This document shows, one piece after another, positions 1 to 64,000 of a stretch of DNA of 64,000 bases (positions within the stretch are counted from its first letter, which is position 1; every line of letters begins with the position of its first letter). Both the position numbers and the translations under genes were made by a program. The stretch comes from Candidatus Poribacteria bacterium. GTDB taxonomy: Bacteria > Poribacteria > WGA-4E > WGA-3G. Below the pieces are notes generated by a model. That model did no database searches. It was not told where the DNA came from and worked only from the letters and a program-made list of their open reading frames with translations. The stretch spans positions 44,398 to 108,397 of the forward strand of contig JAJDWA010000071.1 of assembly GCA_022825825.1 (NCBI GenBank). The letters are read 5' to 3'.

Positions 1-68
1 TATAGGCTTTACTATAATTTATTAATTCGGTCCTTTTCCATCTGCACAAGTCAGGTATCCACCTCTGC

Positions 69-92
69 TGGCAAGGTTTCCTAACCTTGCCA
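69..92. repeat. Palindromic intergenic hairpin, TTTCCTAA-loop family
   Basis: tggcaaggtt-tcct-aaccttgcca, perfect 10-bp stem; same loop core as copies near 18.4, 48.9, 49.1 and 52.8 kb. Confidence 0.7.
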
Positions 93-236
93 AAGTACCG
101 AAATATTTTCTTAATCTTCATATAAGGAGGTTAAAAGTCCTTATTTTGGTGTTTTTAACTCTCTAAATCCGCTTATTATTAGGACTTTAAGAGGAATGCG
201 TAAGTCAAGTCCTAATGATTTTACAAAGGTAGACTC

Positions 237-1853
237 TCACTCTGTTTTCTCAGTGACAACCAATTTTTGATTCACAGCGATATTATTCAACGTCTGAACA
301 ATACCGCTGGGCCACTGAATAATAATTTTATCAACCTTGTTATAGTTTGCGAGTCCAAATTCCACTTCGGGACTGTTCTGTGATAGGTAACTGCTGCCTG
401 CAGCAACTTCACGAATCTGATGGATGTCCCCAGTGATGATTTTGATGCGCGCGCCAATTCCATCACGATTGCTCTCTACACCAACAGTACGGATATGGAT
501 CCAATTTTGCTTATTTCCACTATCATTGCGGAGTAGCCTCGGCTTTTCTCCACTGTTGACTATCAGAAGGTCTAAATCTCCGTCTGCATCATAATCTGCA
601 GCAGCAACGCCTCTGCCAACACCCGGTGATTCAAATTGTCGAAGTCCTGCCTGTTCGGATATATCTGTGAAAGTGCCATCTCCGTTGTTACGCAGCAAAA
701 CATCCGGCTGACCATGGGGTTCCCATGAAGCGGGATCAATATGTCCCGCCGAGAAGAACAGATCAAGGTCTGTGTCGTTATCCATATCAAAAAACACCGT
801 TCCCCAACATGTCTTTCCAAGTCCTGACTCAAAGACACCACTTTGCGCGGAAACATCTGTGAAAGTCCCATCTCCATTATTTCGGTAGAGCACGTTGTTT
901 TCATCAAGCCAATTTGTAACGAAAAGGTCTAACGCGCCGTCGTTGTCGTAATCTCCCCAAGCGATACCCATTCCGCTGCGAATGTCTCCTGTGCGACTTC
1001 TTGCATCAGGTTGGTTTGTATTCATAAACGTCATTTCTCCATCGTTTCGGTAGAGAATGTTTTGGTCTGTATCATTAGCGAGGTAAATATCTAAATCTCC
1101 ATCAGCGTCATAGTCCGCTGCGGCAACACCAAGTGTTAAATGGAATCCTCCGTTGACCTTAGACGCGTCGGTGACATCTGCGAAACCGCCATCCCCTTTG
1201 TTCAAATAGAGGATGTTAGCTTGTCCAAAAAAATCGTAAGGAAAGAAAACCTCATCCCCTTGTGGAACTTTGGTATATTCAATATAGTTGCCTACGTAAA
1301 GCTCAAGGTAACCATCGGCATCGTAATCGCCCCAAGCAATCCCTGCCCCAAATCCTGTATGTCCAATTCCTCCAGCACCTGATGTAAACCGTTTGAATGT
1401 TCCATCGCCTCTGTTTAAATAGAATACATTCGCTTTATAGTTTGTAACGTAAAGGTCAGCATCCCCATCGTTATCGTAATCAGCAAAGGCACATCCCATA
1501 CCCCAACCTGTGTCACCAACACCCGCAGTTTCTGTTACATCTGTAAATGTGCCATCCCCATTATTTCGGTAAAGCACGTTTTTGGGAAGAATTGCTCCGG
1601 GTTCTGGCCTGACTGCAGTGCTATTAACAATGTATAGATCGAGTGTCCCGTTATTATCATAATCTCGCCACGCTGCACCAGAACCAACCAGTGCAGGCAC
1701 CACACGATGATCTATACCACCAGCATGTATGAAATGGATTCCTGCTTCTTCGGTAACATCCACAAACTGGATTTCAGCGGTATATCCGTTCCAGCTAAGC
1801 CCTATACTTAAAAGTGTTAAAATTGCGAAAATGGGCGCATCTCTGTTCAGCAT
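237..1853 (-). CDS. FG-GAP/VCBS repeat protein with C-terminal ASPIC/UnbV-like domain (CRTAC1-like), secreted
   Basis: 538 aa; repeated DYDxDGDLDLY / NNGDGTFTDVT calcium-binding repeats; C-terminal IQWPSGIVQTLNNIAVNQKLVVTE. Confidence 0.9.
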   Translation of the reverse strand: MLNRDAPIFAILTLLSIGLSWNGYTAEIQFVDVTEEAGIHFIHAGGIDHRVVPALVGSGAAWRDYDNNGTLDLYIVNSTAVRPEPGAILPKNVLYRNNGDGTFTDVTETAGVGDTGWGMGCAFADYDNDGDADLYVTNYKANVFYLNRGDGTFKRFTSGAGGIGHTGFGAGIAWGDYDADGYLELYVGNYIEYTKVPQGDEVFFPYDFFGQANILYLNKGDGGFADVTDASKVNGGFHLTLGVAAADYDADGDLDIYLANDTDQNILYRNDGEMTFMNTNQPDARSRTGDIRSGMGIAWGDYDNDGALDLFVTNWLDENNVLYRNNGDGTFTDVSAQSGVFESGLGKTCWGTVFFDMDNDTDLDLFFSAGHIDPASWEPHGQPDVLLRNNGDGTFTDISEQAGLRQFESPGVGRGVAAADYDADGDLDLLIVNSGEKPRLLRNDSGNKQNWIHIRTVGVESNRDGIGARIKIITGDIHQIREVAAGSSYLSQNSPEVEFGLANYNKVDKIIIQWPSGIVQTLNNIAVNQKLVVTEKTE

Positions 1854-2023
1854 CTGAATAACATTTTAGCCAGGATTATTTTCTAATTTTGTTTAGCGTA
1901 CCATATTTCAGTTTTAATTCCAATTGGATTTTAGAAGAAATTTCTATGAAAAACTTTTCTCCTTGTCTATCACTCGTGTTAATGCTATTATAATCGCTAA
2001 ATAGTATCTATTGGAGAACGTTT

Positions 2024-2905
2024 ATGAAACTAACAGAGGAACAGAAAGAAACTTACCGTACAAAGGGAGTCTTGGTAGTTAAAAATGCATTGACAGATGA
2101 AGATACTCAACCGGTTATAGACGAAATTGAGGATTGGATTTCAGAACGCGCTAACGCATTACATCAGGAAGGGAAGGTTGAAACCCTTTTTGAAGATGAA
2201 CCTTTTGACAAGCGATTCGGAAAACTCCTTGCACAGTCCGGTGAAATCGGAAGCGGCATGGACATTATGCACTATCGGGGCAAAGCTATCTTTGACTTCA
2301 TGAGAAACGACAATCTGCTTGATGTCATTGAAGGAATTGTCGGTTCTGAGATAACATGTAACCCGATTCAGCATGTACGTGCTAAACCACCAGTGGTTGA
2401 TGGCAACGCAAGTTGGGCAGGTGGCGTGCCGTGGCATCAAGATGCTGGCGTTATGATGGAAGAGGCAGAAGGTTCAAATATTGTCACCTGTTGGCTACCA
2501 TTAGGCGATAGCACAATTGAAATGGGATGCCTTGAAGCGTTGCCCGGTATTACTGAAGATATCGGATACCTCACACATCAGAAAGAGGGTGGCACCATGA
2601 TTGTGCCAGACCTGATGCCAGATGTTGAACCGATGATGTTGGAATGTTATCGCGGCGACATTATCTTACTGAGTCGTTTTACACCGCATCGCTCACAACC
2701 GAACAAATCAGATCGATGCCGTTGGTCATTAGATTTGCGTTTTCAGACAACAGGACACCATACAGGCAGAACCGCACACCCCGATTTTATTGTCCGTAGC
2801 CGTAAGAATCCTGAAACTGTCCTAACAGACCATGCCGAATGGTGTCACCTGTGGATAGATGCATTTGAAAACCCACGCGGTATTGCTAAACATAGATCGA
2901 TATAG
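2024..2905 (+). CDS. Phytanoyl-CoA dioxygenase (PhyH) family protein
   Basis: PWHQDAG iron-binding HxD motif; distal H in FTPHRSQPNKSDRCRWSLDLRF; RBS ggagaacg upstream. Confidence 0.9.
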   Translation: MKLTEEQKETYRTKGVLVVKNALTDEDTQPVIDEIEDWISERANALHQEGKVETLFEDEPFDKRFGKLLAQSGEIGSGMDIMHYRGKAIFDFMRNDNLLDVIEGIVGSEITCNPIQHVRAKPPVVDGNASWAGGVPWHQDAGVMMEEAEGSNIVTCWLPLGDSTIEMGCLEALPGITEDIGYLTHQKEGGTMIVPDLMPDVEPMMLECYRGDIILLSRFTPHRSQPNKSDRCRWSLDLRFQTTGHHTGRTAHPDFIVRSRKNPETVLTDHAEWCHLWIDAFENPRGIAKHRSI

Positions 2906-3067
2906 CACAGTCCATAAATTCGCGCACCTAAAGACACAATTCTGTTGTATTTAATTCATCTTCGTGATAAAATCAGTCAAAAGTCTATATTAATTGGACG
3001 GTGTAGGACAAAGATCGGAGAACACCAACAGTTCTCTTTCTTTTTATTAACACATAGGAGGTCTATT

Positions 3068-3826
3068 TTGTTGAGAGTTACTATATTTACGCTAAGTCTA
3101 CTACTCATCTTAGGTTTCAACATGCTCGGTTCGGCAGAGATCACAAATGACATGATTGTCGCGCCGTGGCTTTTTGATGGTGATGCCAAAGATATTTCTG
3201 GAAACGGGTTCGACGGTGAACCTCAAGGTGGAAAATATGTTGATGGTCAGATCGGTAAAGCGATTGAGTTGAACGGTTCAAGCGAATGGGTTACTATTAG
3301 CAAACGAATGGGTTCATTTGAGGAGATTACTTTCGCGCACTGGGTTAAATCCACTGGACGAGAAAACGATTGGCGAACCTTCTTCAACAACGCTGGCTGG
3401 AAAGGTGGCGATATTCACTATCAGCTGCATCCGAACAATAAAGTGGAATTTTCCATTAACGGTAACGCTGGTGGGAATAATGACACATTCGCGAATTATA
3501 CCATGGCAGGTGGTGAAATGAATAAGTGGGTCCATATCGCAACCGCTTACAGTGCGAAAGAAAAGAAGATCCGTTTTTACATCAACGGTGAACTTGATGT
3601 TGAAAACAACTGGGGCGGCGGTAGTCCTGGCGTGCTTGACCCGGGCAAAATTGGTTCATGGGATAACCAACGACACTGGCAAGGCCTTTTCGACGAATTT
3701 ATCATCTTCAACACTGTGTTAAGCGAGGATGATATTAAATCTGTCATGAACGACGGTCTGGAAAGCGGTCTCGCCGTTGATCCAAAAGCAAAACTGGCTG
3801 TCACATGGGGCAGTCTGAAAAAATAG
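3068..3826 (+). CDS. Secreted LamG-domain protein with C-terminal KLAVTWGSLK tail
   Basis: Signal-peptide-like N-terminus after AGGAGG RBS with probable TTG start (ORF track start 2945); WLFDGDAKDISGNGFDG...FDEFIIFNTVLSEDDIKSVMNDG LamG signature. Confidence 0.82.
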   Translation: MLRVTIFTLSLLLILGFNMLGSAEITNDMIVAPWLFDGDAKDISGNGFDGEPQGGKYVDGQIGKAIELNGSSEWVTISKRMGSFEEITFAHWVKSTGRENDWRTFFNNAGWKGGDIHYQLHPNNKVEFSINGNAGGNNDTFANYTMAGGEMNKWVHIATAYSAKEKKIRFYINGELDVENNWGGGSPGVLDPGKIGSWDNQRHWQGLFDEFIIFNTVLSEDDIKSVMNDGLESGLAVDPKAKLAVTWGSLKK

Positions 3827-4010
3827 GTGTAACGTTCAAGCATTCTCTATTGACGCTGCAGAGAGAATCACCATGTCTGTTAAACTCAAATCTGCATGCT
3901 AATTCTCAAACTTAGTTATGAGCGGACTCTACATCTGCTCATAACACTGGAAGATACCAATAAATTGTGTTATAGACTCGTAAGGGATTTCATGCCCTTC
4001 GGACTGATTT

Positions 4011-4178
4011 ATGAATAAAATTCTACTGATCATTTTAGGAATTATCATTGTTGCTGTCAGTGTTGTAATCCTTGCTGAAATTGTGAAGACACTTTTAGGT
4101 ATTGTAATTTACCTCTCATTTTTCATCATTATTGTTGGCGGTGCGTTTTTAATCCTCAGGCAAATTTTTAAAAAATAG
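4011..4178 (+). CDS. Small hydrophobic membrane protein (55 aa), below the ORF-track size cutoff
   Basis: Own translation MNKILLIILGIIIVAVSVVILAEIVKTLLGIVIYLSFFIIIVGGAFLILRQIFKK; two hydrophobic segments. Confidence 0.5.
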   Translation: MNKILLIILGIIIVAVSVVILAEIVKTLLGIVIYLSFFIIIVGGAFLILRQIFKK

Positions 4179-4235
4179 AGAATGCTAAACTATTTTGGTG
4201 GAAAACCGCCACATTTTAGACAACGGAGAACTACC

Positions 4236-5024
4236 ATGGAAAAATATTTCAAATCTTTAATCGTCACTAAAAATTTAGTTGCAATTCTAATAGGACTTGC
4301 GCTGATAGTCTGTTCATCAAGTCCAATTTTCGCCGCGAAACGTGATAAGGAGTACGTCGCTAAACAAATTTCTAACTTAAAAATTGACGGAGACATTAGT
4401 GAATGGGAACGCGCTGAAATCGTTGCCTTTGATCAACTAAAAGATGCTGGCGGGGCTCTTCCCAAAGCAAGTGACTTTACAGGAAAGGGACGTGTCGCAT
4501 GGAGTGCCAAAGACCCTACCCGTATCTATTTTCTTGTTGAAATCACAGATGATGAACTCCAAGACATCCACCCGCCAGATAATAAGTGGTGGGAGGATGA
4601 TAGCGTCGAATTTATGTTTGATTTTGACAACGAAGTGGTAAGAGCTGCGCTCGTTCAGTGGACTCTCGGTGCCAATGGGGAAGACCTCTCCGCAGCAGCC
4701 TCGCCAGACAATACGGAATGGGCACTTTCTAAAGACGGAAACAATTATATTTATGAAGTCGCTCTTGACCCAACGAAACCACGCGGTCCAAACCCAGGGA
4801 ATCCAGATAGTGGAAAAGATTTTAAAGCAAAGAATGGATTAACTATCGGATTCAGTTTTCACATGAATGATTGTGAGAACGGAGTCCGGGAACATCAGAT
4901 CGGATGGATAGCCGGTAATGCATGGGATGCACTCGCCTTTGGAGATCTCACTTTTGATAAAGAATTCTTGGATGTGGAACCGTTAGGCAAACTTGCATTA
5001 ACATGGGCAGCTATTAAACAGTAA
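4236..5024 (+). CDS. Secreted CBM9-like sugar-binding-domain protein with C-terminal KLALTWAAIK tail
   Basis: Signal peptide; KIDGDISEWERAEIV...GRVAWSAKDPTRIYFLVEITDDE...WWEDDSVEFMFDFDN typical of CBM9/DOMON-like domains; start moved to ATG 4236 after ggagaactacc. Confidence 0.75.
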   Translation: MEKYFKSLIVTKNLVAILIGLALIVCSSSPIFAAKRDKEYVAKQISNLKIDGDISEWERAEIVAFDQLKDAGGALPKASDFTGKGRVAWSAKDPTRIYFLVEITDDELQDIHPPDNKWWEDDSVEFMFDFDNEVVRAALVQWTLGANGEDLSAAASPDNTEWALSKDGNNYIYEVALDPTKPRGPNPGNPDSGKDFKAKNGLTIGFSFHMNDCENGVREHQIGWIAGNAWDALAFGDLTFDKEFLDVEPLGKLALTWAAIKQ

Positions 5025-5096
5025 TTCCCTACCGTGTCCGGTTCCATGGCATGGTCTTTCCAGTCATTCTGCTAAAAATAACGTAATTAGAGCGTA

Positions 5097-5242
5097 TCTC
5101 ATAAATCTGGTTTTGTTAGATTTCGCACTATCTTATCCAACCCTCACTCCTATTGTAGGGGCGGGTCCCTGTGCCCGCCTGCTATTTCATATCTGAGAAA
5201 TGGCGAGGCACAGGGACCTCGCCCTACAAGTGATTTATGAGA
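5097..5242. repeat. Composite palindromic (MITE-like) element
   Basis: Outer inverted repeats tctcataaatc/gatttatgaga enclosing gtaggggcgggtccctgtgcccgcc and ggcgaggcacagggacctcgccctac. Confidence 0.6.
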
Positions 5243-5281
5243 CAGGCTGTAGTAGTTTTGGGAAATAACAGGAGGGAATTC

Positions 5282-5656
5282 ATGCGTATCATATTGACAC
5301 TCTTACTAACCAGTATTATATTTTTAGGTTGTGATGATGCTGATATAGCGAGCCGCAACCTATCTAAAGCAGCAGACAATTTTGAGATCATTCGTCGGAT
5401 TGTGTTTTACAACGGTATCACCGACACATATATTCTGACTATAGAAGGTAGGTGTAGTGTGTATGACGATGGGCTTGGTCAACTTGAAGTCGTATGCAAA
5501 ACGGGTGATAACACTTACAAGAAACATTTTCTTGGGCTATCCGATAATGTAACATATTTCGCAGAGCAGCTGGAAAGTGCGAATGTAAGCAAAAATCATT
5601 ATCGGGTGACATTCAAACCACGGGCGATTATACCTGACGTTGATATTCGTAACTAA
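5282..5656 (+). CDS. Small lipoprotein resembling a phage-encoded beta-sandwich lipoprotein family
   Basis: MRIILTLLLTSIIFLGCDD lipobox; NFEIIRRIVFYNGITDTYILTIEGRCSV...KKHFLGLSDNVTYFAEQL recalled from tailed-phage lipoproteins (not searched). Confidence 0.55.
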   Translation: MRIILTLLLTSIIFLGCDDADIASRNLSKAADNFEIIRRIVFYNGITDTYILTIEGRCSVYDDGLGQLEVVCKTGDNTYKKHFLGLSDNVTYFAEQLESANVSKNHYRVTFKPRAIIPDVDIRN

Positions 5657-5783
5657 TTAGTTAATATCTAAACAATCCCAAAACTACTAATTGCGAAAAA
5701 TAATCCTATACTTCCCACTTGTTCATTGATGCCGACATGCTTTGTTGTGTATCAACAAATCTGTGATCAAGGAAATTCCCTAA

Positions 5784-6620
5784 ATGTATAATCTAAATGG
5801 AAAAGTCGCTTTGGTGACAGGTGCGGGAGGTAGAAAAGGTATAGGACGTGCTATTGCTACGCGTTTAGCGAAAGAGGGAGCAGATGTTGCTGTCAACGAT
5901 ATAATTGAACACCCTTACGCCGCTGACGATACAGAGTGGCGCGGGTTACCAGACGTTGTTCGCGAAATTGAAGCGATGGGACGACGATCTGTTAGCGTGG
6001 TTGCGGATGTATCTGATGCAAAGCAGGTTAGCGAAATGGTAGACAAAACTGTCTCTCATTTTGGAAAGATCGACATTCTCGTTAACAATGCGGGGACAAA
6101 AGCTGGGAAAGATCGTGTACCTGTCGTTGACCTCACTGAAGAGGATTGGGATAGGGTGCAGCGTGTCAACGTGAAAGGGGTGTTTCTCTGCTGCCAAGTA
6201 GTGGCACGCCATCTTATTGCACAGGGGGCCGGTGGGAAAATCATCAACATCTCCTCCATAACAGGCAAACGCGGTTCGGCACGTTATGCAGCATACTGTG
6301 CCTCAAAATTCGCTGTCCTCGGTTTAACGCAATCCCTTGCACACGAACTTGCACCGTACCAGGTTAATGTCAATGCTATCTGTCCAAGCCTTGTGAATAC
6401 AGAGCGGGTTGAGCATTTAGCCACTGCCATGATGCCTGCAGACCTCTCTGCTGATGAGCAACGGGCGGAATTTGTTAGTCGTGCTGAGTCATCCGTACCG
6501 TTAGGACGGCTTGCCGAGGGTAGCGATATAGCAAGTATGGCAGCATTTCTTGCCTCAGACGAAGCTGCATATCTGACAGGGTTGTCTATTACTGTATCAG
6601 GTGGTGCAGTGATGGATTAG
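5784..6620 (+). CDS. SDR family oxidoreductase
   Basis: TGAGGRKGIGRAIA, NNAG, YAAYCASKFAV motifs. Confidence 0.92.
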   Translation: MYNLNGKVALVTGAGGRKGIGRAIATRLAKEGADVAVNDIIEHPYAADDTEWRGLPDVVREIEAMGRRSVSVVADVSDAKQVSEMVDKTVSHFGKIDILVNNAGTKAGKDRVPVVDLTEEDWDRVQRVNVKGVFLCCQVVARHLIAQGAGGKIINISSITGKRGSARYAAYCASKFAVLGLTQSLAHELAPYQVNVNAICPSLVNTERVEHLATAMMPADLSADEQRAEFVSRAESSVPLGRLAEGSDIASMAAFLASDEAAYLTGLSITVSGGAVMD

Positions 6621-6821
6621 TTTAGAATTCACAGGATTTGCAGATATTTCCCGTTCTTATAGGAATTTGTGATCTGCTGAGTGTACTACCATCGAAAATT
6701 AGGACCGCTGTCTAAACCAAAATTATGGTGTAATAACAATCTAATTGTAAGAAGTATCCGATGGCAGTACACATCTTATACCAAATTAACTTGATCAAAC
6801 GTTTTCTGATAGAGTTAGCAT

Positions 6822-6843
6822 CGCGAGGCACAGAGACCTCGCG
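6822..6843. repeat. Palindromic hairpin, GGCACAGAGACC-loop family
   Basis: cgcgagg-cacagaga-cctcgcg followed by ctac; related to the 5202-5227 and 63.8 kb copies. Confidence 0.55.
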
Positions 6844-6865
6844 CTACAAATCGGTTAATTGGGTA

Positions 6866-7639
6866 TTATTTGGACACTTTTATTGTTCCCCAAGTGAGTG
6901 CCAATTTCTGAGTCGGTTCAACAGCAAGCCCTACCGAGTCGAGGTTCTTTTTAATCTCATCGTGACTTAGACTGCGGTTGTAAATGCGTAATTCGTCAAG
7001 AAGACCATTGAAAGGAAGTCCTCCCACTTTCCTTGCACCCATCCAAAAATTCTCTCCATTGTGTTTGAGAGTGCCATTGAATTCTTTCTTACTATCCAAT
7101 TCACCATTGATATATATTATGGCTTCGGCACCGTCGTAAACGCCAGCAACGTGATGCCATTTATCCAAGGCTAGCTGTGCTATGCTGTGAAAAGGCCACG
7201 TCTCTACAGCACCATTCCAGATATTAAAATCAAGTCGAGTTTGGTCTGACCACCCAAACACATAAGTATTACTTCCTGACTTTGATATGCCTGCGATAAT
7301 CGCCCAACCATTTTTTTCAGGTTTTATCCAGGCCTCCATTGTCATCTGATCACCAATATCTATTAAACTCTTATCCGCGCCACAATCAACATGACCACCA
7401 CTAAACTTGAGTGCTTCACCGACTTTACCTTCAACTACCTCAACATTTCCGTTCATAGTTCCATCGTTGGCACCAAAAATGTCTTTAATCGTTTTGTCTG
7501 CGATCGAAGCCTTATTAAAGGACCAGTAACTCACCAACCCGTCGATAGTCGCCTGGCGGGTTTGTGCTACGTTTGTAACCATTAAAATAGTTGCCATAAT
7601 GGCAAGAACAAATATTAGTCTCGGAATTTTGTTAATCAT
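6866..7639 (-). CDS. Secreted LamG-domain protein with C-terminal KLALTWGTIK tail
   Basis: ITMEAWIKPEKNGWAII..., LDELRIYNRSLSHDEIKKNLDS LamG signature; signal peptide from MINKIPRL. Confidence 0.85.
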   Translation of the reverse strand: MINKIPRLIFVLAIMATILMVTNVAQTRQATIDGLVSYWSFNKASIADKTIKDIFGANDGTMNGNVEVVEGKVGEALKFSGGHVDCGADKSLIDIGDQMTMEAWIKPEKNGWAIIAGISKSGSNTYVFGWSDQTRLDFNIWNGAVETWPFHSIAQLALDKWHHVAGVYDGAEAIIYINGELDSKKEFNGTLKHNGENFWMGARKVGGLPFNGLLDELRIYNRSLSHDEIKKNLDSVGLAVEPTQKLALTWGTIKVSK

Positions 7640-8073
7640 TTGATCCTCCGTTTCGGAATATTTGATGCCTTTCGGCAAGATTAAGTTTCTTAATTTCCTT
7701 AAAGTTACTGCCTATTCCAGAGAAACCGAGCTATCAGTCTGCATGTGCTTTGAGGGTGCGTAATCATTTTTACACGATAAACTATATTTGTCAAGGTATA
7801 TTTCGGATCCATTCAATTGTCGCATAGGACTTTGTCCGTCCGACTTAACAGCAAAGACGTTTAATCGCAATTCATTGCGCCTCGGACATTCAACATAAGA
7901 TGAATTCAAAATCTTCGTAATGACATTTTATTTCTCATAATTGGTATTATCCAGAAGAAAAATCCTTATATCAACTCGCGTTAGACAGCTTGCTCCATAA
8001 AAGACACCTTGAAAAAAAGGTCAAAGCATGGCATACTTACAGATATACCAAAATCAAACATTTGATTGAACAA

Positions 8074-9045
8074 ATGCGAATCGATTGCCAAAGCCATATA
8101 TTCCCAAACACCTATACTGAAATTCTCGCGCAAAACCCGCATCCACCACAGGTAATTCGCCACGGCAGTGAGGCTATCGTTACTTATGGCAATGTGCAAA
8201 CATTTAGGCTGCAAGATGATGCTTACGACCCAAAACGCAAACTCAAGGACATGGACGCAGCAGGTGTGGACATGGCACTGCTCAGCACAAATATACCACC
8301 GCCGTGCATGCTCGCTCCTGAACTTGGAAATAAGGGGGCACAAACAATTAACAATGCTATTGCAGAGCTTGTGGATACCCACCCACACCGATTTGCAGGA
8401 TTAGCATGCCTGCCGTGGCAAAATCCTGATGAAGCAACAATGGAGATGGATCGGGTTAAGAAACTTGGATTTCGCGGGATAATGCTCTATTCGCATATCG
8501 GAGGTAAACCTGTTGATGCCCCACAGTTTGAACCAGTTTATGCACATGCCGAATCACTGCAAATGCCGATTGTGATGCATCCTACGGTGCCACCTTGGGG
8601 AGAGTCAATCAAAGACCATTGGATGATTGGTATGATGGGGTTACAGGTTGATAACAGTTTTGCCCTGTTGCGATTGATTTTAAGTGGCATTCTTGAACGC
8701 TATCCAAACTTACAACTTGTGATGCCACACGTTGGAGGGATTCTGCCCTATATGAGTGGACGTATAGATCATCAGACCGAAGTATTGGGAAGAGCGCGGG
8801 AGCATATTACGCAACCGCCAAGCGCGTATTTAAGTCGGATTTATTTGGATACTGTGTCGCCGTCATTACAAGCGCTGCATTATGCCTATCAATTTGCTGG
8901 CGAGCATCGCTTGTTATTTGGGACAGACCACCCATGGGTTGATATGCCGCGGTTTGTGGGTTTGATTGAGGAGATGGACATTCCTAAAGCTGCTCGGGCA
9001 CGCATCTTTGGAGATAATGCGGTAAAATTGTTTGATTTAATCTAA
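8074..9045 (+). CDS. Amidohydrolase family protein (ACMSD-like metal-dependent hydrolase)
   Basis: MRIDCQSHIFP, PIVMHPTVPPWGE, LVMPHVGGILPY, LLFGTDHPWVD motifs; start moved from 7990. Confidence 0.85.
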   Translation: MRIDCQSHIFPNTYTEILAQNPHPPQVIRHGSEAIVTYGNVQTFRLQDDAYDPKRKLKDMDAAGVDMALLSTNIPPPCMLAPELGNKGAQTINNAIAELVDTHPHRFAGLACLPWQNPDEATMEMDRVKKLGFRGIMLYSHIGGKPVDAPQFEPVYAHAESLQMPIVMHPTVPPWGESIKDHWMIGMMGLQVDNSFALLRLILSGILERYPNLQLVMPHVGGILPYMSGRIDHQTEVLGRAREHITQPPSAYLSRIYLDTVSPSLQALHYAYQFAGEHRLLFGTDHPWVDMPRFVGLIEEMDIPKAARARIFGDNAVKLFDLI

Positions 9046-9113
9046 ACCTCCAAGCTACGGTAAGTACGGTTTCAAACCACGCCGATTTGTAGAGACAATA
9101 GGAGAATTGCAAC

Positions 9114-9917
9114 ATGAGGCATGAATTAACTGATGCACAACGATTCTTTTTTGAAAATAACGGTTATTTAGTGTTAGAACATTTTCTTGAGCGCTCACAT
9201 ATTGCTGCTCTCAGAAACGCACTGGCTGAATCCGTTAAGAAACGCCGGGAATGTGAAGAGAAGGGCATATCGCACACAGGAATGACGCATATTCACGGCG
9301 AAAAAAGCACTCGTATCTTCTATATTCTTGACGATCATCCTTTGTTCTTAGAACTGTTAGACTGGCAACCGATACTCCCTTACGTTACGGGCCTGCTCAA
9401 TGAGATGCCACACCACCATGCATCCGATGCGATTATTGAGCACGGAGCGGAACTTATGAATCGTCCGATGGGATGGCACATTGATGGGCATGATAACGGC
9501 TATCGTAACCTACGTCCGATCCCTCTATTACAACTCAAAATCGGCTACTATCTCACAGATATGACAGAGGGTGGGCAAGGCAACCTATGGCTTATACCGG
9601 GCAGCCATAAAGCCATGCATGATCCCAACCATGAAGACCTTCGATATCCATATCAATACCCGGGGACTTTAGAGATATGTGCACCAGCGGGCAGTGTGAT
9701 TCTGTTCCATAATGCCCTCTGGCATTCTGCTGGTATCTTTACAAAGCCAAAGGGATGTCGTGAAATGCTCTACTACGCCTATGAACATCCGTGGATGATT
9801 GCTTCGCAGGAACATTGGGGGTATCCAAAAGCATTCTATAACTCTCAACTCTCGCCAGAGCAACGGAAGTTTTTTCATGGATTTGTTTTCGATCCACCTG
9901 AACAAAGATGGGGATAA
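9114..9917 (+). CDS. Phytanoyl-CoA dioxygenase family protein
   Basis: GWHIDGHDNG HxD motif; LWLIPGSHKAMHDPN; LFHNALWHSAG. Confidence 0.88.
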   Translation: MRHELTDAQRFFFENNGYLVLEHFLERSHIAALRNALAESVKKRRECEEKGISHTGMTHIHGEKSTRIFYILDDHPLFLELLDWQPILPYVTGLLNEMPHHHASDAIIEHGAELMNRPMGWHIDGHDNGYRNLRPIPLLQLKIGYYLTDMTEGGQGNLWLIPGSHKAMHDPNHEDLRYPYQYPGTLEICAPAGSVILFHNALWHSAGIFTKPKGCREMLYYAYEHPWMIASQEHWGYPKAFYNSQLSPEQRKFFHGFVFDPPEQRWG

Positions 9918-10042
9918 AGTAAATTGTAAAATCTAAAATTACCTCACAGTTTTCTATAGGTTTGAGGCGTTTGTAGTCGCGAAATTCATTGCGCCTCTTA
10001 CATTCAGATGAATCCTTTTTATAATACAAGGAGAACACAACT

Positions 10043-10942
10043 ATGCGTTTAACCGAATCTGAAGTTTCGTTTTTCCATGACAACGGATATCTACTGCTTG
10101 AAGATGTGTTAGATGAGAACGACTTGGGTCCTGTTATATCGGAGTACTCAGAAATTATCGCTGAACACGCTGAAACATTGCACAAGGAAAGAAAAGTTAC
10201 TTCTACTTATGCCGATAAACCTTTCACTGAGCGATTGATGCATCTGGCTGCTGAGGCACCAGAGATAACAGCAAATTTAGATATTATGCGTGCGCGCGGT
10301 GAAGCAACGTTTAACTTTCTCAAAAACCCGAAAATCCTTGACCTTGCTGAATCTTTTGTCGGTTCGGAGATAGTCTGTAATCCTATTCAACACATCCGCG
10401 CGGTCTTGCCAAAACGGGAATCCCAACGTCATCCGACACCTTGGCAACGTCATCCGACACCTTGGCATCAGGATGCAGGCGTTTGTTGGCCCGATATTGA
10501 CCCATATTTTATGTTAACTATCTGGATACCGATTGTGGATGCAACTTTGGAAAATGGTTGTCTACAAGTGTTACCCGGCAGCCATAAGATGGGGTTATTT
10601 ACACACGTTTGGAACGATGCAGGATTGGTGGTTCCCTCTGAGCATCAACCACCGAACCTCACACCCAAAGCATTGCCAATACGTGCTGGCGGCGTTATTC
10701 TATTCCACAATTACACACTCCACAGCGCAAGACCAAATGAATCCGGGACTGTCCGATGGAGTTTCGACCTCCGTTATCACGATGTTTATCAACCAACAGG
10801 CAGACCTTATTATCCTGCGTTTCTGATGCGGAGTCGTTTGCGTCCAGAGGCTTGCCAAACTGACTATGAAACGTGGTGTAAACGGTGGGAGTTTGCTTTG
10901 GAAAATTCCAGAGGCGTGCAGGCATATCGGTGGCCCCGATAG
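10043..10942 (+). CDS. Phytanoyl-CoA dioxygenase family protein with a 7-aa in-frame tandem duplication next to the HxD motif
   Basis: QRHPTPWQRHPTPWHQDAG; LQVLPGSHKMG; similar to the CDS at 2024. Confidence 0.9.
   Translation: MRLTESEVSFFHDNGYLLLEDVLDENDLGPVISEYSEIIAEHAETLHKERKVTSTYADKPFTERLMHLAAEAPEITANLDIMRARGEATFNFLKNPKILDLAESFVGSEIVCNPIQHIRAVLPKRESQRHPTPWQRHPTPWHQDAGVCWPDIDPYFMLTIWIPIVDATLENGCLQVLPGSHKMGLFTHVWNDAGLVVPSEHQPPNLTPKALPIRAGGVILFHNYTLHSARPNESGTVRWSFDLRYHDVYQPTGRPYYPAFLMRSRLRPEACQTDYETWCKRWEFALENSRGVQAYRWPR
10424..10465 (+). repeat. 21-bp perfect tandem duplication within a CDS
   Basis: caacgtcatccgacaccttgg x2. Confidence 0.95.
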
Positions 10943-10955
10943 AAAAGGAGTAAAC

Positions 10956-11375
10956 GTGCTTGAGATTTCAGATTTGCCAACTGTCAATGCGACTTTAAAT
11001 ACAATCAGTGCTATCCTATTGACAATTGGATATGTGCTAATTCGACAGCGAAAAATAGAGGCGCATAAGAAGTGTATGCTCGCTGCTTTTGCAGTGTCTG
11101 TGCTTTTTCTAATAAGTTATTGTATATACCATGCAAATGCGGGTTCAACCAAGTTTACACAGCAGGGTTGGATTCGTCCTGTCTACTTTACGATTCTGAT
11201 TTCACACATTATTTTAGCATTTGCAATCGTGCCGTTGGCGTTACGTACCCTCTACTTAGCGTGGCGCGAAAAGTTTGATAAACACCGCCGCATCGCAAAA
11301 ATCACCTTTCCGATTTGGCTATATGTTTCCGTTACAGGTGTGCTTATCTATCTGATGCTGTATCAGATGGGTTAA
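10956..11375 (+). CDS. DUF420-like multi-TM membrane protein
   Basis: DLPTVNATLNTISAILLTIGYVLIRQRKIEAHKKCMLAAF...HRRIAKITFPIWLYVSVTGVLIYLMLY; GTG start after aaaaggag. Confidence 0.8.
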   Translation: MLEISDLPTVNATLNTISAILLTIGYVLIRQRKIEAHKKCMLAAFAVSVLFLISYCIYHANAGSTKFTQQGWIRPVYFTILISHIILAFAIVPLALRTLYLAWREKFDKHRRIAKITFPIWLYVSVTGVLIYLMLYQMG

Positions 11376-11390
11376 AGTGGAGATTTAATT

Positions 11391-13682
11391 ATGAGACCTA
11401 CACGCGTTTTTATTTTTACAATTCTGTTTATCAGCACACTTTTTCTTTTACAAACCTTCGCGGACGACTATACACGATGGGAATTGCCTGAAGGTGCAAA
11501 GTTCAGACTTGGAAAAGGAAAAATGAGCAACCATGAGGCACATCTCACCACTATCGGAAAAAGAAGTTCATATCAGTTTTCACCTGACAGTACGCAGCTG
11601 GCAGTCATGACTTCAAACGGAATCTGGGTATACGATGTCATAACAGGCAAAGAACTTAATTTGTTAACTGCAAACGGGATAGGAATGGGTTATGATGTAG
11701 TTCTAAGTCCCGATTCCCAGACATGCGCAATCCCGCGAAATCATAGGATTGAAATATGGGATTTAAATACCAATAAACTCAAAACTACGTTTGAGGGTTC
11801 AACGGAAAGTATCCTTTCTGTTACGTTTAGTCCAGATGGGGAAACTCTTGCAAGTACAGATTTTTCCAACATTATTCGATTATGGGACGTAGACAGCGGG
11901 AAGTATAGGGAGATTCCAACACCACATAAAATTGTAAGTAGAGTGATGTTTAGTCCTGATGGCAGGACGTTAGTGAGTAGTAGAAGAGAAGAGGTTCAGT
12001 TATGGAATATCACAAAAGAGAAGTGGTTGCGGGGTATCATAACGGAGAAGTTTAAGGCTAACTTAGAGGATACAACTGGAGTTGATAACATTATCTTCAA
12101 TTCTGATGGAAGTGCTCTCTACGGCTTAAGTGGAAACGGAGACGAGGTGCGATTTTGGGATGCTGATACAGGTAAAGTAAAATTGAGGTTGGGACTTGAA
12201 CGGACTTATAGGCGTCCATTTGCATTATCACCCGATGGACAAACCTTTGCCACTGCGAGTCGGAATGATTATAAGGTTCAGTTATGGGATACAAAGACAG
12301 GCAAACTGAAAAATACACTTACCGCAGATGCACGGTATGTAAAAATGCTGGCAATTGCTAACGGCAAGCCACAGTTGGTGAATTACGCCACAAAAAGTGC
12401 AGGATCTATGGCGTTCAGTCCAGATGGGCAAACCCTTGCAGTCGCAAGTAATGGTGAAATCGCTCTTTGGGATCCTGAAGCAGCACAACCCAAATTAATA
12501 CTAACTGAAAATGGACATTTCTATTATCTAATGTTTAGTCCAGATGGACGTACGCTCGCTGCGCGAAGGTCTGTGTCTCTTGAAGGAACCCGTATCTATT
12601 TATGGAATATAGATACGACAAATATCCAGAATTCGGGATTACGACACATCATCACGGACCATAACGATAAAGTGAGTTCTGTCACATTTAACCATGACGG
12701 AAAGATACTGGCAAGTGGACATCATTTGGAAAAGATTAAGCTTTGGGATGTCGTTAATGGGCAACTCAAAACGACCTGTGATGGATATCCTTATCAATTA
12801 TGGGTTCAATCTGTTGCTTTTGCACCAAACGGAGAAACACTTACGAGTTTAAATATCTATTCACAGAGTTCCGCCGGAAAAGCCGAGATACTTCTTTGGG
12901 ATGCGATAACTGGTAAGTACCAAAAATCCATCAAAGGGCATGGCAAAGCAATAAGTAATACCCGACGAATCGCGCATGGTGGTGGAATTGCTTTTAGCCC
13001 AAACAGTAAGTTGTTTGTGACGGGTAGTTTGGATGGAACGGTACGGTTATGGGATGCGAGCGCAGCATTGAAGGGATCAGTTGCTCAACGGTTGGGAGGT
13101 AGATTCTTCGGTCCACAGAAAGCAAAACTCAAAGGACATACACACCAAATCCTTTCCGTTGCTTTGAGCCCAGACGGTCACATTATCGCAAGCGGGAGTA
13201 TGGATAAAACCATCCGTCTATGGGATGTGCACAACCGAAAACTCATAGCGACACTTGAGGGACATACAGACGAGATTCTGACTGTTGTTTTCAGTCCCGA
13301 TGGAGCAACGCTTGCCAGTGGATGTCGTAATGGTTCTATTCATCTATGGGATCCAACCACAGGCAACCACAAGACTTCTCTTATTGGAAATGATCTTTTT
13401 ACAGATCCTTCAGGTCTACCACGTAAAAAAGATGACCCGCCTAACATTACTTCATGGGGACGTAGTGCAGTCACTTCACTCATTTTCAGTCTGGATGGAA
13501 AAACACTTGTAAATGGAAATAGTGACGGAACAATCCATTTCTGGGACATGAATAAACTACAAATAAAATCAACTTATTCAGGACACAGTGGCTTGAATTC
13601 TCTTGCTTTAAGTCCAGATGGGCGCACCCTTGCCAGTGGAAGTTCAGACGGGACAGTACTCATTTGGGATGTCAAACCGTAA
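11391..13682 (+). CDS. Secreted WD40 repeat protein
   Basis: Many FSPDGxTLASGSxDGTIRLWD repeats; N-terminal signal peptide. Confidence 0.95.
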   Translation: MRPTRVFIFTILFISTLFLLQTFADDYTRWELPEGAKFRLGKGKMSNHEAHLTTIGKRSSYQFSPDSTQLAVMTSNGIWVYDVITGKELNLLTANGIGMGYDVVLSPDSQTCAIPRNHRIEIWDLNTNKLKTTFEGSTESILSVTFSPDGETLASTDFSNIIRLWDVDSGKYREIPTPHKIVSRVMFSPDGRTLVSSRREEVQLWNITKEKWLRGIITEKFKANLEDTTGVDNIIFNSDGSALYGLSGNGDEVRFWDADTGKVKLRLGLERTYRRPFALSPDGQTFATASRNDYKVQLWDTKTGKLKNTLTADARYVKMLAIANGKPQLVNYATKSAGSMAFSPDGQTLAVASNGEIALWDPEAAQPKLILTENGHFYYLMFSPDGRTLAARRSVSLEGTRIYLWNIDTTNIQNSGLRHIITDHNDKVSSVTFNHDGKILASGHHLEKIKLWDVVNGQLKTTCDGYPYQLWVQSVAFAPNGETLTSLNIYSQSSAGKAEILLWDAITGKYQKSIKGHGKAISNTRRIAHGGGIAFSPNSKLFVTGSLDGTVRLWDASAALKGSVAQRLGGRFFGPQKAKLKGHTHQILSVALSPDGHIIASGSMDKTIRLWDVHNRKLIATLEGHTDEILTVVFSPDGATLASGCRNGSIHLWDPTTGNHKTSLIGNDLFTDPSGLPRKKDDPPNITSWGRSAVTSLIFSLDGKTLVNGNSDGTIHFWDMNKLQIKSTYSGHSGLNSLALSPDGRTLASGSSDGTVLIWDVKP

Positions 13683-13694
13683 AGCGTCTAAGAA

Positions 13695-13722
13695 AAAACC
13701 GCTCCAGCGGTGGAGCGGTTTT
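13695..13722. terminator. Bidirectional rho-independent terminator between convergent genes
   Basis: aaaaccgctcc-agcggt-ggagcggtttt, perfect 11-bp stem with A/T flanks. Confidence 0.85.
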
Positions 13723-13741
13723 ACACATTAATTTATTTTGT

Positions 13742-14638
13742 CTATGCAGAATAGGGACGGAAACCTCGCACCATTAAACCACGATCACTGTTGGCTTTTT
13801 TCGCTTCTTCTGCTGCCGCAGCGCGTTTTTCCGCTTCTGCCCGATTTGCTGTTGTTGTCCCGCCAATTATCACAAAGTCATCTGTTCGACGGTAACGATT
13901 GATGAAAACCGGACGCGGTTTGTCTGACATATTCTGTTTAGAACCGTGCACTGTCTTGACATTAAAGAAGATTGAATCACCGGCTTTGCCGATAACAGGA
14001 AGGGCACTCTCCCAGGGCCACTCATCTTCCTCCAAGCCAAGATGCGAAAATGTGTCAATATGTTTGAGTTGTCCCAGTTTATGTGATCCTGGCACAACAT
14101 ATAAAGCACCGTTCACAAGATCTGTGTCTACAACATAGTTCAAAATACCCACAGGTCCCTGATAACGATGCTCAAAGTACGCAGAGTCTTGATGTAGGTG
14201 CTTCGGATGTCCACCTACCGGTTCTTTATAGAGGCACTGCCCGTTACCAAAAATTTCAACGTTTGGTCCTAATATCGCCTCAACGATACTTATAGCATTT
14301 TCATCAAAAGCAGAGTGGAAAAATGCAGCACTTGTCTGATAATTCATTGCCAACACCATGATCTGCTTATCTCTATCATAACCCTGTGGCGCGGGAATGA
14401 AAAGCGTCCCGTTCGGTGTACGCCATCCCTCAACAATCTGTTGTGCCTCGTCAAGTAGCGATAAAGATTCAGCAGCGGCGGCTTCAGCATCTTGGTGAAT
14501 TTCCTCAACATACGGTTTCATCAGACCGCGCACGACAAGACAGCCATGCTCCTCAAAGATGGCGGCAGCCTTTTCAGCATCTAGTGTATCTACCGACATT
14601 TCAATATCTTCAACTGTTATTTTTTGTTCCTGATTCAC
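13742..14638 (-). CDS. Phytanoyl-CoA dioxygenase family protein
   Basis: HLHQDSAYFEH; ALYVVPGSHKLGQLKH; NVKTVHGSKQNMSDKPRPVFINRYR. Confidence 0.87.
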   Translation of the reverse strand: MNQEQKITVEDIEMSVDTLDAEKAAAIFEEHGCLVVRGLMKPYVEEIHQDAEAAAAESLSLLDEAQQIVEGWRTPNGTLFIPAPQGYDRDKQIMVLAMNYQTSAAFFHSAFDENAISIVEAILGPNVEIFGNGQCLYKEPVGGHPKHLHQDSAYFEHRYQGPVGILNYVVDTDLVNGALYVVPGSHKLGQLKHIDTFSHLGLEEDEWPWESALPVIGKAGDSIFFNVKTVHGSKQNMSDKPRPVFINRYRRTDDFVIIGGTTTANRAEAEKRAAAAEEAKKANSDRGLMVRGFRPYSA

Positions 14639-14721
14639 GAACTATTCTCCTTACAAGCCATTTTATAAATGATCTGTGAGACACAAAAGCATAGGGCGAA
14701 AAAGAAAGCAAAACTTACGAA

Positions 14722-15063
14722 TTAGCCCCATGACGGACGGCGTCCAGTTAACTTCTCTAAATACGCTGCCGTTCGATGTACATCATCCTTAAGTTTTCTT
14801 GAAGCTTTCTGTCTCTGTACCTCTTCAGTCCTATATTGCACTCGATAAGTGCCTTTTTCCAGTCGCCGTAGAGCAAACTCACCAGGGACATTGTGATTCA
14901 CATACCTGAGCATGTCATGCAACAACCAATAAACATCTGTGGGGGTGTACTGTAAATCGCAATGTTCGGATTCTTCTTTCACAGCGTCAAGTGTTTTCTG
15001 CACAAGCTCAACAACCTCTGCAAGTGTATAAGATTTATTTTTATCTAAATTAATACGTTCCAT
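14722..15063 (-). CDS. Hypothetical protein (113 aa)
   Basis: Intact ORF immediately downstream of XdhC on the same strand. Confidence 0.6.
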   Translation of the reverse strand: MERINLDKNKSYTLAEVVELVQKTLDAVKEESEHCDLQYTPTDVYWLLHDMLRYVNHNVPGEFALRRLEKGTYRVQYRTEEVQRQKASRKLKDDVHRTAAYLEKLTGRRPSWG

Positions 15064-15075
15064 TTTTTAGACTCC

Positions 15076-16176
15076 TCACAATTTTATGGTAGGCATCCGA
15101 GCAGGTTGTGCTTCAAAAGAGTGCGGCTTTTCTGCCCCGTTCCGTACCTGGATTAACTGTGAAGCGATGCTTACTGCTATCTCTGGCACAGTTTTAGAAT
15201 TTATATCTAACCCAATCGGTGCGTAAACACGTCGCAGGTTTTCAATCGGTATGCCAACCTCCATCAGGTCATCAAAAATCAATTTAATTTTCCTGCGGCT
15301 ACCGATCAAACCGATGTACCGAGCGTCTGACTCAACAACACTATGAAGCGCTGACTCATCGTGCTGATGGCCACGTGTTACAATTACTACGTAAGTTAAA
15401 TGGTCAATTGGATATTTTTGCAGTTCCTCTGCAATGTCTCCGATGATAATTTTGTCTGCTTCAGGTAACCGTTCTGTTGCGGCAAAATCTGCCCGGTCAT
15501 CAATGATAGTGATGTCAAAATCTAACCAACTTCCAAGATGGCAGAGTGCTTGACCAACGTGTCCTGCTCCCGCAATAAGCAGAGTCGGTCTTGGCTGAAG
15601 CGGCTCAAGGAAGATTGATGTAGTTTCGTTTTGTTGGAATATGTCTGCACGGTTCCCTTCAAGGATAGTGGATATTTGGTTTTCAACATCCGCTTCTAAA
15701 TCCGAATTGCCTAATGTGCCGATACGTTCACCATTATTCGCAAAGACCATCTTCATGCCGACATCTACACTTTGTTGTTCACTTTCCACAACTGTTGCAC
15801 AAATGAGTGGCACCTTCTCTGCGTTCAGTTCCTGAAGGCGAGTAAACATCTCTGCTTCAGCGCGAGTTTGAGGCAAATCTATGAAAATTTTCATATTCCC
15901 ACCGCAGATAAGGCCATCGTCCCAGCCGTAATCACTATCCAATTGAAACTGAAGCAACTGAGGCGTACCACCATGCATTAACCCTATCGCTTGTCGGCGC
16001 GCTTCCGCTTCTACACAACCACCACCGAGTGTACCGATATTGCGCAAATTCGGAAGGATCAGCAGTTTTGCACCAGGCTTTTGCGGTGTTGAACCTTTAG
16101 TCTCAACAACGGTGCAGTAGGCACCAACTTGATCCGATTCAATCAATTCTGGGATTTTTTGATAGATATCTCTCAC
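15076..16176 (-). CDS. XdhC/CoxI family protein
   Basis: GAYCTVVETKGSTPQKPGAKLLI, IGTLGGGCVEAEARRQA, LLIAGAGHVGQAL, RGHQHDESAL. Confidence 0.93.
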   Translation of the reverse strand: MRDIYQKIPELIESDQVGAYCTVVETKGSTPQKPGAKLLILPNLRNIGTLGGGCVEAEARRQAIGLMHGGTPQLLQFQLDSDYGWDDGLICGGNMKIFIDLPQTRAEAEMFTRLQELNAEKVPLICATVVESEQQSVDVGMKMVFANNGERIGTLGNSDLEADVENQISTILEGNRADIFQQNETTSIFLEPLQPRPTLLIAGAGHVGQALCHLGSWLDFDITIIDDRADFAATERLPEADKIIIGDIAEELQKYPIDHLTYVVIVTRGHQHDESALHSVVESDARYIGLIGSRRKIKLIFDDLMEVGIPIENLRRVYAPIGLDINSKTVPEIAVSIASQLIQVRNGAEKPHSFEAQPARMPTIKL

Positions 16177-16229
16177 ATCATAATCTCCAAGTTCGGGGAT
16201 GGAATAACATTATAAAAAACTACCTATAG

Positions 16230-17222
16230 CTAAGCTTTGTAAAATTCTACTGTTGTACCAGCCATGTCTGCAACGTTTTCTATCAATTTGTTCCGTTCAG
16301 TTTCGTTCATACCAGAGAAAGCCTTGGCGATGTTAATTTTCTCTTGCATCTGTGCTGCATCGTCAGGTCCAGTGACAAGCGTACTTACAGGAAAAGACCA
16401 GACAAAACGAATAGCTTCAGGAATACTTACCCGGTTCGGCACGACTCTTGGATTGGGACCGTGTTTGCCATGTCGAGAACCACCGAAAAACCCACCATTC
16501 GCCAATGATTTCATTCCAATTATGCCGATGTTACGTTCAACGAGGGTTGGAACAACCCTTTCAATAAAACTTTCGTAACTTATGTCGGCAATGTTGATTG
16601 GCAATTGACACGCATCAAAAATATCGGATTTTTCTAAAACGCGTTGATGAGCAGACGGACTTGTATGCCCAGTAAACCCAATAAAACGAGTTTTTCCGGA
16701 TTTCTTTGCTTCTGCCATTACATCAAAAATGCCTTTATCAATCCTTGCATCTACGTCTTCAAGGTTTCTAACTGCGTGTACTTGCCAGAGATCAAGTTGT
16801 TCAGTATTGAGTCGTTTGAGTGAATCTTCAAGGTGTTGTTTTGCAGTTGCAGCGTCGCGTGCGGTTGTTTTGGTCATGAGAAAAATATCATCACGATATT
16901 TAGGAACGAGCAGTTTCCCCAAGCGCCGTTCACTTCCACCTGCTTGGTAAGATTCTGCTGAGTCAAAGAAACGGACGCCACCTGCCAGTGCCGTTTCAAT
17001 TGTCTTTTGCGCTTCTGCTTCTGCCATTTCACCAATATGCCAACCACCGACTCCGAGTATTGTAACAGCTTCACCTGTTCTGCCAAACTTTCGCATCGGC
17101 AAGAGTGTACCTAAACGGTCGCTTGAAGGTTTCGCTTCCTGACCTTCTGCATTTGCTGAAGATAAGAGAATACCTGTTGTTAATCCTGCCAATGACTTTA
17201 GAAATGCACGTCGATCAATCAT
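16230..17222 (-). CDS. Aldo/keto reductase with Tat-type signal
   Basis: MIDRRAFLKSLAGLTTGILLSSANA twin-arginine signal; GVGGWHIGE, FDSAESYQAGGSERRLG. Confidence 0.9.
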   Translation of the reverse strand: MIDRRAFLKSLAGLTTGILLSSANAEGQEAKPSSDRLGTLLPMRKFGRTGEAVTILGVGGWHIGEMAEAEAQKTIETALAGGVRFFDSAESYQAGGSERRLGKLLVPKYRDDIFLMTKTTARDAATAKQHLEDSLKRLNTEQLDLWQVHAVRNLEDVDARIDKGIFDVMAEAKKSGKTRFIGFTGHTSPSAHQRVLEKSDIFDACQLPINIADISYESFIERVVPTLVERNIGIIGMKSLANGGFFGGSRHGKHGPNPRVVPNRVSIPEAIRFVWSFPVSTLVTGPDDAAQMQEKINIAKAFSGMNETERNKLIENVADMAGTTVEFYKA

Positions 17223-17387
17223 AGTTTTCACCTCCAAATTCTATCTTATAATAGCACTTCAATTTTGTCAAGAAAATTCTTGTCGTTGACAAGGTTTCGC
17301 TTGACTTTAGTAATTCTCTGATATATAATTACGCAATATTTGAGATAAAATTTACACATTAAACTTTCTGAACAGAAATTTTCCGAC

Positions 17388-18119
17388 ATGAAACATACTT
17401 TACACGAATCAATACCTGATAACCTTGTTGTTCTCACATTTGATGATGGATGTAAATCGCAAGCGTCTTTTGTGGCACCGATTCTGAAACAGTACGGTTT
17501 CGGGGCAACCTTCTATATTACTGAAGGACTCAACTTTCTCAGCAATAAAGAAGCGTATATGACATGGGAAGAAGTCCATGGTTTGCATGAAGCAGGTTTT
17601 GAAATTGGCAACCATACTCGCCATCACCGAAATGTCACACAACAGTCAGAACAGGAGCTAAAAGACGACCTGCAACATATTGACGCTCGTTGTGAGGAAT
17701 ACGCTATCTCCCGCCCGACTACCTTCTGCTATCCAGGTTATAGCCATAACGAAGCAGCTGTTAAGGTTGTGGCGGAGCACGGTTTTCATTTTGCTCGTCG
17801 CGGTGTTGCCCCAGAATTTCCCTACAATTCAGAAGGAGGGCGCGGTCCAGTTTATAACCCGAAAGTTCACCATCCGCTCCTTATTCCGACTACAGGTGCA
17901 TCTGGCCCGAATTGGAACTTTGACGATTTCACATGGGCACTTGAGCAAGCAGCAGATGGAAATATCTCAGTCCTGACGTTTCACGGCGTGCCTGACCTTG
18001 AACATCCGTGGGTTCACACCGAACCTAAAGTATTTGAAACATATATGATATATCTTGCCGAGAACAATTATACAGTCATCGCACTCCGAGATCTAAGCGG
18101 CTATATCAATTCACAATAA
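17388..18119 (+). CDS. Polysaccharide deacetylase family protein
   Basis: VVLTFDDGCKSQ, FEIGNHTRHHRN motifs. Confidence 0.93.
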   Translation: MKHTLHESIPDNLVVLTFDDGCKSQASFVAPILKQYGFGATFYITEGLNFLSNKEAYMTWEEVHGLHEAGFEIGNHTRHHRNVTQQSEQELKDDLQHIDARCEEYAISRPTTFCYPGYSHNEAAVKVVAEHGFHFARRGVAPEFPYNSEGGRGPVYNPKVHHPLLIPTTGASGPNWNFDDFTWALEQAADGNISVLTFHGVPDLEHPWVHTEPKVFETYMIYLAENNYTVIALRDLSGYINSQ

Positions 18120-18377
18120 ATTGATATATTCAATAGTCCTTTCCTACTAAACACCTCATTTTACCAATTTTTCAAATTAAAGTTATATTTACGCAACATT
18201 TTTCAACTACAATTTGCATTGAAATCATGGTTACTCGACCTGGTGGTTTCAAACATAGTAATACGGGATTAATTTAAAATCGTATACGCAATAATTAATC
18301 CTATCCATAATGTTACCGCGTAAATGGAAACAGAAAAATACGTTTTATAGTGAAACCAATAATTATTTGGACACTAC

Positions 18378-18476
18378 GGTAGGTGCGATTTCCTAATCGC
18401 ACCCGATGGGTCTGGAAAATGGGTATGTCAGAATACGCGTCCGGTATTCTGAATTGGTTAGGAAACCGCACCTACC
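18378..18476. repeat. Palindromic intergenic repeat unit (99 bp)
   Basis: ggtaggtgcgatttcctaatcgcacc ... ggtatgtcagaatacgcgtccggtattctgaattggttaggaaaccgcacctacc; reverse complement matches the 48901 copy. Confidence 0.75.
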
Positions 18477-18703
18477 AGGAGAGTGTTCACATATTTTTAG
18501 ATTGGACTATAAAGGGATTATAGTACTGACAGTGCAATTCGGTGTAGGCATGGATTCAGAAGGACACATTCTGTTGAAACCGCTAAATTGGTCGTGAGGT
18601 CATGATTACCCCTTGAAATATATCAATTTATGTTGTATACTTATTAAGCATTTTTTTGTATCACAATATGGAGTTTATTGTTAATAGGGATGGTCGTGGA
18701 ACA

Positions 18704-19696
18704 ATGAAGATTCTGATTGCAGGATTAGGTTCTATCGGTAGACGGCACTTGCGAAATTTTCAAGCGTTGAACGCGGGAGAATGTGTGTTGTTACGCACCC
18801 GTCGTTCTACACTTCCTGATGATGAATTGGCAGGTTTGCCCACAGAGCATAATTTAGCGGAAGCACTTCAGAAGCATAAACCTGATATTGTAGTCGTTTC
18901 AAATCCGACTTCGTTGCACCTTGATGTTGCCATCCCTGCCGCTGAAGCGGGCTGCCATCTTTTATTAGAAAAACCGATCTCCCATACGATGGATCGTGTG
19001 TCAACTTTAGCCGACACTGTGAAGCAGCAAGATGTGAGAGTGCTTGTGGGGTTTCAATTTCGGTTTCACCCTGGCTTACAACACATTAAACAATTGCTTG
19101 ACGTAAACGCGATTGGGCCTGTGGCATCTGTTCACGTGCATTGGGGAGAATATCTTCCTGCGTGGCATCCTTGGGAAGATTATCGCATAGGATATGCAGC
19201 ACGCAGCGACCTCGGTGGAGGGGTTTTGCTAACATTATGTCACCCGTTTGATTATCTGCGATGGCTGATTGGAGAGGTTGAAGTAGTCTCGGCAATGACA
19301 GCGCAAGAAGGTGGATTAGGTATTGAAGTTGAGGATACTGCAAATGTGATGCTCCGATTTGCGAATGGCGCCCTCGGAACTGTTCATCTTGACTATGTTC
19401 AACGGCCACCTACACATGTATTGCAAATTACAGGGCAACGCGGACATATTCTTTGGGATAATGCTCATGGCGCGGTCCAGTGTTATAGAACAGATACCGC
19501 AACATCGGAAACAGTAGAAATGGATTCAGACTTTGAACGTAATACGCTTTTTATTGAAGAAGTCCAACACTTCCTCAATTGCGTTGAAAATGACACAGAG
19601 CCATGTGTTAATCTTGCAGATGGAATTGCTGCACAAAGGATTGTGCTTGCAGCAAAGGAATCGAGTACAGAAGGAAAAGAAATAATTATTTCATAG
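18704..19696 (+). CDS. Gfo/Idh/MocA family oxidoreductase
   Basis: MKILIAGLGSIGRRHLRNF Rossmann motif; LLLEKPISHTMD. Confidence 0.92.
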   Translation: MKILIAGLGSIGRRHLRNFQALNAGECVLLRTRRSTLPDDELAGLPTEHNLAEALQKHKPDIVVVSNPTSLHLDVAIPAAEAGCHLLLEKPISHTMDRVSTLADTVKQQDVRVLVGFQFRFHPGLQHIKQLLDVNAIGPVASVHVHWGEYLPAWHPWEDYRIGYAARSDLGGGVLLTLCHPFDYLRWLIGEVEVVSAMTAQEGGLGIEVEDTANVMLRFANGALGTVHLDYVQRPPTHVLQITGQRGHILWDNAHGAVQCYRTDTATSETVEMDSDFERNTLFIEEVQHFLNCVENDTEPCVNLADGIAAQRIVLAAKESSTEGKEIIIS

Positions 19697-19727
19697 GTGT
19701 GATGTTTGACACAATAAAGGCTTTCGG

Positions 19728-20552
19728 ATGAAAAAAGATTTGTTTGACTTACACGGAAAAGTAGCTATTGTTACAGGCGGCGCAGGCATGTTAGGGAAAG
19801 AGTATTGCCGCGCATTTGCTGAAGCCTCTGCACATGCGGTCATCGCTGATTTGCGAGGCGGTGCTGCGAAGGATTACGCCAACCAAATCAGTACAGAAGG
19901 ATACCCGAAGGCAATTGGTGTTGAAACTGATGTTACAGATAAGATGTCTGTGCAGTCGATGATTACCCGAACCCTTGACGAATTTGGTAGCGTTGATATT
20001 CTTGTTAATAATGCCGCCCTTGATCCAAAATTTGATACAGAACACGCATCTGAACACACAAATACTTTTGAAGACTATCCGCTGGAACTCTGGAATGAAA
20101 GCGTAGCAGTTGATTTGACCGGGATGTTCCTCTGTTCGCAAGCTGTGGCACGACCAATGCTTCAACAGAAAAGTGGCGTCATCATCAATATCTGTTCGAC
20201 TTATGGAGTTGTTGGTCCCGATCAGAGGTTATATGAACGCGATGATCCGACACACCCTCAAACTTATAAACCCATAACGTACTCCGTAACAAAAAGTGCT
20301 GTGCTCGGTTTAACACGTTATCTCGCAACATATTGGGCAGGTAAAAACATTCGGGTCAACGCGTTGACACTCGGCGGTGTGTTTAATGAACACGATGACG
20401 AATTTGTAAGAAGGTATAGCTACCGTACTCCGTTGGGACGCATGGCAGAAAAATCGGAATATTGTGGTGCGCTCCTTTTTGTTGCCTCTGATGCTGCGTC
20501 TTATATGACAGGCGCAAATCTCGTGGTCGACGGGGGGTGGACGGCATGGTAG
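19728..20552 (+). CDS. SDR family oxidoreductase
   Basis: VTGGAGMLGKEYCRAF, NNAA, YSVTKSAVLGLTRYLA, VVDGGWTAW. Confidence 0.93.
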   Translation: MKKDLFDLHGKVAIVTGGAGMLGKEYCRAFAEASAHAVIADLRGGAAKDYANQISTEGYPKAIGVETDVTDKMSVQSMITRTLDEFGSVDILVNNAALDPKFDTEHASEHTNTFEDYPLELWNESVAVDLTGMFLCSQAVARPMLQQKSGVIINICSTYGVVGPDQRLYERDDPTHPQTYKPITYSVTKSAVLGLTRYLATYWAGKNIRVNALTLGGVFNEHDDEFVRRYSYRTPLGRMAEKSEYCGALLFVASDAASYMTGANLVVDGGWTAW

Positions 20553-21835
20553 ATATAAAGTCAACTTCACCTTTAGATACTAAAATGCCAGAGGTATTAG
20601 GCGTTGTTCAGGCGCGAGGGGGATCAAAAGGTATTCCAGGCAAAAACATACGAAACCTTGGCGGGTACCCGTTGATCGCATATAGCATCGCTTCCGCACT
20701 TGCATCAGAATCAGTCACGCGGCTCATAATTTCTACTGATGATAATGAAATCGCTGAAGTTGCCAGAGTTTATGGTGCTGAAGTGCCGTTTATGCGCCCA
20801 GATGAGTTGGCAACTGATGACGCTCAAGATTTTCCGCTGTTTGAACATGCGCTCACATGGCTTAAGAGTAATGAAAACTATGTGCCACAAATCATTGTTC
20901 AACTACGTCCGACATCGCCGCTGCGTCCGAAAGGTTCAATTGATACAGCAGTTAAATTGCTATCGGAGGATAGCCAGGCTGATTGTGTTCGTACTGTGAT
21001 CCCATCTCAACAGAACCCTTACAAAATGTGGCGGGCAGACAAAAAATATCTCAACCCATTATTAGGGGATGAGTTTCCTGAACCCTATAATATGCCGCGC
21101 CAGAAATTACCGAAAACCTATTGGCAGACAGGGCACCTTGACGTGATTCGCTACGAAACTATCGCTGAAAAAAACTCACTCACAGGTGAGCGCGTTCTAC
21201 CCCTAATAATTGAACCGAAATACTGCACTGATATTGATACCCTGGAAGATTGGGAACACGCAGAGTGGAAGTTATCCCGCAACAACCTTGATATAGATTT
21301 TCCAAAAGAGAGTGTTCAAAACAGACAATCAACAAACAGTCTAAAAAACATAATTCCATCTAAACCTGCTTTAGTTGTTCTGGATTTTGATGGCGTCCTA
21401 ACTGACAATCGGGTTTGGGTATCAGAATCAGGCGAGGAATCCGTTGCATGTAATAGAAGTGATGGTATGGGATTATCCATGCTACGAAAAAGCGGTGTAC
21501 AGGTCGTCGTCCTTTCCACTGAGCGGAATCCTGTTGTTGCCGCACGATGTAAAAAACTCAATCTTCCATGTGATCAGGGGATTGATGATAAACGCTCGGC
21601 ACTATTGAGATTGACAAAAAAATATGATGTAAATATGGATGATGTTGTTTATATCGGAAACGATGTGAATGATTTAGAATGTATCCGAATAGTTGGATGT
21701 GGTATCGCTGTTGCCGATGCACACCCATCTGTTCTTAAAGCAGCGGATGTTATTCTTACCAATCGTGGTGGGTTTGGCGCGGTTCGCGAATTTTGTGATA
21801 TATTATTAAAACCACATTCATCAACACTAAAATAG
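20537..21835 (+). CDS. Bifunctional acylneuraminate cytidylyltransferase / KdsC-like HAD phosphatase
   Basis: VVQARGGSKGIPGKNIRNLGGYPLIAYSI (NeuA); C-terminal LDFDGVLTDNRV...LSTERNP...YIGNDVNDLEC (HAD). Confidence 0.93.
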   Translation: MDGMVDIKSTSPLDTKMPEVLGVVQARGGSKGIPGKNIRNLGGYPLIAYSIASALASESVTRLIISTDDNEIAEVARVYGAEVPFMRPDELATDDAQDFPLFEHALTWLKSNENYVPQIIVQLRPTSPLRPKGSIDTAVKLLSEDSQADCVRTVIPSQQNPYKMWRADKKYLNPLLGDEFPEPYNMPRQKLPKTYWQTGHLDVIRYETIAEKNSLTGERVLPLIIEPKYCTDIDTLEDWEHAEWKLSRNNLDIDFPKESVQNRQSTNSLKNIIPSKPALVVLDFDGVLTDNRVWVSESGEESVACNRSDGMGLSMLRKSGVQVVVLSTERNPVVAARCKKLNLPCDQGIDDKRSALLRLTKKYDVNMDDVVYIGNDVNDLECIRIVGCGIAVADAHPSVLKAADVILTNRGGFGAVREFCDILLKPHSSTLK

Positions 21836-21851
21836 ACATAAGGAGAAAAAC

Positions 21852-22736
21852 ATGCCTCGCGTTGTTCAAATAGGAGAAAAACTTGTCGGTATGGGACAAC
21901 CTGTTTATATTGTAGCGGAGATCGGAATCAACCACAATGGTGATGTTGATACGGCAAAGTCCTTAATAGATGCTGCTGTCAAGTCAGGATGTGATGCTGT
22001 CAAGTTTCAAAAACGAACACCTGAGATATGCGTTCCTACCGAACAGCGAGACCAGATGCGTAAGACTCCCTGGGGATACATCAGCTACATGGATTATAGA
22101 TACAAAGTGGAATTTGGCATCAACGAATATACAGAGATAGATAATTATTGTCGTGAGAAAAATATAACTTGGTTCGCTTCCTGTTGGGATGAGCCTTCTG
22201 TGGATTTTATTGAACAATTTAATCCACCATGCTATAAAATACCATCGGCAGCGTTAACTGATGCTGAATTGCTAAAATATCATCGATCGACGAACCGCAT
22301 GTTGATTTTGTCTACAGGAATGTCTACACTTGACCAAATCAAAGCAGCTGTAGAACTCATTGGACAAGACGATTTAATTCTTCTACACTGTAATGGCACA
22401 TATCCATGTCCCCCAGACCAATTAAATTTACGGACAATTACAACGCTTTCTAATATGTTCGACTGTCCAATAGGTTATTCAGGGCATGAGGTGGGGATCC
22501 CGACAACTCTCGCAGCAGTAACACTACACGCTTGTTTCGTTGAACGCCACATCACGTTAGATCGCGCAATGTGGGGAAGTGATCAAGGTGCATCGGTTGA
22601 ACCGCAAGGTTTTGATAGATTAGTTAAATATATCCGCACCGTTGAATCCTCTCTTGGTGATGGTGTTAAGCGGGTTTATCCAGGTGAAAAAACTGCTATG
22701 GAAAGATTAAGGAGGAAAAATACATTAATGTCCTAA
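21852..22736 (+). CDS. neuB: N-acetylneuraminate synthase family protein, short form lacking a SAF domain
   Basis: YIVAEIGINHNGDVDTAKSLIDAAVKSGCDAVKFQKR, GYSGHEVGI, ERHITLDRAMWGSDQGASVEP; ends at KRVYPGEKTAMERLRRKNTLMS. Confidence 0.88.
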   Translation: MPRVVQIGEKLVGMGQPVYIVAEIGINHNGDVDTAKSLIDAAVKSGCDAVKFQKRTPEICVPTEQRDQMRKTPWGYISYMDYRYKVEFGINEYTEIDNYCREKNITWFASCWDEPSVDFIEQFNPPCYKIPSAALTDAELLKYHRSTNRMLILSTGMSTLDQIKAAVELIGQDDLILLHCNGTYPCPPDQLNLRTITTLSNMFDCPIGYSGHEVGIPTTLAAVTLHACFVERHITLDRAMWGSDQGASVEPQGFDRLVKYIRTVESSLGDGVKRVYPGEKTAMERLRRKNTLMS

Positions 22737-22805
22737 CCATTTTTCTTGGTTCAATGGACAAAATGTAGTGTGTGCTCCACTTGCGCATACACAAATCAAT
22801 TACCT

Positions 22806-23345
22806 ATGCTAAGAGCATTTACAAACAGTGTTACCCGATGGGATACTTTATTGTTCCACCGAATTTTTGGTTGGGGTGATAAGCGATTTTTGAACCGTTC
22901 GTTCCGTTTAATCTCTTGGAGCGCAAACGGGTATCTGTATCCGTTTATTGCGATTTACGTTTTGTTCACATTTAATGCGACATTAAGTAAACCATTTTTG
23001 CTGTCAGCTGCTGTTGCGTTCCCAATAGAGAGAATACTTTATCATTTTCTTAAACAGTCGATGAAACGTGACCGTCCCTTTCAAAAAATTGATGATGTTC
23101 ACTTTCGAGTACGACCGCCAGATGAGTTCAGTTTTCCATCTGGACATACGGCTTCGGCTTTTCTTGTAATGACACTACTATCCAGTTTCTTTCATATTCC
23201 AATGTTACAGATTGGAATTTTTGTTTGGGCGGCGATGGTCGGTGTAGCGCGCGTATATCTCGGAGTACACTATCCGACTGATGTTCTCGCAGGGGCATTG
23301 CTTGGAATTTGCACTGCTGAGATAGGAATGTGGTTCGCGGGGTGA
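22806..23345 (+). CDS. PAP2 family phosphatase
   Basis: KRDRPFQ, FSFPSGHTASAF, RVYLGVHYPTDVLAG motifs. Confidence 0.92.
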   Translation: MLRAFTNSVTRWDTLLFHRIFGWGDKRFLNRSFRLISWSANGYLYPFIAIYVLFTFNATLSKPFLLSAAVAFPIERILYHFLKQSMKRDRPFQKIDDVHFRVRPPDEFSFPSGHTASAFLVMTLLSSFFHIPMLQIGIFVWAAMVGVARVYLGVHYPTDVLAGALLGICTAEIGMWFAG

Positions 23346-23351
23346 TTTTTT

Positions 23352-24365
23352 ATGAAAAAGAAGATTCTGTTTATGTGCGGTTCAATGAATATTACAACCC
23401 AAATGCAACAAATCGCTCAAGAGTTACCTGAATATGTAAAATTTTTCACCCCGTTTTATGCAGATGGATTCATCAAATTATTAAATAAACTTAAACTTGT
23501 AGAATTTACAATTGTCGGGGATAAACGGGCGGGGGAATGCTACCGTTACCTTGAAGCACAAAAACTTCCTATAGACTATGGTGGCACGCAGCATGATTAT
23601 GATTTAGTTGTCACTTGCAGTGACCTCGTAGTGCAAAAAAATATTAAAGACAAAAAACGTATTGTTGTCCAAGAAGGCATCACGGACCCAGAAAGATTTT
23701 CCTTCCATCTTGTAAAAACCTTTAAATTCCTTCCTAAATGGTTTGCTGGCACCTCTGCGAATGGCATTAGCAATGATTTCGACTACTACTGTGTCGCGGG
23801 TGAAGGCTATCGCGATCTATTCATTAAAAAAGGTGTGAAACCGGAAAAAATTCGTGTGACCGGTATACCGAATTTTGACAATTGTCAAAAATACTATGAT
23901 AACGATTTCCCACATAAAGGGTTTGTCCTGGTTTGTACCTCTGATCTACGGGAAAAATTCCGTTACGAAAATCGAAAAAAGTTCATCAAAAAAGCACTTG
24001 AAATTGCCAATGGTCGCCAGTTAATTTTCAAACTTCATCCCAACGAAAAGTTTGAACGGCGTACTGCTGAAATTAAAAAATGGGCACCCGATGCTCTCGT
24101 TTACACTTCTGGCAGTGCTGAAGAGATGATAGCTAACTCTGAAGCGTTGATTACAAGTTATTCATCAACGATCTATGTAGGCTTAGCACTTGGCAAAGAG
24201 GTCTATTCTGTTCTTGATATGGATGAACTCCGACAATTGACGCCTGTGCAAAACGGGTGTGCCGCACGGCATATTGCTGATGTTTGTCGTGAGTTAATCG
24301 GTGATACGCAAAACTTGGAAAAAGCTACTTCTTCAACGAAAAAACAGATGCCGGCACATGCCTAA
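23352..24365 (+). CDS. GT-B-like / CDP-glycerol-transferase-like protein
   Basis: RVTGIPNFDN, LIFKLHPNEKFERR, ALITSYSSTIYVGLALGKEVY; downstream of neuAB. Confidence 0.6.
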   Translation: MKKKILFMCGSMNITTQMQQIAQELPEYVKFFTPFYADGFIKLLNKLKLVEFTIVGDKRAGECYRYLEAQKLPIDYGGTQHDYDLVVTCSDLVVQKNIKDKKRIVVQEGITDPERFSFHLVKTFKFLPKWFAGTSANGISNDFDYYCVAGEGYRDLFIKKGVKPEKIRVTGIPNFDNCQKYYDNDFPHKGFVLVCTSDLREKFRYENRKKFIKKALEIANGRQLIFKLHPNEKFERRTAEIKKWAPDALVYTSGSAEEMIANSEALITSYSSTIYVGLALGKEVYSVLDMDELRQLTPVQNGCAARHIADVCRELIGDTQNLEKATSSTKKQMPAHA

Positions 24366-24639
24366 TCTGTAAAATATGTTTCAAGTCTATCTTACATATT
24401 GTAACGTTAGTTCAGTCCAAGTCTAATTTATCTTTTATTGCCCGCTTTTCCTCTCAAATAATACCAAATTAACAGGATTTATCTTGTTTTATTGGTGTCC
24501 TCTGCATTATACATTAATTCTGTGTATTATCTCTCTTGTGAGAGGGTTTATAACCCTGATTACTTTTGTAGGATCGATCACGCCCAAATGTTGAGAAAAA
24601 CTCGAAAACTGCATGGTTCTTGAAACGCTTCAAAAAGCA

Positions 24640-24668
24640 TTGACTTTCACAGAAAAATTAGGTACACT
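24640..24668 (+). promoter_or_regulatory. Sigma70-like promoter
   Basis: TTGACT-17 bp-TACACT upstream of CDS 24713. Confidence 0.45.
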
Positions 24669-24712
24669 TTAATAATAACCGTATAAAACTCAACTGAAAG
24701 GAATTACTTCAA

Positions 24713-25249
24713 ATGAGAAATAATCGTTCAAATCAAAAAAAGTTGGCTTTATGTGTATGTTGTATTTTCATTCTTAGTTTGACGATTCTACCTGCACAAG
24801 CAGCTCGTCGTTCACACGGTCTTGCTATAACCCTATTAGTATCTGGTGTAGGTTTGCAAGTTGGCAGTACGCTGATGCATACCTCAGCAGAAAGTCGGTA
24901 TGAAGAATATCTTTCCGCTACAATCCAAGCGGATATTCAAAGCCAAAAAAGCGACGTGGTTGCAAGAGAAAACGCCAGCGTTATTATGTCTCGTGTCGGA
25001 TACGGATGTATAGGTCTTGCTGTCCTCCTCTCCATCTTTAACCAGTTCGGCAACGCTTCAATCGAAACTACGCCATTAACACAAACACATAATAATGCCA
25101 AATTCAACACACAATATCCAATTAACTTTACGGCATCATCAATATTATCAGGTAGCGGGTTTTTGGGTGAGTCGCAAATGTACAGTTTTCGACCACACTA
25201 TGATTTCCAAAAACAACGAGCAAGCCTACAATTTATACACCGTTTCTAA
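24713..25249 (+). CDS. Hypothetical membrane/secreted protein
   Basis: 178 aa, signal peptide, hydrophobic segments. Confidence 0.65.
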   Translation: MRNNRSNQKKLALCVCCIFILSLTILPAQAARRSHGLAITLLVSGVGLQVGSTLMHTSAESRYEEYLSATIQADIQSQKSDVVARENASVIMSRVGYGCIGLAVLLSIFNQFGNASIETTPLTQTHNNAKFNTQYPINFTASSILSGSGFLGESQMYSFRPHYDFQKQRASLQFIHRF

Positions 25250-25336
25250 AACATCTTATCTTATTGTCCAATAGGCATGTCGTATACGCCATATTCGGTA
25301 ATATGAGATAGATAGTCATTTTCGGGGAGAAAATAG

Positions 25337-26479
25337 ATGTATTCATTTCACAGTTTTTTTAGAACGCAATCACGCCGTTTTTTGTTAGGAACAGCATCAA
25401 CGCTCTGTTTGCCACTGTTTCTAACAATTATACTATTTGCAGGATGTACTAACAGCGAGGATTTCGCAAACCCACTCGACTCAGAAAATTTGCGTACAGC
25501 CGGGTCTCCGAAAGGACTCACGCTTTACCCGGGGGACCAACAAGTCCGTGTAACATGGACAGATGCTGGACAAGAAGGTATCAAAACTTACCGAATCTAT
25601 CGGCGTTCAACAGCCAATTCAGAGGAACCTTTTGAATTAGTTGGAACGGTCGACGCGCCAGCAAGTGAGTTTGTAGATACCCAAAATATCGAAAATGATC
25701 GCCGAGATGCACAAGGTAGACCTCTCGCTTACGAATACCGCATCTCATACATTGATATAAACGATGTTGAAACCCCAGACCCAGATAACCCGCCAAGTGT
25801 TACAGAAGACCCTGTCCGCGTCTGGCAAACAGTTACTGGCATACCAAGTGTTCCTCCGCCTGCTCCTGTTGTTACAATTGGTGCCCAAACAGACCTCACC
25901 GTCAAACTATTCTGGGAAAACTATGATTTCCCACACGATTTTTCTCTTTTTCGCGTTTACATAGCAAAAGATGATGGCACAGCCAAACAACTTGCTTTTA
26001 GACGTGTTGAAGAGGTAAAGCGAGATCAACTCTATTACTTTGACGTCGTTTTTCAGAAAGATGGAGAAGCCAAAGTTTATCGTGTTGCGGCTGTTGACGA
26101 GTTTGGCGTAGAAGCCATTACGACTATTAGTGCTACCTCTCCACATTTGCCACCCGCCCCACCCCAAAATGTTACGGTTATTTACGCACGTCGATCGTTT
26201 TTTAACTTAAAGTACGATGTCCAAATCTCTTGGGATGCTAATACCGAGAGGGACCTTGCAGGATACCAAATCTATACAAAAGATGCAGACGGAAATTTAC
26301 TGCCGCGCCAGAAAGCTGGGCGAAGAGATACAGGTTTGATCATTCCTGGCGAAGACCCAGTCGTAATTGATCAGCAAGCATTTTTTAGAGATTACTTCAT
26401 CACCGCATTTGACGATACGCCTGGACCCGATGGAAAGCGGGACGAAAGCGAGTTGGCTGAAGCAATGCCTCTACAATAA
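25337..26479 (+). CDS. Lipoprotein with fibronectin type III-like domains
   Basis: ILFAGCTNSED lipobox; GLTLYPGDQQVRVTWTDAGQEGIKTYRIYRRS, VQISWDANTERDLAGYQIYTKD. Confidence 0.82.
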   Translation: MYSFHSFFRTQSRRFLLGTASTLCLPLFLTIILFAGCTNSEDFANPLDSENLRTAGSPKGLTLYPGDQQVRVTWTDAGQEGIKTYRIYRRSTANSEEPFELVGTVDAPASEFVDTQNIENDRRDAQGRPLAYEYRISYIDINDVETPDPDNPPSVTEDPVRVWQTVTGIPSVPPPAPVVTIGAQTDLTVKLFWENYDFPHDFSLFRVYIAKDDGTAKQLAFRRVEEVKRDQLYYFDVVFQKDGEAKVYRVAAVDEFGVEAITTISATSPHLPPAPPQNVTVIYARRSFFNLKYDVQISWDANTERDLAGYQIYTKDADGNLLPRQKAGRRDTGLIIPGEDPVVIDQQAFFRDYFITAFDDTPGPDGKRDESELAEAMPLQ

Positions 26480-26513
26480 CACTTTCATTAAACAAGAACC
26501 AAAAGGAAAAATT

Positions 26514-27455
26514 ATGCACTTTAAAAACCGAATCACTATTGGAATCATTTTAGTTGTCTTCGGAATTAACTTTCCGAGTTTCGCACAAACGCCATCCATT
26601 TCACAACTTGTAACTGTTCAAACTGCTGAACCGATAGGTAAAGGCGGTTCTGTCACATCCTTCGGTTTGTTCCAACATGCCAAAAAGGAATTACTTCCTG
26701 AACACAGCCAGAATGTCGTCATCGGTGGATTTGAAGAATCCCACCGTGTCACACTCGAAATTGAAACATTCGTCATACCCGTCAGGTTTACTTACGGCTT
26801 AAGCGATCACCTCGATTTGCAGTTAGGGGCTACCCTCTCAACAGGCGGTGTCCACAAAGTCGTTCACGATTTCTACAACACTGGAGACCCAGAGCTCAAC
26901 TCAAAACGAGTTTACGACCAACCGTTCTATGAAGGACTTATCGGACTCAAATATAACATCAAACCTGAAAAAAATGATGGGTTTCCAAGTATTTCAGTCG
27001 GAAGCGATTTCTATTCCGGGTTCACCGCAGATGACCGACTCAATTCTAATAACGATTTCCTTGATAACAGTCCTATTGATGGTTTTCCTTTTGTTGGTAT
27101 CAACACCTATTTTGTTGGCACACAAAAATTTGGTAAGAGTTTTAAAGTTCACGCGGGTGCCGGCATCTTCCTATCTTCAAAATCACTCAGAACGACTGAT
27201 TTTTTTACACTCAATTGGCAGGTTGGTGGTGAAGTTGCCATTTCAGATAGCATGTGGTTCGCAGCTGATTTCTCGCGTGAACTCCAGCATGTAGGAGTCA
27301 ACTTTTCCAGTGTACTTGGACTCGCATTCCGGTATGAAGTTTCCAACACATTAGCATTCCAAATTGGAATTAACAACCTGCCTGGATTTCAGTTCAGTCT
27401 AACTTTAGGTGGCGAAAAAGCACAAGAAATGGAAGACAATAAATTGCTTTTTTAA
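26514..27455 (+). CDS. Predicted outer-membrane beta-barrel protein
   Basis: Signal peptide MHFKNRITIGIILVVFGINFPSFAQ; alternating beta pattern; start moved from 26367. Confidence 0.65.
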   Translation: MHFKNRITIGIILVVFGINFPSFAQTPSISQLVTVQTAEPIGKGGSVTSFGLFQHAKKELLPEHSQNVVIGGFEESHRVTLEIETFVIPVRFTYGLSDHLDLQLGATLSTGGVHKVVHDFYNTGDPELNSKRVYDQPFYEGLIGLKYNIKPEKNDGFPSISVGSDFYSGFTADDRLNSNNDFLDNSPIDGFPFVGINTYFVGTQKFGKSFKVHAGAGIFLSSKSLRTTDFFTLNWQVGGEVAISDSMWFAADFSRELQHVGVNFSSVLGLAFRYEVSNTLAFQIGINNLPGFQFSLTLGGEKAQEMEDNKLLF

Positions 27456-27541
27456 GTTCTTCCTGAGTGTAGCAATCCAAACATCTAATTCGCTGTAAGG
27501 CGAGGTTCTGTGCCCAGCAGTGATGTAAAATAAGATTATAA

Positions 27542-27991
27542 ATGAGAGCAGTAATCCAACGCGTCCAATCAGCAAGCGTCCGAGTTGACGGTGAACTCGT
27601 TTCTGAAATAGAAGCGGGATTGCTTGTATTTCTTGGTATTGCACACAACGATACTGAAACAGAATTGGAATATATCGCTAACAAGGTTGCCAATTTGCGT
27701 ATCTTTGAAGACGCGGATGGCAAAATGAACTGTTCGCTACTTGACATCGGAGGCGAAGCCCTCGTTGTATCACAATTCACCCTCTACGGAGATTGCCGCA
27801 AAGGACGACGTCCAAGTTTTATTGATGCAGCACGTCCTGAAGTCGCAAACGCACTTTATGAGCAGTTTATCACAGCCTTAAAGCAACTGAATATTCCAAC
27901 ACAAGGCGGCACCTTCCAAGCCATGATGGACGTGCAACTCATAAATGACGGTCCCGTCACCATTCTATTGGATAGCGACAAACAATTTTGA
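27542..27991 (+). CDS. dtd: D-aminoacyl-tRNA deacylase
   Basis: [18 protein letters not shown]...[19 protein letters not shown]...[23 protein letters not shown]. Confidence 0.97.
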
Positions 27992-27997
27992 ATCAAA

Positions 27998-28777
27998 ATG
28001 AAACATTCAGAATATATTGATACCATCAAACAAGGTGACTGCATTGAATTGATGTCTGAAATGTCATCTGAATGTGTTGATCTTGTCATAACGGATCCGC
28101 CCTTTGCTATTGATTTCAAAGCAACTCGGCACAACTACAACCGCGAAGGAAGCCGCGTTCTGAAAGGTTACAATGAAATTGAGGGGAGTGACTATCTCGC
28201 CTTTACGCTTCAATGGTTGTCGGAAGCAACAAGAGTTTTAAAAGATTCTGGCAGCATGTATATCTTTTCGGGTTGGAATTACCTAAAAGATATTTTGATA
28301 GCAATTGATGAATGCAAACTGACTACGGTTAATCATCTGATTTGGAAATATCAATTTGGGGTTGTTACCAAACGTAAGTATGTGACATCTCATTATCACT
28401 GCCTTTTCTTATGTAAAAATGACAAAAAACGCCAATTTTACCCATATTGCCGTTTTGATAAAGAAGCAAAGACAGAAAACGGTGGATCTGCACACTACAA
28501 AGACAAGGAAGATGTCTGGGAAATCAAGAGAGAATATTGGCAAGGTGCCATAAAAACACCAACAAAATTACCAGCTGAAATCATTGAAAAAATCCTTGAT
28601 TATTCAAGCCAAAAAGGTGATGTTGTTTTAGATCCGTTTTTAGGTTCTGGGCAAGTTGCTGTTGTCAGCAAAATGAAGGATCGGCACTACATAGGGTTTG
28701 AAATTGTGCCAGCATATTATGAATTTGCACGTGACCGCCTCGAGTCGGGGAAATACCTAATCAAGAAAACGGCATGA
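27998..28777 (+). CDS. Site-specific DNA-methyltransferase (adenine/cytosine-N4)
   Basis: DLVITDPPFAIDF catalytic motif; VVLDPFLGSGQVAVVSK SAM motif. Confidence 0.92.
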   Translation: MKHSEYIDTIKQGDCIELMSEMSSECVDLVITDPPFAIDFKATRHNYNREGSRVLKGYNEIEGSDYLAFTLQWLSEATRVLKDSGSMYIFSGWNYLKDILIAIDECKLTTVNHLIWKYQFGVVTKRKYVTSHYHCLFLCKNDKKRQFYPYCRFDKEAKTENGGSAHYKDKEDVWEIKREYWQGAIKTPTKLPAEIIEKILDYSSQKGDVVLDPFLGSGQVAVVSKMKDRHYIGFEIVPAYYEFARDRLESGKYLIKKTA

Positions 28778-28921
28778 ACTGAAAGGGAGGGAATCAGCAA
28801 ATATGAAGTAAACCGAATAAACAGAGAGGCAATGTCGCGAAGACGTAAAATGGAGTTTGTTTTATAGGTCTCCAGTACTTGCACGATTAGCAGAACACAT
28901 ATCTGAAAATGGTTTGAAATC

Positions 28922-29725
28922 CTATAGTGCATTGATCTTCTCTTGCAAAAATTTCACACAATAAGGCACCTGCTCTTCCGAAAGTCCATGCAGTACTACC
29001 GCCCCCTCATAGCCACAAGCCTTCAGCAAACCGAGATATTGATCGTAATCCAACAATCCTGTGCCTGCAGCGAGATGCCCAGCGTGTCCATCCCTATCTA
29101 AATCCTTCGCGTGTGCAAGGGCAATATCATCACCAAGCAACGCAAACGCCTCGTCAAGAATTTCACGCATCTTTGGCAACTCACCTTTGTGGAAGATATT
29201 CGCTCCGTCCATACATACCTTTAGGTAAGGGGATTGCATCTCATCAAGCAAACGGCGCGCTTTTTGTGCTGAGTCAATTACGTTTGACACTTCCGGTTCA
29301 AAAGCCAAAATCACCTTGTATTCCTCAGCAACCACTAACGTCTTTTCCATAGATTCAACAAGGTCTTTCCATGCAGACGCTGTATTATTATCAGGATGAG
29401 CACGCCACATACTATGTGGATCGCGAGAACCCGTGCAGAGGGTTATTACAGATGCGTTAAGGGTTTCACACTGCTCAGCAACAAAACGTAACATACGCAA
29501 TCCAGCGTGACGTTTCTCAACATCAGGGTCAATCATATTGTAAGTGCCAGAAAGCGCTGAGATCATAATTTTTCGAGCCGCCAACTCCTTACGAATGTCT
29601 GCAAGTGATGGTGTACCAGCAGAAACATGGTATTGTAAGTAGCGGATACCGTGCGCTGCCACAGCATCAAGCGTCTCTGTTAACGTTCCCCGTCGAATTG
29701 TTCCCTCCATCAAACCTATTTGCAT
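28922..29725 (-). CDS. Sugar phosphate isomerase/epimerase (TIM barrel)
   Basis: ILAFEPEVSNVIDSAQKARRLLDEM...VCMDGANIF...AHAKDLDRDGHAGHLAAGTGLLDY. Confidence 0.87.
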   Translation of the reverse strand: MQIGLMEGTIRRGTLTETLDAVAAHGIRYLQYHVSAGTPSLADIRKELAARKIMISALSGTYNMIDPDVEKRHAGLRMLRFVAEQCETLNASVITLCTGSRDPHSMWRAHPDNNTASAWKDLVESMEKTLVVAEEYKVILAFEPEVSNVIDSAQKARRLLDEMQSPYLKVCMDGANIFHKGELPKMREILDEAFALLGDDIALAHAKDLDRDGHAGHLAAGTGLLDYDQYLGLLKACGYEGAVVLHGLSEEQVPYCVKFLQEKINAL

Positions 29726-29846
29726 GAGTTGTTCCTATAATTATCAGGACTTACGCACAAATGGACTAACACAAACTTGGAAATTCGAAAATCTGGGTTC
29801 AGACAAATAAAGCGCGCCGATAAGAAAGAGGGGCGTATTCAGTGAA

Positions 29847-30362
29847 TCAACGACCAACTTCCCATGCCAAATGTTGCAGTTCTGGTCCGATGAGTTTTTC
29901 CCATGCTAACCGCACAGCAGCATTTGAGCCCGGTGTAGAGATAACCACCTTTCCGCGATAGACTCCCGCTGTCGCGCGTGATAGCATTGCAGCAGCACCA
30001 ACTTGATCGTAACTAAACATCCGAAAGAGTTCGCCAAACCCCGGTAACGTCTTTTCTAATTTGCGATTAAGCACGTCAAAAGTAGTATCTCGCGGTGCGA
30101 TTCCAGTACCACCGTTGAATAAAATGATCTGTGCATCGGTTCCTGCCATCTTATCTAATAGATCAGAAACTTGGTCAGGTTCGTCTTTTATAATCTGATA
30201 GGCAATTACGCTGTTTCCTTCTGCCTCAAGTTGTTCGCGTAGAAACGCAGCATTTGTGTCTGTTTCTGGTGTGCGTGAATCACTTACTGTAACTATGGCA
30301 ACCGACACGGGGCCCTCTTCTGCTGCAATCTCCCGATGTTGTTGCGTGCTTGTTGATGTCAT
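29847..30362 (-). CDS. MoaB/Mog-type molybdenum cofactor biosynthesis protein
   Basis: [53 protein letters not shown]. Confidence 0.93.
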
Positions 30363-30385
30363 TATAAATTACCTCTTTTGTCAAG

Positions 30386-32602
30386 TTATTGGTTAGGATA
30401 CGCCTTCTCTAAGTGTTTTGGCATAGGAAAAAAGATTCCTCCGGTTTGTTTAGCCAGGGTGGTTTGGAAATCGTCTGGGTCTGGATAACCTACCACATAG
30501 ACAGTAATGCCTAACGATTGACATAACGCCAGTGCTTGCTCCGCAGGATATTTTCCTGTAGTCGGTTCATCAGTCAAAACAAGCATGAATCGTCTTGCGT
30601 AAGGACTAAATTTTACCTCTGGTAATCCTTCAATAATAGCGTCAATCAGATGTTCATCTCCACCAAATGGGGCTTCCATAAGACTTTCTATCAAAACTTC
30701 ATTGAGCGGCATTTGGGACACGACAGTCCCATCAACAGCCTTAATAGCATCTTTTGCTTCAGCAAAACGGATGAGTCCAATTCGGTATTTAATCGGTAAA
30801 ATTGATAGTCGCCCAATTAACGTGCTTAATCCAAGCATGGTCGCTTGCGACTTTCCACCCATACTTCTGCTATAGTCTAACATCACCATAATATCTACAA
30901 CTGGTTCCTCAGAATTATTGGAAGCCGTCCCTGGTTGTCCTCCAGTGTAAACATTAAGGCGGTTTTTATCTTTCAGAAATGTGTATATTTGGTTATTCCG
31001 AGAATGCGTTAGCGTCCATCTTTTGCCGAGTTGCTGGGGCCGCGCAGTGAGATTCTCGCCTAAGTCCCAGTTTTTTGGATAGATACCCGCATAAACGTTT
31101 AATCTATTTTCAATTCTGTGAATGGCATAGATTTGCTCGTTCTTTTGGTCGGTAATTACCCACAAATCTTTTTGTTGCTTTTCTAAAACCGTTGCATCCT
31201 CGGAGTGAAAAGCGTAATTTTTCAACGAAATGCTGTTTTCCTTGAATATTTGTTCTAATTTATTTATTGGAACTTCACCATCTTCAATAGGTATATCAAA
31301 CTTCAACTCAAGGCTAAAGTACATTTTGATACCGCTCTTCCGAATATCAGTTGCAATATCTCGGAATACTTTGAGAAACTTTTGGTTTCCTGCACGGTTA
31401 GCAGGGAGAGCAGTCGGGTTATAGGCACTTCCGGGAATTTCTTGCCATACGCCGCCCGTAGTCGTAGCTAATTTCTGTTGAAAAGGTTCAGGGACTCCGA
31501 GGACGTTAACGTGAATCTCCTCTATTTGAGACTGATCAATTACTTTCGCTCGCATCGTTTCAGGAGCGCCCTTTTCTCTAAAACTTGTCGTTGCCACTTC
31601 ATCTGTAACGAGAATTAAGTGTTTGTCAGCATCTGGGTGAAAATCCATATAGTTCAACGTGTCTAAAAGCGCGTCAAGCGCATTTTCATCTCCACTCAAC
31701 TTTGCTATTTGCATACGGCGCCGAAGGACACCCACATCCGGTAAAAGCGCTCGCGTTTTCAGCTCTTGTCCATCTTCCCGAACGCTAAATTCCGACATGC
31801 CCAAATGATATTCCAGATTGACAAGGTCAAACGCATCAGTCATACTGTATAGGTTTTCAGCAACCTGTTGGATATTATCACTCATGCTTGCACTCGTATC
31901 AAGCACAAAGACTACGTTGACTTTATCAAGTGTCCGAGTACCGATAATATGGTCAGCAATCTGCTCAAGTGCTTCTGCAAACGGGTTAGAAGCATCCTTG
32001 TTGCCCATTCCTTTTCCACTTTCACCATCTCCACCGTGTCCAATTCCCTCACCGATAGTCCCAATTTCGGCAGTTCCCGTTGATTCAAGGCGGTTAAATC
32101 CGCTTTCGCCTTCGCCTTTGACCCGTTGCCGTAAACTTTCTTTCCCCGCACCAGCGGTAATTTCGAAGGGACTGGCTACATTTTTCGGCAGCTCGGCTGT
32201 TCGACTATTCAACTGTTTTGTCTGTGTTGTGAGTTCAGACAGGTTTGTCGCAGTTTTTGATACTGATTCTGTAGCACTATGCATAAGGATTTTCTCAGAA
32301 GGCCGAACGGTTTCATCAATTAAATTGGGAGAAGCAGTTAAGGCTACATGTTTCGGGCGTCCTGCGGTCAATGATTTTGTCTGTTTTGGCTTACGCAGCT
32401 GCTTAGGAGGAGATCGTTTTAGTCGGCGTTTCTGTATTGCGGGATCCTTCATATTTACGAATTCCACATCAACAACATCTTCAGAGTCATTTGCAGCTCG
32501 GGTGTAATAGAAAAATGTTAAAAATATGGCAAGGCAGAGATGGATAATCCCGGCAATCAGGCAGGCATTCAGTGAACGTTGTTTTGATTCAAAGCGATTC
32601 AT
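30386..32602 (-). CDS. VWA-domain protein, two VWA domains, TonB-like membrane-anchored N-terminus
   Basis: VNVVFVLDTSASMSDN and VDIMVMLDYSRSMGGKSQ MIDAS motifs; N-terminal TM then VDVEFVNMKDP. Confidence 0.87.
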   Translation of the reverse strand: MNRFESKQRSLNACLIAGIIHLCLAIFLTFFYYTRAANDSEDVVDVEFVNMKDPAIQKRRLKRSPPKQLRKPKQTKSLTAGRPKHVALTASPNLIDETVRPSEKILMHSATESVSKTATNLSELTTQTKQLNSRTAELPKNVASPFEITAGAGKESLRQRVKGEGESGFNRLESTGTAEIGTIGEGIGHGGDGESGKGMGNKDASNPFAEALEQIADHIIGTRTLDKVNVVFVLDTSASMSDNIQQVAENLYSMTDAFDLVNLEYHLGMSEFSVREDGQELKTRALLPDVGVLRRRMQIAKLSGDENALDALLDTLNYMDFHPDADKHLILVTDEVATTSFREKGAPETMRAKVIDQSQIEEIHVNVLGVPEPFQQKLATTTGGVWQEIPGSAYNPTALPANRAGNQKFLKVFRDIATDIRKSGIKMYFSLELKFDIPIEDGEVPINKLEQIFKENSISLKNYAFHSEDATVLEKQQKDLWVITDQKNEQIYAIHRIENRLNVYAGIYPKNWDLGENLTARPQQLGKRWTLTHSRNNQIYTFLKDKNRLNVYTGGQPGTASNNSEEPVVDIMVMLDYSRSMGGKSQATMLGLSTLIGRLSILPIKYRIGLIRFAEAKDAIKAVDGTVVSQMPLNEVLIESLMEAPFGGDEHLIDAIIEGLPEVKFSPYARRFMLVLTDEPTTGKYPAEQALALCQSLGITVYVVGYPDPDDFQTTLAKQTGGIFFPMPKHLEKAYPNQ

Positions 32603-32729
32603 GGTATTGTCTCCTGAGTTTTCTATTCCGATGATTGCTTTTCTATAATCTTTGGCAAGTACTTGATATGATTATATCAGATATTATTGTTAATTTCAAG
32701 GGAGTTGCATTTCCTGTCCAAAACTCTTC

Positions 32730-32758
32730 TTGACAATTTAATTCGGACAGAGTATAAT
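32730..32758 (+). promoter_or_regulatory. Consensus sigma70 promoter, left copy of duplication
   Basis: TTGACA-17 bp-TATAAT exact consensus. Confidence 0.85.
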
Positions 32759-32800
32759 TGAGAAAGTCTATAAACAGAATACTGAAAAGCAATTATATCT

Positions 32801-32857
32801 ATGAATCGAATTGACAAAAAATTTCAGGAACTTCGACAGCAAGGACATGTACATTGA
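32801..32857 (+). pseudogene. Truncated 5' fragment of trpA (MNRIDKKFQELRQQG then stop)
   Basis: Near-identical to the trpA start at 33454 for ~44 nt, then diverges into HVH*. Confidence 0.85.
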
Positions 32858-32886
32858 ACCTCATAAGAAAGCACTTCTAATAACCA

Positions 32887-33120
32887 ATGTCCTTTGAAAT
32901 CATTGGCACAATAGAGAATATTGAAATCATTGCTATCGGCAGGCAAATCCGTGAGCTGCAGAGGCTTCGTAAACAATATGGTCATGGAAAATGGCGGAAG
33001 CTTAAGGGGATTGCTTATGTTCGTCTGGTTAATGATAATGTTCGTAGAGCAGAGATTCATTGGTATGAAGCCCATGGAATTGGAAGAAAAAAGATGAAAA
33101 TCAAACGATTCTTGGACTAA
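32887..33120 (+). CDS. Small protein, first gene of two-gene cassette
   Basis: 77 aa MSFEIIGTIENIEIIAIGRQIRELQRLRKQYGHGKWRKLKGIAYVRL...EIHWYEAHGIGRKKMKIKRFLD; resembles small proteins recalled from cyanobacteria. Confidence 0.7.
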   Translation: MSFEIIGTIENIEIIAIGRQIRELQRLRKQYGHGKWRKLKGIAYVRLVNDNVRRAEIHWYEAHGIGRKKMKIKRFLD

Positions 33121-33125
33121 AAACT

Positions 33126-33356
33126 ATGAAAAAAAAACTATTAAAAACCCACTTTGTGCTTTGTATTGAAAACAACGGTTGTGAAGACTTAGAAAAGCGA
33201 AAGTTTTACCAAATTTTACCTGACGAAGAAGCAGCTAAAGAAGGATACCTACGAGTCATTGACGAATCGCAGGAAGACTACTTGTATCCCGAATCTTATT
33301 TCATTTTCGTTGAACTACCTCTCAAGGCCCAAGAAGCATTCGTAGCGGCAGGCTAA
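33126..33356 (+). CDS. Small protein, second gene of two-gene cassette
   Basis: 76 aa; LCIENNGCEDLEKRKFYQILPDEEAAKEGYLRVIDESQEDYLYPESYFIFVELP; starts 6 nt after the previous stop. Confidence 0.7.
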   Translation: MKKKLLKTHFVLCIENNGCEDLEKRKFYQILPDEEAAKEGYLRVIDESQEDYLYPESYFIFVELPLKAQEAFVAAG

Positions 33357-33381
33357 ATCCTTGTAATTTGCCAAACTCCGC

Positions 33382-33410
33382 TTGACAATTCAATTCAGAA
33401 AGAGTATAAT
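33382..33410 (+). promoter_or_regulatory. Consensus sigma70 promoter of trpA, right copy
   Basis: TTGACA-17 bp-TATAAT. Confidence 0.88.
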
Positions 33411-33453
33411 TCAGAAAACTAAGTTAACAGAAAGCTGAAACGCAATTATATCT

Positions 33454-34254
33454 ATGAATCGAATTGACAAAAAATTTCAGGAACTCCGACAGCAAGGTAA
33501 AAGCGCATTTATGCCGTATGTCTGCGCTGGAGACCCAAACCCAGAACTAACCCTCAAACTTTTTCTTACTCTTGAAGAAGCTGGCGCTGACCTCATAGAA
33601 CTCGGCGTCCCCTTCTCGGACCCGATAGCAGACGGGCCGACTATCCAACGTGCCAGTGAACGCGCCCTCAAACATCGTATCTCGCTCCAACAAATTCTTG
33701 AGATTGTGAAAACGCTCCGACAACAGACAGATATCCCGATCGCTTTGATGAGTTACTATAACCCGATCTTTCGGATGGGCGAAGAGTCGTTTTGCGAGGC
33801 TGCGCACGCTGTTGGTATTGACGGTGTTATCATTCCGGATCTGCCGCCTGAGCAGGCGGATTCACTTATTAGAGTTGCTACACAATATAATCTGGCGACT
33901 ATTTTTCTCGTTGCACCGACCAGTCCACCAGAACGCATGCAAAGCATTGCATCGGTCAGCACAGGATTTATCTATTGCGTCTCGGTAACGGGTGTAACTG
34001 GGGCAAGGGGAACTCTATCGGATGAGGTTGCACCGATGATTGCAGAACTACGCAAGCACACAGACAAAGCGATTTGTGTCGGTTTCGGTATATCAACCCC
34101 TGAGCAAGCAACACAAGTCGCGCAACTTGCCGATGGTGTGATTGTCGCGAGTGCTATTATCAATGTCGCTGAAAAGAATATGGATGACGAAGCAAGGCTG
34201 CTTGCTGATGTGAAGCAGTTTGCATCAGAATTGGCGGCAGGCGTAAAGCAGTAA
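33454..34254 (+). CDS. trpA: Tryptophan synthase alpha subunit
   Basis: AFMPYVCAGDPNPELTL, LIELGVPFSDPIADGPTIQRA, YCVSVTGVTGAR, VGFGISTPEQ. Confidence 0.98.
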   Translation: MNRIDKKFQELRQQGKSAFMPYVCAGDPNPELTLKLFLTLEEAGADLIELGVPFSDPIADGPTIQRASERALKHRISLQQILEIVKTLRQQTDIPIALMSYYNPIFRMGEESFCEAAHAVGIDGVIIPDLPPEQADSLIRVATQYNLATIFLVAPTSPPERMQSIASVSTGFIYCVSVTGVTGARGTLSDEVAPMIAELRKHTDKAICVGFGISTPEQATQVAQLADGVIVASAIINVAEKNMDDEARLLADVKQFASELAAGVKQ

Positions 34255-34296
34255 AGAATCTCGCGAAGAATTTAACAGATAGAGGATTCTATCACA

Positions 34297-34467
34297 ATGG
34301 TGTATAGCAACTTTACATTAGAAACGGTAAGAGAAACGTTTCAACTTGAAACGTTCCAGTCCATAGGTATCTTCTCCGATTGGAAGGGAAGCGACTCCAC
34401 ATTGATATGTCTACCTACATGCTTGAACGATGTGACAAAATTCTGGGTATTCTTGCGAGCATGGTAG
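34297..34467 (+). pseudogene. Remnant of a nuclease-like (Uma2/DUF4058-type) protein N-terminus
   Basis: MVYSNFTLETVRETFQLETFQSIGIFSDWKG... then non-homologous tail and stop (56 aa). Confidence 0.35.
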
Positions 34468-34553
34468 CACAAAAAGTATGAAGTTCACAACTTAGCTGTG
34501 AGACTTTTCCTTGTATCCGCGTTAATCTGTGTAATCTGGAATTCAAAAATTAA

Positions 34554-35450
34554 CTACATCCTGCGTTTGATTCCAAATTCTGCTTCAAACGCTTCCCAAA
34601 TTTCTTCGGATATGTCAGCGGTAGCAGCTTCATACCCATCTTCCACCTGTGCTTTGTCCGCTGGGCCGAACATCACAACACCATCTATAGGCGCAGCGAG
34701 GCAAAACTGCATCGCCAAGTGTCGGATATTAACATCGTGATCTTGACACCATTTCCACATCGCATAAGCTTTGGGTTCAGCATCAGGATTACGCCTACGT
34801 TCATCTTCAACATTCGGCTCTGCACCAGTGAGGCTTCCCATTCCCAAAGGACTTGCAAGGATAATGCCGACATCGTGTTCGCGCGCTAAAGGCAAAGTCG
34901 TCTGTGCGACAGATTGCGATAACAGCGTATAATCAAGGAAAGTAAGTATAATATCAATATGCCCTGTTTCGATCAGTTGTTTGTGAAAATCGTGAGAGCG
35001 CACCCCCGCACCGATATGTCGAATTAAGCCTTCATCTTTCATCTCCAAAAGTGTATCCAAAGCGCGCCCTTTATCTAAGACACTCTCCATGTTCTCAGGG
35101 TCGTGGATTAACACAGCATCTAAATAATCCGTGCGGAGATCTTTGAGGCTATTGGTAACACTCCACCTTGTTCCGTCCGCTGAAAAATCTTTCCGGCGCT
35201 CAGGATGCGTGCCAACTTTGGCTTGTAGATAGACCTTTTCTCTGAGACCGCCAGAAAGCGCTTCTCCCCAGAGATGTTCAGCGTGCCCCGGATAGGTGTC
35301 AATATAGTTGATACCAAGTTCAATTGCACGACGAATTGCACCTATGACTTCAACATCCGGTTTATGACATAACCATGCCGCACCGAGCGCTAAGGCATTC
35401 GGACGCATCTCAGTGCGTCCCATTCTACGGGTCTCCAATTTTTGTGCCAT
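34554..35450 (-). CDS. Aldo/keto reductase
   Basis: NALALGAAWLC, INYIDTYPGHAEHLWGEAL, DYLDAVLIHDPE. Confidence 0.9.
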   Translation of the reverse strand: MAQKLETRRMGRTEMRPNALALGAAWLCHKPDVEVIGAIRRAIELGINYIDTYPGHAEHLWGEALSGGLREKVYLQAKVGTHPERRKDFSADGTRWSVTNSLKDLRTDYLDAVLIHDPENMESVLDKGRALDTLLEMKDEGLIRHIGAGVRSHDFHKQLIETGHIDIILTFLDYTLLSQSVAQTTLPLAREHDVGIILASPLGMGSLTGAEPNVEDERRRNPDAEPKAYAMWKWCQDHDVNIRHLAMQFCLAAPIDGVVMFGPADKAQVEDGYEAATADISEEIWEAFEAEFGIKRRM

Positions 35451-35477
35451 AATGAAACTCCTTAAAGAGAGCTGCTT

Positions 35478-36077
35478 CTACTGTTCCTCAAGTGTCTTTC
35501 GCAGCTTATGTGTTGACGTTGAAAGCGACTCCTGCAAATATGGGTATGGAAAACCACCCCACCTGTCAGGGGGCGGTTCATGAGCTGTCGCTATCTTTAG
35601 ACTCACAAAAATTGGACCCTCTTGATTCCAAATTTTTGGTAGATGGGTTTCAAGTCCATCCCTATCATCAAATTCATAAACCTGCTCAAAACCTGTCCCC
35701 TTCGCAATTGTTGCCCAACTAAAGTTAGCGTTTCGTGGAACAGGTTGATTACCTGTTACCTCATACGTCTCGTTATCGCAAATAAAAAGGAGATAGTTTA
35801 CAGGCGGTTTTTGCAAACCTGTAATCGTTGCGAGTGTTCCCAAACACATCAACATACTCCCATCGCCATTAAGCACAACAACCTTTTGGTCGGGTTTTGC
35901 CAGTGCAATGCCGAGGGCAAAATCTGCAGCGTGTCCCATAGCACTTCCAACAGAAGCGTAGTCCAGTGGATGTGTTGATATTTTTGCCCACGGCACACTC
36001 ATTCCCATCGTGGTGATAACGATTTCGTCTGTTCGATGAGATGCGATAAGCCGTAGACAATCCTCTTTGATAAGCAT
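35478..36077 (-). CDS. Stand-alone thiamine-pyrophosphate-binding domain protein
   Basis: GSAMGHAADFALGIALAKPDQKVVVLNGDGSMLMCLGTLATI...DNETYEVTGNQP. Confidence 0.87.
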   Translation of the reverse strand: MLIKEDCLRLIASHRTDEIVITTMGMSVPWAKISTHPLDYASVGSAMGHAADFALGIALAKPDQKVVVLNGDGSMLMCLGTLATITGLQKPPVNYLLFICDNETYEVTGNQPVPRNANFSWATIAKGTGFEQVYEFDDRDGLETHLPKIWNQEGPIFVSLKIATAHEPPPDRWGGFPYPYLQESLSTSTHKLRKTLEEQ

Positions 36078-36095
36078 AATCTTCGAGTAAAAGTC

Positions 36096-37547
36096 CTACT
36101 TTTTCCCTTCCTCTAACGGTAAAAAATTGATTATTGGTAAATTTTCCATCGCTGTTGTCATGATTTGGAGATGTTGCAAAAATTCTGATTGGGTTTCTAT
36201 CCCATTAATGCCGCCTTCCCATATAGCCAATGTCCGATAATTGATCTGTCCTTCATCATCAGGATTTAGGACAATAGACAAACGAGATGCGTCTGTTTCG
36301 ATCAAACTACCCGCTTGTGTTGTTGGATAAATTAATGCTATGCCGAGAGGATATGTGCCATTAGGGTCTGTTCCCCAACTCCATAACAAACCGTGTTCGT
36401 CACCGTGTTTTTCATCGGCCCTTGATGAGTCAGTCAGTTTGTGAATACCTACGACAATAGCGTAATCCTCAGGCAATTCTCTATCTAATTGAATATAGTG
36501 CTCAATCCACGGGTTTCCGCCGTAAATAAAAGTTGTTGACGTAAGTTGATATGTTTGCCCGTTAATGTTCCACCTCGGAAGTATTCGTTGAACGGCCGAA
36601 CGCATACCGCCATCGGCGAGAATCCGAACGTAGTCCCCTTCATTTGGTAGGGCAATTAATTCCTTTTTTGCTTTATGCCACAGAGCAAATCCACCACATC
36701 CGATTAACCCCTCCTGAGACGTTAAAGCAACCATGATCGTATTTTCTGGGTCGAGAAGGGCATTTAGGGACAATCCGACTGATTTATAGAAATCAAGTTC
36801 GCCTTCAGATTTTCGAACAAAGTAATCCTCCTGATTCTCAAGGTCATGAATTACCCACCTTTGTTCAGGTTTTTCAACTTCTATTTTTAACGCCTGCGGA
36901 TTTTGGGGCAGTGAAACCTTGCTCCTTTCAAAATGGAGTCTAAATTCTGGTGTAATCGGAATGTTATCCTCTAATTCCACCAAAAATATCTCATTAACAC
37001 TGAAAAGCTCTTCCCGTTTTTTGCCATAAGCAACTACAGCACCGTTCGGTTTCAACAGATAGGCAATTAAGTCGGATTCCATCGCCGCCACAGCATTCAG
37101 TTCAGGGAAAATACCTGCACGCGTCTGTTTTTTCATATCAAGCGTAAACGTTACTTTGACATTTGGATCGTAAAGGATTGATATCTCTTTTGTCGCCTCC
37201 CGCTCAATATCCAAAAGAAACACTAATTGATCACGTTCACCGTCATAGTTTAAATCATCCGCTTGTGCCGGAATCATTGCCTCCCGTGGCGCTTTACCAG
37301 TAACAACAGAAAACGCTTTAAGGGAAAAATCTGGGCTGATCTTTCGTAGCTGGTCCAAAGTCATCACAATTGGAACGTTTTCCCTATCAATTGCAAGCGT
37401 ATTTTGAATAGTAAACCGGATGCGGTTAGTCTTCTGCTTGCCTCCGGCGAACGCGCAACCAACAGAAATAACAAGAAATGCTAAAACAAGCCAGTACCAA
37501 TATTTTACATCACGAATTTGAGGTCTCTTATCTCTGTATATCATCAA
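36096..37547 (-). CDS. Secreted DUF4861-like protein
   Basis: FTIQNTLAIDRENVPIVMTLDQL..., HYIQLDRELPEDYAIVVGIHKL, HGLLWSWGTD; lipoprotein-like N-terminus. Confidence 0.6.
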   Translation of the reverse strand: MMIYRDKRPQIRDVKYWYWLVLAFLVISVGCAFAGGKQKTNRIRFTIQNTLAIDRENVPIVMTLDQLRKISPDFSLKAFSVVTGKAPREAMIPAQADDLNYDGERDQLVFLLDIEREATKEISILYDPNVKVTFTLDMKKQTRAGIFPELNAVAAMESDLIAYLLKPNGAVVAYGKKREELFSVNEIFLVELEDNIPITPEFRLHFERSKVSLPQNPQALKIEVEKPEQRWVIHDLENQEDYFVRKSEGELDFYKSVGLSLNALLDPENTIMVALTSQEGLIGCGGFALWHKAKKELIALPNEGDYVRILADGGMRSAVQRILPRWNINGQTYQLTSTTFIYGGNPWIEHYIQLDRELPEDYAIVVGIHKLTDSSRADEKHGDEHGLLWSWGTDPNGTYPLGIALIYPTTQAGSLIETDASRLSIVLNPDDEGQINYRTLAIWEGGINGIETQSEFLQHLQIMTTAMENLPIINFLPLEEGKK

Positions 37548-37594
37548 TTTTTATTACCAATCGAAAGTCCTGGGAAAAGTATTGTTTCTAATGT

Positions 37595-38725
37595 TTACGG
37601 TAGCGCTTCAAGCAAATTTGCAATTTCTGATTCTGTATTATAGAAATGCGGTGAGACTCTAACGCCACTCCCACGTTCGGCAGTAATTATGTTCCTTTCA
37701 TTCAGCATTGCATAGAGTTCAGCAGGTGTGTGTTGATCGCTTTCAAAAACCACGATCCCTGCCCGTTCAGAATCCGACTTAGGTGTGATGACACGATACC
37801 CTTTGGAGTCCAATCCCTTCATTAAGCCTGCTGTAAGTTCTAAAATATAGTTCTCAATGTTTAAAATACCGATTTCAAGTAATAGATCAATCGCTGCCTT
37901 CAGTCCATATAAACCGGCGGTATTATAGGAACCTTCTTCAAATCGGGTTGCATCAGGTTTCTGTGTGAGGTCATAATTGAGAAAATCACGCGGGTTCACA
38001 ACACTCGCCCATCCAATATTCGTGTTGATAAGTCGTTCCCGTTTATCATTTGCACAGTAGAAGATCGCAGCGCCCTCTGGTGCCAGCAACCATTTGTGTC
38101 CATCCGCTGCGAGTATATCAACATGGCTTGATTTCACATCCACTTCAATTGCACCAAGACTCTGAATTGCATCTACGACAAACCAGATTTCGCGTTCTTG
38201 ACATATCTCGCCAATCGCTTTAATGTCATTTCGAAAGCCAGAAGCGAATTCTACATGGCTAATTGTTACGACTCGTGTGCGTTTGTCAATTGCATCAACA
38301 ATATCTTCAAGATGAATGCGGCCGTCCCGTTCAGGTACCATGCGTGTCTCAACTCCGTAGCGTTCCTTCAAACGCCACCACGGATAGACATTCGCAGGAA
38401 ATTCAACCGCTGTTGTGACAACGTTATCGCCTTCTTGCCAATCAACGCCATTTGCCGCAATGAGTATCCCTTGCGTAGTGTTTTTCATAAATGCTATTTC
38501 TGTGGTATCGGCATTGATTAATTGTGCTGCAACCGAGCGACACACCTCAACCGTTTCCGTCCATGAATCTACATTTACAGCACCGTTCACAGTAGCATCT
38601 TCCACAAAACTTACCATAGCGTCTCTTACACGACGCGACAACGGCGCAACGCCCGCATGGTTCATATAAATGTATGATTCGGTAACCGGAAATTCGGTTC
38701 GCCACTTTTCAAAAAACGTTCTCAA
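37595..38725 (-). CDS. Class V aminotransferase (PLP; cysteine desulfurase-like)
   Basis: YMNHAGVAPLSRRV, VVDAIQSLGAIEVDVK, ILAADGHKWLLAPEG (PLP Lys). Confidence 0.93.
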   Translation of the reverse strand: MRTFFEKWRTEFPVTESYIYMNHAGVAPLSRRVRDAMVSFVEDATVNGAVNVDSWTETVEVCRSVAAQLINADTTEIAFMKNTTQGILIAANGVDWQEGDNVVTTAVEFPANVYPWWRLKERYGVETRMVPERDGRIHLEDIVDAIDKRTRVVTISHVEFASGFRNDIKAIGEICQEREIWFVVDAIQSLGAIEVDVKSSHVDILAADGHKWLLAPEGAAIFYCANDKRERLINTNIGWASVVNPRDFLNYDLTQKPDATRFEEGSYNTAGLYGLKAAIDLLLEIGILNIENYILELTAGLMKGLDSKGYRVITPKSDSERAGIVVFESDQHTPAELYAMLNERNIITAERGSGVRVSPHFYNTESEIANLLEALP

Positions 38726-39930
38726 AACGTTACCTCTTCCCTTGCATTCAAAACTATTTCAACTGTATAATCCTTAACTCGCTTTGCATTTGCAAAAACT
38801 ATAGCTTCACCAAATAGTCCACAGCAGAAAATCAAAATTCCGGTATTTATCAAAATAGGACTTGCATTGGGAAATCCTATTGTCAAAATACCACCCAATG
38901 CGAACAACAAAGCACCGAAGGGACCAAAATACCGAATGGGACGTCTCGCACAACGATAGATAAAAAACGGAGCGAGTGGGCTTAAATCAGCAGCTTCCTG
39001 CTGTGCTTTAGCAATTGACCAACTTGTTATTAAACTAATTCCCATCAGCGATACTCCCATTCCAATGCAACTAAGGGCAGCAATCATGGCAACATTAATA
39101 AGAAGAAATCCGATAATGAAGAAAGGTAGACTTAGGAATGCAGCGATTCGATAAACATGAAATTTTGGGTTAATTTGGTTATCATAGGATTGTTGTGTAA
39201 GAGGAGAACCGTTTAAATTAGACCGATGCGCGAAAATTGAGAGAATCAACTTAAACGCTAAAATATCCAGGATAACGCGCCAAACCCTACCAAGACCGTA
39301 TTTACTTGTACCAAAACGACGCGGATGATGTTTGACGACAATTTCTGTGATGCGCGCCCCTGCGACCGTGGACATGGCTGGAATGAACCGATGCATCTCT
39401 CCATAAAGCGGAACCTGTTTGATGACCTCAGATCGATATGCTTTGAGCGAACAACCGTTATCATGAATTGCAACACCCGTTACCTTACTAATTATCCAGT
39501 TGGCAACGACAGAGGGAACTCGTCTTGTCCAGAATTTGTCCTGCCGATCTCTCCGCCATCCACACACCAAATCATAATCCTCGTCAAGTTTCTCAAGCAA
39601 TTGCGGAATATCGGTTGGGTCATTTTGTAGATCACCATCCATGCTGATAATACGTTCACCTCGGGCGAATTCAAAACCCGCTGCCATCGCAGCTGTCTGA
39701 CCAGCATTCTGTTGAAATCGGATGACTGCTAAATGCGGTTCCTGTTCACGCAATTCCGAAAGCACTTCAAAGGTCTTATCTTGGCTACCATCATCAACAA
39801 ACAGGACTTCAAAAGATTCGCCAATTGACTCACATACCGCCCGAATCTTTTCATACAGTGGTCGGACATTCTCCTCCTCGTTGTACACCGGAACAACAAT
39901 TGATAGATATGGTTTTTGTGTAGCGTTCAA
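38722..39930 (-). CDS. Glycosyltransferase family 2 (DPM/GtrB-like)
   Basis: LSIVVPVYNEEENVRPLYEKI, VLFVDDGSQD, ISMDGDLQNDPTDI; C-terminal TMs. Confidence 0.93.
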   Translation of the reverse strand: MNATQKPYLSIVVPVYNEEENVRPLYEKIRAVCESIGESFEVLFVDDGSQDKTFEVLSELREQEPHLAVIRFQQNAGQTAAMAAGFEFARGERIISMDGDLQNDPTDIPQLLEKLDEDYDLVCGWRRDRQDKFWTRRVPSVVANWIISKVTGVAIHDNGCSLKAYRSEVIKQVPLYGEMHRFIPAMSTVAGARITEIVVKHHPRRFGTSKYGLGRVWRVILDILAFKLILSIFAHRSNLNGSPLTQQSYDNQINPKFHVYRIAAFLSLPFFIIGFLLINVAMIAALSCIGMGVSLMGISLITSWSIAKAQQEAADLSPLAPFFIYRCARRPIRYFGPFGALLFALGGILTIGFPNASPILINTGILIFCCGLFGEAIVFANAKRVKDYTVEIVLNAREEVTF

Positions 39931-39932
39931 TG

Positions 39933-40676
39933 CTACTCCTTCCGATTCAAAAGAATTTGATGTGCTTTGGTCAAGGAATCAAATGTTCCTGCATCAACCC
40001 ATTCTCCTTGTAAAAAACTATGTTCAAGTTGTCCTCGTTCAATATAGACATTGTTAACCGTAGTAATTTCGTATTCCCCGCGTGGTGAAGGTTCAATCGT
40101 GCGGATAATCTCAAATACGGATGAATCGTAAAAATAGATACCTACTACCGCATAATTACTTTTGGGGTGCTTCGGTTTCTCTTCAATCGCCATAACTTGG
40201 TTTCCGTTCAAGGTAGCTACTCCGTAACGTTCAGGATCATCAACTTTTTTGAGTAGAACGCGAGCTCCTGTTTGTTGCGCGTGGAAATCAGAAACGGCTT
40301 GTTGAATTGACAACTCAAAAATATTGTCTCCCAATAAGACGGCTATTCTACCTCCCGCAGTGAACCCTTCAGCTAAGGCGAGTGCATTTGCAATACCCTT
40401 CGCCTCCTCCTGCACCCGATAAGTGAATTCACAACCGAAATCTTTTCCACTTCCTAACGCGTTTACAAAATCCCCTACGTAACTCGGATTTGTAACGATA
40501 AGAATATCAGTGATTCCTGCTTCTGTGAGTTGCCTGACACCGTGAAAAATCATCGGTTCATTGCCAACAGGCAGCAGGTGTTTGCTGGTAACCTTCGTAA
40601 GTGGGTGTAAGCGGGTGCCTAATCCTCCTGCAAGGATTACTCCTCGCAGTATTGCTTCTTTTGTAGTTTTCGGCAT
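39933..40676 (-). CDS. Sugar-1-phosphate nucleotidyltransferase (RmlA-like)
   Basis: GVILAGGLGTRLHPLTKVTSKHLLPVGNEPMI, VLLGDNIFE, AIEEKPKHPKSNYAVVGIYFYD. Confidence 0.94.
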   Translation of the reverse strand: MPKTTKEAILRGVILAGGLGTRLHPLTKVTSKHLLPVGNEPMIFHGVRQLTEAGITDILIVTNPSYVGDFVNALGSGKDFGCEFTYRVQEEAKGIANALALAEGFTAGGRIAVLLGDNIFELSIQQAVSDFHAQQTGARVLLKKVDDPERYGVATLNGNQVMAIEEKPKHPKSNYAVVGIYFYDSSVFEIIRTIEPSPRGEYEITTVNNVYIERGQLEHSFLQGEWVDAGTFDSLTKAHQILLNRKE

Positions 40677-40739
40677 TAGTCAGTTTCAAACGCAACTCAC
40701 TGCATGGAATCACGTTAGCACCTCATTATGCTTTCGTTA

Positions 40740-41666
40740 TTATTCGCTCTTTCCACGCCCAGGGAACGTCAATTCAGCAACACCAGACTTATCTAAATCA
40801 CCCAATCCCATTTCAATCATCCGATCATACTGATCTTTCGTAGCTTGCGCCAGTGGAAGTGCAATGCCTGCAGCGTTAGCAAGGTCAAGCGCGATACCCG
40901 AATCTTTTGAGGCATGGGCAGCTGAAAAATAACATTCATGATCGCGTATCTGCATGTCTTCGCCGTCTGTCTCTAAAACGCGAGAGTTTGCGCCAGTTTG
41001 TGAGAAAACTTCCTGCAACATTTCCAAATCCAAACCGAGCGCAGCACCTAATCCAAGTCCCTCCGCGAGTCCCGCAGTGTTAATGTTCATTACCATATTG
41101 ACCAATGCTTTTACTTGCGCAGCTTTGCCTGCTTCACCGATATAACGGAGAGAAACACTCATTGAATCCAGAATAGCGCGCGCTTTATCAAAAGTCTCTT
41201 TTTTTCCACCACACATTAAATAAAGTGTGCCTTCGCGCGCTTGTGTAATGCTGCTCGCCATACATCCCTCAAGACTTTCTGCACCGTGTTTTTCCGCAAG
41301 ACTCTCGATATCTACATGAACTTGTGGGCTAATCGTAGCACAGTTGATAAAAACTTTCCCTGATGCTCCTTTGAGCAGACTATCATCAGCATCATCGGAA
41401 TAAATCTGCCGCATTGCATCATCATCTGTTACGACAGTAATGATGTAATCTGCAAGTTCGGTAACTTGTGCTAATTTGTCTGCAGCCGTTGCCCCAAGTT
41501 CTGTAGCCAATTCCTGCGCTCGTTCACTTGCCACATCGGATACAACAACCACTTTAAACCCTTCGTCATTAAGGTGGCGGGCGATGTTTGCCCCCATCCT
41601 TCCGACACCTACAACGCCTATTTTATAATCTGCGTTTGCCATATTCGCCTCCATCTCTATAATCAA
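40740..41666 (-). CDS. NAD(P)-dependent oxidoreductase (3-hydroxyisobutyrate dehydrogenase family)
   Basis: IGVVGVGRMGANIARHL, FINCATISPQVHVD, GEAGKAAQVKALVNM. Confidence 0.93.
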   Translation of the reverse strand: MIIEMEANMANADYKIGVVGVGRMGANIARHLNDEGFKVVVVSDVASERAQELATELGATAADKLAQVTELADYIITVVTDDDAMRQIYSDDADDSLLKGASGKVFINCATISPQVHVDIESLAEKHGAESLEGCMASSITQAREGTLYLMCGGKKETFDKARAILDSMSVSLRYIGEAGKAAQVKALVNMVMNINTAGLAEGLGLGAALGLDLEMLQEVFSQTGANSRVLETDGEDMQIRDHECYFSAAHASKDSGIALDLANAAGIALPLAQATKDQYDRMIEMGLGDLDKSGVAELTFPGRGKSE

Positions 41667-41711
41667 GATTCAGGTAAGGAAATTTAATCCACCATAAGTT
41701 GCTATTAGATT

Positions 41712-41740
41712 ATTGTATAAATTTTATGCTGATTTGTCAA
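41712..41740 (-). promoter_or_regulatory. Sigma70-like promoter for the CDS 40740-41666
   Basis: Minus strand TTGACA-17 bp-TACAAT. Confidence 0.65.
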
Positions 41741-41889
41741 CAAGTTTGTTGAACAGCAAATAGCCTTCTATATTATTTCCTAAAATGTTAAAACAGAACG
41801 AGTGTCCAAAGTTTGTCAGCAGAGTAACCAACAAATGAACTTTATAGAATGATTAGACAATACTTATGGGTAATATAGTAGGATTGTCC

Positions 41890-41913
41890 GGGCGGGTCTC
41901 CGGGGACCCGCCC
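41890..41913. repeat. Palindromic hairpin (CTCCGGGG-loop type)
   Basis: gggcgggtc-tccggg-gacccgccc followed by ctac. Confidence 0.65.
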
Positions 41914-41992
41914 TACAGCATAAAACGTTACATGTTCTCCGCAATTTGAACCTTTGTGCCAAAATATTTACACACCCATTAAAATAAACTTG

Positions 41993-42021
41993 TTGACACC
42001 GTTCTACATATCTGATACAAT
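41993..42021 (+). promoter_or_regulatory. Sigma70-like promoter for LamG CDS 42054
   Basis: TTGACA-17 bp-TACAAT. Confidence 0.7.
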
Positions 42022-42053
42022 AGTTTTACTAAAAAATTAAGGAGGCACAGAAC

Positions 42054-42833
42054 ATGTATAGAAATTTATTTTTGTTAGGACTTGCAGCGATGTTAATATT
42101 CGCTGTTAGCGTCACTTACGCAGTTGAACAGGAAGACATTTTAGTTTACTACTCTTTTGATAAACTTGACGGAGACACATTCAAAGACGACTCTGGCAAT
42201 GGTAATGATGCAAAATTAACTGGCAACGGTAAACTCGTTGACGGTCAATTTGGCAAAGCGATCCATCTAAACGGCGGCGTTGTCCAACTGAGTCCTGCTA
42301 ACGATTTTGTCGTTCCTATCGGTGAAAATGGTGAGGTTACAATGGAAGCATGGTTTTTCATGAATAATAGCTCAAGCCATAGTGGTATTATCTCAATTGA
42401 GACAATAGATGCTGGATGTTGTGTATTCCGTTTGATGGTGGACCCAAGTTTTAAACCGTTTTGGGATGCTGGTCATCACAAAGACAAAAGTCTTCCTGAA
42501 TTCACATTTGAATTGAAGGAATGGTATCACTATGTTTTAGTCGCTAATGGAAAAGATGGAAAAATATACATTAACGGCGAATTCATCGGCTCAAAAGACG
42601 AAAACATTGTGTTTCAGAAGTGGAAACAAGCACAAATTTTCGTTGGTGCTGGTGAAGGTCCAAATACCCATCCTATTGAAGATGCGATTATTGATGAAGT
42701 TGTCATCTATTCAAAAGCATTAACTGAAGATGAGGTTAAAGCTTCTATGGAATTGGGAGTTGCCGGTGTCTTGGCTGTAGAAGCCAAAAACAAATTGGCA
42801 GTTACTTGGGGACAACTGAAAACATCTTTTTAA
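42054..42833 (+). CDS. Secreted LamG-domain protein with C-terminal KLAVTWGQLK tail
   Basis: DILVYYSFDKLDGDTFKDDSGNGNDAKLTG..., IIDEVVIYSKALTEDEVKASMELG; RBS aaggaggc. Confidence 0.88.
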   Translation: MYRNLFLLGLAAMLIFAVSVTYAVEQEDILVYYSFDKLDGDTFKDDSGNGNDAKLTGNGKLVDGQFGKAIHLNGGVVQLSPANDFVVPIGENGEVTMEAWFFMNNSSSHSGIISIETIDAGCCVFRLMVDPSFKPFWDAGHHKDKSLPEFTFELKEWYHYVLVANGKDGKIYINGEFIGSKDENIVFQKWKQAQIFVGAGEGPNTHPIEDAIIDEVVIYSKALTEDEVKASMELGVAGVLAVEAKNKLAVTWGQLKTSF

Positions 42834-42866
42834 TCTGATACCCTTATACTAACGAGACATGTTTTT

Positions 42867-43286
42867 ATGAAATTTGGGTTTTTATCAAAAATCTTTGAAG
42901 GTGCTTTAAGCATTGAAAAAGCTTATAACCAATGCGATAAGGCTTTGGGTGCTTTGCGTGCCTATAATGAGAAACGAAAACAGGAAAACGTCCCTTTTTC
43001 AGCTTCAGAAAAGGCTGAACTTAACAATGTTGTTGCGACCGCAATAGAGAGTGCAACGCGCATTGTTGAAAAGGAAGGTGAACGAAATTGGCCCGGTGTT
43101 TTCCGGGAGATGCACAAGAACTTGGCGAACATCTATTTGGAACTTGACGAATACGATAAAGTGCGTGAAGCTTGTGAACGTCTGGAAAACTATGGCGAAG
43201 TAGGCAAATTGGATGCGGAGGAGGTTATCAAAAATCTCAACGAAAGAGAGAATGGGGAATCTCCACCGCCTCCAGCAGAATCATAG
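42867..43286 (+). CDS. Hypothetical helical (TPR-like?) protein
   Basis: 139 aa intact ORF; ANIYLELDEYDKVREACERLENYG. Confidence 0.6.
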   Translation: MKFGFLSKIFEGALSIEKAYNQCDKALGALRAYNEKRKQENVPFSASEKAELNNVVATAIESATRIVEKEGERNWPGVFREMHKNLANIYLELDEYDKVREACERLENYGEVGKLDAEEVIKNLNERENGESPPPPAES

Positions 43287-43471
43287 ACGACACCTCCAAA
43301 TCCTAACCCATAACAGTGTCTCTATATGCCGTAATATAACATAAAATCTGAATTGCGGTATATAGAGATGCAACGTTTTGTTATCCATCCAAAGTAGCAT
43401 AAACCCTAATTACATTATGAAAAACTAAACTTCATGATGTTTCTTATCCCTTTTGTTCCCAACATTGAAAA

Positions 43472-45358
43472 ATGAATTTTCTGAACCCTGCTGCGTTTTA
43501 CCTATTAGGAATAATCCCTATCGTAATAGCGCTGCATTTTTTGAAGCTGCGCCGTCAACGTTACGTCGTACCGAGTATAATGCTTTGGCGCACCAGCGCT
43601 GAGGATCAAAAAGCGAACGTCCCATTTCAACGCTTGCGAAATCTACTCCTACCGATTTTACAAAGCCTGTTTTTACTTGTCATAATCGTTAGCGTAGCGC
43701 GTCCAGCGTTACAAATTCCCGGCATAGTCCATGGAAAAATAATCTTTATCGTTGACAACTCAGCAAGTATGCTGTCAAAGGAGATGGGAGAAACTCGACT
43801 GGCACTTGCTAAACAGGAAGTACTAAAACACATCAATCAGGTTTCGGCAAGTGGCGGCATGATGATTATGGCAACGCATGCCCCTAAACCTTATATTCAA
43901 CAGGCATTTACCACAGATAAAGATAAACTTCAACATGCCGTGCAAAATATCGCGCCAACACATGCAGCTGGTGAGTTGACTTCTGTTTTTGATCACGCAA
44001 CGCGTTATGCAGATTCGCCACAGGACCAAATCTTTTTTATTAGCGATTCGTATGAAATTTTGCCGGTTACGTCTGTGCCTATTAGCAAAATCGCAATAGG
44101 AGGAAAGGCTGAAAATATCGGTATTGTGCAATTCAGTATCGAAAGAATTGCCAATCAATACACGATTCTTGCAGGTATCCAAAATTGGACAGGGATAGAG
44201 AGAGAAATAAACATTGCGTTAGCACTTGAAGGTGGAGCGGCAATTGATGAAAAAACTTTGGTAATTCCTACTGGAGAGGTAAAATCTGTTCTATTTTTTA
44301 TCAATGCAGAAAGATTAGATAATGTGGCAATTAGCCTCCACCTTGTTGATGTAGCGGATGACTTTGAGTTAGACGATAGAGCTTGGGCAATTCTTACGCC
44401 AATAAAACGATTCCAAATCCTGCTTGTTAGTGACAGAGATCAACCCCTATTGATAGAACTTTTGAGAAGTTACGGCGATCATGTTGAACTACAAAAAGTG
44501 TCAACAGATGAATATCACAGTACGGGTGATGCGGACATTGTCATTTTTGATGGTGGAATCTCATCGGCACAGCACTTATTGAATGTTCCCGGTACAGAAA
44601 GCATAATCTTTATCAACCCGCGAAGGGAATTACCGCTTATGGCAGAGACTTCTGTTGAAATCGTTACAACCCCTGTTTCCGTTATCAAAGAGGACAAAAC
44701 CCACCCGATTATGCAAGACGTGTCTATTATGGGATTACAAGTGAAGGAATCTGTGCGTAGAGAATTGCCAATCTGGGGAAATTCGCTTATTGAATCCGAA
44801 AAAGGATCGTTGGTATGGCTTGGCACTGAGGCAAATAGACAATTCATGGTTTTTGAATTTGATGCATTCAATCCAAGAATTTCTTCTTTTTTCACTACTA
44901 TTCCAGATGTGCCAATATTTATGTATCGATGTTTAGCGTGGCTTAAGGCAGGAAATGTGCCGATAAAGTCACTTACAGTTCAAACAGACAGGACAAGGCA
45001 AATATTTCGGACAGGAGAACATTTGAAAATTGATTTACCGACCGTGGAGAACCCCAATATTCAGGTGAAAAAACCTGATGGTAAGAGGATAGCATTAAAC
45101 AGTGAAGTATTCACAGAAACGGACCAAATCGGGGTTTACTCCATCTTTGTTGGAGACACCCTATTTGAGCGATTCGCTGTCAATTTACTTAATGCAACAG
45201 AATCTGCACTTTCATTTCCTACAATAGAAGCAAGTCCACAAAAACTGGTAAATGGGAAAAATCTATTACAACCTCTCACGCGGGAAGTGTGGCAATGGAC
45301 AGCACTATTCGCCGTCTGTCTGCTCCTGTGCGAGTGGTGGTTCTATCACCGTAGCTAA
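43472..45358 (+). CDS. BatA-N-terminal/VWA-domain membrane protein
   Basis: MNFLNPAAFYLLGIIPIVIALHFLKLRRQRYVVPSIMLWR; IIFIVDNSASMLSKE MIDAS; C-terminal TM. Confidence 0.92.
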   Translation: MNFLNPAAFYLLGIIPIVIALHFLKLRRQRYVVPSIMLWRTSAEDQKANVPFQRLRNLLLPILQSLFLLVIIVSVARPALQIPGIVHGKIIFIVDNSASMLSKEMGETRLALAKQEVLKHINQVSASGGMMIMATHAPKPYIQQAFTTDKDKLQHAVQNIAPTHAAGELTSVFDHATRYADSPQDQIFFISDSYEILPVTSVPISKIAIGGKAENIGIVQFSIERIANQYTILAGIQNWTGIEREINIALALEGGAAIDEKTLVIPTGEVKSVLFFINAERLDNVAISLHLVDVADDFELDDRAWAILTPIKRFQILLVSDRDQPLLIELLRSYGDHVELQKVSTDEYHSTGDADIVIFDGGISSAQHLLNVPGTESIIFINPRRELPLMAETSVEIVTTPVSVIKEDKTHPIMQDVSIMGLQVKESVRRELPIWGNSLIESEKGSLVWLGTEANRQFMVFEFDAFNPRISSFFTTIPDVPIFMYRCLAWLKAGNVPIKSLTVQTDRTRQIFRTGEHLKIDLPTVENPNIQVKKPDGKRIALNSEVFTETDQIGVYSIFVGDTLFERFAVNLLNATESALSFPTIEASPQKLVNGKNLLQPLTREVWQWTALFAVCLLLCEWWFYHRS

Positions 45359-45931
45359 CCCGTCGAGAATCTGATGTACCAATCTCTCCTTCGGCATCGC
45401 ACCGATGATTGTTTTTACAACGTTTCCTTCATAGAATAAAATGTATGTCGGTGTTCCACGGATATGATACGCTGCTGTTTTTTCTCGATTGTCGTTCACA
45501 TCTAATTTTGATACGACGAAAACGTCACGATATTCTAAGGCAATTTCAGACACCACCGGTGCCATCAATAGACAGTAGATTCAGCTATCGGACTTAAATT
45601 CGACTAAGATAGGCAATTTTACATTAGTCACAACGTTGTCAAATGTTTTATCGGTTAATTTAAGCGGAATACCGGAATACTTCCCGAAGTGACTTGCAAC
45701 CAGTGTAAGATCAAGGATGTCGACAGTTCCGTCCCTGTTTACATCTGGACTGGGATATTGATTTTCTGTAGGCGTTTCACCAAAGTGAGAGGCAACGAAC
45801 GTCAAATCAAGGATATTGACTATACCATCTGCATTGGCATCAGAGGCAAGCAAGTCATCTAAATCTGTTTCTTGGGCGTACCCAACTGTAAATAGAAATA
45901 ATGAGACGAGTAAGCAGATCCATTTTTTCAT
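45305..45931 (-). CDS. Candidate selenoprotein: secreted dockerin-like repeats fused to thioredoxin domain with UxxC active site (TGA at 45581-45583 read as Sec)
   Basis: ORF-track fragments 45581-45931 and 45305-45568 are in the same frame, separated only by TGA and four sense codons: ...LPILVEFKSDS-U-IYCLLMAPVVSEIALEY...; U aligns with the first Cys of thioredoxin CGPC; DANADGIVNILDLTFVASHFG and PDVNRDGTVDILDLTLVASHFG repeats. Confidence 0.75.
45549..45583 (-). promoter_or_regulatory. Candidate bacterial SECIS (UGA plus downstream hairpin)
   Basis: UGA-AUCUACUGUCUAUUGAU-GGCACC-GGU-GGUGUC: 6-bp stem (one GU pair), GGU apical loop starting 23 nt after UGA. Confidence 0.6.
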
Positions 45932-45943
45932 AAATATTTTTTC

Positions 45944-47308
45944 CTATACAAGCAATAGATACGGATTTTGAATATATTGAGACACTGTCTGAAGAAACTG
46001 TGCAGCAGGCGCACCGTCTACAACACGATGGTCAAAAGTTAGGCTCAACGCCAGCATGCTCCGAATCGTGATTTCATCGTTGTAGACGACTGGCTTTTTA
46101 GCAATGCGTCCTACGCCAAGGATAGCACACTCAGGTGGATTGATGATGGGCGTAAACGCATCAACACCAAAATTGCCAAGATTCGTTAAGGTAAAGGTGC
46201 CGCCTTGCATTTCACCGGGTGTAAGTTGATTGTTACGAGCCTTTTCTGCTAAGGTTTTTACCTGCTCAGAGATAGCCGCTAAACCGATCTGATCGGCATT
46301 GCGGACAACCGGTACAACAAGCCCCTCTTCCAATGCTACTGCAACCCCGATGTTAATATCTGCTAACAGGTGAATCCCTTCGTCTGTGAGAGTAGCGTTA
46401 AGTAGTCGATGTTCTCGTAAAGTATTTGCAACAATCTTCACAAGCAGGTCGGTATAGGTAAGACTCACTTCTCTTTTCTGTAATTCTTCATTGAACATTC
46501 CACGCAATTCGACGAGGGTTGTCGCATCAACTTCCGTATGAAGTGTTACACTGGCGTTCGTTTGAACGCTCATTGTCATACGTTCAGCAATAATCTTACG
46601 GATACCGCTAAGTTCAATAACTTCAGAAGCAGCTTCAGTACGGAATACATGTGCAGGTATCTCATCGGTGGCTTGTAATACGTCATCACGTACTATTCTG
46701 CCATCGGGACCTGAACCTGAAATTGAAGCGAGGTCAAGTCCAAATTCCTTCGCTAATCGGCGTGCAAGTGGTGAGGCTTTGAGACGTGTCGATTCAGTTG
46801 AAGTCGGTCCTCTCATTTCAATGTAGCGATGTATATCGCTTTCAAGAATACGACCACCAGGACCAGAGGCTTTCACTTGCGTGAGATCAATAGTGAGTTT
46901 TTCGGCAAGTTGTTTGGCTGCAGGTGATGCTTTAATGTTTTTTGATGTCGGTGTAGTCGGTTGTGTTTTAATTGGTGCTGAAGATGTGGTAGTAGTAGCC
47001 TGCTCTGGTTCATCGGACTCCTGTGGTTCTGGCACATTATCCGCTTCAACCCGTTCAACCTCTTCCCCTGGTGCAGCGATAACCGCTAACAGCGCATTAA
47101 CGGGCACATCGCTCCCTTCTTCTGGGAGTATTTGTGCAATAATACCGTCAGTAGGCGATTCCTGTTCGTGGACAACCTTATCCGTTTCAATTTCTAACAG
47201 CGGTTGTCCCTCTGTCACGGTATCACCTTCCTTCACAAGCCATTTTCCGATTTTTCCCTTCGTCATTGTCTGATCCATTTGGAGCATTCTCAGTTCAACA
47301 GCCATCAA
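45944..47308 (-). CDS. Dihydrolipoamide acyltransferase E2 component of 2-oxoacid dehydrogenase
   Basis: LLEIETDKVVHEQESP lipoyl domain; two E3-binding domains (SPAAKQLAEKL..., SPLARRLAKEFG...); catalytic LALSLTFDHRVVDGAPAAQFL. Confidence 0.96.
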   Translation of the reverse strand: MMAVELRMLQMDQTMTKGKIGKWLVKEGDTVTEGQPLLEIETDKVVHEQESPTDGIIAQILPEEGSDVPVNALLAVIAAPGEEVERVEADNVPEPQESDEPEQATTTTSSAPIKTQPTTPTSKNIKASPAAKQLAEKLTIDLTQVKASGPGGRILESDIHRYIEMRGPTSTESTRLKASPLARRLAKEFGLDLASISGSGPDGRIVRDDVLQATDEIPAHVFRTEAASEVIELSGIRKIIAERMTMSVQTNASVTLHTEVDATTLVELRGMFNEELQKREVSLTYTDLLVKIVANTLREHRLLNATLTDEGIHLLADINIGVAVALEEGLVVPVVRNADQIGLAAISEQVKTLAEKARNNQLTPGEMQGGTFTLTNLGNFGVDAFTPIINPPECAILGVGRIAKKPVVYNDEITIRSMLALSLTFDHRVVDGAPAAQFLQTVSQYIQNPYLLLV

Positions 47309-47332
47309 GTTTCTCCTATTTCATTTCATGTA

Positions 47333-47632
47333 TCATCCTTCGGATTGTTCAATAAGTTGTATAAGTAATTCAACGTTTTCGTCTTTTTCGAGGATAAGAG
47401 CGATTTTATGGTATTGATCTCCCTTGAAAAACGCCTGCACAAAAGGACTAAAAGCGATCAACAATTGAGACCCTAAAAAATTGAGCGGTTTGCCGGTCTC
47501 AAGAAAAAGGATAGCTGGCGCGGTCAGACTTCGGCGGACGATCCATTGTGCCAGCTTTTCAAGCAGCGCGTGCTGCTCAGATTCTGGAATGTCTTCAAGA
47601 ACAGTTGGTATTTCTGGGTTTGGATCGAACAT
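47333..47632 (-). CDS. Hypothetical protein (99 aa)
   Basis: ALLEKLAQWIVRRSLTAPAILFLETGKPLNFLGSQLLIAFSPFVQAF; intact ORF upstream of E2. Confidence 0.6.
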   Translation of the reverse strand: MFDPNPEIPTVLEDIPESEQHALLEKLAQWIVRRSLTAPAILFLETGKPLNFLGSQLLIAFSPFVQAFFKGDQYHKIALILEKDENVELLIQLIEQSEG

Positions 47633-47678
47633 AAATTAGCCCCCAATACATAGTCTTTGTGAGGCGAAATCTCATACT

Positions 47679-48716
47679 TTACAGGTCCAAATCACTCAGA
47701 TAATCTGCAATCTGCTTGGGTTGCCCATCAACTGTTGTTTCCATCGCAGCGATGACAAGAACAAAACTTTTGATATTGTCTTCAATCCGCGTATCTGAAG
47801 GTTCTCCACCTTCAAGCCAATTTAGAAACTCATCAAATAAATGGTGATGATGTTCATAGCGGACTGGGGGTGCTGCATAGACTTCCATTTCACTACCAAC
47901 ACGATGAATAACTATCTGGTTTCCACCTGCGATTTCGACCGTGCCTTGCTCAAATTCGGCTCGGTAATACTCGTGGTTCCAGCAGTATTCCATGCCAGCT
48001 GCCGAACTGTTCCCTTCATAAGAGGAATGAACACCGTTGTCCATCCGCATGAGATAGAAACCGCTGGAGTAGTGCTTAAAACTTGACCATTCCGGATTCC
48101 AGCCGAACCCGATCAGGATTTCGCAATCGCCGCCAGAGAGAAACCGAAGCATGTCCAAGTGATGAACAGAACCTTCAATGAGGAGTCCGAAATCCATATT
48201 GTGCCGCCACTCTCCCCACGCTGTATAACGACGAAAGTCACATCCATATCTACCGACAACGTATTGGAGCCCTCCCAATCTACCTTCATCACGGATACGA
48301 ATCAATTCTTGTTTATTATCCGCGTAACGATAGTTCTGGATAATAGCACACGGTAATCCGGTTTTCTGTGCTGTTCGTACCATTGCTTTCGCGGCACCCC
48401 AGGTATCAGCGATCGGTTTTTCGCAGATAACCGGCATGCCGTTTTCCATAGCAGCAATTGCAGCGGGATTATGGAATTTAGGTGGGATGGCAATCCCGCA
48501 AAAATCTGCTTTGACCGATGCGCACGCCTCGTTGAAGTCTATGAAACGTTGTGAGGTGCTGAGGCCCAATGCATCTCCTTGCGTCTTGAGAACATCTGTA
48601 TTCACGTCAGCTAAACCGACGATTTCAATTCGATCACTAAAATCGTTTGTGAAGATGCGGATCCAGTTCGCTGCCATACCACCTCCACCAATCATTAAAC
48701 ATGTGTGTTTTGCCAT
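47679..48716 (-). CDS. Gfo/Idh/MocA family oxidoreductase (paralog 1)
   Basis: CLMIGGGGMAANWIRIF; PVICEKPIADTWGAAKAM; highly similar to CDS 49384. Confidence 0.93.
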   Translation of the reverse strand: MAKHTCLMIGGGGMAANWIRIFTNDFSDRIEIVGLADVNTDVLKTQGDALGLSTSQRFIDFNEACASVKADFCGIAIPPKFHNPAAIAAMENGMPVICEKPIADTWGAAKAMVRTAQKTGLPCAIIQNYRYADNKQELIRIRDEGRLGGLQYVVGRYGCDFRRYTAWGEWRHNMDFGLLIEGSVHHLDMLRFLSGGDCEILIGFGWNPEWSSFKHYSSGFYLMRMDNGVHSSYEGNSSAAGMEYCWNHEYYRAEFEQGTVEIAGGNQIVIHRVGSEMEVYAAPPVRYEHHHHLFDEFLNWLEGGEPSDTRIEDNIKSFVLVIAAMETTVDGQPKQIADYLSDLDL

Positions 48717-48813
48717 ATTTTCTCCTTTTATAACCTAAGTTGCTACCTATAAGATTTTAGACCTGCATTGACCATTTTAATAGAGAATAATTCATTTTTC
48801 GCAAAATATCGTA

Positions 48814-48833
48814 GCGTAAACTGTCAGTTTGCG
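48814..48833. repeat. Palindromic element (AAACTGTCAGTTT core)
   Basis: gcgtaaactgtcagtttgcg near-palindrome in a repeat-dense spacer. Confidence 0.5.
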
Positions 48834-48900
48834 CCCTCACAGGCACAATCTAAATGAAAATTAACTATTAGATTGGGTAATTATATTTTATTACAAACTC

Positions 48901-48957
48901 GGTAGGTGCGGTTTCCTAACCAATTCAGAATACCAAACGCGTATTCTGACATACCCA
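48901..48957. repeat. Left part of the palindromic repeat interrupted by the nested element
   Basis: ggtaggtgcggtttcctaaccaattcagaataccaaacgcgtattctgacataccc matches reverse complement of the 18378-18476 unit. Confidence 0.75.
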
Positions 48958-48959
48958 TA

Positions 48960-49124
48960 GGCGTCAATTTAAGGAAAATGCAAGATTTTTTCTTGTAGGA
49001 GCGAGCTTTGCTCGCGACCTTTCGTCCGATGTCGCGAGCAAAGCTCGCTCGGACAGAAGAAAATCGGGCTTTGAAAACCCTCCCACAAGAAACAATCTGG
49101 TAATTATGTGCTTAAATTGACGCC
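48960..49124. mobile_element. 165-bp non-autonomous TIR element (MITE-like) with TA flanks
   Basis: GGCGTCAATTTAAG ... CTTAAATTGACGCC perfect 14-bp TIRs, TA on both sides; interior gtaggagcgagctttgctcgcgac / gtcgcgagcaaagctcgctc palindrome. Confidence 0.7.
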
Positions 49125-49259
49125 TATGGTGCGGTTTCCTAACCGCACCAGCCTTCGATCCTTATTACCTAATTTATTTATTAATCTTCATACAGATTGT
49201 GCTACATAGTGGCAACTTGGGTTTTTGTAGTCCAACCTAAAAATATGTGTGCATTTCCT

Positions 49260-49284
49260 GGTAGGTTCGGTTTCTTAACCTACC
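49260..49284. repeat. Palindromic hairpin, TTTC(C/T)TAA-loop family
   Basis: ggtaggtt-cggtttctt-aacctacc. Confidence 0.6.
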
Positions 49285-49383
49285 TTGTTGTATAAATAAT
49301 TGTTGGTTTTACTATAGAATTCTAACGGTGTTCAACCTAACCTATGTGCTATAGTCATGAGAATTCAAACAAGAAATTCAGGA

Positions 49384-50424
49384 TTAAAGGGACAGGTCAC
49401 TCAAATATTCCGCGATGTGTTTAGGTTGCCCATCAACTGTTGTCTCCATTGCAGCGATAACGAGAACAAAACTCTTGATATTGTCTTCAATCCGCGTATC
49501 TGATGGTTCTCCACCTTCAAGCCAATTTAGAAACTCATCAAACAGATGTTGATGTGCATAATACGGAATACCGGGAGCTTCATAAACCTCTTTCTCACCG
49601 CCAACACGATGGATCGTCATCTGGTTTCCACCTGCGATTTCAACTGCTCCTTGCTCAAATTCTGCGCGATAGTGTTCACCATTCCAACAATTGATGATAC
49701 CTGCTGCAGAACTGTTTCCTTCATAAGAGGTGTGAACCCCGTTATCCATCCGCATCAAATAGTATCCGCTTGAAAAATGCTTGAAACTTGACCATTCTGG
49801 ATTCCAACCGAATCCGACTAAGGTTTCACAATCGCCCCCAGAGAGGAAGCGGAGCATATCAAGGTGATGCACAGATGCTTCAAAAAGAAGGCTGAAATCC
49901 ATATCGTGACGCCAGTCCACACCCCACGAAAGATAGCGTCGATAATCACACGCGTATCTGCCAACAATGTGTTGTAGCCGTCCTAATCTGCCTTCCTCAC
50001 GGATACGGACCAATTCCTGTTTATTATTCGCATAGCGATAGTTTTGGATAATCGCACATGGTAACCCTGTTTTCTGTGATGTGCGTACCATTGCTTTCGC
50101 TGCGTCTAAGGTATCTGCGATCGGTTTTTCGCAGATGACCGGCATTCCATTTTCCATCGCTGCAACTGCTGCTGGGCTATGAAATTTAGGTGGGGTCGCC
50201 ACACCACAAAAATCTGCCTTGACCGATGCACACGCTTCGTTAAAATCTGTGAAAAGTTGTGAAGAACTCAGTCCTAATGCTTCACCTTGATTTTTAAGGA
50301 CATCTTCCTTTACATCTGCTAAACCGACAATCTCAACGCGGTCACTGAAATTACTTCTGAAGTTGTGAATCCAACCGCCAGCCATACCGCTGCCACCAAT
50401 CATCAAACATGTGTGTTTTGCCAT
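49384..50424 (-). CDS. Gfo/Idh/MocA family oxidoreductase (paralog 2)
   Basis: CLMIGGSGMAGGWIHNF; PVICEKPIADTLDAAKAM; near co-linear with CDS 47679. Confidence 0.93.
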   Translation of the reverse strand: MAKHTCLMIGGSGMAGGWIHNFRSNFSDRVEIVGLADVKEDVLKNQGEALGLSSSQLFTDFNEACASVKADFCGVATPPKFHSPAAVAAMENGMPVICEKPIADTLDAAKAMVRTSQKTGLPCAIIQNYRYANNKQELVRIREEGRLGRLQHIVGRYACDYRRYLSWGVDWRHDMDFSLLFEASVHHLDMLRFLSGGDCETLVGFGWNPEWSSFKHFSSGYYLMRMDNGVHTSYEGNSSAAGIINCWNGEHYRAEFEQGAVEIAGGNQMTIHRVGGEKEVYEAPGIPYYAHQHLFDEFLNWLEGGEPSDTRIEDNIKSFVLVIAAMETTVDGQPKHIAEYLSDLSL

Positions 50425-50449
50425 AATATCTCCTTTTTAAATGTCCGAG

Positions 50450-50465
50450 GCGCAATGAATTGCGC
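50450..50465. repeat. Palindromic element gcgcaatgaattgcgc
   Basis: Within gaggcgcaatgaattgcgcgactac; related sequences at ~7871-7891 and ~9976-9998. Confidence 0.6.
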
Positions 50466-50523
50466 GACTACAAACGAGAAAAATGTAAGACATATAAGTT
50501 TTTAGATTTTACTACAACAAAAT

Positions 50524-51036
50524 CTATAAGTTATTTTTCATCAATCTGCCACGTAAGACGTAATCATCTTTACCGTCTCGGACACGTTCAAGTTCTGCTT
50601 CAGTAGCCTCCCGCCGTACTTTTGCTGGCACACCCATAGCAACGGTCCCAGGCGGAATTTCCTGTCCTTCCCGCACAAGCGTGCCTGCGGCAATGATCGC
50701 ACGTTCCCCAATTTCGCAACCTGTCAGAAGAATCGCCCCCATCCCAATCAATGCCTCATTGCCGATAGTGCAACTGTGCAGAATTGCCCCATGTCCAACA
50801 GTAACATCATCACCGATAAGACATGGTATCTCTTTGTCCATGTGTATTACCGTGCCATCTTGAATATTAGTGCGGCATCCGATGTAAATCGGTTCCAAGT
50901 CCCCCCGTAACACGCAGTTAAACCAGATACTTGATTCTTCACCGATTGATACGTCTCCAATTACCATTGCCCCAGGGGCAACGAAGACTGAAGAATGTAT
51001 ATTTGTTGGTGTTATGCCTTCGTATTCTATTAACAT
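50524..51036 (-). CDS. Gamma carbonic anhydrase-like hexapeptide-repeat protein
   Basis: FVAPGAMVIGDVSIGEESSIWFNCVLRGDLEPIYIGCRTNIQDGTVIH, DVTVGHGAILHSCTIGNEALIGMGA; start moved from 51111. Confidence 0.93.
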   Translation of the reverse strand: MLIEYEGITPTNIHSSVFVAPGAMVIGDVSIGEESSIWFNCVLRGDLEPIYIGCRTNIQDGTVIHMDKEIPCLIGDDVTVGHGAILHSCTIGNEALIGMGAILLTGCEIGERAIIAAGTLVREGQEIPPGTVAMGVPAKVRREATEAELERVRDGKDDYVLRGRLMKNNL

Positions 51037-51097
51037 TTTCCTTCCTTTCATGCACATTTGCTGATGAGGTTTAAACCACGCAACAAGTTTTGAAAGT

Positions 51098-52735
51098 TTA
51101 TACTTGTGCAACTAACAACTTGCGAAGATTTCCTATTCCGGACCTGTAAGACATCACAAACACCCCCACAAGCAAAATGAGTAGGACGAAAAATACCGTA
51201 ATATTCTTCGTATGCCATGCAATTACTGGTGCGATGACACATACTACGTCAATAAAAAGTGTCACGGTGAAGGTTAAGACTCTTAAAATCGGTTTTGGTT
51301 GATGTGTAAGCTCTGCCATCCACGGCAGTGTTCCGATCATCGTATTCAATGCACATGCAACTGGAAGCGTTATGATCGGTGTGAGCAGCACCAACCCCCA
51401 GTTGTCTGTTGGAATTCGGAGCAGATAAACAGCAGTGAGTGACCAAAATTCTGCATAAAACAATGCACATAGCAGAGAAGTCAGAAATTTACTGGTGAAT
51501 ACCAATCGCGGTGTAACAGGTGCGGATTTCAACATCCACCACGTTTTCGCTTCATCTCGCAGTCCGTTACAGCTAATACCGAAGGTGATAAGTAAACTAT
51601 AAAGTAGGACTTGGACGGTGAGAATCTCGGCTGCGTTTTCATTCACGCCGCTTCCATCCGCAAATAGGACAGCGATATGGACTATTAAAAAGAACGTGAG
51701 CATGACGATTGCAATCACGCGTCCACTGTGCCTGATGAAGATCAGAAAATCTTTTAACATCATAGATTGGATTTTGCCACGTCCGAGTGTAGCAAATGTG
51801 CTGCTAAGGTTTGGGGTCGTAGGATGGCTATTGTTCCGTGCAGGTTTTCGTTTTGTTTTTATTTGGCGAATTTTTTCCCATCCGCGTTGATATATACCTT
51901 GTGCTGTAAGCATTGCTAAGCTGACTGAAACAAGGCTTATTCCGAACCCGCCAAGTATCCATTGCAGCCTATCCCATAGTGTAGATTCGGTTGTCCAACT
52001 TAATAGAAATTTTCCGATCCATTCGTGTGGGGACCACGTTGCGGATGCGTTGGCAGTTCTTTCGGAAGCCCAATCCAGAAAAATACGTTTTATCGGTACT
52101 GCATCAGCCCCGGAGAAAAGCGAAAATGATAATAGGAAACCGACTGCAACACCTATCGCTGTTCCGATAACCTTAAGTGTAGCAAGCAGCCCCACAGATG
52201 AAAAAAAACGAATTATCACCATCACGCTAATGGTAACAAAACTTGAGAGCGTTGCCAGGAGACACAGAGATATAGGAAATAGCACAACATAAAAAGGCAA
52301 AGGTAATTCAAATATAATACCAAATGCTACCCACGGTGGTGCTAAGAAACAGAGCATACTCAAAAATCGGGTGGTAGTAATATGAATAAATTTATATCCA
52401 AAGATTGCTACCGGTTTTATTGGCGCAGCGTGTAACAAAGTGATGCCGGGAGCTTCATATAATATTTTCAATGAACTCTCCATTAATTCTTTGGCAACTA
52501 TTATAATTCCGAACAGCATGAAGCCGTTAATCACACTCAAAAGAAGCGGCGGAGGAGCGTCAGTAGATCGCAAGTGCATGAAAAGGGAATAGCCCAAGAT
52601 AGACAAGGCAACGATAAAAATGAGGTAGCCGATACCTTTTAAAACACTTTTCCGCAATGTTTGCCTATCGTGTTTAAAACTGTTCAGCCATCCAAGGCAG
52701 TCTGCTTTGAGGAGTATTTTGATACTTTTTAACAT
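51098..52735 (-). CDS. ABC-2 type transporter permease
   Basis: 545 aa, many TM segments; followed (in transcription order, upstream) by ABC ATPase on the same strand. Confidence 0.8.
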   Translation of the reverse strand: MLKSIKILLKADCLGWLNSFKHDRQTLRKSVLKGIGYLIFIVALSILGYSLFMHLRSTDAPPPLLLSVINGFMLFGIIIVAKELMESSLKILYEAPGITLLHAAPIKPVAIFGYKFIHITTTRFLSMLCFLAPPWVAFGIIFELPLPFYVVLFPISLCLLATLSSFVTISVMVIIRFFSSVGLLATLKVIGTAIGVAVGFLLSFSLFSGADAVPIKRIFLDWASERTANASATWSPHEWIGKFLLSWTTESTLWDRLQWILGGFGISLVSVSLAMLTAQGIYQRGWEKIRQIKTKRKPARNNSHPTTPNLSSTFATLGRGKIQSMMLKDFLIFIRHSGRVIAIVMLTFFLIVHIAVLFADGSGVNENAAEILTVQVLLYSLLITFGISCNGLRDEAKTWWMLKSAPVTPRLVFTSKFLTSLLCALFYAEFWSLTAVYLLRIPTDNWGLVLLTPIITLPVACALNTMIGTLPWMAELTHQPKPILRVLTFTVTLFIDVVCVIAPVIAWHTKNITVFFVLLILLVGVFVMSYRSGIGNLRKLLVAQV

Positions 52736-52908
52736 TAGTTTCCGAATGCAATATTGATAGATTTTAGGATCATTTAGACACTCTGCACCTGTGAGGTTAG
52801 GAAACCTCGCCCACCGGGGAGGAAAGCGTCTATTTATTTTTCTAATTCACCAATATTTTTCAGTTTATAGCACATTTCTGAATTGATATGTCCCTTCAAC
52901 CTTAACTT

Positions 52909-53667
52909 TTAAGCATCTGCAGTAAGGTCAAGAAAAATATCTTCTAACGTCTCCATCCGATGCGGGTCAATGTCTGTGGGTTGTGCGCGCAATTCTCGTT
53001 TCTTTTCCTGTAATTCCGCCAAAGTCCCAACAGCAATAAGTTGGCCTTTACTGATAATGCCGACTCTGTCGCAAATCCGTTCTGCAATTTCAAGTATGTG
53101 TGTTGTCATAAAAACTGTACAGCCTTGTTCACATCGTTCGCGCAAAATTTCCCTGACGGTACGTGCACTTCTCGGGTCTAATCCACTCGTAGGTTCATCG
53201 AGAAAAAGAATTTTTGGGTGATGTATGAGGACAGAGATGAGCAAAATTTTCTTCTGCATGCCGTAGGAATAGCCTTTAATCTGGTCATTCGCTGCATCAG
53301 CGAGTTCAAGTTGTTCAAGCAGCACCCCCATTTCATTTTCAGCTTGTTGCGGCGGCACCTCATACAAATCGGCAATCATACGCACAAACTGCCTACCGCT
53401 TAACGCCTCGTAAAGTTGCGGTGTATCTGGCATAAGACCAAGAATTGCCTTTGCCTGTAAACTCTGCTTTTGTATATCGTATCCGCCAAGTGTTGCTGTG
53501 CCCGATGTAGGACGGAGTAAGCCAGTGAGCATATTGATTGTGGTTGTTTTACCCGCACCATTGGGGCCGAGAAATCCGAATATTTCGCCAGAATCAACAC
53601 GCAGGATGAGTGAATCTACAGCACACAATTTACCGAAATATTTTGTTAGGTTTGAGGTTTCAATCAT
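52909..53667 (-). CDS. ABC transporter ATP-binding protein
   Basis: GFLGPNGAGKTTTINMLTGLLRPT Walker A; KILFLDEPTSGLDP Walker B; YSYGMQKK signature. Confidence 0.95.
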   Translation of the reverse strand: MIETSNLTKYFGKLCAVDSLILRVDSGEIFGFLGPNGAGKTTTINMLTGLLRPTSGTATLGGYDIQKQSLQAKAILGLMPDTPQLYEALSGRQFVRMIADLYEVPPQQAENEMGVLLEQLELADAANDQIKGYSYGMQKKILLISVLIHHPKILFLDEPTSGLDPRSARTVREILRERCEQGCTVFMTTHILEIAERICDRVGIISKGQLIAVGTLAELQEKKRELRAQPTDIDPHRMETLEDIFLDLTADA

Positions 53668-54331
53668 TTTGACTACTGCCAAGAATATCACTTTTAAGTG
53701 CTGCAAGCGTTTCATCAAGATCGGAATCCTTTTCAGGTATTTCCATTTGATCTGTGGCGCGGCGGGATCGTTCTTCCCACATTTCTGCTTTTGCCTCTGT
53801 CTTTTTCAATTCCTGTTCTGCCTGTTGAAATACAATATTATCATCTGGCAGATCAAATTCAGCCAATAATTTATAGAATTCTGCACGCGTTTCTGCCTGT
53901 TTTCGGCGTTGGGACAACGTTTCCGCCCGTTTTGCTGCGTCTCGGAATTGTTGATAAAATTCATACAAGGCAGTTTTTAAGTCTGCTACAACTGCTTCCT
54001 GGGCATGAATTTGCTGTTTTAAATCATTTGCCTGTTGCAGGTACTGTTGTTCACGCTGTTGGATTTCATTTGCGCGTTCTTTATTATTATTGTGCAAAGC
54101 AGCATCTACTTTTTTACGCCACATCTTTGCCTCATCAACGGCTTCCCGGTATGCCTGTTTGAGTCTTTGCTCTTCCGCAATCGCTGCAGCAACAAGTTCT
54201 TTCGCCTCCGCGATCCGCCTTTTCATATCAACAATAGTTTTTTCAAGTGGAGATTTGTTGTTTTCTGCTGCCTCTACAAATTGGTCTATGTTCTCTTTAA
54301 TCTGTGCTGAAATTTGCTTTAGTCTTTTCAC
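53660..54331 (-). CDS. PspA/IM30 family protein
   Basis: Extended coiled coil; EKTIVDMKRRIAEAKELVAAAIAEEQRLKQAY... typical PspA. Confidence 0.85.
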   Translation of the reverse strand: MKRLKQISAQIKENIDQFVEAAENNKSPLEKTIVDMKRRIAEAKELVAAAIAEEQRLKQAYREAVDEAKMWRKKVDAALHNNNKERANEIQQREQQYLQQANDLKQQIHAQEAVVADLKTALYEFYQQFRDAAKRAETLSQRRKQAETRAEFYKLLAEFDLPDDNIVFQQAEQELKKTEAKAEMWEERSRRATDQMEIPEKDSDLDETLAALKSDILGSSQND

Positions 54332-54474
54332 TGTTTATGCCTCCGGCATCTATTTCAAATTTAACGATGGTACTTATGTTGACTATTTATTTTAACAGAG
54401 ACATTTTGCTTTAAAAAGATAGGAAAACATCTTGATTTTCGTATAAACTTAACTCAATTTGGAACAAAATATCT

Positions 54475-55338
54475 TTACAATGTTTCGTAATCAGCATTGA
54501 CAAGTTCAACACCAAAAATTGCCAATCTGGTCATGATACTCCTGATAGCAGGAATATTGTTATCAATCAAAATTGAGGAACGGTGATGCAGCGCAGCAGC
54601 TTCACCGAATGAACCGCTACCCGCAAAAAAATCTAAAAGTAAATCTCCTGGGGATGAATGTACTTTTACGATACGATTAAGGATTCCAAGAGGTTTTTGT
54701 GTTGGATAACCGGTTTTTTCACTACCATTCGTGGTAACAATTGTATGCCACCAAACATCGGTTGGTGTTTTCCCTAACGATGCCTTCTCTTTGCCAACTA
54801 AACCGGGTGCCATATACGGAATCCGGTCCATCTCATCAAAATTGAAGGTATAATGTTTTGGCGTTTTAGCGTACCACAAGATATTATCGTGTTTGGCGGG
54901 CCATCGTGACTTGGAACGTCCGCCGTAATCATAAGCCCAGATAATCTCATTGACAAAAGAATCCCGTCCAAATATTTCATCAAGTATCACTTTAGAGTAA
55001 TGCACCTCTCGGTAATCAATATGCAGGAAAAAGCTGCCGTGTGGGTGCAGTACTCGGTATGCTTCTTCAAAACGGAGACGCAAAAACGCGAGATAGGCAT
55101 CCGAACTTTTGAACTTATCAGAGTAGCGTCTGGTTTTTCCTCTGTGCGTTTTATATGTCTTGCCTTGGAATCCTATCCGATCGCCTTGATCATCCTGTTC
55201 GACCTGCATTTCAGTCCGTAACTGATATTTACCGGTATTAAAGGGCGGATCAATGTATATTAAGTTGATACTCTCATCAGAAACATATTTCTGTAGAATT
55301 GTGAGGTTGTCCCCGTAATAGAGATGGTGTTTAGACAT
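54475..55338 (-). CDS. Site-specific DNA-methyltransferase
   Basis: INLIYIDPPFNTGKYQ catalytic motif; KTGYPTQKPLGILNRIVKVHSSPGDLLLDFFAGSGS. Confidence 0.93.
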   Translation of the reverse strand: MSKHHLYYGDNLTILQKYVSDESINLIYIDPPFNTGKYQLRTEMQVEQDDQGDRIGFQGKTYKTHRGKTRRYSDKFKSSDAYLAFLRLRFEEAYRVLHPHGSFFLHIDYREVHYSKVILDEIFGRDSFVNEIIWAYDYGGRSKSRWPAKHDNILWYAKTPKHYTFNFDEMDRIPYMAPGLVGKEKASLGKTPTDVWWHTIVTTNGSEKTGYPTQKPLGILNRIVKVHSSPGDLLLDFFAGSGSFGEAAALHHRSSILIDNNIPAIRSIMTRLAIFGVELVNADYETL

Positions 55339-55543
55339 GCGGTTCTTTTCTTATGCGTGCTTCAAACGCACTATTAGATTTGATTTTTTGTGGAAAAATT
55401 ATATCAGAATATGTATAATTTATCAACTATGTTGTCTAAAAGTCTAAAAGTCATTTCCTGCCACATCGAAGTAGGCCCGCAAATTGTCATAAGTAGGGTA
55501 TCTTTATATGGTTAGTGCTTTTCTCGAACGATAGATATTTATC

Positions 55544-55572
55544 TTGACGATATGTGTTTTTTCGTGTAAAAT
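55544..55572 (+). promoter_or_regulatory. Sigma70-like promoter upstream of ruvX
   Basis: TTGACG-17 bp-TAAAAT. Confidence 0.5.
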
Positions 55573-55626
55573 TGTAAAATATGTGAAATTAGAAATCTGA
55601 ACGGGTTTTCCGCAGGAGGAGTTAAC

Positions 55627-56046
55627 ATGGCTGTTTTACTTGGATTAGACGTCGGTGACGTAAGGATCGGTGTAGCCGTTAGCGATGCGCTTGGTAGTGG
55701 CGCACATCCATTATGTACCCTAACCCGCACAAATCGACAACGTGATATAACAGCAATAGGTGATCTCGCCTCCATACATAAGGTAGAACGGATCATCATT
55801 GGATTGCCTGTCTCACTTGACGGAACCCTTGGCACACAAGCAGAGAAGGTGCAAAAATTTGGAGACCGATTGTCCAAAGGGCTTAATATACCTGTTGAGT
55901 TCTGTGACGAAAGATTTACAACATCAGAAGCAGAAGAAATTTTGGATAAAGTTGACGTAAACCCTAAAGACCGCAAAAAAGTTATCGATCAAGTTTCCGC
56001 TGTGCTTATTTTAGATGAGTACCTACGTGAAAACACAGGAGAATAG
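55627..56046 (+). CDS. ruvX: Holliday junction resolvase RuvX/YqgF
   Basis: LLGLDVGDVRIGVAVSDALG, IIIGLPVSLDGTLG, CDERFTTSEAE. Confidence 0.95.
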   Translation: MAVLLGLDVGDVRIGVAVSDALGSGAHPLCTLTRTNRQRDITAIGDLASIHKVERIIIGLPVSLDGTLGTQAEKVQKFGDRLSKGLNIPVEFCDERFTTSEAEEILDKVDVNPKDRKKVIDQVSAVLILDEYLRENTGE

Positions 56047-56126
56047 GAAGGGCAAGATTCTCATCATTTTCGCTGATCCGTTGTTGCAGATTAGATTATT
56101 AGGCAGCGTTGATTTGGAGGCAGCCC

Positions 56127-57176
56127 ATGTTCCTGCGAAATATAGGCTCAATATTGACGCAAAAACGATTTCCGAGATTTGCATTATACACACTCGGTTG
56201 CCTTGGAATCATCTGCTTTAGCATGGTTTTGATTGGGGCATACTACTTATCCCCAATCGCTTCGTCAGAAGAGATTGTGACTATAAAAATCTCTCCTGGT
56301 AGCAGTACAACAACAATTGCAGAACGTCTTGCGACCAATAATTTGATTCGAAGTCCTCTTGTCTTCAAAATCGCAGCTCGGTATCGTGGGATAGGCACTC
56401 AACTTCGTGCCGGTACTTATCAACTAAGTCGTGACATGTCGCTCCCGCGGATTCTTGATGAGCTCAAGAAAGGACAAATTGAGTTTCAAACTTTTACTGT
56501 GCCAGAAGGCATTACGGCAAAAGCAATTGCAGAGTTATGGGAATCTTCTGGGTTTGGTACTGCGAAAGCGTTTGTAGAGGCAACGCAGGCACCAAAATTA
56601 CTAAAAAAATACGTGCCTGAGGGCGTTACAGCGGAAGGATACCTTTTTCCAAATACTTATAAATTCGCTAAGGGGAGCACAACAAAAACAATTGTTCAGA
56701 TGATGTTGGCAGAAGCAGATAAAAGATGGGACGAAACATTAGCTAAAGAAGCAGAAGCATTAGGGTTAACACGTCATCAAGTCATTACGTTGGCTTCTAT
56801 TATACAAAGGGAGGCTGGTTCCGAGTCGGAAATACCACAGATTTCAAGTGTTTTTCACAATCGCCTAAAACATAACTGGCGATTACAAGCGGACCCGACT
56901 GTGCTTTATGCATTAGGTGATCCGAAACGTTTGTTGACAAGAAAAGACCTGAAATTTGTGTCACCATACAATACGTATCTGCATAAAGGTTTGCCACCTG
57001 GCCCTATCGGTAATCCGGGAATGGCTTCTATTTTAGGGGCGCTAAGACCCGAAAAGACATCTTATTACTATTTCGTTGCTATCGGTAAAGGAAAACATCA
57101 TTTCTCAAAGACACTTGCTGAACATAATAGGATGATTCGCCAAATTAAACGAAAAAAAGCTGCCGCGAAAAACTGA
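56127..57176 (+). CDS. mltG: Endolytic transglycosylase MltG
   Basis: LASIIQREAGSESEIPQISSVFHNRL, LQADPTVLYALG, YNTYLHKGLPPGPIGNPG. Confidence 0.96.
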   Translation: MFLRNIGSILTQKRFPRFALYTLGCLGIICFSMVLIGAYYLSPIASSEEIVTIKISPGSSTTTIAERLATNNLIRSPLVFKIAARYRGIGTQLRAGTYQLSRDMSLPRILDELKKGQIEFQTFTVPEGITAKAIAELWESSGFGTAKAFVEATQAPKLLKKYVPEGVTAEGYLFPNTYKFAKGSTTKTIVQMMLAEADKRWDETLAKEAEALGLTRHQVITLASIIQREAGSESEIPQISSVFHNRLKHNWRLQADPTVLYALGDPKRLLTRKDLKFVSPYNTYLHKGLPPGPIGNPGMASILGALRPEKTSYYYFVAIGKGKHHFSKTLAEHNRMIRQIKRKKAAAKN

Positions 57177-57233
57177 TAGGTAATGAAATACATAAAATAA
57201 ATATATAATCGTGAACGGAGTTAAACATATTAT

Positions 57234-58544
57234 ATGGGAAATGTTGAATATCAGCAAACACTTCAGTCTGAAATCACAATTTCTGGAAAAGGGCTAATGC
57301 TGGGGGAAGCTGTTGAACTGACTATTAAACCTGCTCCAGCTGATTCCGGTATTGTCTTTCAACGGACTGACCAATCAGGATCATCAGAGGTGAAAGTCTG
57401 TCCGGAAAATTGGACAGAAGTATTGCCGCGTTGCACAAGTTTACAGCAGGATGGGACAACAATTAGTAGCGTTGAACATCTTCTATCTGCCCTTGCGGGA
57501 CTTAAGATTGATAATGCAAAAGTAGAACTCAATGCACAAGAACCTCCTGCCCTTGACGGTAGTGCGCTACCGTACATCACAAAAATCCAGGAAATTGGAT
57601 TGGCAAAGCAAGATGTCCCGCGTCGTTTTATTGAAGTTTCCGAGCCGTTCACTATCAGTGATGGTAACAAACAACTTATTTTTCTACCATCCGATACTTT
57701 TGAAGTTACGTTTGCTTACGATCATCCGAATGCTGAACCACAGTTTGCTACATGGGAGATAACAGCGGATAACTATATCACCGAAATCGCACCTGCTCGT
57801 AGTTTCTGTTTTGAGGCAGAAATTGAGGCATTGCAATCACTCGGAATCGGTAAAGGGGCAAGTTATGACAACGTCGTGGTTGTCAAAGCGGATGGACAGA
57901 CAAGTCCTGAATTAAGGTTTAAAGATGAATTTGTTCGTCATAAAACGCTTGACCTCATCGGTGACCTTTATCTTGCTGGACACCTGCCGAAAGCACAGGT
58001 CATAGCAATGCGCACGGGACATACGTTCCACGCCCAATTTGTCCAGGCACTGGCAGAAAAAGGGATCCTTGATTTCGCAGATGCAGAAAACGATAAGGTT
58101 GATCAAACTGTTGAGGCGAAGGATATATACCGAATTCTGCCACATCGGCACCCGATGTGTTTGATTGATAGGGTCATTGAATTTGAAAACGGAAAACGCG
58201 CTGTCGGCATCAAAAATTTAACGTATAACGAACCTATATTTGAGGGGCATTTTCCAGCACAACCAGTGATGCCAGGCGTTTTACAAGTGGAGGCACTTGC
58301 ACAACTCGGCGCATGGTTGCTGCTTCAAGAAATCGGAAAAGAGGATCAACTCGGTTATTTTAGGTCTATTAGTAAAGCAACTTTTCGGAAAACTGTTATA
58401 CCGGGCGATCAACTTCGATTGGAAATTGAAATTGTTCAGCGGCGTAGCAACTTGGCACGAATCGCAGGGAAAGCATACATAGATGACGCTCTTGCAACAG
58501 AAGCAGAACTGTCTATTGCACTTGCCGCTACAGAAAACGAATAG
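57234..58544 (+). CDS. lpxC/fabZ: Bifunctional UDP-3-O-acyl-N-acetylglucosamine deacetylase / 3-hydroxyacyl-ACP dehydratase
   Basis: TTISSVEHLLSALAGLKIDNAKVEL and RHKTLDLIGDLYLAG (LpxC); ILPHRHPMCLIDRV and FEGHFPAQPVMPGVLQVEALAQLG (FabZ). Confidence 0.97.
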   Translation: MGNVEYQQTLQSEITISGKGLMLGEAVELTIKPAPADSGIVFQRTDQSGSSEVKVCPENWTEVLPRCTSLQQDGTTISSVEHLLSALAGLKIDNAKVELNAQEPPALDGSALPYITKIQEIGLAKQDVPRRFIEVSEPFTISDGNKQLIFLPSDTFEVTFAYDHPNAEPQFATWEITADNYITEIAPARSFCFEAEIEALQSLGIGKGASYDNVVVVKADGQTSPELRFKDEFVRHKTLDLIGDLYLAGHLPKAQVIAMRTGHTFHAQFVQALAEKGILDFADAENDKVDQTVEAKDIYRILPHRHPMCLIDRVIEFENGKRAVGIKNLTYNEPIFEGHFPAQPVMPGVLQVEALAQLGAWLLLQEIGKEDQLGYFRSISKATFRKTVIPGDQLRLEIEIVQRRSNLARIAGKAYIDDALATEAELSIALAATENE

Positions 58545-58614
58545 ACTCAACATGCTGATATTCTTGTGAATATATTTTAAAAGTGCAAAAACAATCAGAA
58601 AGTAGAGGCAACTT

Positions 58615-59445
58615 TTGACATCGACAAACATTCATCCAACAGCAATTATTTCACCTAAGTCCGAATTGGGAGAAGGTGTCCGCATTGATCCTTATACCAT
58701 TGTTGAAGACCATGCTCAAATTGGTGCAAATACTGTTATAGGTCCGCATGTCCAGATCGGAAAATGGACGACAATTGGTGAAGATTGCCAAGTCTTTTTC
58801 GGTGCTACTATTGGGAATCCCTCAAAGGATCTCAAATATAATGGCGAACGGAGTTACGTTCGCATTGGCAACCGAAACGTACTGCGTGAGTATGTCTCTA
58901 TCTCTCGTTCAACTTTTGAAGATGGCGAAACTGTTATTGGCGATGATAATCTTTTAATGAATTGGGTGAATATTGCCCATGACTGTATTATCGGCAGTAG
59001 AACGATTATGGCGAATTTTGCCACACTTGCCGGTCATGTAACAATTGAAGATGATGTGCGCCTCGGTGCTTACGCAGCGCTTCACCAATTTGTTCGCGTT
59101 GGTAAAATGGCGATGGCAGGTGGTTGTTCAAAGATCGTTCAAGATATCCCTCCGTTCGCGCTTTCGGCTGGTCAACCTGCCCGTGTTCGCGATCTAAATC
59201 GCATCGGTATTAGAACATCGCGGATCAATCCGTTAGCGAAACTCTCCCCTGAAACATTTACCCTCCTAAAGAAAGCTTTCCGTATTCTGTTCCGTTCTGG
59301 TTTGCCGTTGCGGCATGCTGTTACTAAGGCAAGAGAGGACTTACCGTCGGATACAGAACTTGAATATCTACTCCAGTTTATAGAATCATCCAAACGCGGT
59401 ATCGGTTTTAGCCAACCGAATCGTCCTGTGAAGGGGGATGGGTGA
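58615..59445 (+). CDS. lpxA: Acyl-ACP-UDP-N-acetylglucosamine O-acyltransferase
   Basis: IHPTAIISPKSELGEGVRIDPYTIVEDHAQIG hexapeptides; GATIGNPSKDLKYNGERSYVRIGNRNVLREYVSI; TTG start. Confidence 0.96.
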   Translation: MTSTNIHPTAIISPKSELGEGVRIDPYTIVEDHAQIGANTVIGPHVQIGKWTTIGEDCQVFFGATIGNPSKDLKYNGERSYVRIGNRNVLREYVSISRSTFEDGETVIGDDNLLMNWVNIAHDCIIGSRTIMANFATLAGHVTIEDDVRLGAYAALHQFVRVGKMAMAGGCSKIVQDIPPFALSAGQPARVRDLNRIGIRTSRINPLAKLSPETFTLLKKAFRILFRSGLPLRHAVTKAREDLPSDTELEYLLQFIESSKRGIGFSQPNRPVKGDG

Positions 59446-59474
59446 TTTACTACCTATACACACAGGAGAAAATC

Positions 59475-60317
59475 ATGGATACCGTCCACGACTTTACACT
59501 CAAACAAAAAAAATATATGCCGGTCTTTCCAAAAGCGAGTGGTAAACCGACTATCTATATTGAAGGTTATCCGTGTGAGGACGATGAACCGATGCCAGCG
59601 ACTGAATTTCACGGTTTACAGATAAACATATTTTTTGACCAACTTTTCCGATATTTTAGGATTAATGATTACGTTCACATCGGTAATGACAACTTTATCT
59701 ATTATGAAGAAGGGGACATCACGAAGGTAGTCGCGCCTGATATTTTCGTTGTGTTTGGCGTTAAGAAGTATCCGTTGCGGCGTTCATTTTATACGTGGTC
59801 TGAAGGTGCAGCACCGGTAGCAGTTTTTGAGTTTCTATCAGATGCGACAGCGGATCAGGATCGGCATGAAAAGGTGGAAGTATATCTGCAAGAGATGGGG
59901 GTTCAAGAGTTCTTTATCCATCAACCTGAGATGGATAAACCTGCGGAGTTTTTTGGATGGCGGCGGAGTGCATCGGGTAATATCGTTGAGATGGAGCCAG
60001 ATGCAGAAGGTGGCTTGTTCAGTGAAGCATTAAATCTTTGGTTTCGGTGGGAGGAAGATCAAACGACGCGCGTGCGATTATTGCGTCCATCTCTGCCTGA
60101 CGGCACACCGATAAACACATCTGTGGAAGAAGAACGCCTTCGGCTGCAAGAAAAACATCTTCGAGAGGAAGCAGAAGCAATGGCAGCAGAAGAAGCAGAG
60201 CGTAGACAAAAAGCGGAAGCGATGGTGGCAGAAGAGGCAGAACGCAGACGCGAGCTGGAAATTGAGTTAGAACAACTTCGTGCCCAACTTGCTAACGGAC
60301 AAAACGAAACGCCTTAA
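59475..60317 (+). CDS. Uma2 (DUF820) family PD-(D/E)XK-like protein with C-terminal coiled coil
   Basis: VVAPDIFVVFGVKKYPLRRSFYTWSEGAAPVAVFEFLSDATADQDRHEKVEVY; AEAMAAEEAERRQKAEAM coiled coil. Confidence 0.88.
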   Translation: MDTVHDFTLKQKKYMPVFPKASGKPTIYIEGYPCEDDEPMPATEFHGLQINIFFDQLFRYFRINDYVHIGNDNFIYYEEGDITKVVAPDIFVVFGVKKYPLRRSFYTWSEGAAPVAVFEFLSDATADQDRHEKVEVYLQEMGVQEFFIHQPEMDKPAEFFGWRRSASGNIVEMEPDAEGGLFSEALNLWFRWEEDQTTRVRLLRPSLPDGTPINTSVEEERLRLQEKHLREEAEAMAAEEAERRQKAEAMVAEEAERRRELEIELEQLRAQLANGQNETP

Positions 60318-60331
60318 GAAAGGATTCACGA

Positions 60332-61288
60332 ATGACAGATATAGACAAACTTAAGTTTAGCAAACTGCGAAAAATTCCCTTGCGTGACTACTTCCCTGAT
60401 GAAGCAAGAGACTTTACCCCCTGGTTAGAAAGAAACCTTGATGAGTTAGGAGACGCACTTGGTCTTAATCTTGAACCGATTCAGAGAGAAGCCCCCGTAG
60501 GCGATTTAAAACTTGATCTGCTTGCCAGAGATATTGCTGGTGCCAAAACAGTTATTATTGAAAACCAATTGGAAAAAGCCGAACATAAGCATTTGGGACA
60601 ACTCCTTGCCTATGCTGCCGGACGCGAAGCACAGATCATCATCTGGATTTCGGATGAGTTTAAGGATGAATACCGTCAAGTAATAGAATGGCTCAATCAG
60701 CAAACGCATACAGAAATTCATTTTTTTGCGATCGTTGTGGAAATTTTGAAAATAGATGATTCAGCCCCAGCACTCAACTTCAAACTCGTTGTCTCGCCCA
60801 ATGAATGGAAAAGGTCTATCCTTCAAACTGTTGAATCAGAGAGAAGGCAACGCTATAGAACCTTTTTTCAACAACTCATAGATGAATTGCGGGAAGATCA
60901 TCAGTTTACTAACGCCAGAGCCGCTCAGCCGGATACTTGGCATTACTTTACATCAGGACATCGAGGGTTTACCTATTGTGTTCGGTTTCACCAAGGGACT
61001 CAAGTGCGTGTATACATAAGAATATATGAAGGGGATAATGAAAACAGACTTGCACTTTTTGACGCACTGATGAATCAAAAGGATGCGATTACCGAAACCT
61101 TTGGGGGTTCATTTGAATGGCATCGTAACCCTGAAAAACAAGAGTCACAGATTGTGTTTGTCCGCGATGGATACATCTCGTGGGACACCGAGGACATGAA
61201 GGAAATCCACGAATGGTGTATTGAACATCTACTGAAACTTAAAGAGGTATTTGACCCTAAAATTAGACAAGTTTTGGATGCCTTTTAA
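60332..61288 (+). CDS. DUF4268-like nuclease-fold protein
   Basis: GDLKLDLLARDIAGAKTVIIENQLEKAEHKHLGQLLAYAAG; C-terminal YRTFFQQLIDELRE. Confidence 0.75.
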   Translation: MTDIDKLKFSKLRKIPLRDYFPDEARDFTPWLERNLDELGDALGLNLEPIQREAPVGDLKLDLLARDIAGAKTVIIENQLEKAEHKHLGQLLAYAAGREAQIIIWISDEFKDEYRQVIEWLNQQTHTEIHFFAIVVEILKIDDSAPALNFKLVVSPNEWKRSILQTVESERRQRYRTFFQQLIDELREDHQFTNARAAQPDTWHYFTSGHRGFTYCVRFHQGTQVRVYIRIYEGDNENRLALFDALMNQKDAITETFGGSFEWHRNPEKQESQIVFVRDGYISWDTEDMKEIHEWCIEHLLKLKEVFDPKIRQVLDAF

Positions 61289-61396
61289 CTGGTTTATAGG
61301 AGAATAAGTCGGTTGGGTAAACGCAGCGGAACCCAATTGTGATTCTGTTGTTCAAATCAACGCCAATATGTTTGTTAGGAAATTTAAAACCACGGA

Positions 61397-62299
61397 ATGC
61401 TAATTATGAACGGAGAATGTCTTTCTCACTTATTAACAGAAGAAGAACGAAATCATTTTGAAGAACAGGGATACCTTTACGTGCCGAACGCGCTCTCATC
61501 AGAGATGGTAGAGCATCTTACGAATGCTGTAGATAAAATTCACAACGATGCACTCTCTGCTGGTAGAGCAAAGCCTGGCACTCACTGGGGTTTTTCCAAT
61601 TTCTTAGGCGTAGACGAAGCATTTTTAGACCTTGTTGATTTACCAACAACGCTACCCAAAGTTTGGGGTATTTTGGGATGGAATATCTATCTTTATCATG
61701 CACACATGCACGTCAAACCACCTGCCGCGCCGAATGCACAAGATGGTGACGGATGGTTGGAATGGCATCAAGACAGTGGTCGCGTCAATATTGAGATGGA
61801 GACACACCCGCGTCCGCGCTTATCCTTGAAAGTTGCGTTTTTCCTTACAGATGTTTCTGAACCTGGTCGCGGTAATTTTTACATTCGTCCCGGTAGCCAC
61901 TTCTCGGATGTGCCGCTCCTTGAATCTGAAATCAGTCGTGACCCACGCGAAAAAACAGCGTCAGGTCCTCCCGATGATGCGATGCCTGTGTGTGTAGAGC
62001 CCGGCACAGCAGTTCTGTTCGATAGGCGACTTTGGCACTCGCGCAGCCCAAATACCTCCCAGATGACTCGCAAGGCACTTTTCTACGGGTATGGATACCG
62101 CTGGATTCGTCCGAAAGACGATATGACGGTGGAGCATCTCTATGAACGCTGCGATCCGATTCGCCGTCAATTGCTTGGTGATGCCGTTAGAAACAATGGT
62201 CGCTATGTGCCGACTGATGCGGATGTGCCGTTGCGCGGGTGGTTGATTGAGCAGTTTGGTGAAGATGCTGTGTATTCGCAGGGGCCGCTTGGTGCGTAG
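61397..62299 (+). CDS. Phytanoyl-CoA dioxygenase family protein
   Basis: LEWHQDSGRVN HxD; FYIRPGSHFSDVPL; FDRRLWHSRSPNTS. Confidence 0.9.
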   Translation: MLIMNGECLSHLLTEEERNHFEEQGYLYVPNALSSEMVEHLTNAVDKIHNDALSAGRAKPGTHWGFSNFLGVDEAFLDLVDLPTTLPKVWGILGWNIYLYHAHMHVKPPAAPNAQDGDGWLEWHQDSGRVNIEMETHPRPRLSLKVAFFLTDVSEPGRGNFYIRPGSHFSDVPLLESEISRDPREKTASGPPDDAMPVCVEPGTAVLFDRRLWHSRSPNTSQMTRKALFYGYGYRWIRPKDDMTVEHLYERCDPIRRQLLGDAVRNNGRYVPTDADVPLRGWLIEQFGEDAVYSQGPLGA

Positions 62300-62548
62300 A
62301 CTACTTGTCCAGTGTTACATTTATCACACAGACTTTTCATACTTAACAGTTATTTCTAACCATTTACTTCCTTTATACCTTCAAGTCGCTTTGATACATA
62401 AAAACATATAAGCACAGAGATAGGAAATAGAATTAATCCTCCACTCGGTTTAATTTGTGCCCCTCCATGTAAACTTCTAATTGCCAGGATGAGTATAGCA
62501 ACGATATAAACATTTAAAAGAGCACTTGAATTACGTTTTTATTTATGC

Positions 62549-63811
62549 CTACTCACGCACCTGACCATCTCCATAGATAATATACTTATAACTTGTCAAC
62601 CCCTCAAGCCCCATCGGTCCGCGCGAATGAAGTTTCTGCGTGCTAATGCCGACCTCTGCACCTAACCCAAATTCATAGCCATCGGTAAAGACGGTACTGG
62701 CATTGACGTAGACTGCTGCAGAATCTACCTCTTTGAGAAACCGTTCGGCAGCGCTGTAACTTTCTGTAATAATTGCATCAGAATGATGTGAGCCGTACGT
62801 CTCAATATGGTCAATCGCTGTGTCCATGCTATCAACGACCCGAACCGATAAAATGTAATCAAGGTATTCTGTGCGCCAATCTTCTTCGGTTGCAGGTTTC
62901 GCATCGGGATATACCTGGCGGGTGTGTTTGCATCCTCGTATTTCAACCTCAGCATCTCGCAACTTGTCACAGATAATAGGCAAATATTTTTCAGCAAGTG
63001 CCTCGTGAACTAATAGGGTTTCCACAGCATTACATACACCGACTTTATACCCGACTTTTGCATTCATGCAAAGTTTTGTTGCCATCTCAAGATCAGCGGC
63101 TTTGTCCACATAGATATGACAGATGCCATCTGCATGTCCGAGCACTGGAATATCGGATTCCCGCATCAAAAACTGGACAAATTCATTACTACCACGTGGG
63201 ATAACGAGGTCAATGTATTCTGGGAGACGGATAAGTTCATAGACCGCTTGTCTGTCAGTGGTGTCAACAAACTGAATGGCATTTGGCACACCTTCTGCGG
63301 CGGCGGTATCACTGAGGATGCGCGCAAGTATCGTGTTAGAGTGGATCGCTTCAGAACCGCCTCGCAAAATAACCCCATTTCCAGATTTGATGCAAAGTGC
63401 CGATACCTCAACGGTTACGTCTGGACGCGACTCGTAGACAACGCCGACGACACCGATAGGGACTCGGACTGTGCCAATTTTGAGCCCGTTAGGACGTTCT
63501 CCCATATTTATAACTTCACCGATGGGATCTGGGAGTGCTGCGACCTGTCGAAGGTTGTCCGCCATCCGCTCAATTTTTTGGTCGTCAATTAGGAGACGCT
63601 GCATGAGTGGCGCAGCAAGTTCTGTTTTTTTGCCGTTTTCAAGATCAAAGCGGTTTACTTCCTGAATATCATCTTTCGCTTTGAGGATATTTTCTGCCAT
63701 CGCTAAAAGCGCGTTGTTTCGGATATCGGCTGAGCTGCGAGACAAAACGCGCATAGCAGCTTTTGCCTTTTTGGCTTTTGATTGGATCATGTGCTGAATG
63801 TTTTCACTCAT
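62549..63811 (-). CDS. proA: Gamma-glutamyl phosphate reductase
   Basis: VGVVYESRPDVTVEVSALCIKSGNGVILRGGSEA; VIPRGSNEFVQFLM; HSRGPMGLEGLTSYKYI. Confidence 0.97.
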   Translation of the reverse strand: MSENIQHMIQSKAKKAKAAMRVLSRSSADIRNNALLAMAENILKAKDDIQEVNRFDLENGKKTELAAPLMQRLLIDDQKIERMADNLRQVAALPDPIGEVINMGERPNGLKIGTVRVPIGVVGVVYESRPDVTVEVSALCIKSGNGVILRGGSEAIHSNTILARILSDTAAAEGVPNAIQFVDTTDRQAVYELIRLPEYIDLVIPRGSNEFVQFLMRESDIPVLGHADGICHIYVDKAADLEMATKLCMNAKVGYKVGVCNAVETLLVHEALAEKYLPIICDKLRDAEVEIRGCKHTRQVYPDAKPATEEDWRTEYLDYILSVRVVDSMDTAIDHIETYGSHHSDAIITESYSAAERFLKEVDSAAVYVNASTVFTDGYEFGLGAEVGISTQKLHSRGPMGLEGLTSYKYIIYGDGQVRE

Positions 63812-63954
63812 AGTGTTCCTTTTTCCTCAGTGTGGCGGGGCACAGAGCCCTTCCCTACAATTACTATAGTTTGGACAATTTTTTGTGACAAAAAGCAGAA
63901 AAGAGGTTATCCTTTCAGAATAAACATTTCCATTTTTTGAAAGGATATTTAGAA

Positions 63955-64000
63955 ATGGACCCTCTTTTCCACTTAGAACTTATGTTATCAGATTTTAGAC
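63955..64000 (+). CDS. Partial CDS running off the window, possibly a transposase N-terminus
   Basis: ATGGACCCTCTTTTCCACTTAGAACTTATGTTATCAGATTTTAGAC (MDPLFHLELMLSDFR...); upstream palindromic ctttcag...ctgaaag-like sequence; too short to assign. Confidence 0.25.
   Translation, partial: MDPLFHLELMLSDFR

Follow-up and report, generated by a model that had tools for sequence, protein, structure and literature searches.

Among the defining traits of a transposase family is the length of its target duplication, which is usually fixed and is set by the hold of the transposase pair on the target. IS231A uses targets with the edges GGG-N5-CCC. The IS4 family is defined by a D(60-110)D(100-150)E spacing of the catalytic residues, a full Y(2)R(3)E(6)K (YREK) signature and 7-13 bp of duplicated target, close to one helical turn; its IS231 subgroup has the end consensus CAT-------AA--TAA--- and direct repeats of 10-12 bp (PMC2266710). 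IS1634/IS1549, which are IS4-related, are cited in that paper for atypically long duplications that vary from 8 to 514 bp. The IS4-family element ISRm22 of Sinorhizobium meliloti targets REP palindromes, with direct repeats of 6 bp at the axis of the palindrome (PMC1525189). In the IS481/IS1202 groups, duplications of 5-6, 15-17 and 24-29 bp are found, in steps of about one helical turn (PMC10045372). The element described here, from a sponge-symbiont Candidatus Poribacteria MAG, is very probably a MITE of an IS4-related insertion sequence (IS) of the same genome, with a target stagger of about two helical turns, a 19-20 bp duplication, hairpins as targets and a tendency to form arrays.

The window, a stretch of 64,000 bp, contains the element at positions 48956-49128. 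Aligned with its relatives, it is best drawn as CATAGGCGTCAATTTAAG...CTTAAATTGACGCCTATG, which gives 173 bp in the CAT...ATG convention. The left terminal inverted repeat, the 18-bp end CATAGGCGTCAATTTAAG (48956-48973, forward strand), is matched perfectly by the right one (49111-49128, reverse strand), and the perfect repeat measures 18-19 nt per side, the 19-nt form being CCATAGGCGTCAATTTAAG. The original prediction placed TA-GGCGTCAATTTAAG...CTTAAATTGACGCC-TA with perfect inverted repeats at 48958-49126; this arrangement is present, with a longer repeat than was stated. The ends fit the IS231-subgroup consensus. The interior (48990-49100) consists of two opposed REP-like palindromes, TTGTAGGAGCGAGCTTTGCTCGCGAC and GTCGCGAGCAAAGCTCGCTCGGACA, of a family that is also found outside the element, and has 42-nt arms. 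As a single strand, the element folds far better than shuffled sequences (z = -10). No transposase ORF was found inside it, and an Rfam search returned nothing credible, with one sub-threshold match. Short, devoid of a transposase ORF, present in many copies and sharing its ends with an autonomous IS of the same genome, the element is a MITE, and its nonautonomous nature had been correctly predicted.

The genome was analysed as sequence stretches around matches. The 165-bp query had 61 matches, mostly to its positions 25-105, which correspond to the REP-like interior only. Siblings of the window element in the same genome are 93% identical over 137 bp (contig C35) and 91% identical (contig C66). 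When up to 3 mismatches are allowed, the genome contains 95 copies of the 16-nt end on one strand and 93 on the other, and the reversed control gives 29 and 32; this excess amounts to about sixty elements. Three further Poribacteria genomes with megabase contigs were searched for the 18-nt end with up to 2 mismatches, which was counted 98, 78 and 75 times, against one control match each. An intact autonomous IS with the ends of the window element lies in the same genome (C11:33886-35351); it is 1.47 kb long and carries a transposase ORF of 442 aa, and further copies of it appear as cut-off ends at contig edges. The original prediction had named other genomic copies and an autonomous IS with matching ends as things to look for, and both are found here.

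The transposase of this IS matches PF01609 (DDE_Tnp_1, 6e-24) and the NCBIfam model transpos_IS4_1 (2.6e-59; 201 bits against a cut-off of 115). Its catalytic triad is D121, D193 and E327, with spacers of 71 and 133. A sequence search of the PDB returned nothing. For a relative at L091 (Poribacteria, OX638352.1; 84% identical), a confident AlphaFold model was obtained (pLDDT 86), whose best structural match in the PDB is the Tn5 transposase 1muh (E 2e-9). Judged by this model, the transposase of the lineage, a DDE enzyme, is predicted to fold most like Tn5 transposase. The ends and the duplication length common to the IS and the MITEs suggest that the MITEs are mobilised in trans by the autonomous IS.

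Target duplications were counted flush from CAT...ATG in 170 candidate end pairs, which came from genomes of Poribacteria and of relatives, and lengths from 5 to 45 were scanned. Flush direct repeats of 20 bp were observed in 28 pairs, of 19 bp in 19 and of 17 bp in 2; the sole 9-bp repeat belongs to L108, a Chitinophagaceae relative, and no repeat of any other length within the scanned range was found. Within this lineage, IS and MITEs taken together, 47 of the 49 flush repeats are thus 19-20 bp long and two are 17 bp. Randomly re-paired flanks gave control means of 3.3, 0.6 and 0.04; these do not fall to zero, since one and the same hairpin recurs in many flanks. When only non-hairpin flanks were compared, a repeat was present in 21 of 84 pairs against 8 of 6972 cross-pairings. 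Duplications at unique sites include GTGAACTTTGACAGACACTC (L187), GGGTATTTCTTATAGGTCAC (L208) and GTGACTCTATATAAACAAC (L202) and, in the genome of the window itself, GTAAAGTTTTGGTTATACCC (L055); no empty site was found for L055, whose flanks are not syntenic in the genus. The duplication is 20 bp at L002 and 19 bp at L012, both same-genome siblings of the window element, 20 bp in the Chlorohelix relative and 19-21 bp in that of Herpetosiphon, and the Methylobacter relative has a 20-bp hairpin whose copies are inverted. A duplication of about 20 bp is roughly twice the length described for the IS4 family, and would reflect the activity and the target stagger of the enzyme. The assemblies are MAGs, and the main duplications come from those with megabase contigs. 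Many end pairs have no duplication, probably because ends were mispaired in nested elements or copies had recombined with each other.

The insertion at L192 has a counterpart without the element. It is 278 bp long, carries GGTTACAATTTAAAGTTAAC on both sides and separates two genes that have a conserved order within the genus. The orthologous loci of several sister genomes (e.g. G078, G054 and G082), with flanks up to 93% identical, have the target once and lack the element; the empty site is a single 20-bp target, with no TA insertion point. In the Herpetosiphon relative, removal of the IS together with one repeat copy restores a frame that is open over 446 codons or more and spans the junction. 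The window locus itself yielded no orthologous empty site, as its intergenic DNA is unconserved in relatives and the tandem gene pair around it is mostly absent; one sister genome has a different MITE at this locus, with its own target duplication (L266). Of the TA duplications and empty sites that had been predicted, the former are not observed and the latter are.

The tandem pair consists of duplicate genes at 47679-48716 and 49384-50424, which flank the element, encode proteins that are 82% identical and are probably Gfo/Idh/MocA-type oxidoreductase genes. Most of the same-genus genomes examined have one oxidoreductase copy here, and at least one (G018) has two adjacent copies. Elsewhere in the genome (G000), four Y1 transposase genes (PF01797) are found on contigs C51, C30, C13 and C65 (L362-L365), possibly RAYT-like partners of the REP-like palindromes.

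Measured against the definition of the IS4 family, the Poribacteria lineage has the DDE spacing (D-71-D-133-E) and a single-ORF IS4-type transposase (442 aa, transpos_IS4_1, Tn5 fold of the modelled relative). The R, E and K of the YREK signature are present and the Tyr is replaced, as it also is in Herpetosiphon; the Methylobacter and Chlorohelix relatives retain it. The duplication, sharp at 19-20 bp, is not of one helical turn. Since the Tyr has been lost and the duplication spans about two turns, we call the lineage IS4-related and do not regard it as a canonical member. The transposases of Chlorohelix, Herpetosiphon and Methylobacter share the long duplication, and the long-duplication transposases fall outside the clade of the 9-bp Bacteroidota and Bacillus-type (Priestia) elements (SH-aLRT 94, in a quick tree with long branches). 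The lineage resembles the IS231 subgroup in its ends, its size of about 1.45 kb or more, its single ORF, the D-71-D-133-E spacing and target edges of the GG...CC type, but differs from it in duplicating 19-20 bp rather than 10-12 bp and in the loss of the YREK Tyr in Poribacteria. The Chitinophagaceae IS4-related IS at L108 has a transposase that is 30% identical and ends, CATAGCCGTCAACTTAAG, that are almost identical, whereas its duplication, GTGAGACAC, is 9 bp and its YREK Tyr is in place. As with ISRm22, IS4-related elements are found in REP palindromes, but here the whole hairpin is duplicated instead of 6 bp at the palindrome axis. The long duplication recalls IS1634/IS1549, from which the lineage is set apart by a sharp length in place of a variable one. 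The nearest parallel is the one-turn step in duplication length among related IS481/IS1202 elements, although these are IS481-type and related to retroviral integrases, whereas the step described here, from about 10 to about 20 bp, occurs in a Tn5-fold lineage. No paper on an IS4 subgroup with long duplications was found among the open-access papers searched; ISfinder was outside this search, and a catalogued element may exist.

Twenty unique targets yield G-(G/T)-(G/T) at each edge when read inward, that is G-K-K...M-M-C. Palindromy was considered as a target requirement and ruled out, since the non-hairpin targets are self-complementary inside only at the level of shuffled sequences (p = 0.40). 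Hairpins of the GTGCGGTTAGGAAACCGCAC type nevertheless make up 20 of the 41 clean duplications, with only about 70-250 occurrences per genome, and are taken as targets far more often than their abundance suggests; part of this preference could reflect the survival of insertions in extragenic repeats. The duplicated stretch takes in the hairpin completely, so that every insertion leaves two of them. Insertion thereby multiplies hairpins and makes new targets, which explains the tandem arrays. At L204, the private variant GTGCGGTTAGGAAACCTCAC is present three times around two consecutive elements, and similar arrays at L186 and L095 consist of several MITEs, with the hairpin target repeated unchanged between them. 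The flanking copies of the hairpin target are inverted rather than direct at L095, L102, L318 and L321. An unusual mechanism was considered for these and set aside: there are few such cases, some of them belong to nested arrays, and they are consistent with recombination between copies, which is their likely cause. In other phyla, the IS4-related elements at L107, L111, L304 and L306 also appear to lie inside palindromes (their flanks are inverted), which suggests that hairpin targeting may predate the long duplication.

At the window locus, the right target copy is an intact 20-bp hairpin, GTGCGGTTTCCTAACCGCAC (49129-49148, forward strand), a sequence that other copies also have as their duplicated target of 19-20 bp. 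The first 16 nt of the left copy, GTGCGGTTTCCTAACC (48906-48921, forward strand), are identical to 49129-49144, and its last 4 nt (GCAC) are replaced by a 34-nt palindromic module, AATTCAGAATACCAAACGCGTATTCTGACATACC (48922-48955, forward strand). With its left copy altered in this way, the window element does not have a clean pair of target copies. Genome-wide, 43 copies of the module were counted; they adjoin many elements of different kinds, and the module is also part of a 99-nt repeat. In the form AATTCAGAATACCNNACGCGTATTCTGACATACC, it takes the place of one arm of the target hairpin, on the side facing the element, at 48922-48955 of the window and at L038, L134, L136 and L142; another insert is nested in its loop at L039 and L056. 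Both target copies at L038 have a private base in common and only one contains the module, so the module was added after the duplication there. At the window locus, the module probably altered the left copy after the insertion as well.

The 99-nt repeat at 18378-18476 (forward strand) forms a separate family that shares the same 58-nt half. It consists of two hairpins and an 18-nt spacer, and about 18 full copies are present in the genome, with 94-100% identity. The left flank of the element (48901-48957) had been likened to the reverse complement of this unit, and the two are indeed 97% identical over 58 nt. The unit goes on with TTTCCAGACCCATCGGGTGCGATTAGGAAATCGCACCTACC; the sequence found at the element is instead GTGCGGTTTCCTAACCGCACC, in which the loop is the opposite one and the spacer is missing. 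The unit is not resumed to the right of the element; it is therefore not an empty site, but contains the same hairpin parts in a different arrangement. The element does not interrupt the 99-nt unit, nor does the repeat at 18378 provide the partial empty site that the original prediction saw in it.

In our reading, the window element belongs to an IS4-related lineage whose target stagger spans two helical turns, and is one of its nonautonomous members. A Tn5-like DDE transposase would bind the CATAGGYGTCAATTTARG ends, excise the element and paste it into the target by staggered strand transfers spaced about two turns (19-20 bp) apart, not one, and repair of the gaps would duplicate these 19-20 bp. 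Targets would be picked mainly by their edges, G-(G/T)-(G/T)...(A/C)-(A/C)-C, which the hairpin GTGCGGTTAGGAAACCGCAC satisfies. Every insertion would convert one hairpin into two and thus place new targets alongside, leading to arrays of hairpin-separated elements. The window element would sit in such a hairpin, with its right copy intact and its left copy later altered by the 34-nt palindromic module.

The original prediction took the element for an IS630/Tc1-mariner-derived MITE that had entered the 18378-type repeat and duplicated a TA target. A TA does flank GGCGTCAATTTAAG on both sides, next to short perfect inverted repeats, but it is part of the longer conserved end CATAGG, outside which the flush 19-20 bp repeats begin; the TA is hence not a target duplication, and the family assignment is wrong. 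With a transposase of the IS4-related DDE_Tnp_1 type behind matching ends, the single 20-bp target at L192 and a right flank that does not resume the 18378 unit, we give this reading next to no credence. The flanking hairpins might instead belong to the mobile unit, and the 19-20 bp repeats would then not be target duplications. This would account for the same hairpin in 20 of 41 clean duplications and for the repeated hairpin-element units of the arrays. The other half of the duplications is locus-specific, however, with chance-level inner self-complementarity, each of L092, L094, L183 and L204 has its own hairpin variant on both sides of the element, and the empty site retains an unduplicated target. 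This reading is very improbable, and is refuted by unique-site duplications such as those at L187, L202, L208 and L192.

It is likewise highly improbable that the element is a large REP/BIME-type hairpin spread on single strands by a Y1 (RAYT-like) transposase, with coincidental IS4-like ends. The two REP-like palindromes of the interior, the strong folding of the whole strand and the four Y1_Tnp genes of the genome would all suit such a hairpin, but its ends are those of an autonomous DDE-type IS and also enclose dissimilar interiors. Moreover, target duplications of 19-20 bp are not known from RAYT or IS200/IS605 enzymes, and the siblings at L002 and L012 have them. Finally, the long duplications could be real but made after insertion by a cellular process such as hairpin-associated repair, rather than by the stagger of the enzyme. 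A hairpin target would presumably fold as a single strand in the gap; however, 19-20 bp are also duplicated at non-hairpin sites and in the Chloroflexota relatives (Chlorohelix and Herpetosiphon), and the length distribution is sharp, which makes this explanation improbable. The enzyme-set stagger of an IS4-related transposase is preferred over all of these.

On balance, we lean towards a distinct IS4-related family, spread over Poribacteria, Chloroflexota and Methylobacter, that has a Tn5 fold, joins its ends to the target two turns apart and prefers a whole REP-like hairpin, thereby multiplying hairpins and seeding nested MITE arrays. Together with its 9-bp relatives, whose ends are near-identical, a lineage that combines the Tn5 fold with a duplication sharply limited to 19-20 bp would form a natural pair for asking how the spacing of strand transfer is set, in parallel to the one-turn steps of the IS481/IS1202 groups (PMC10045372). 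Hairpin repeats, in turn, may multiply by a simple route, in which they are copied as target duplications.
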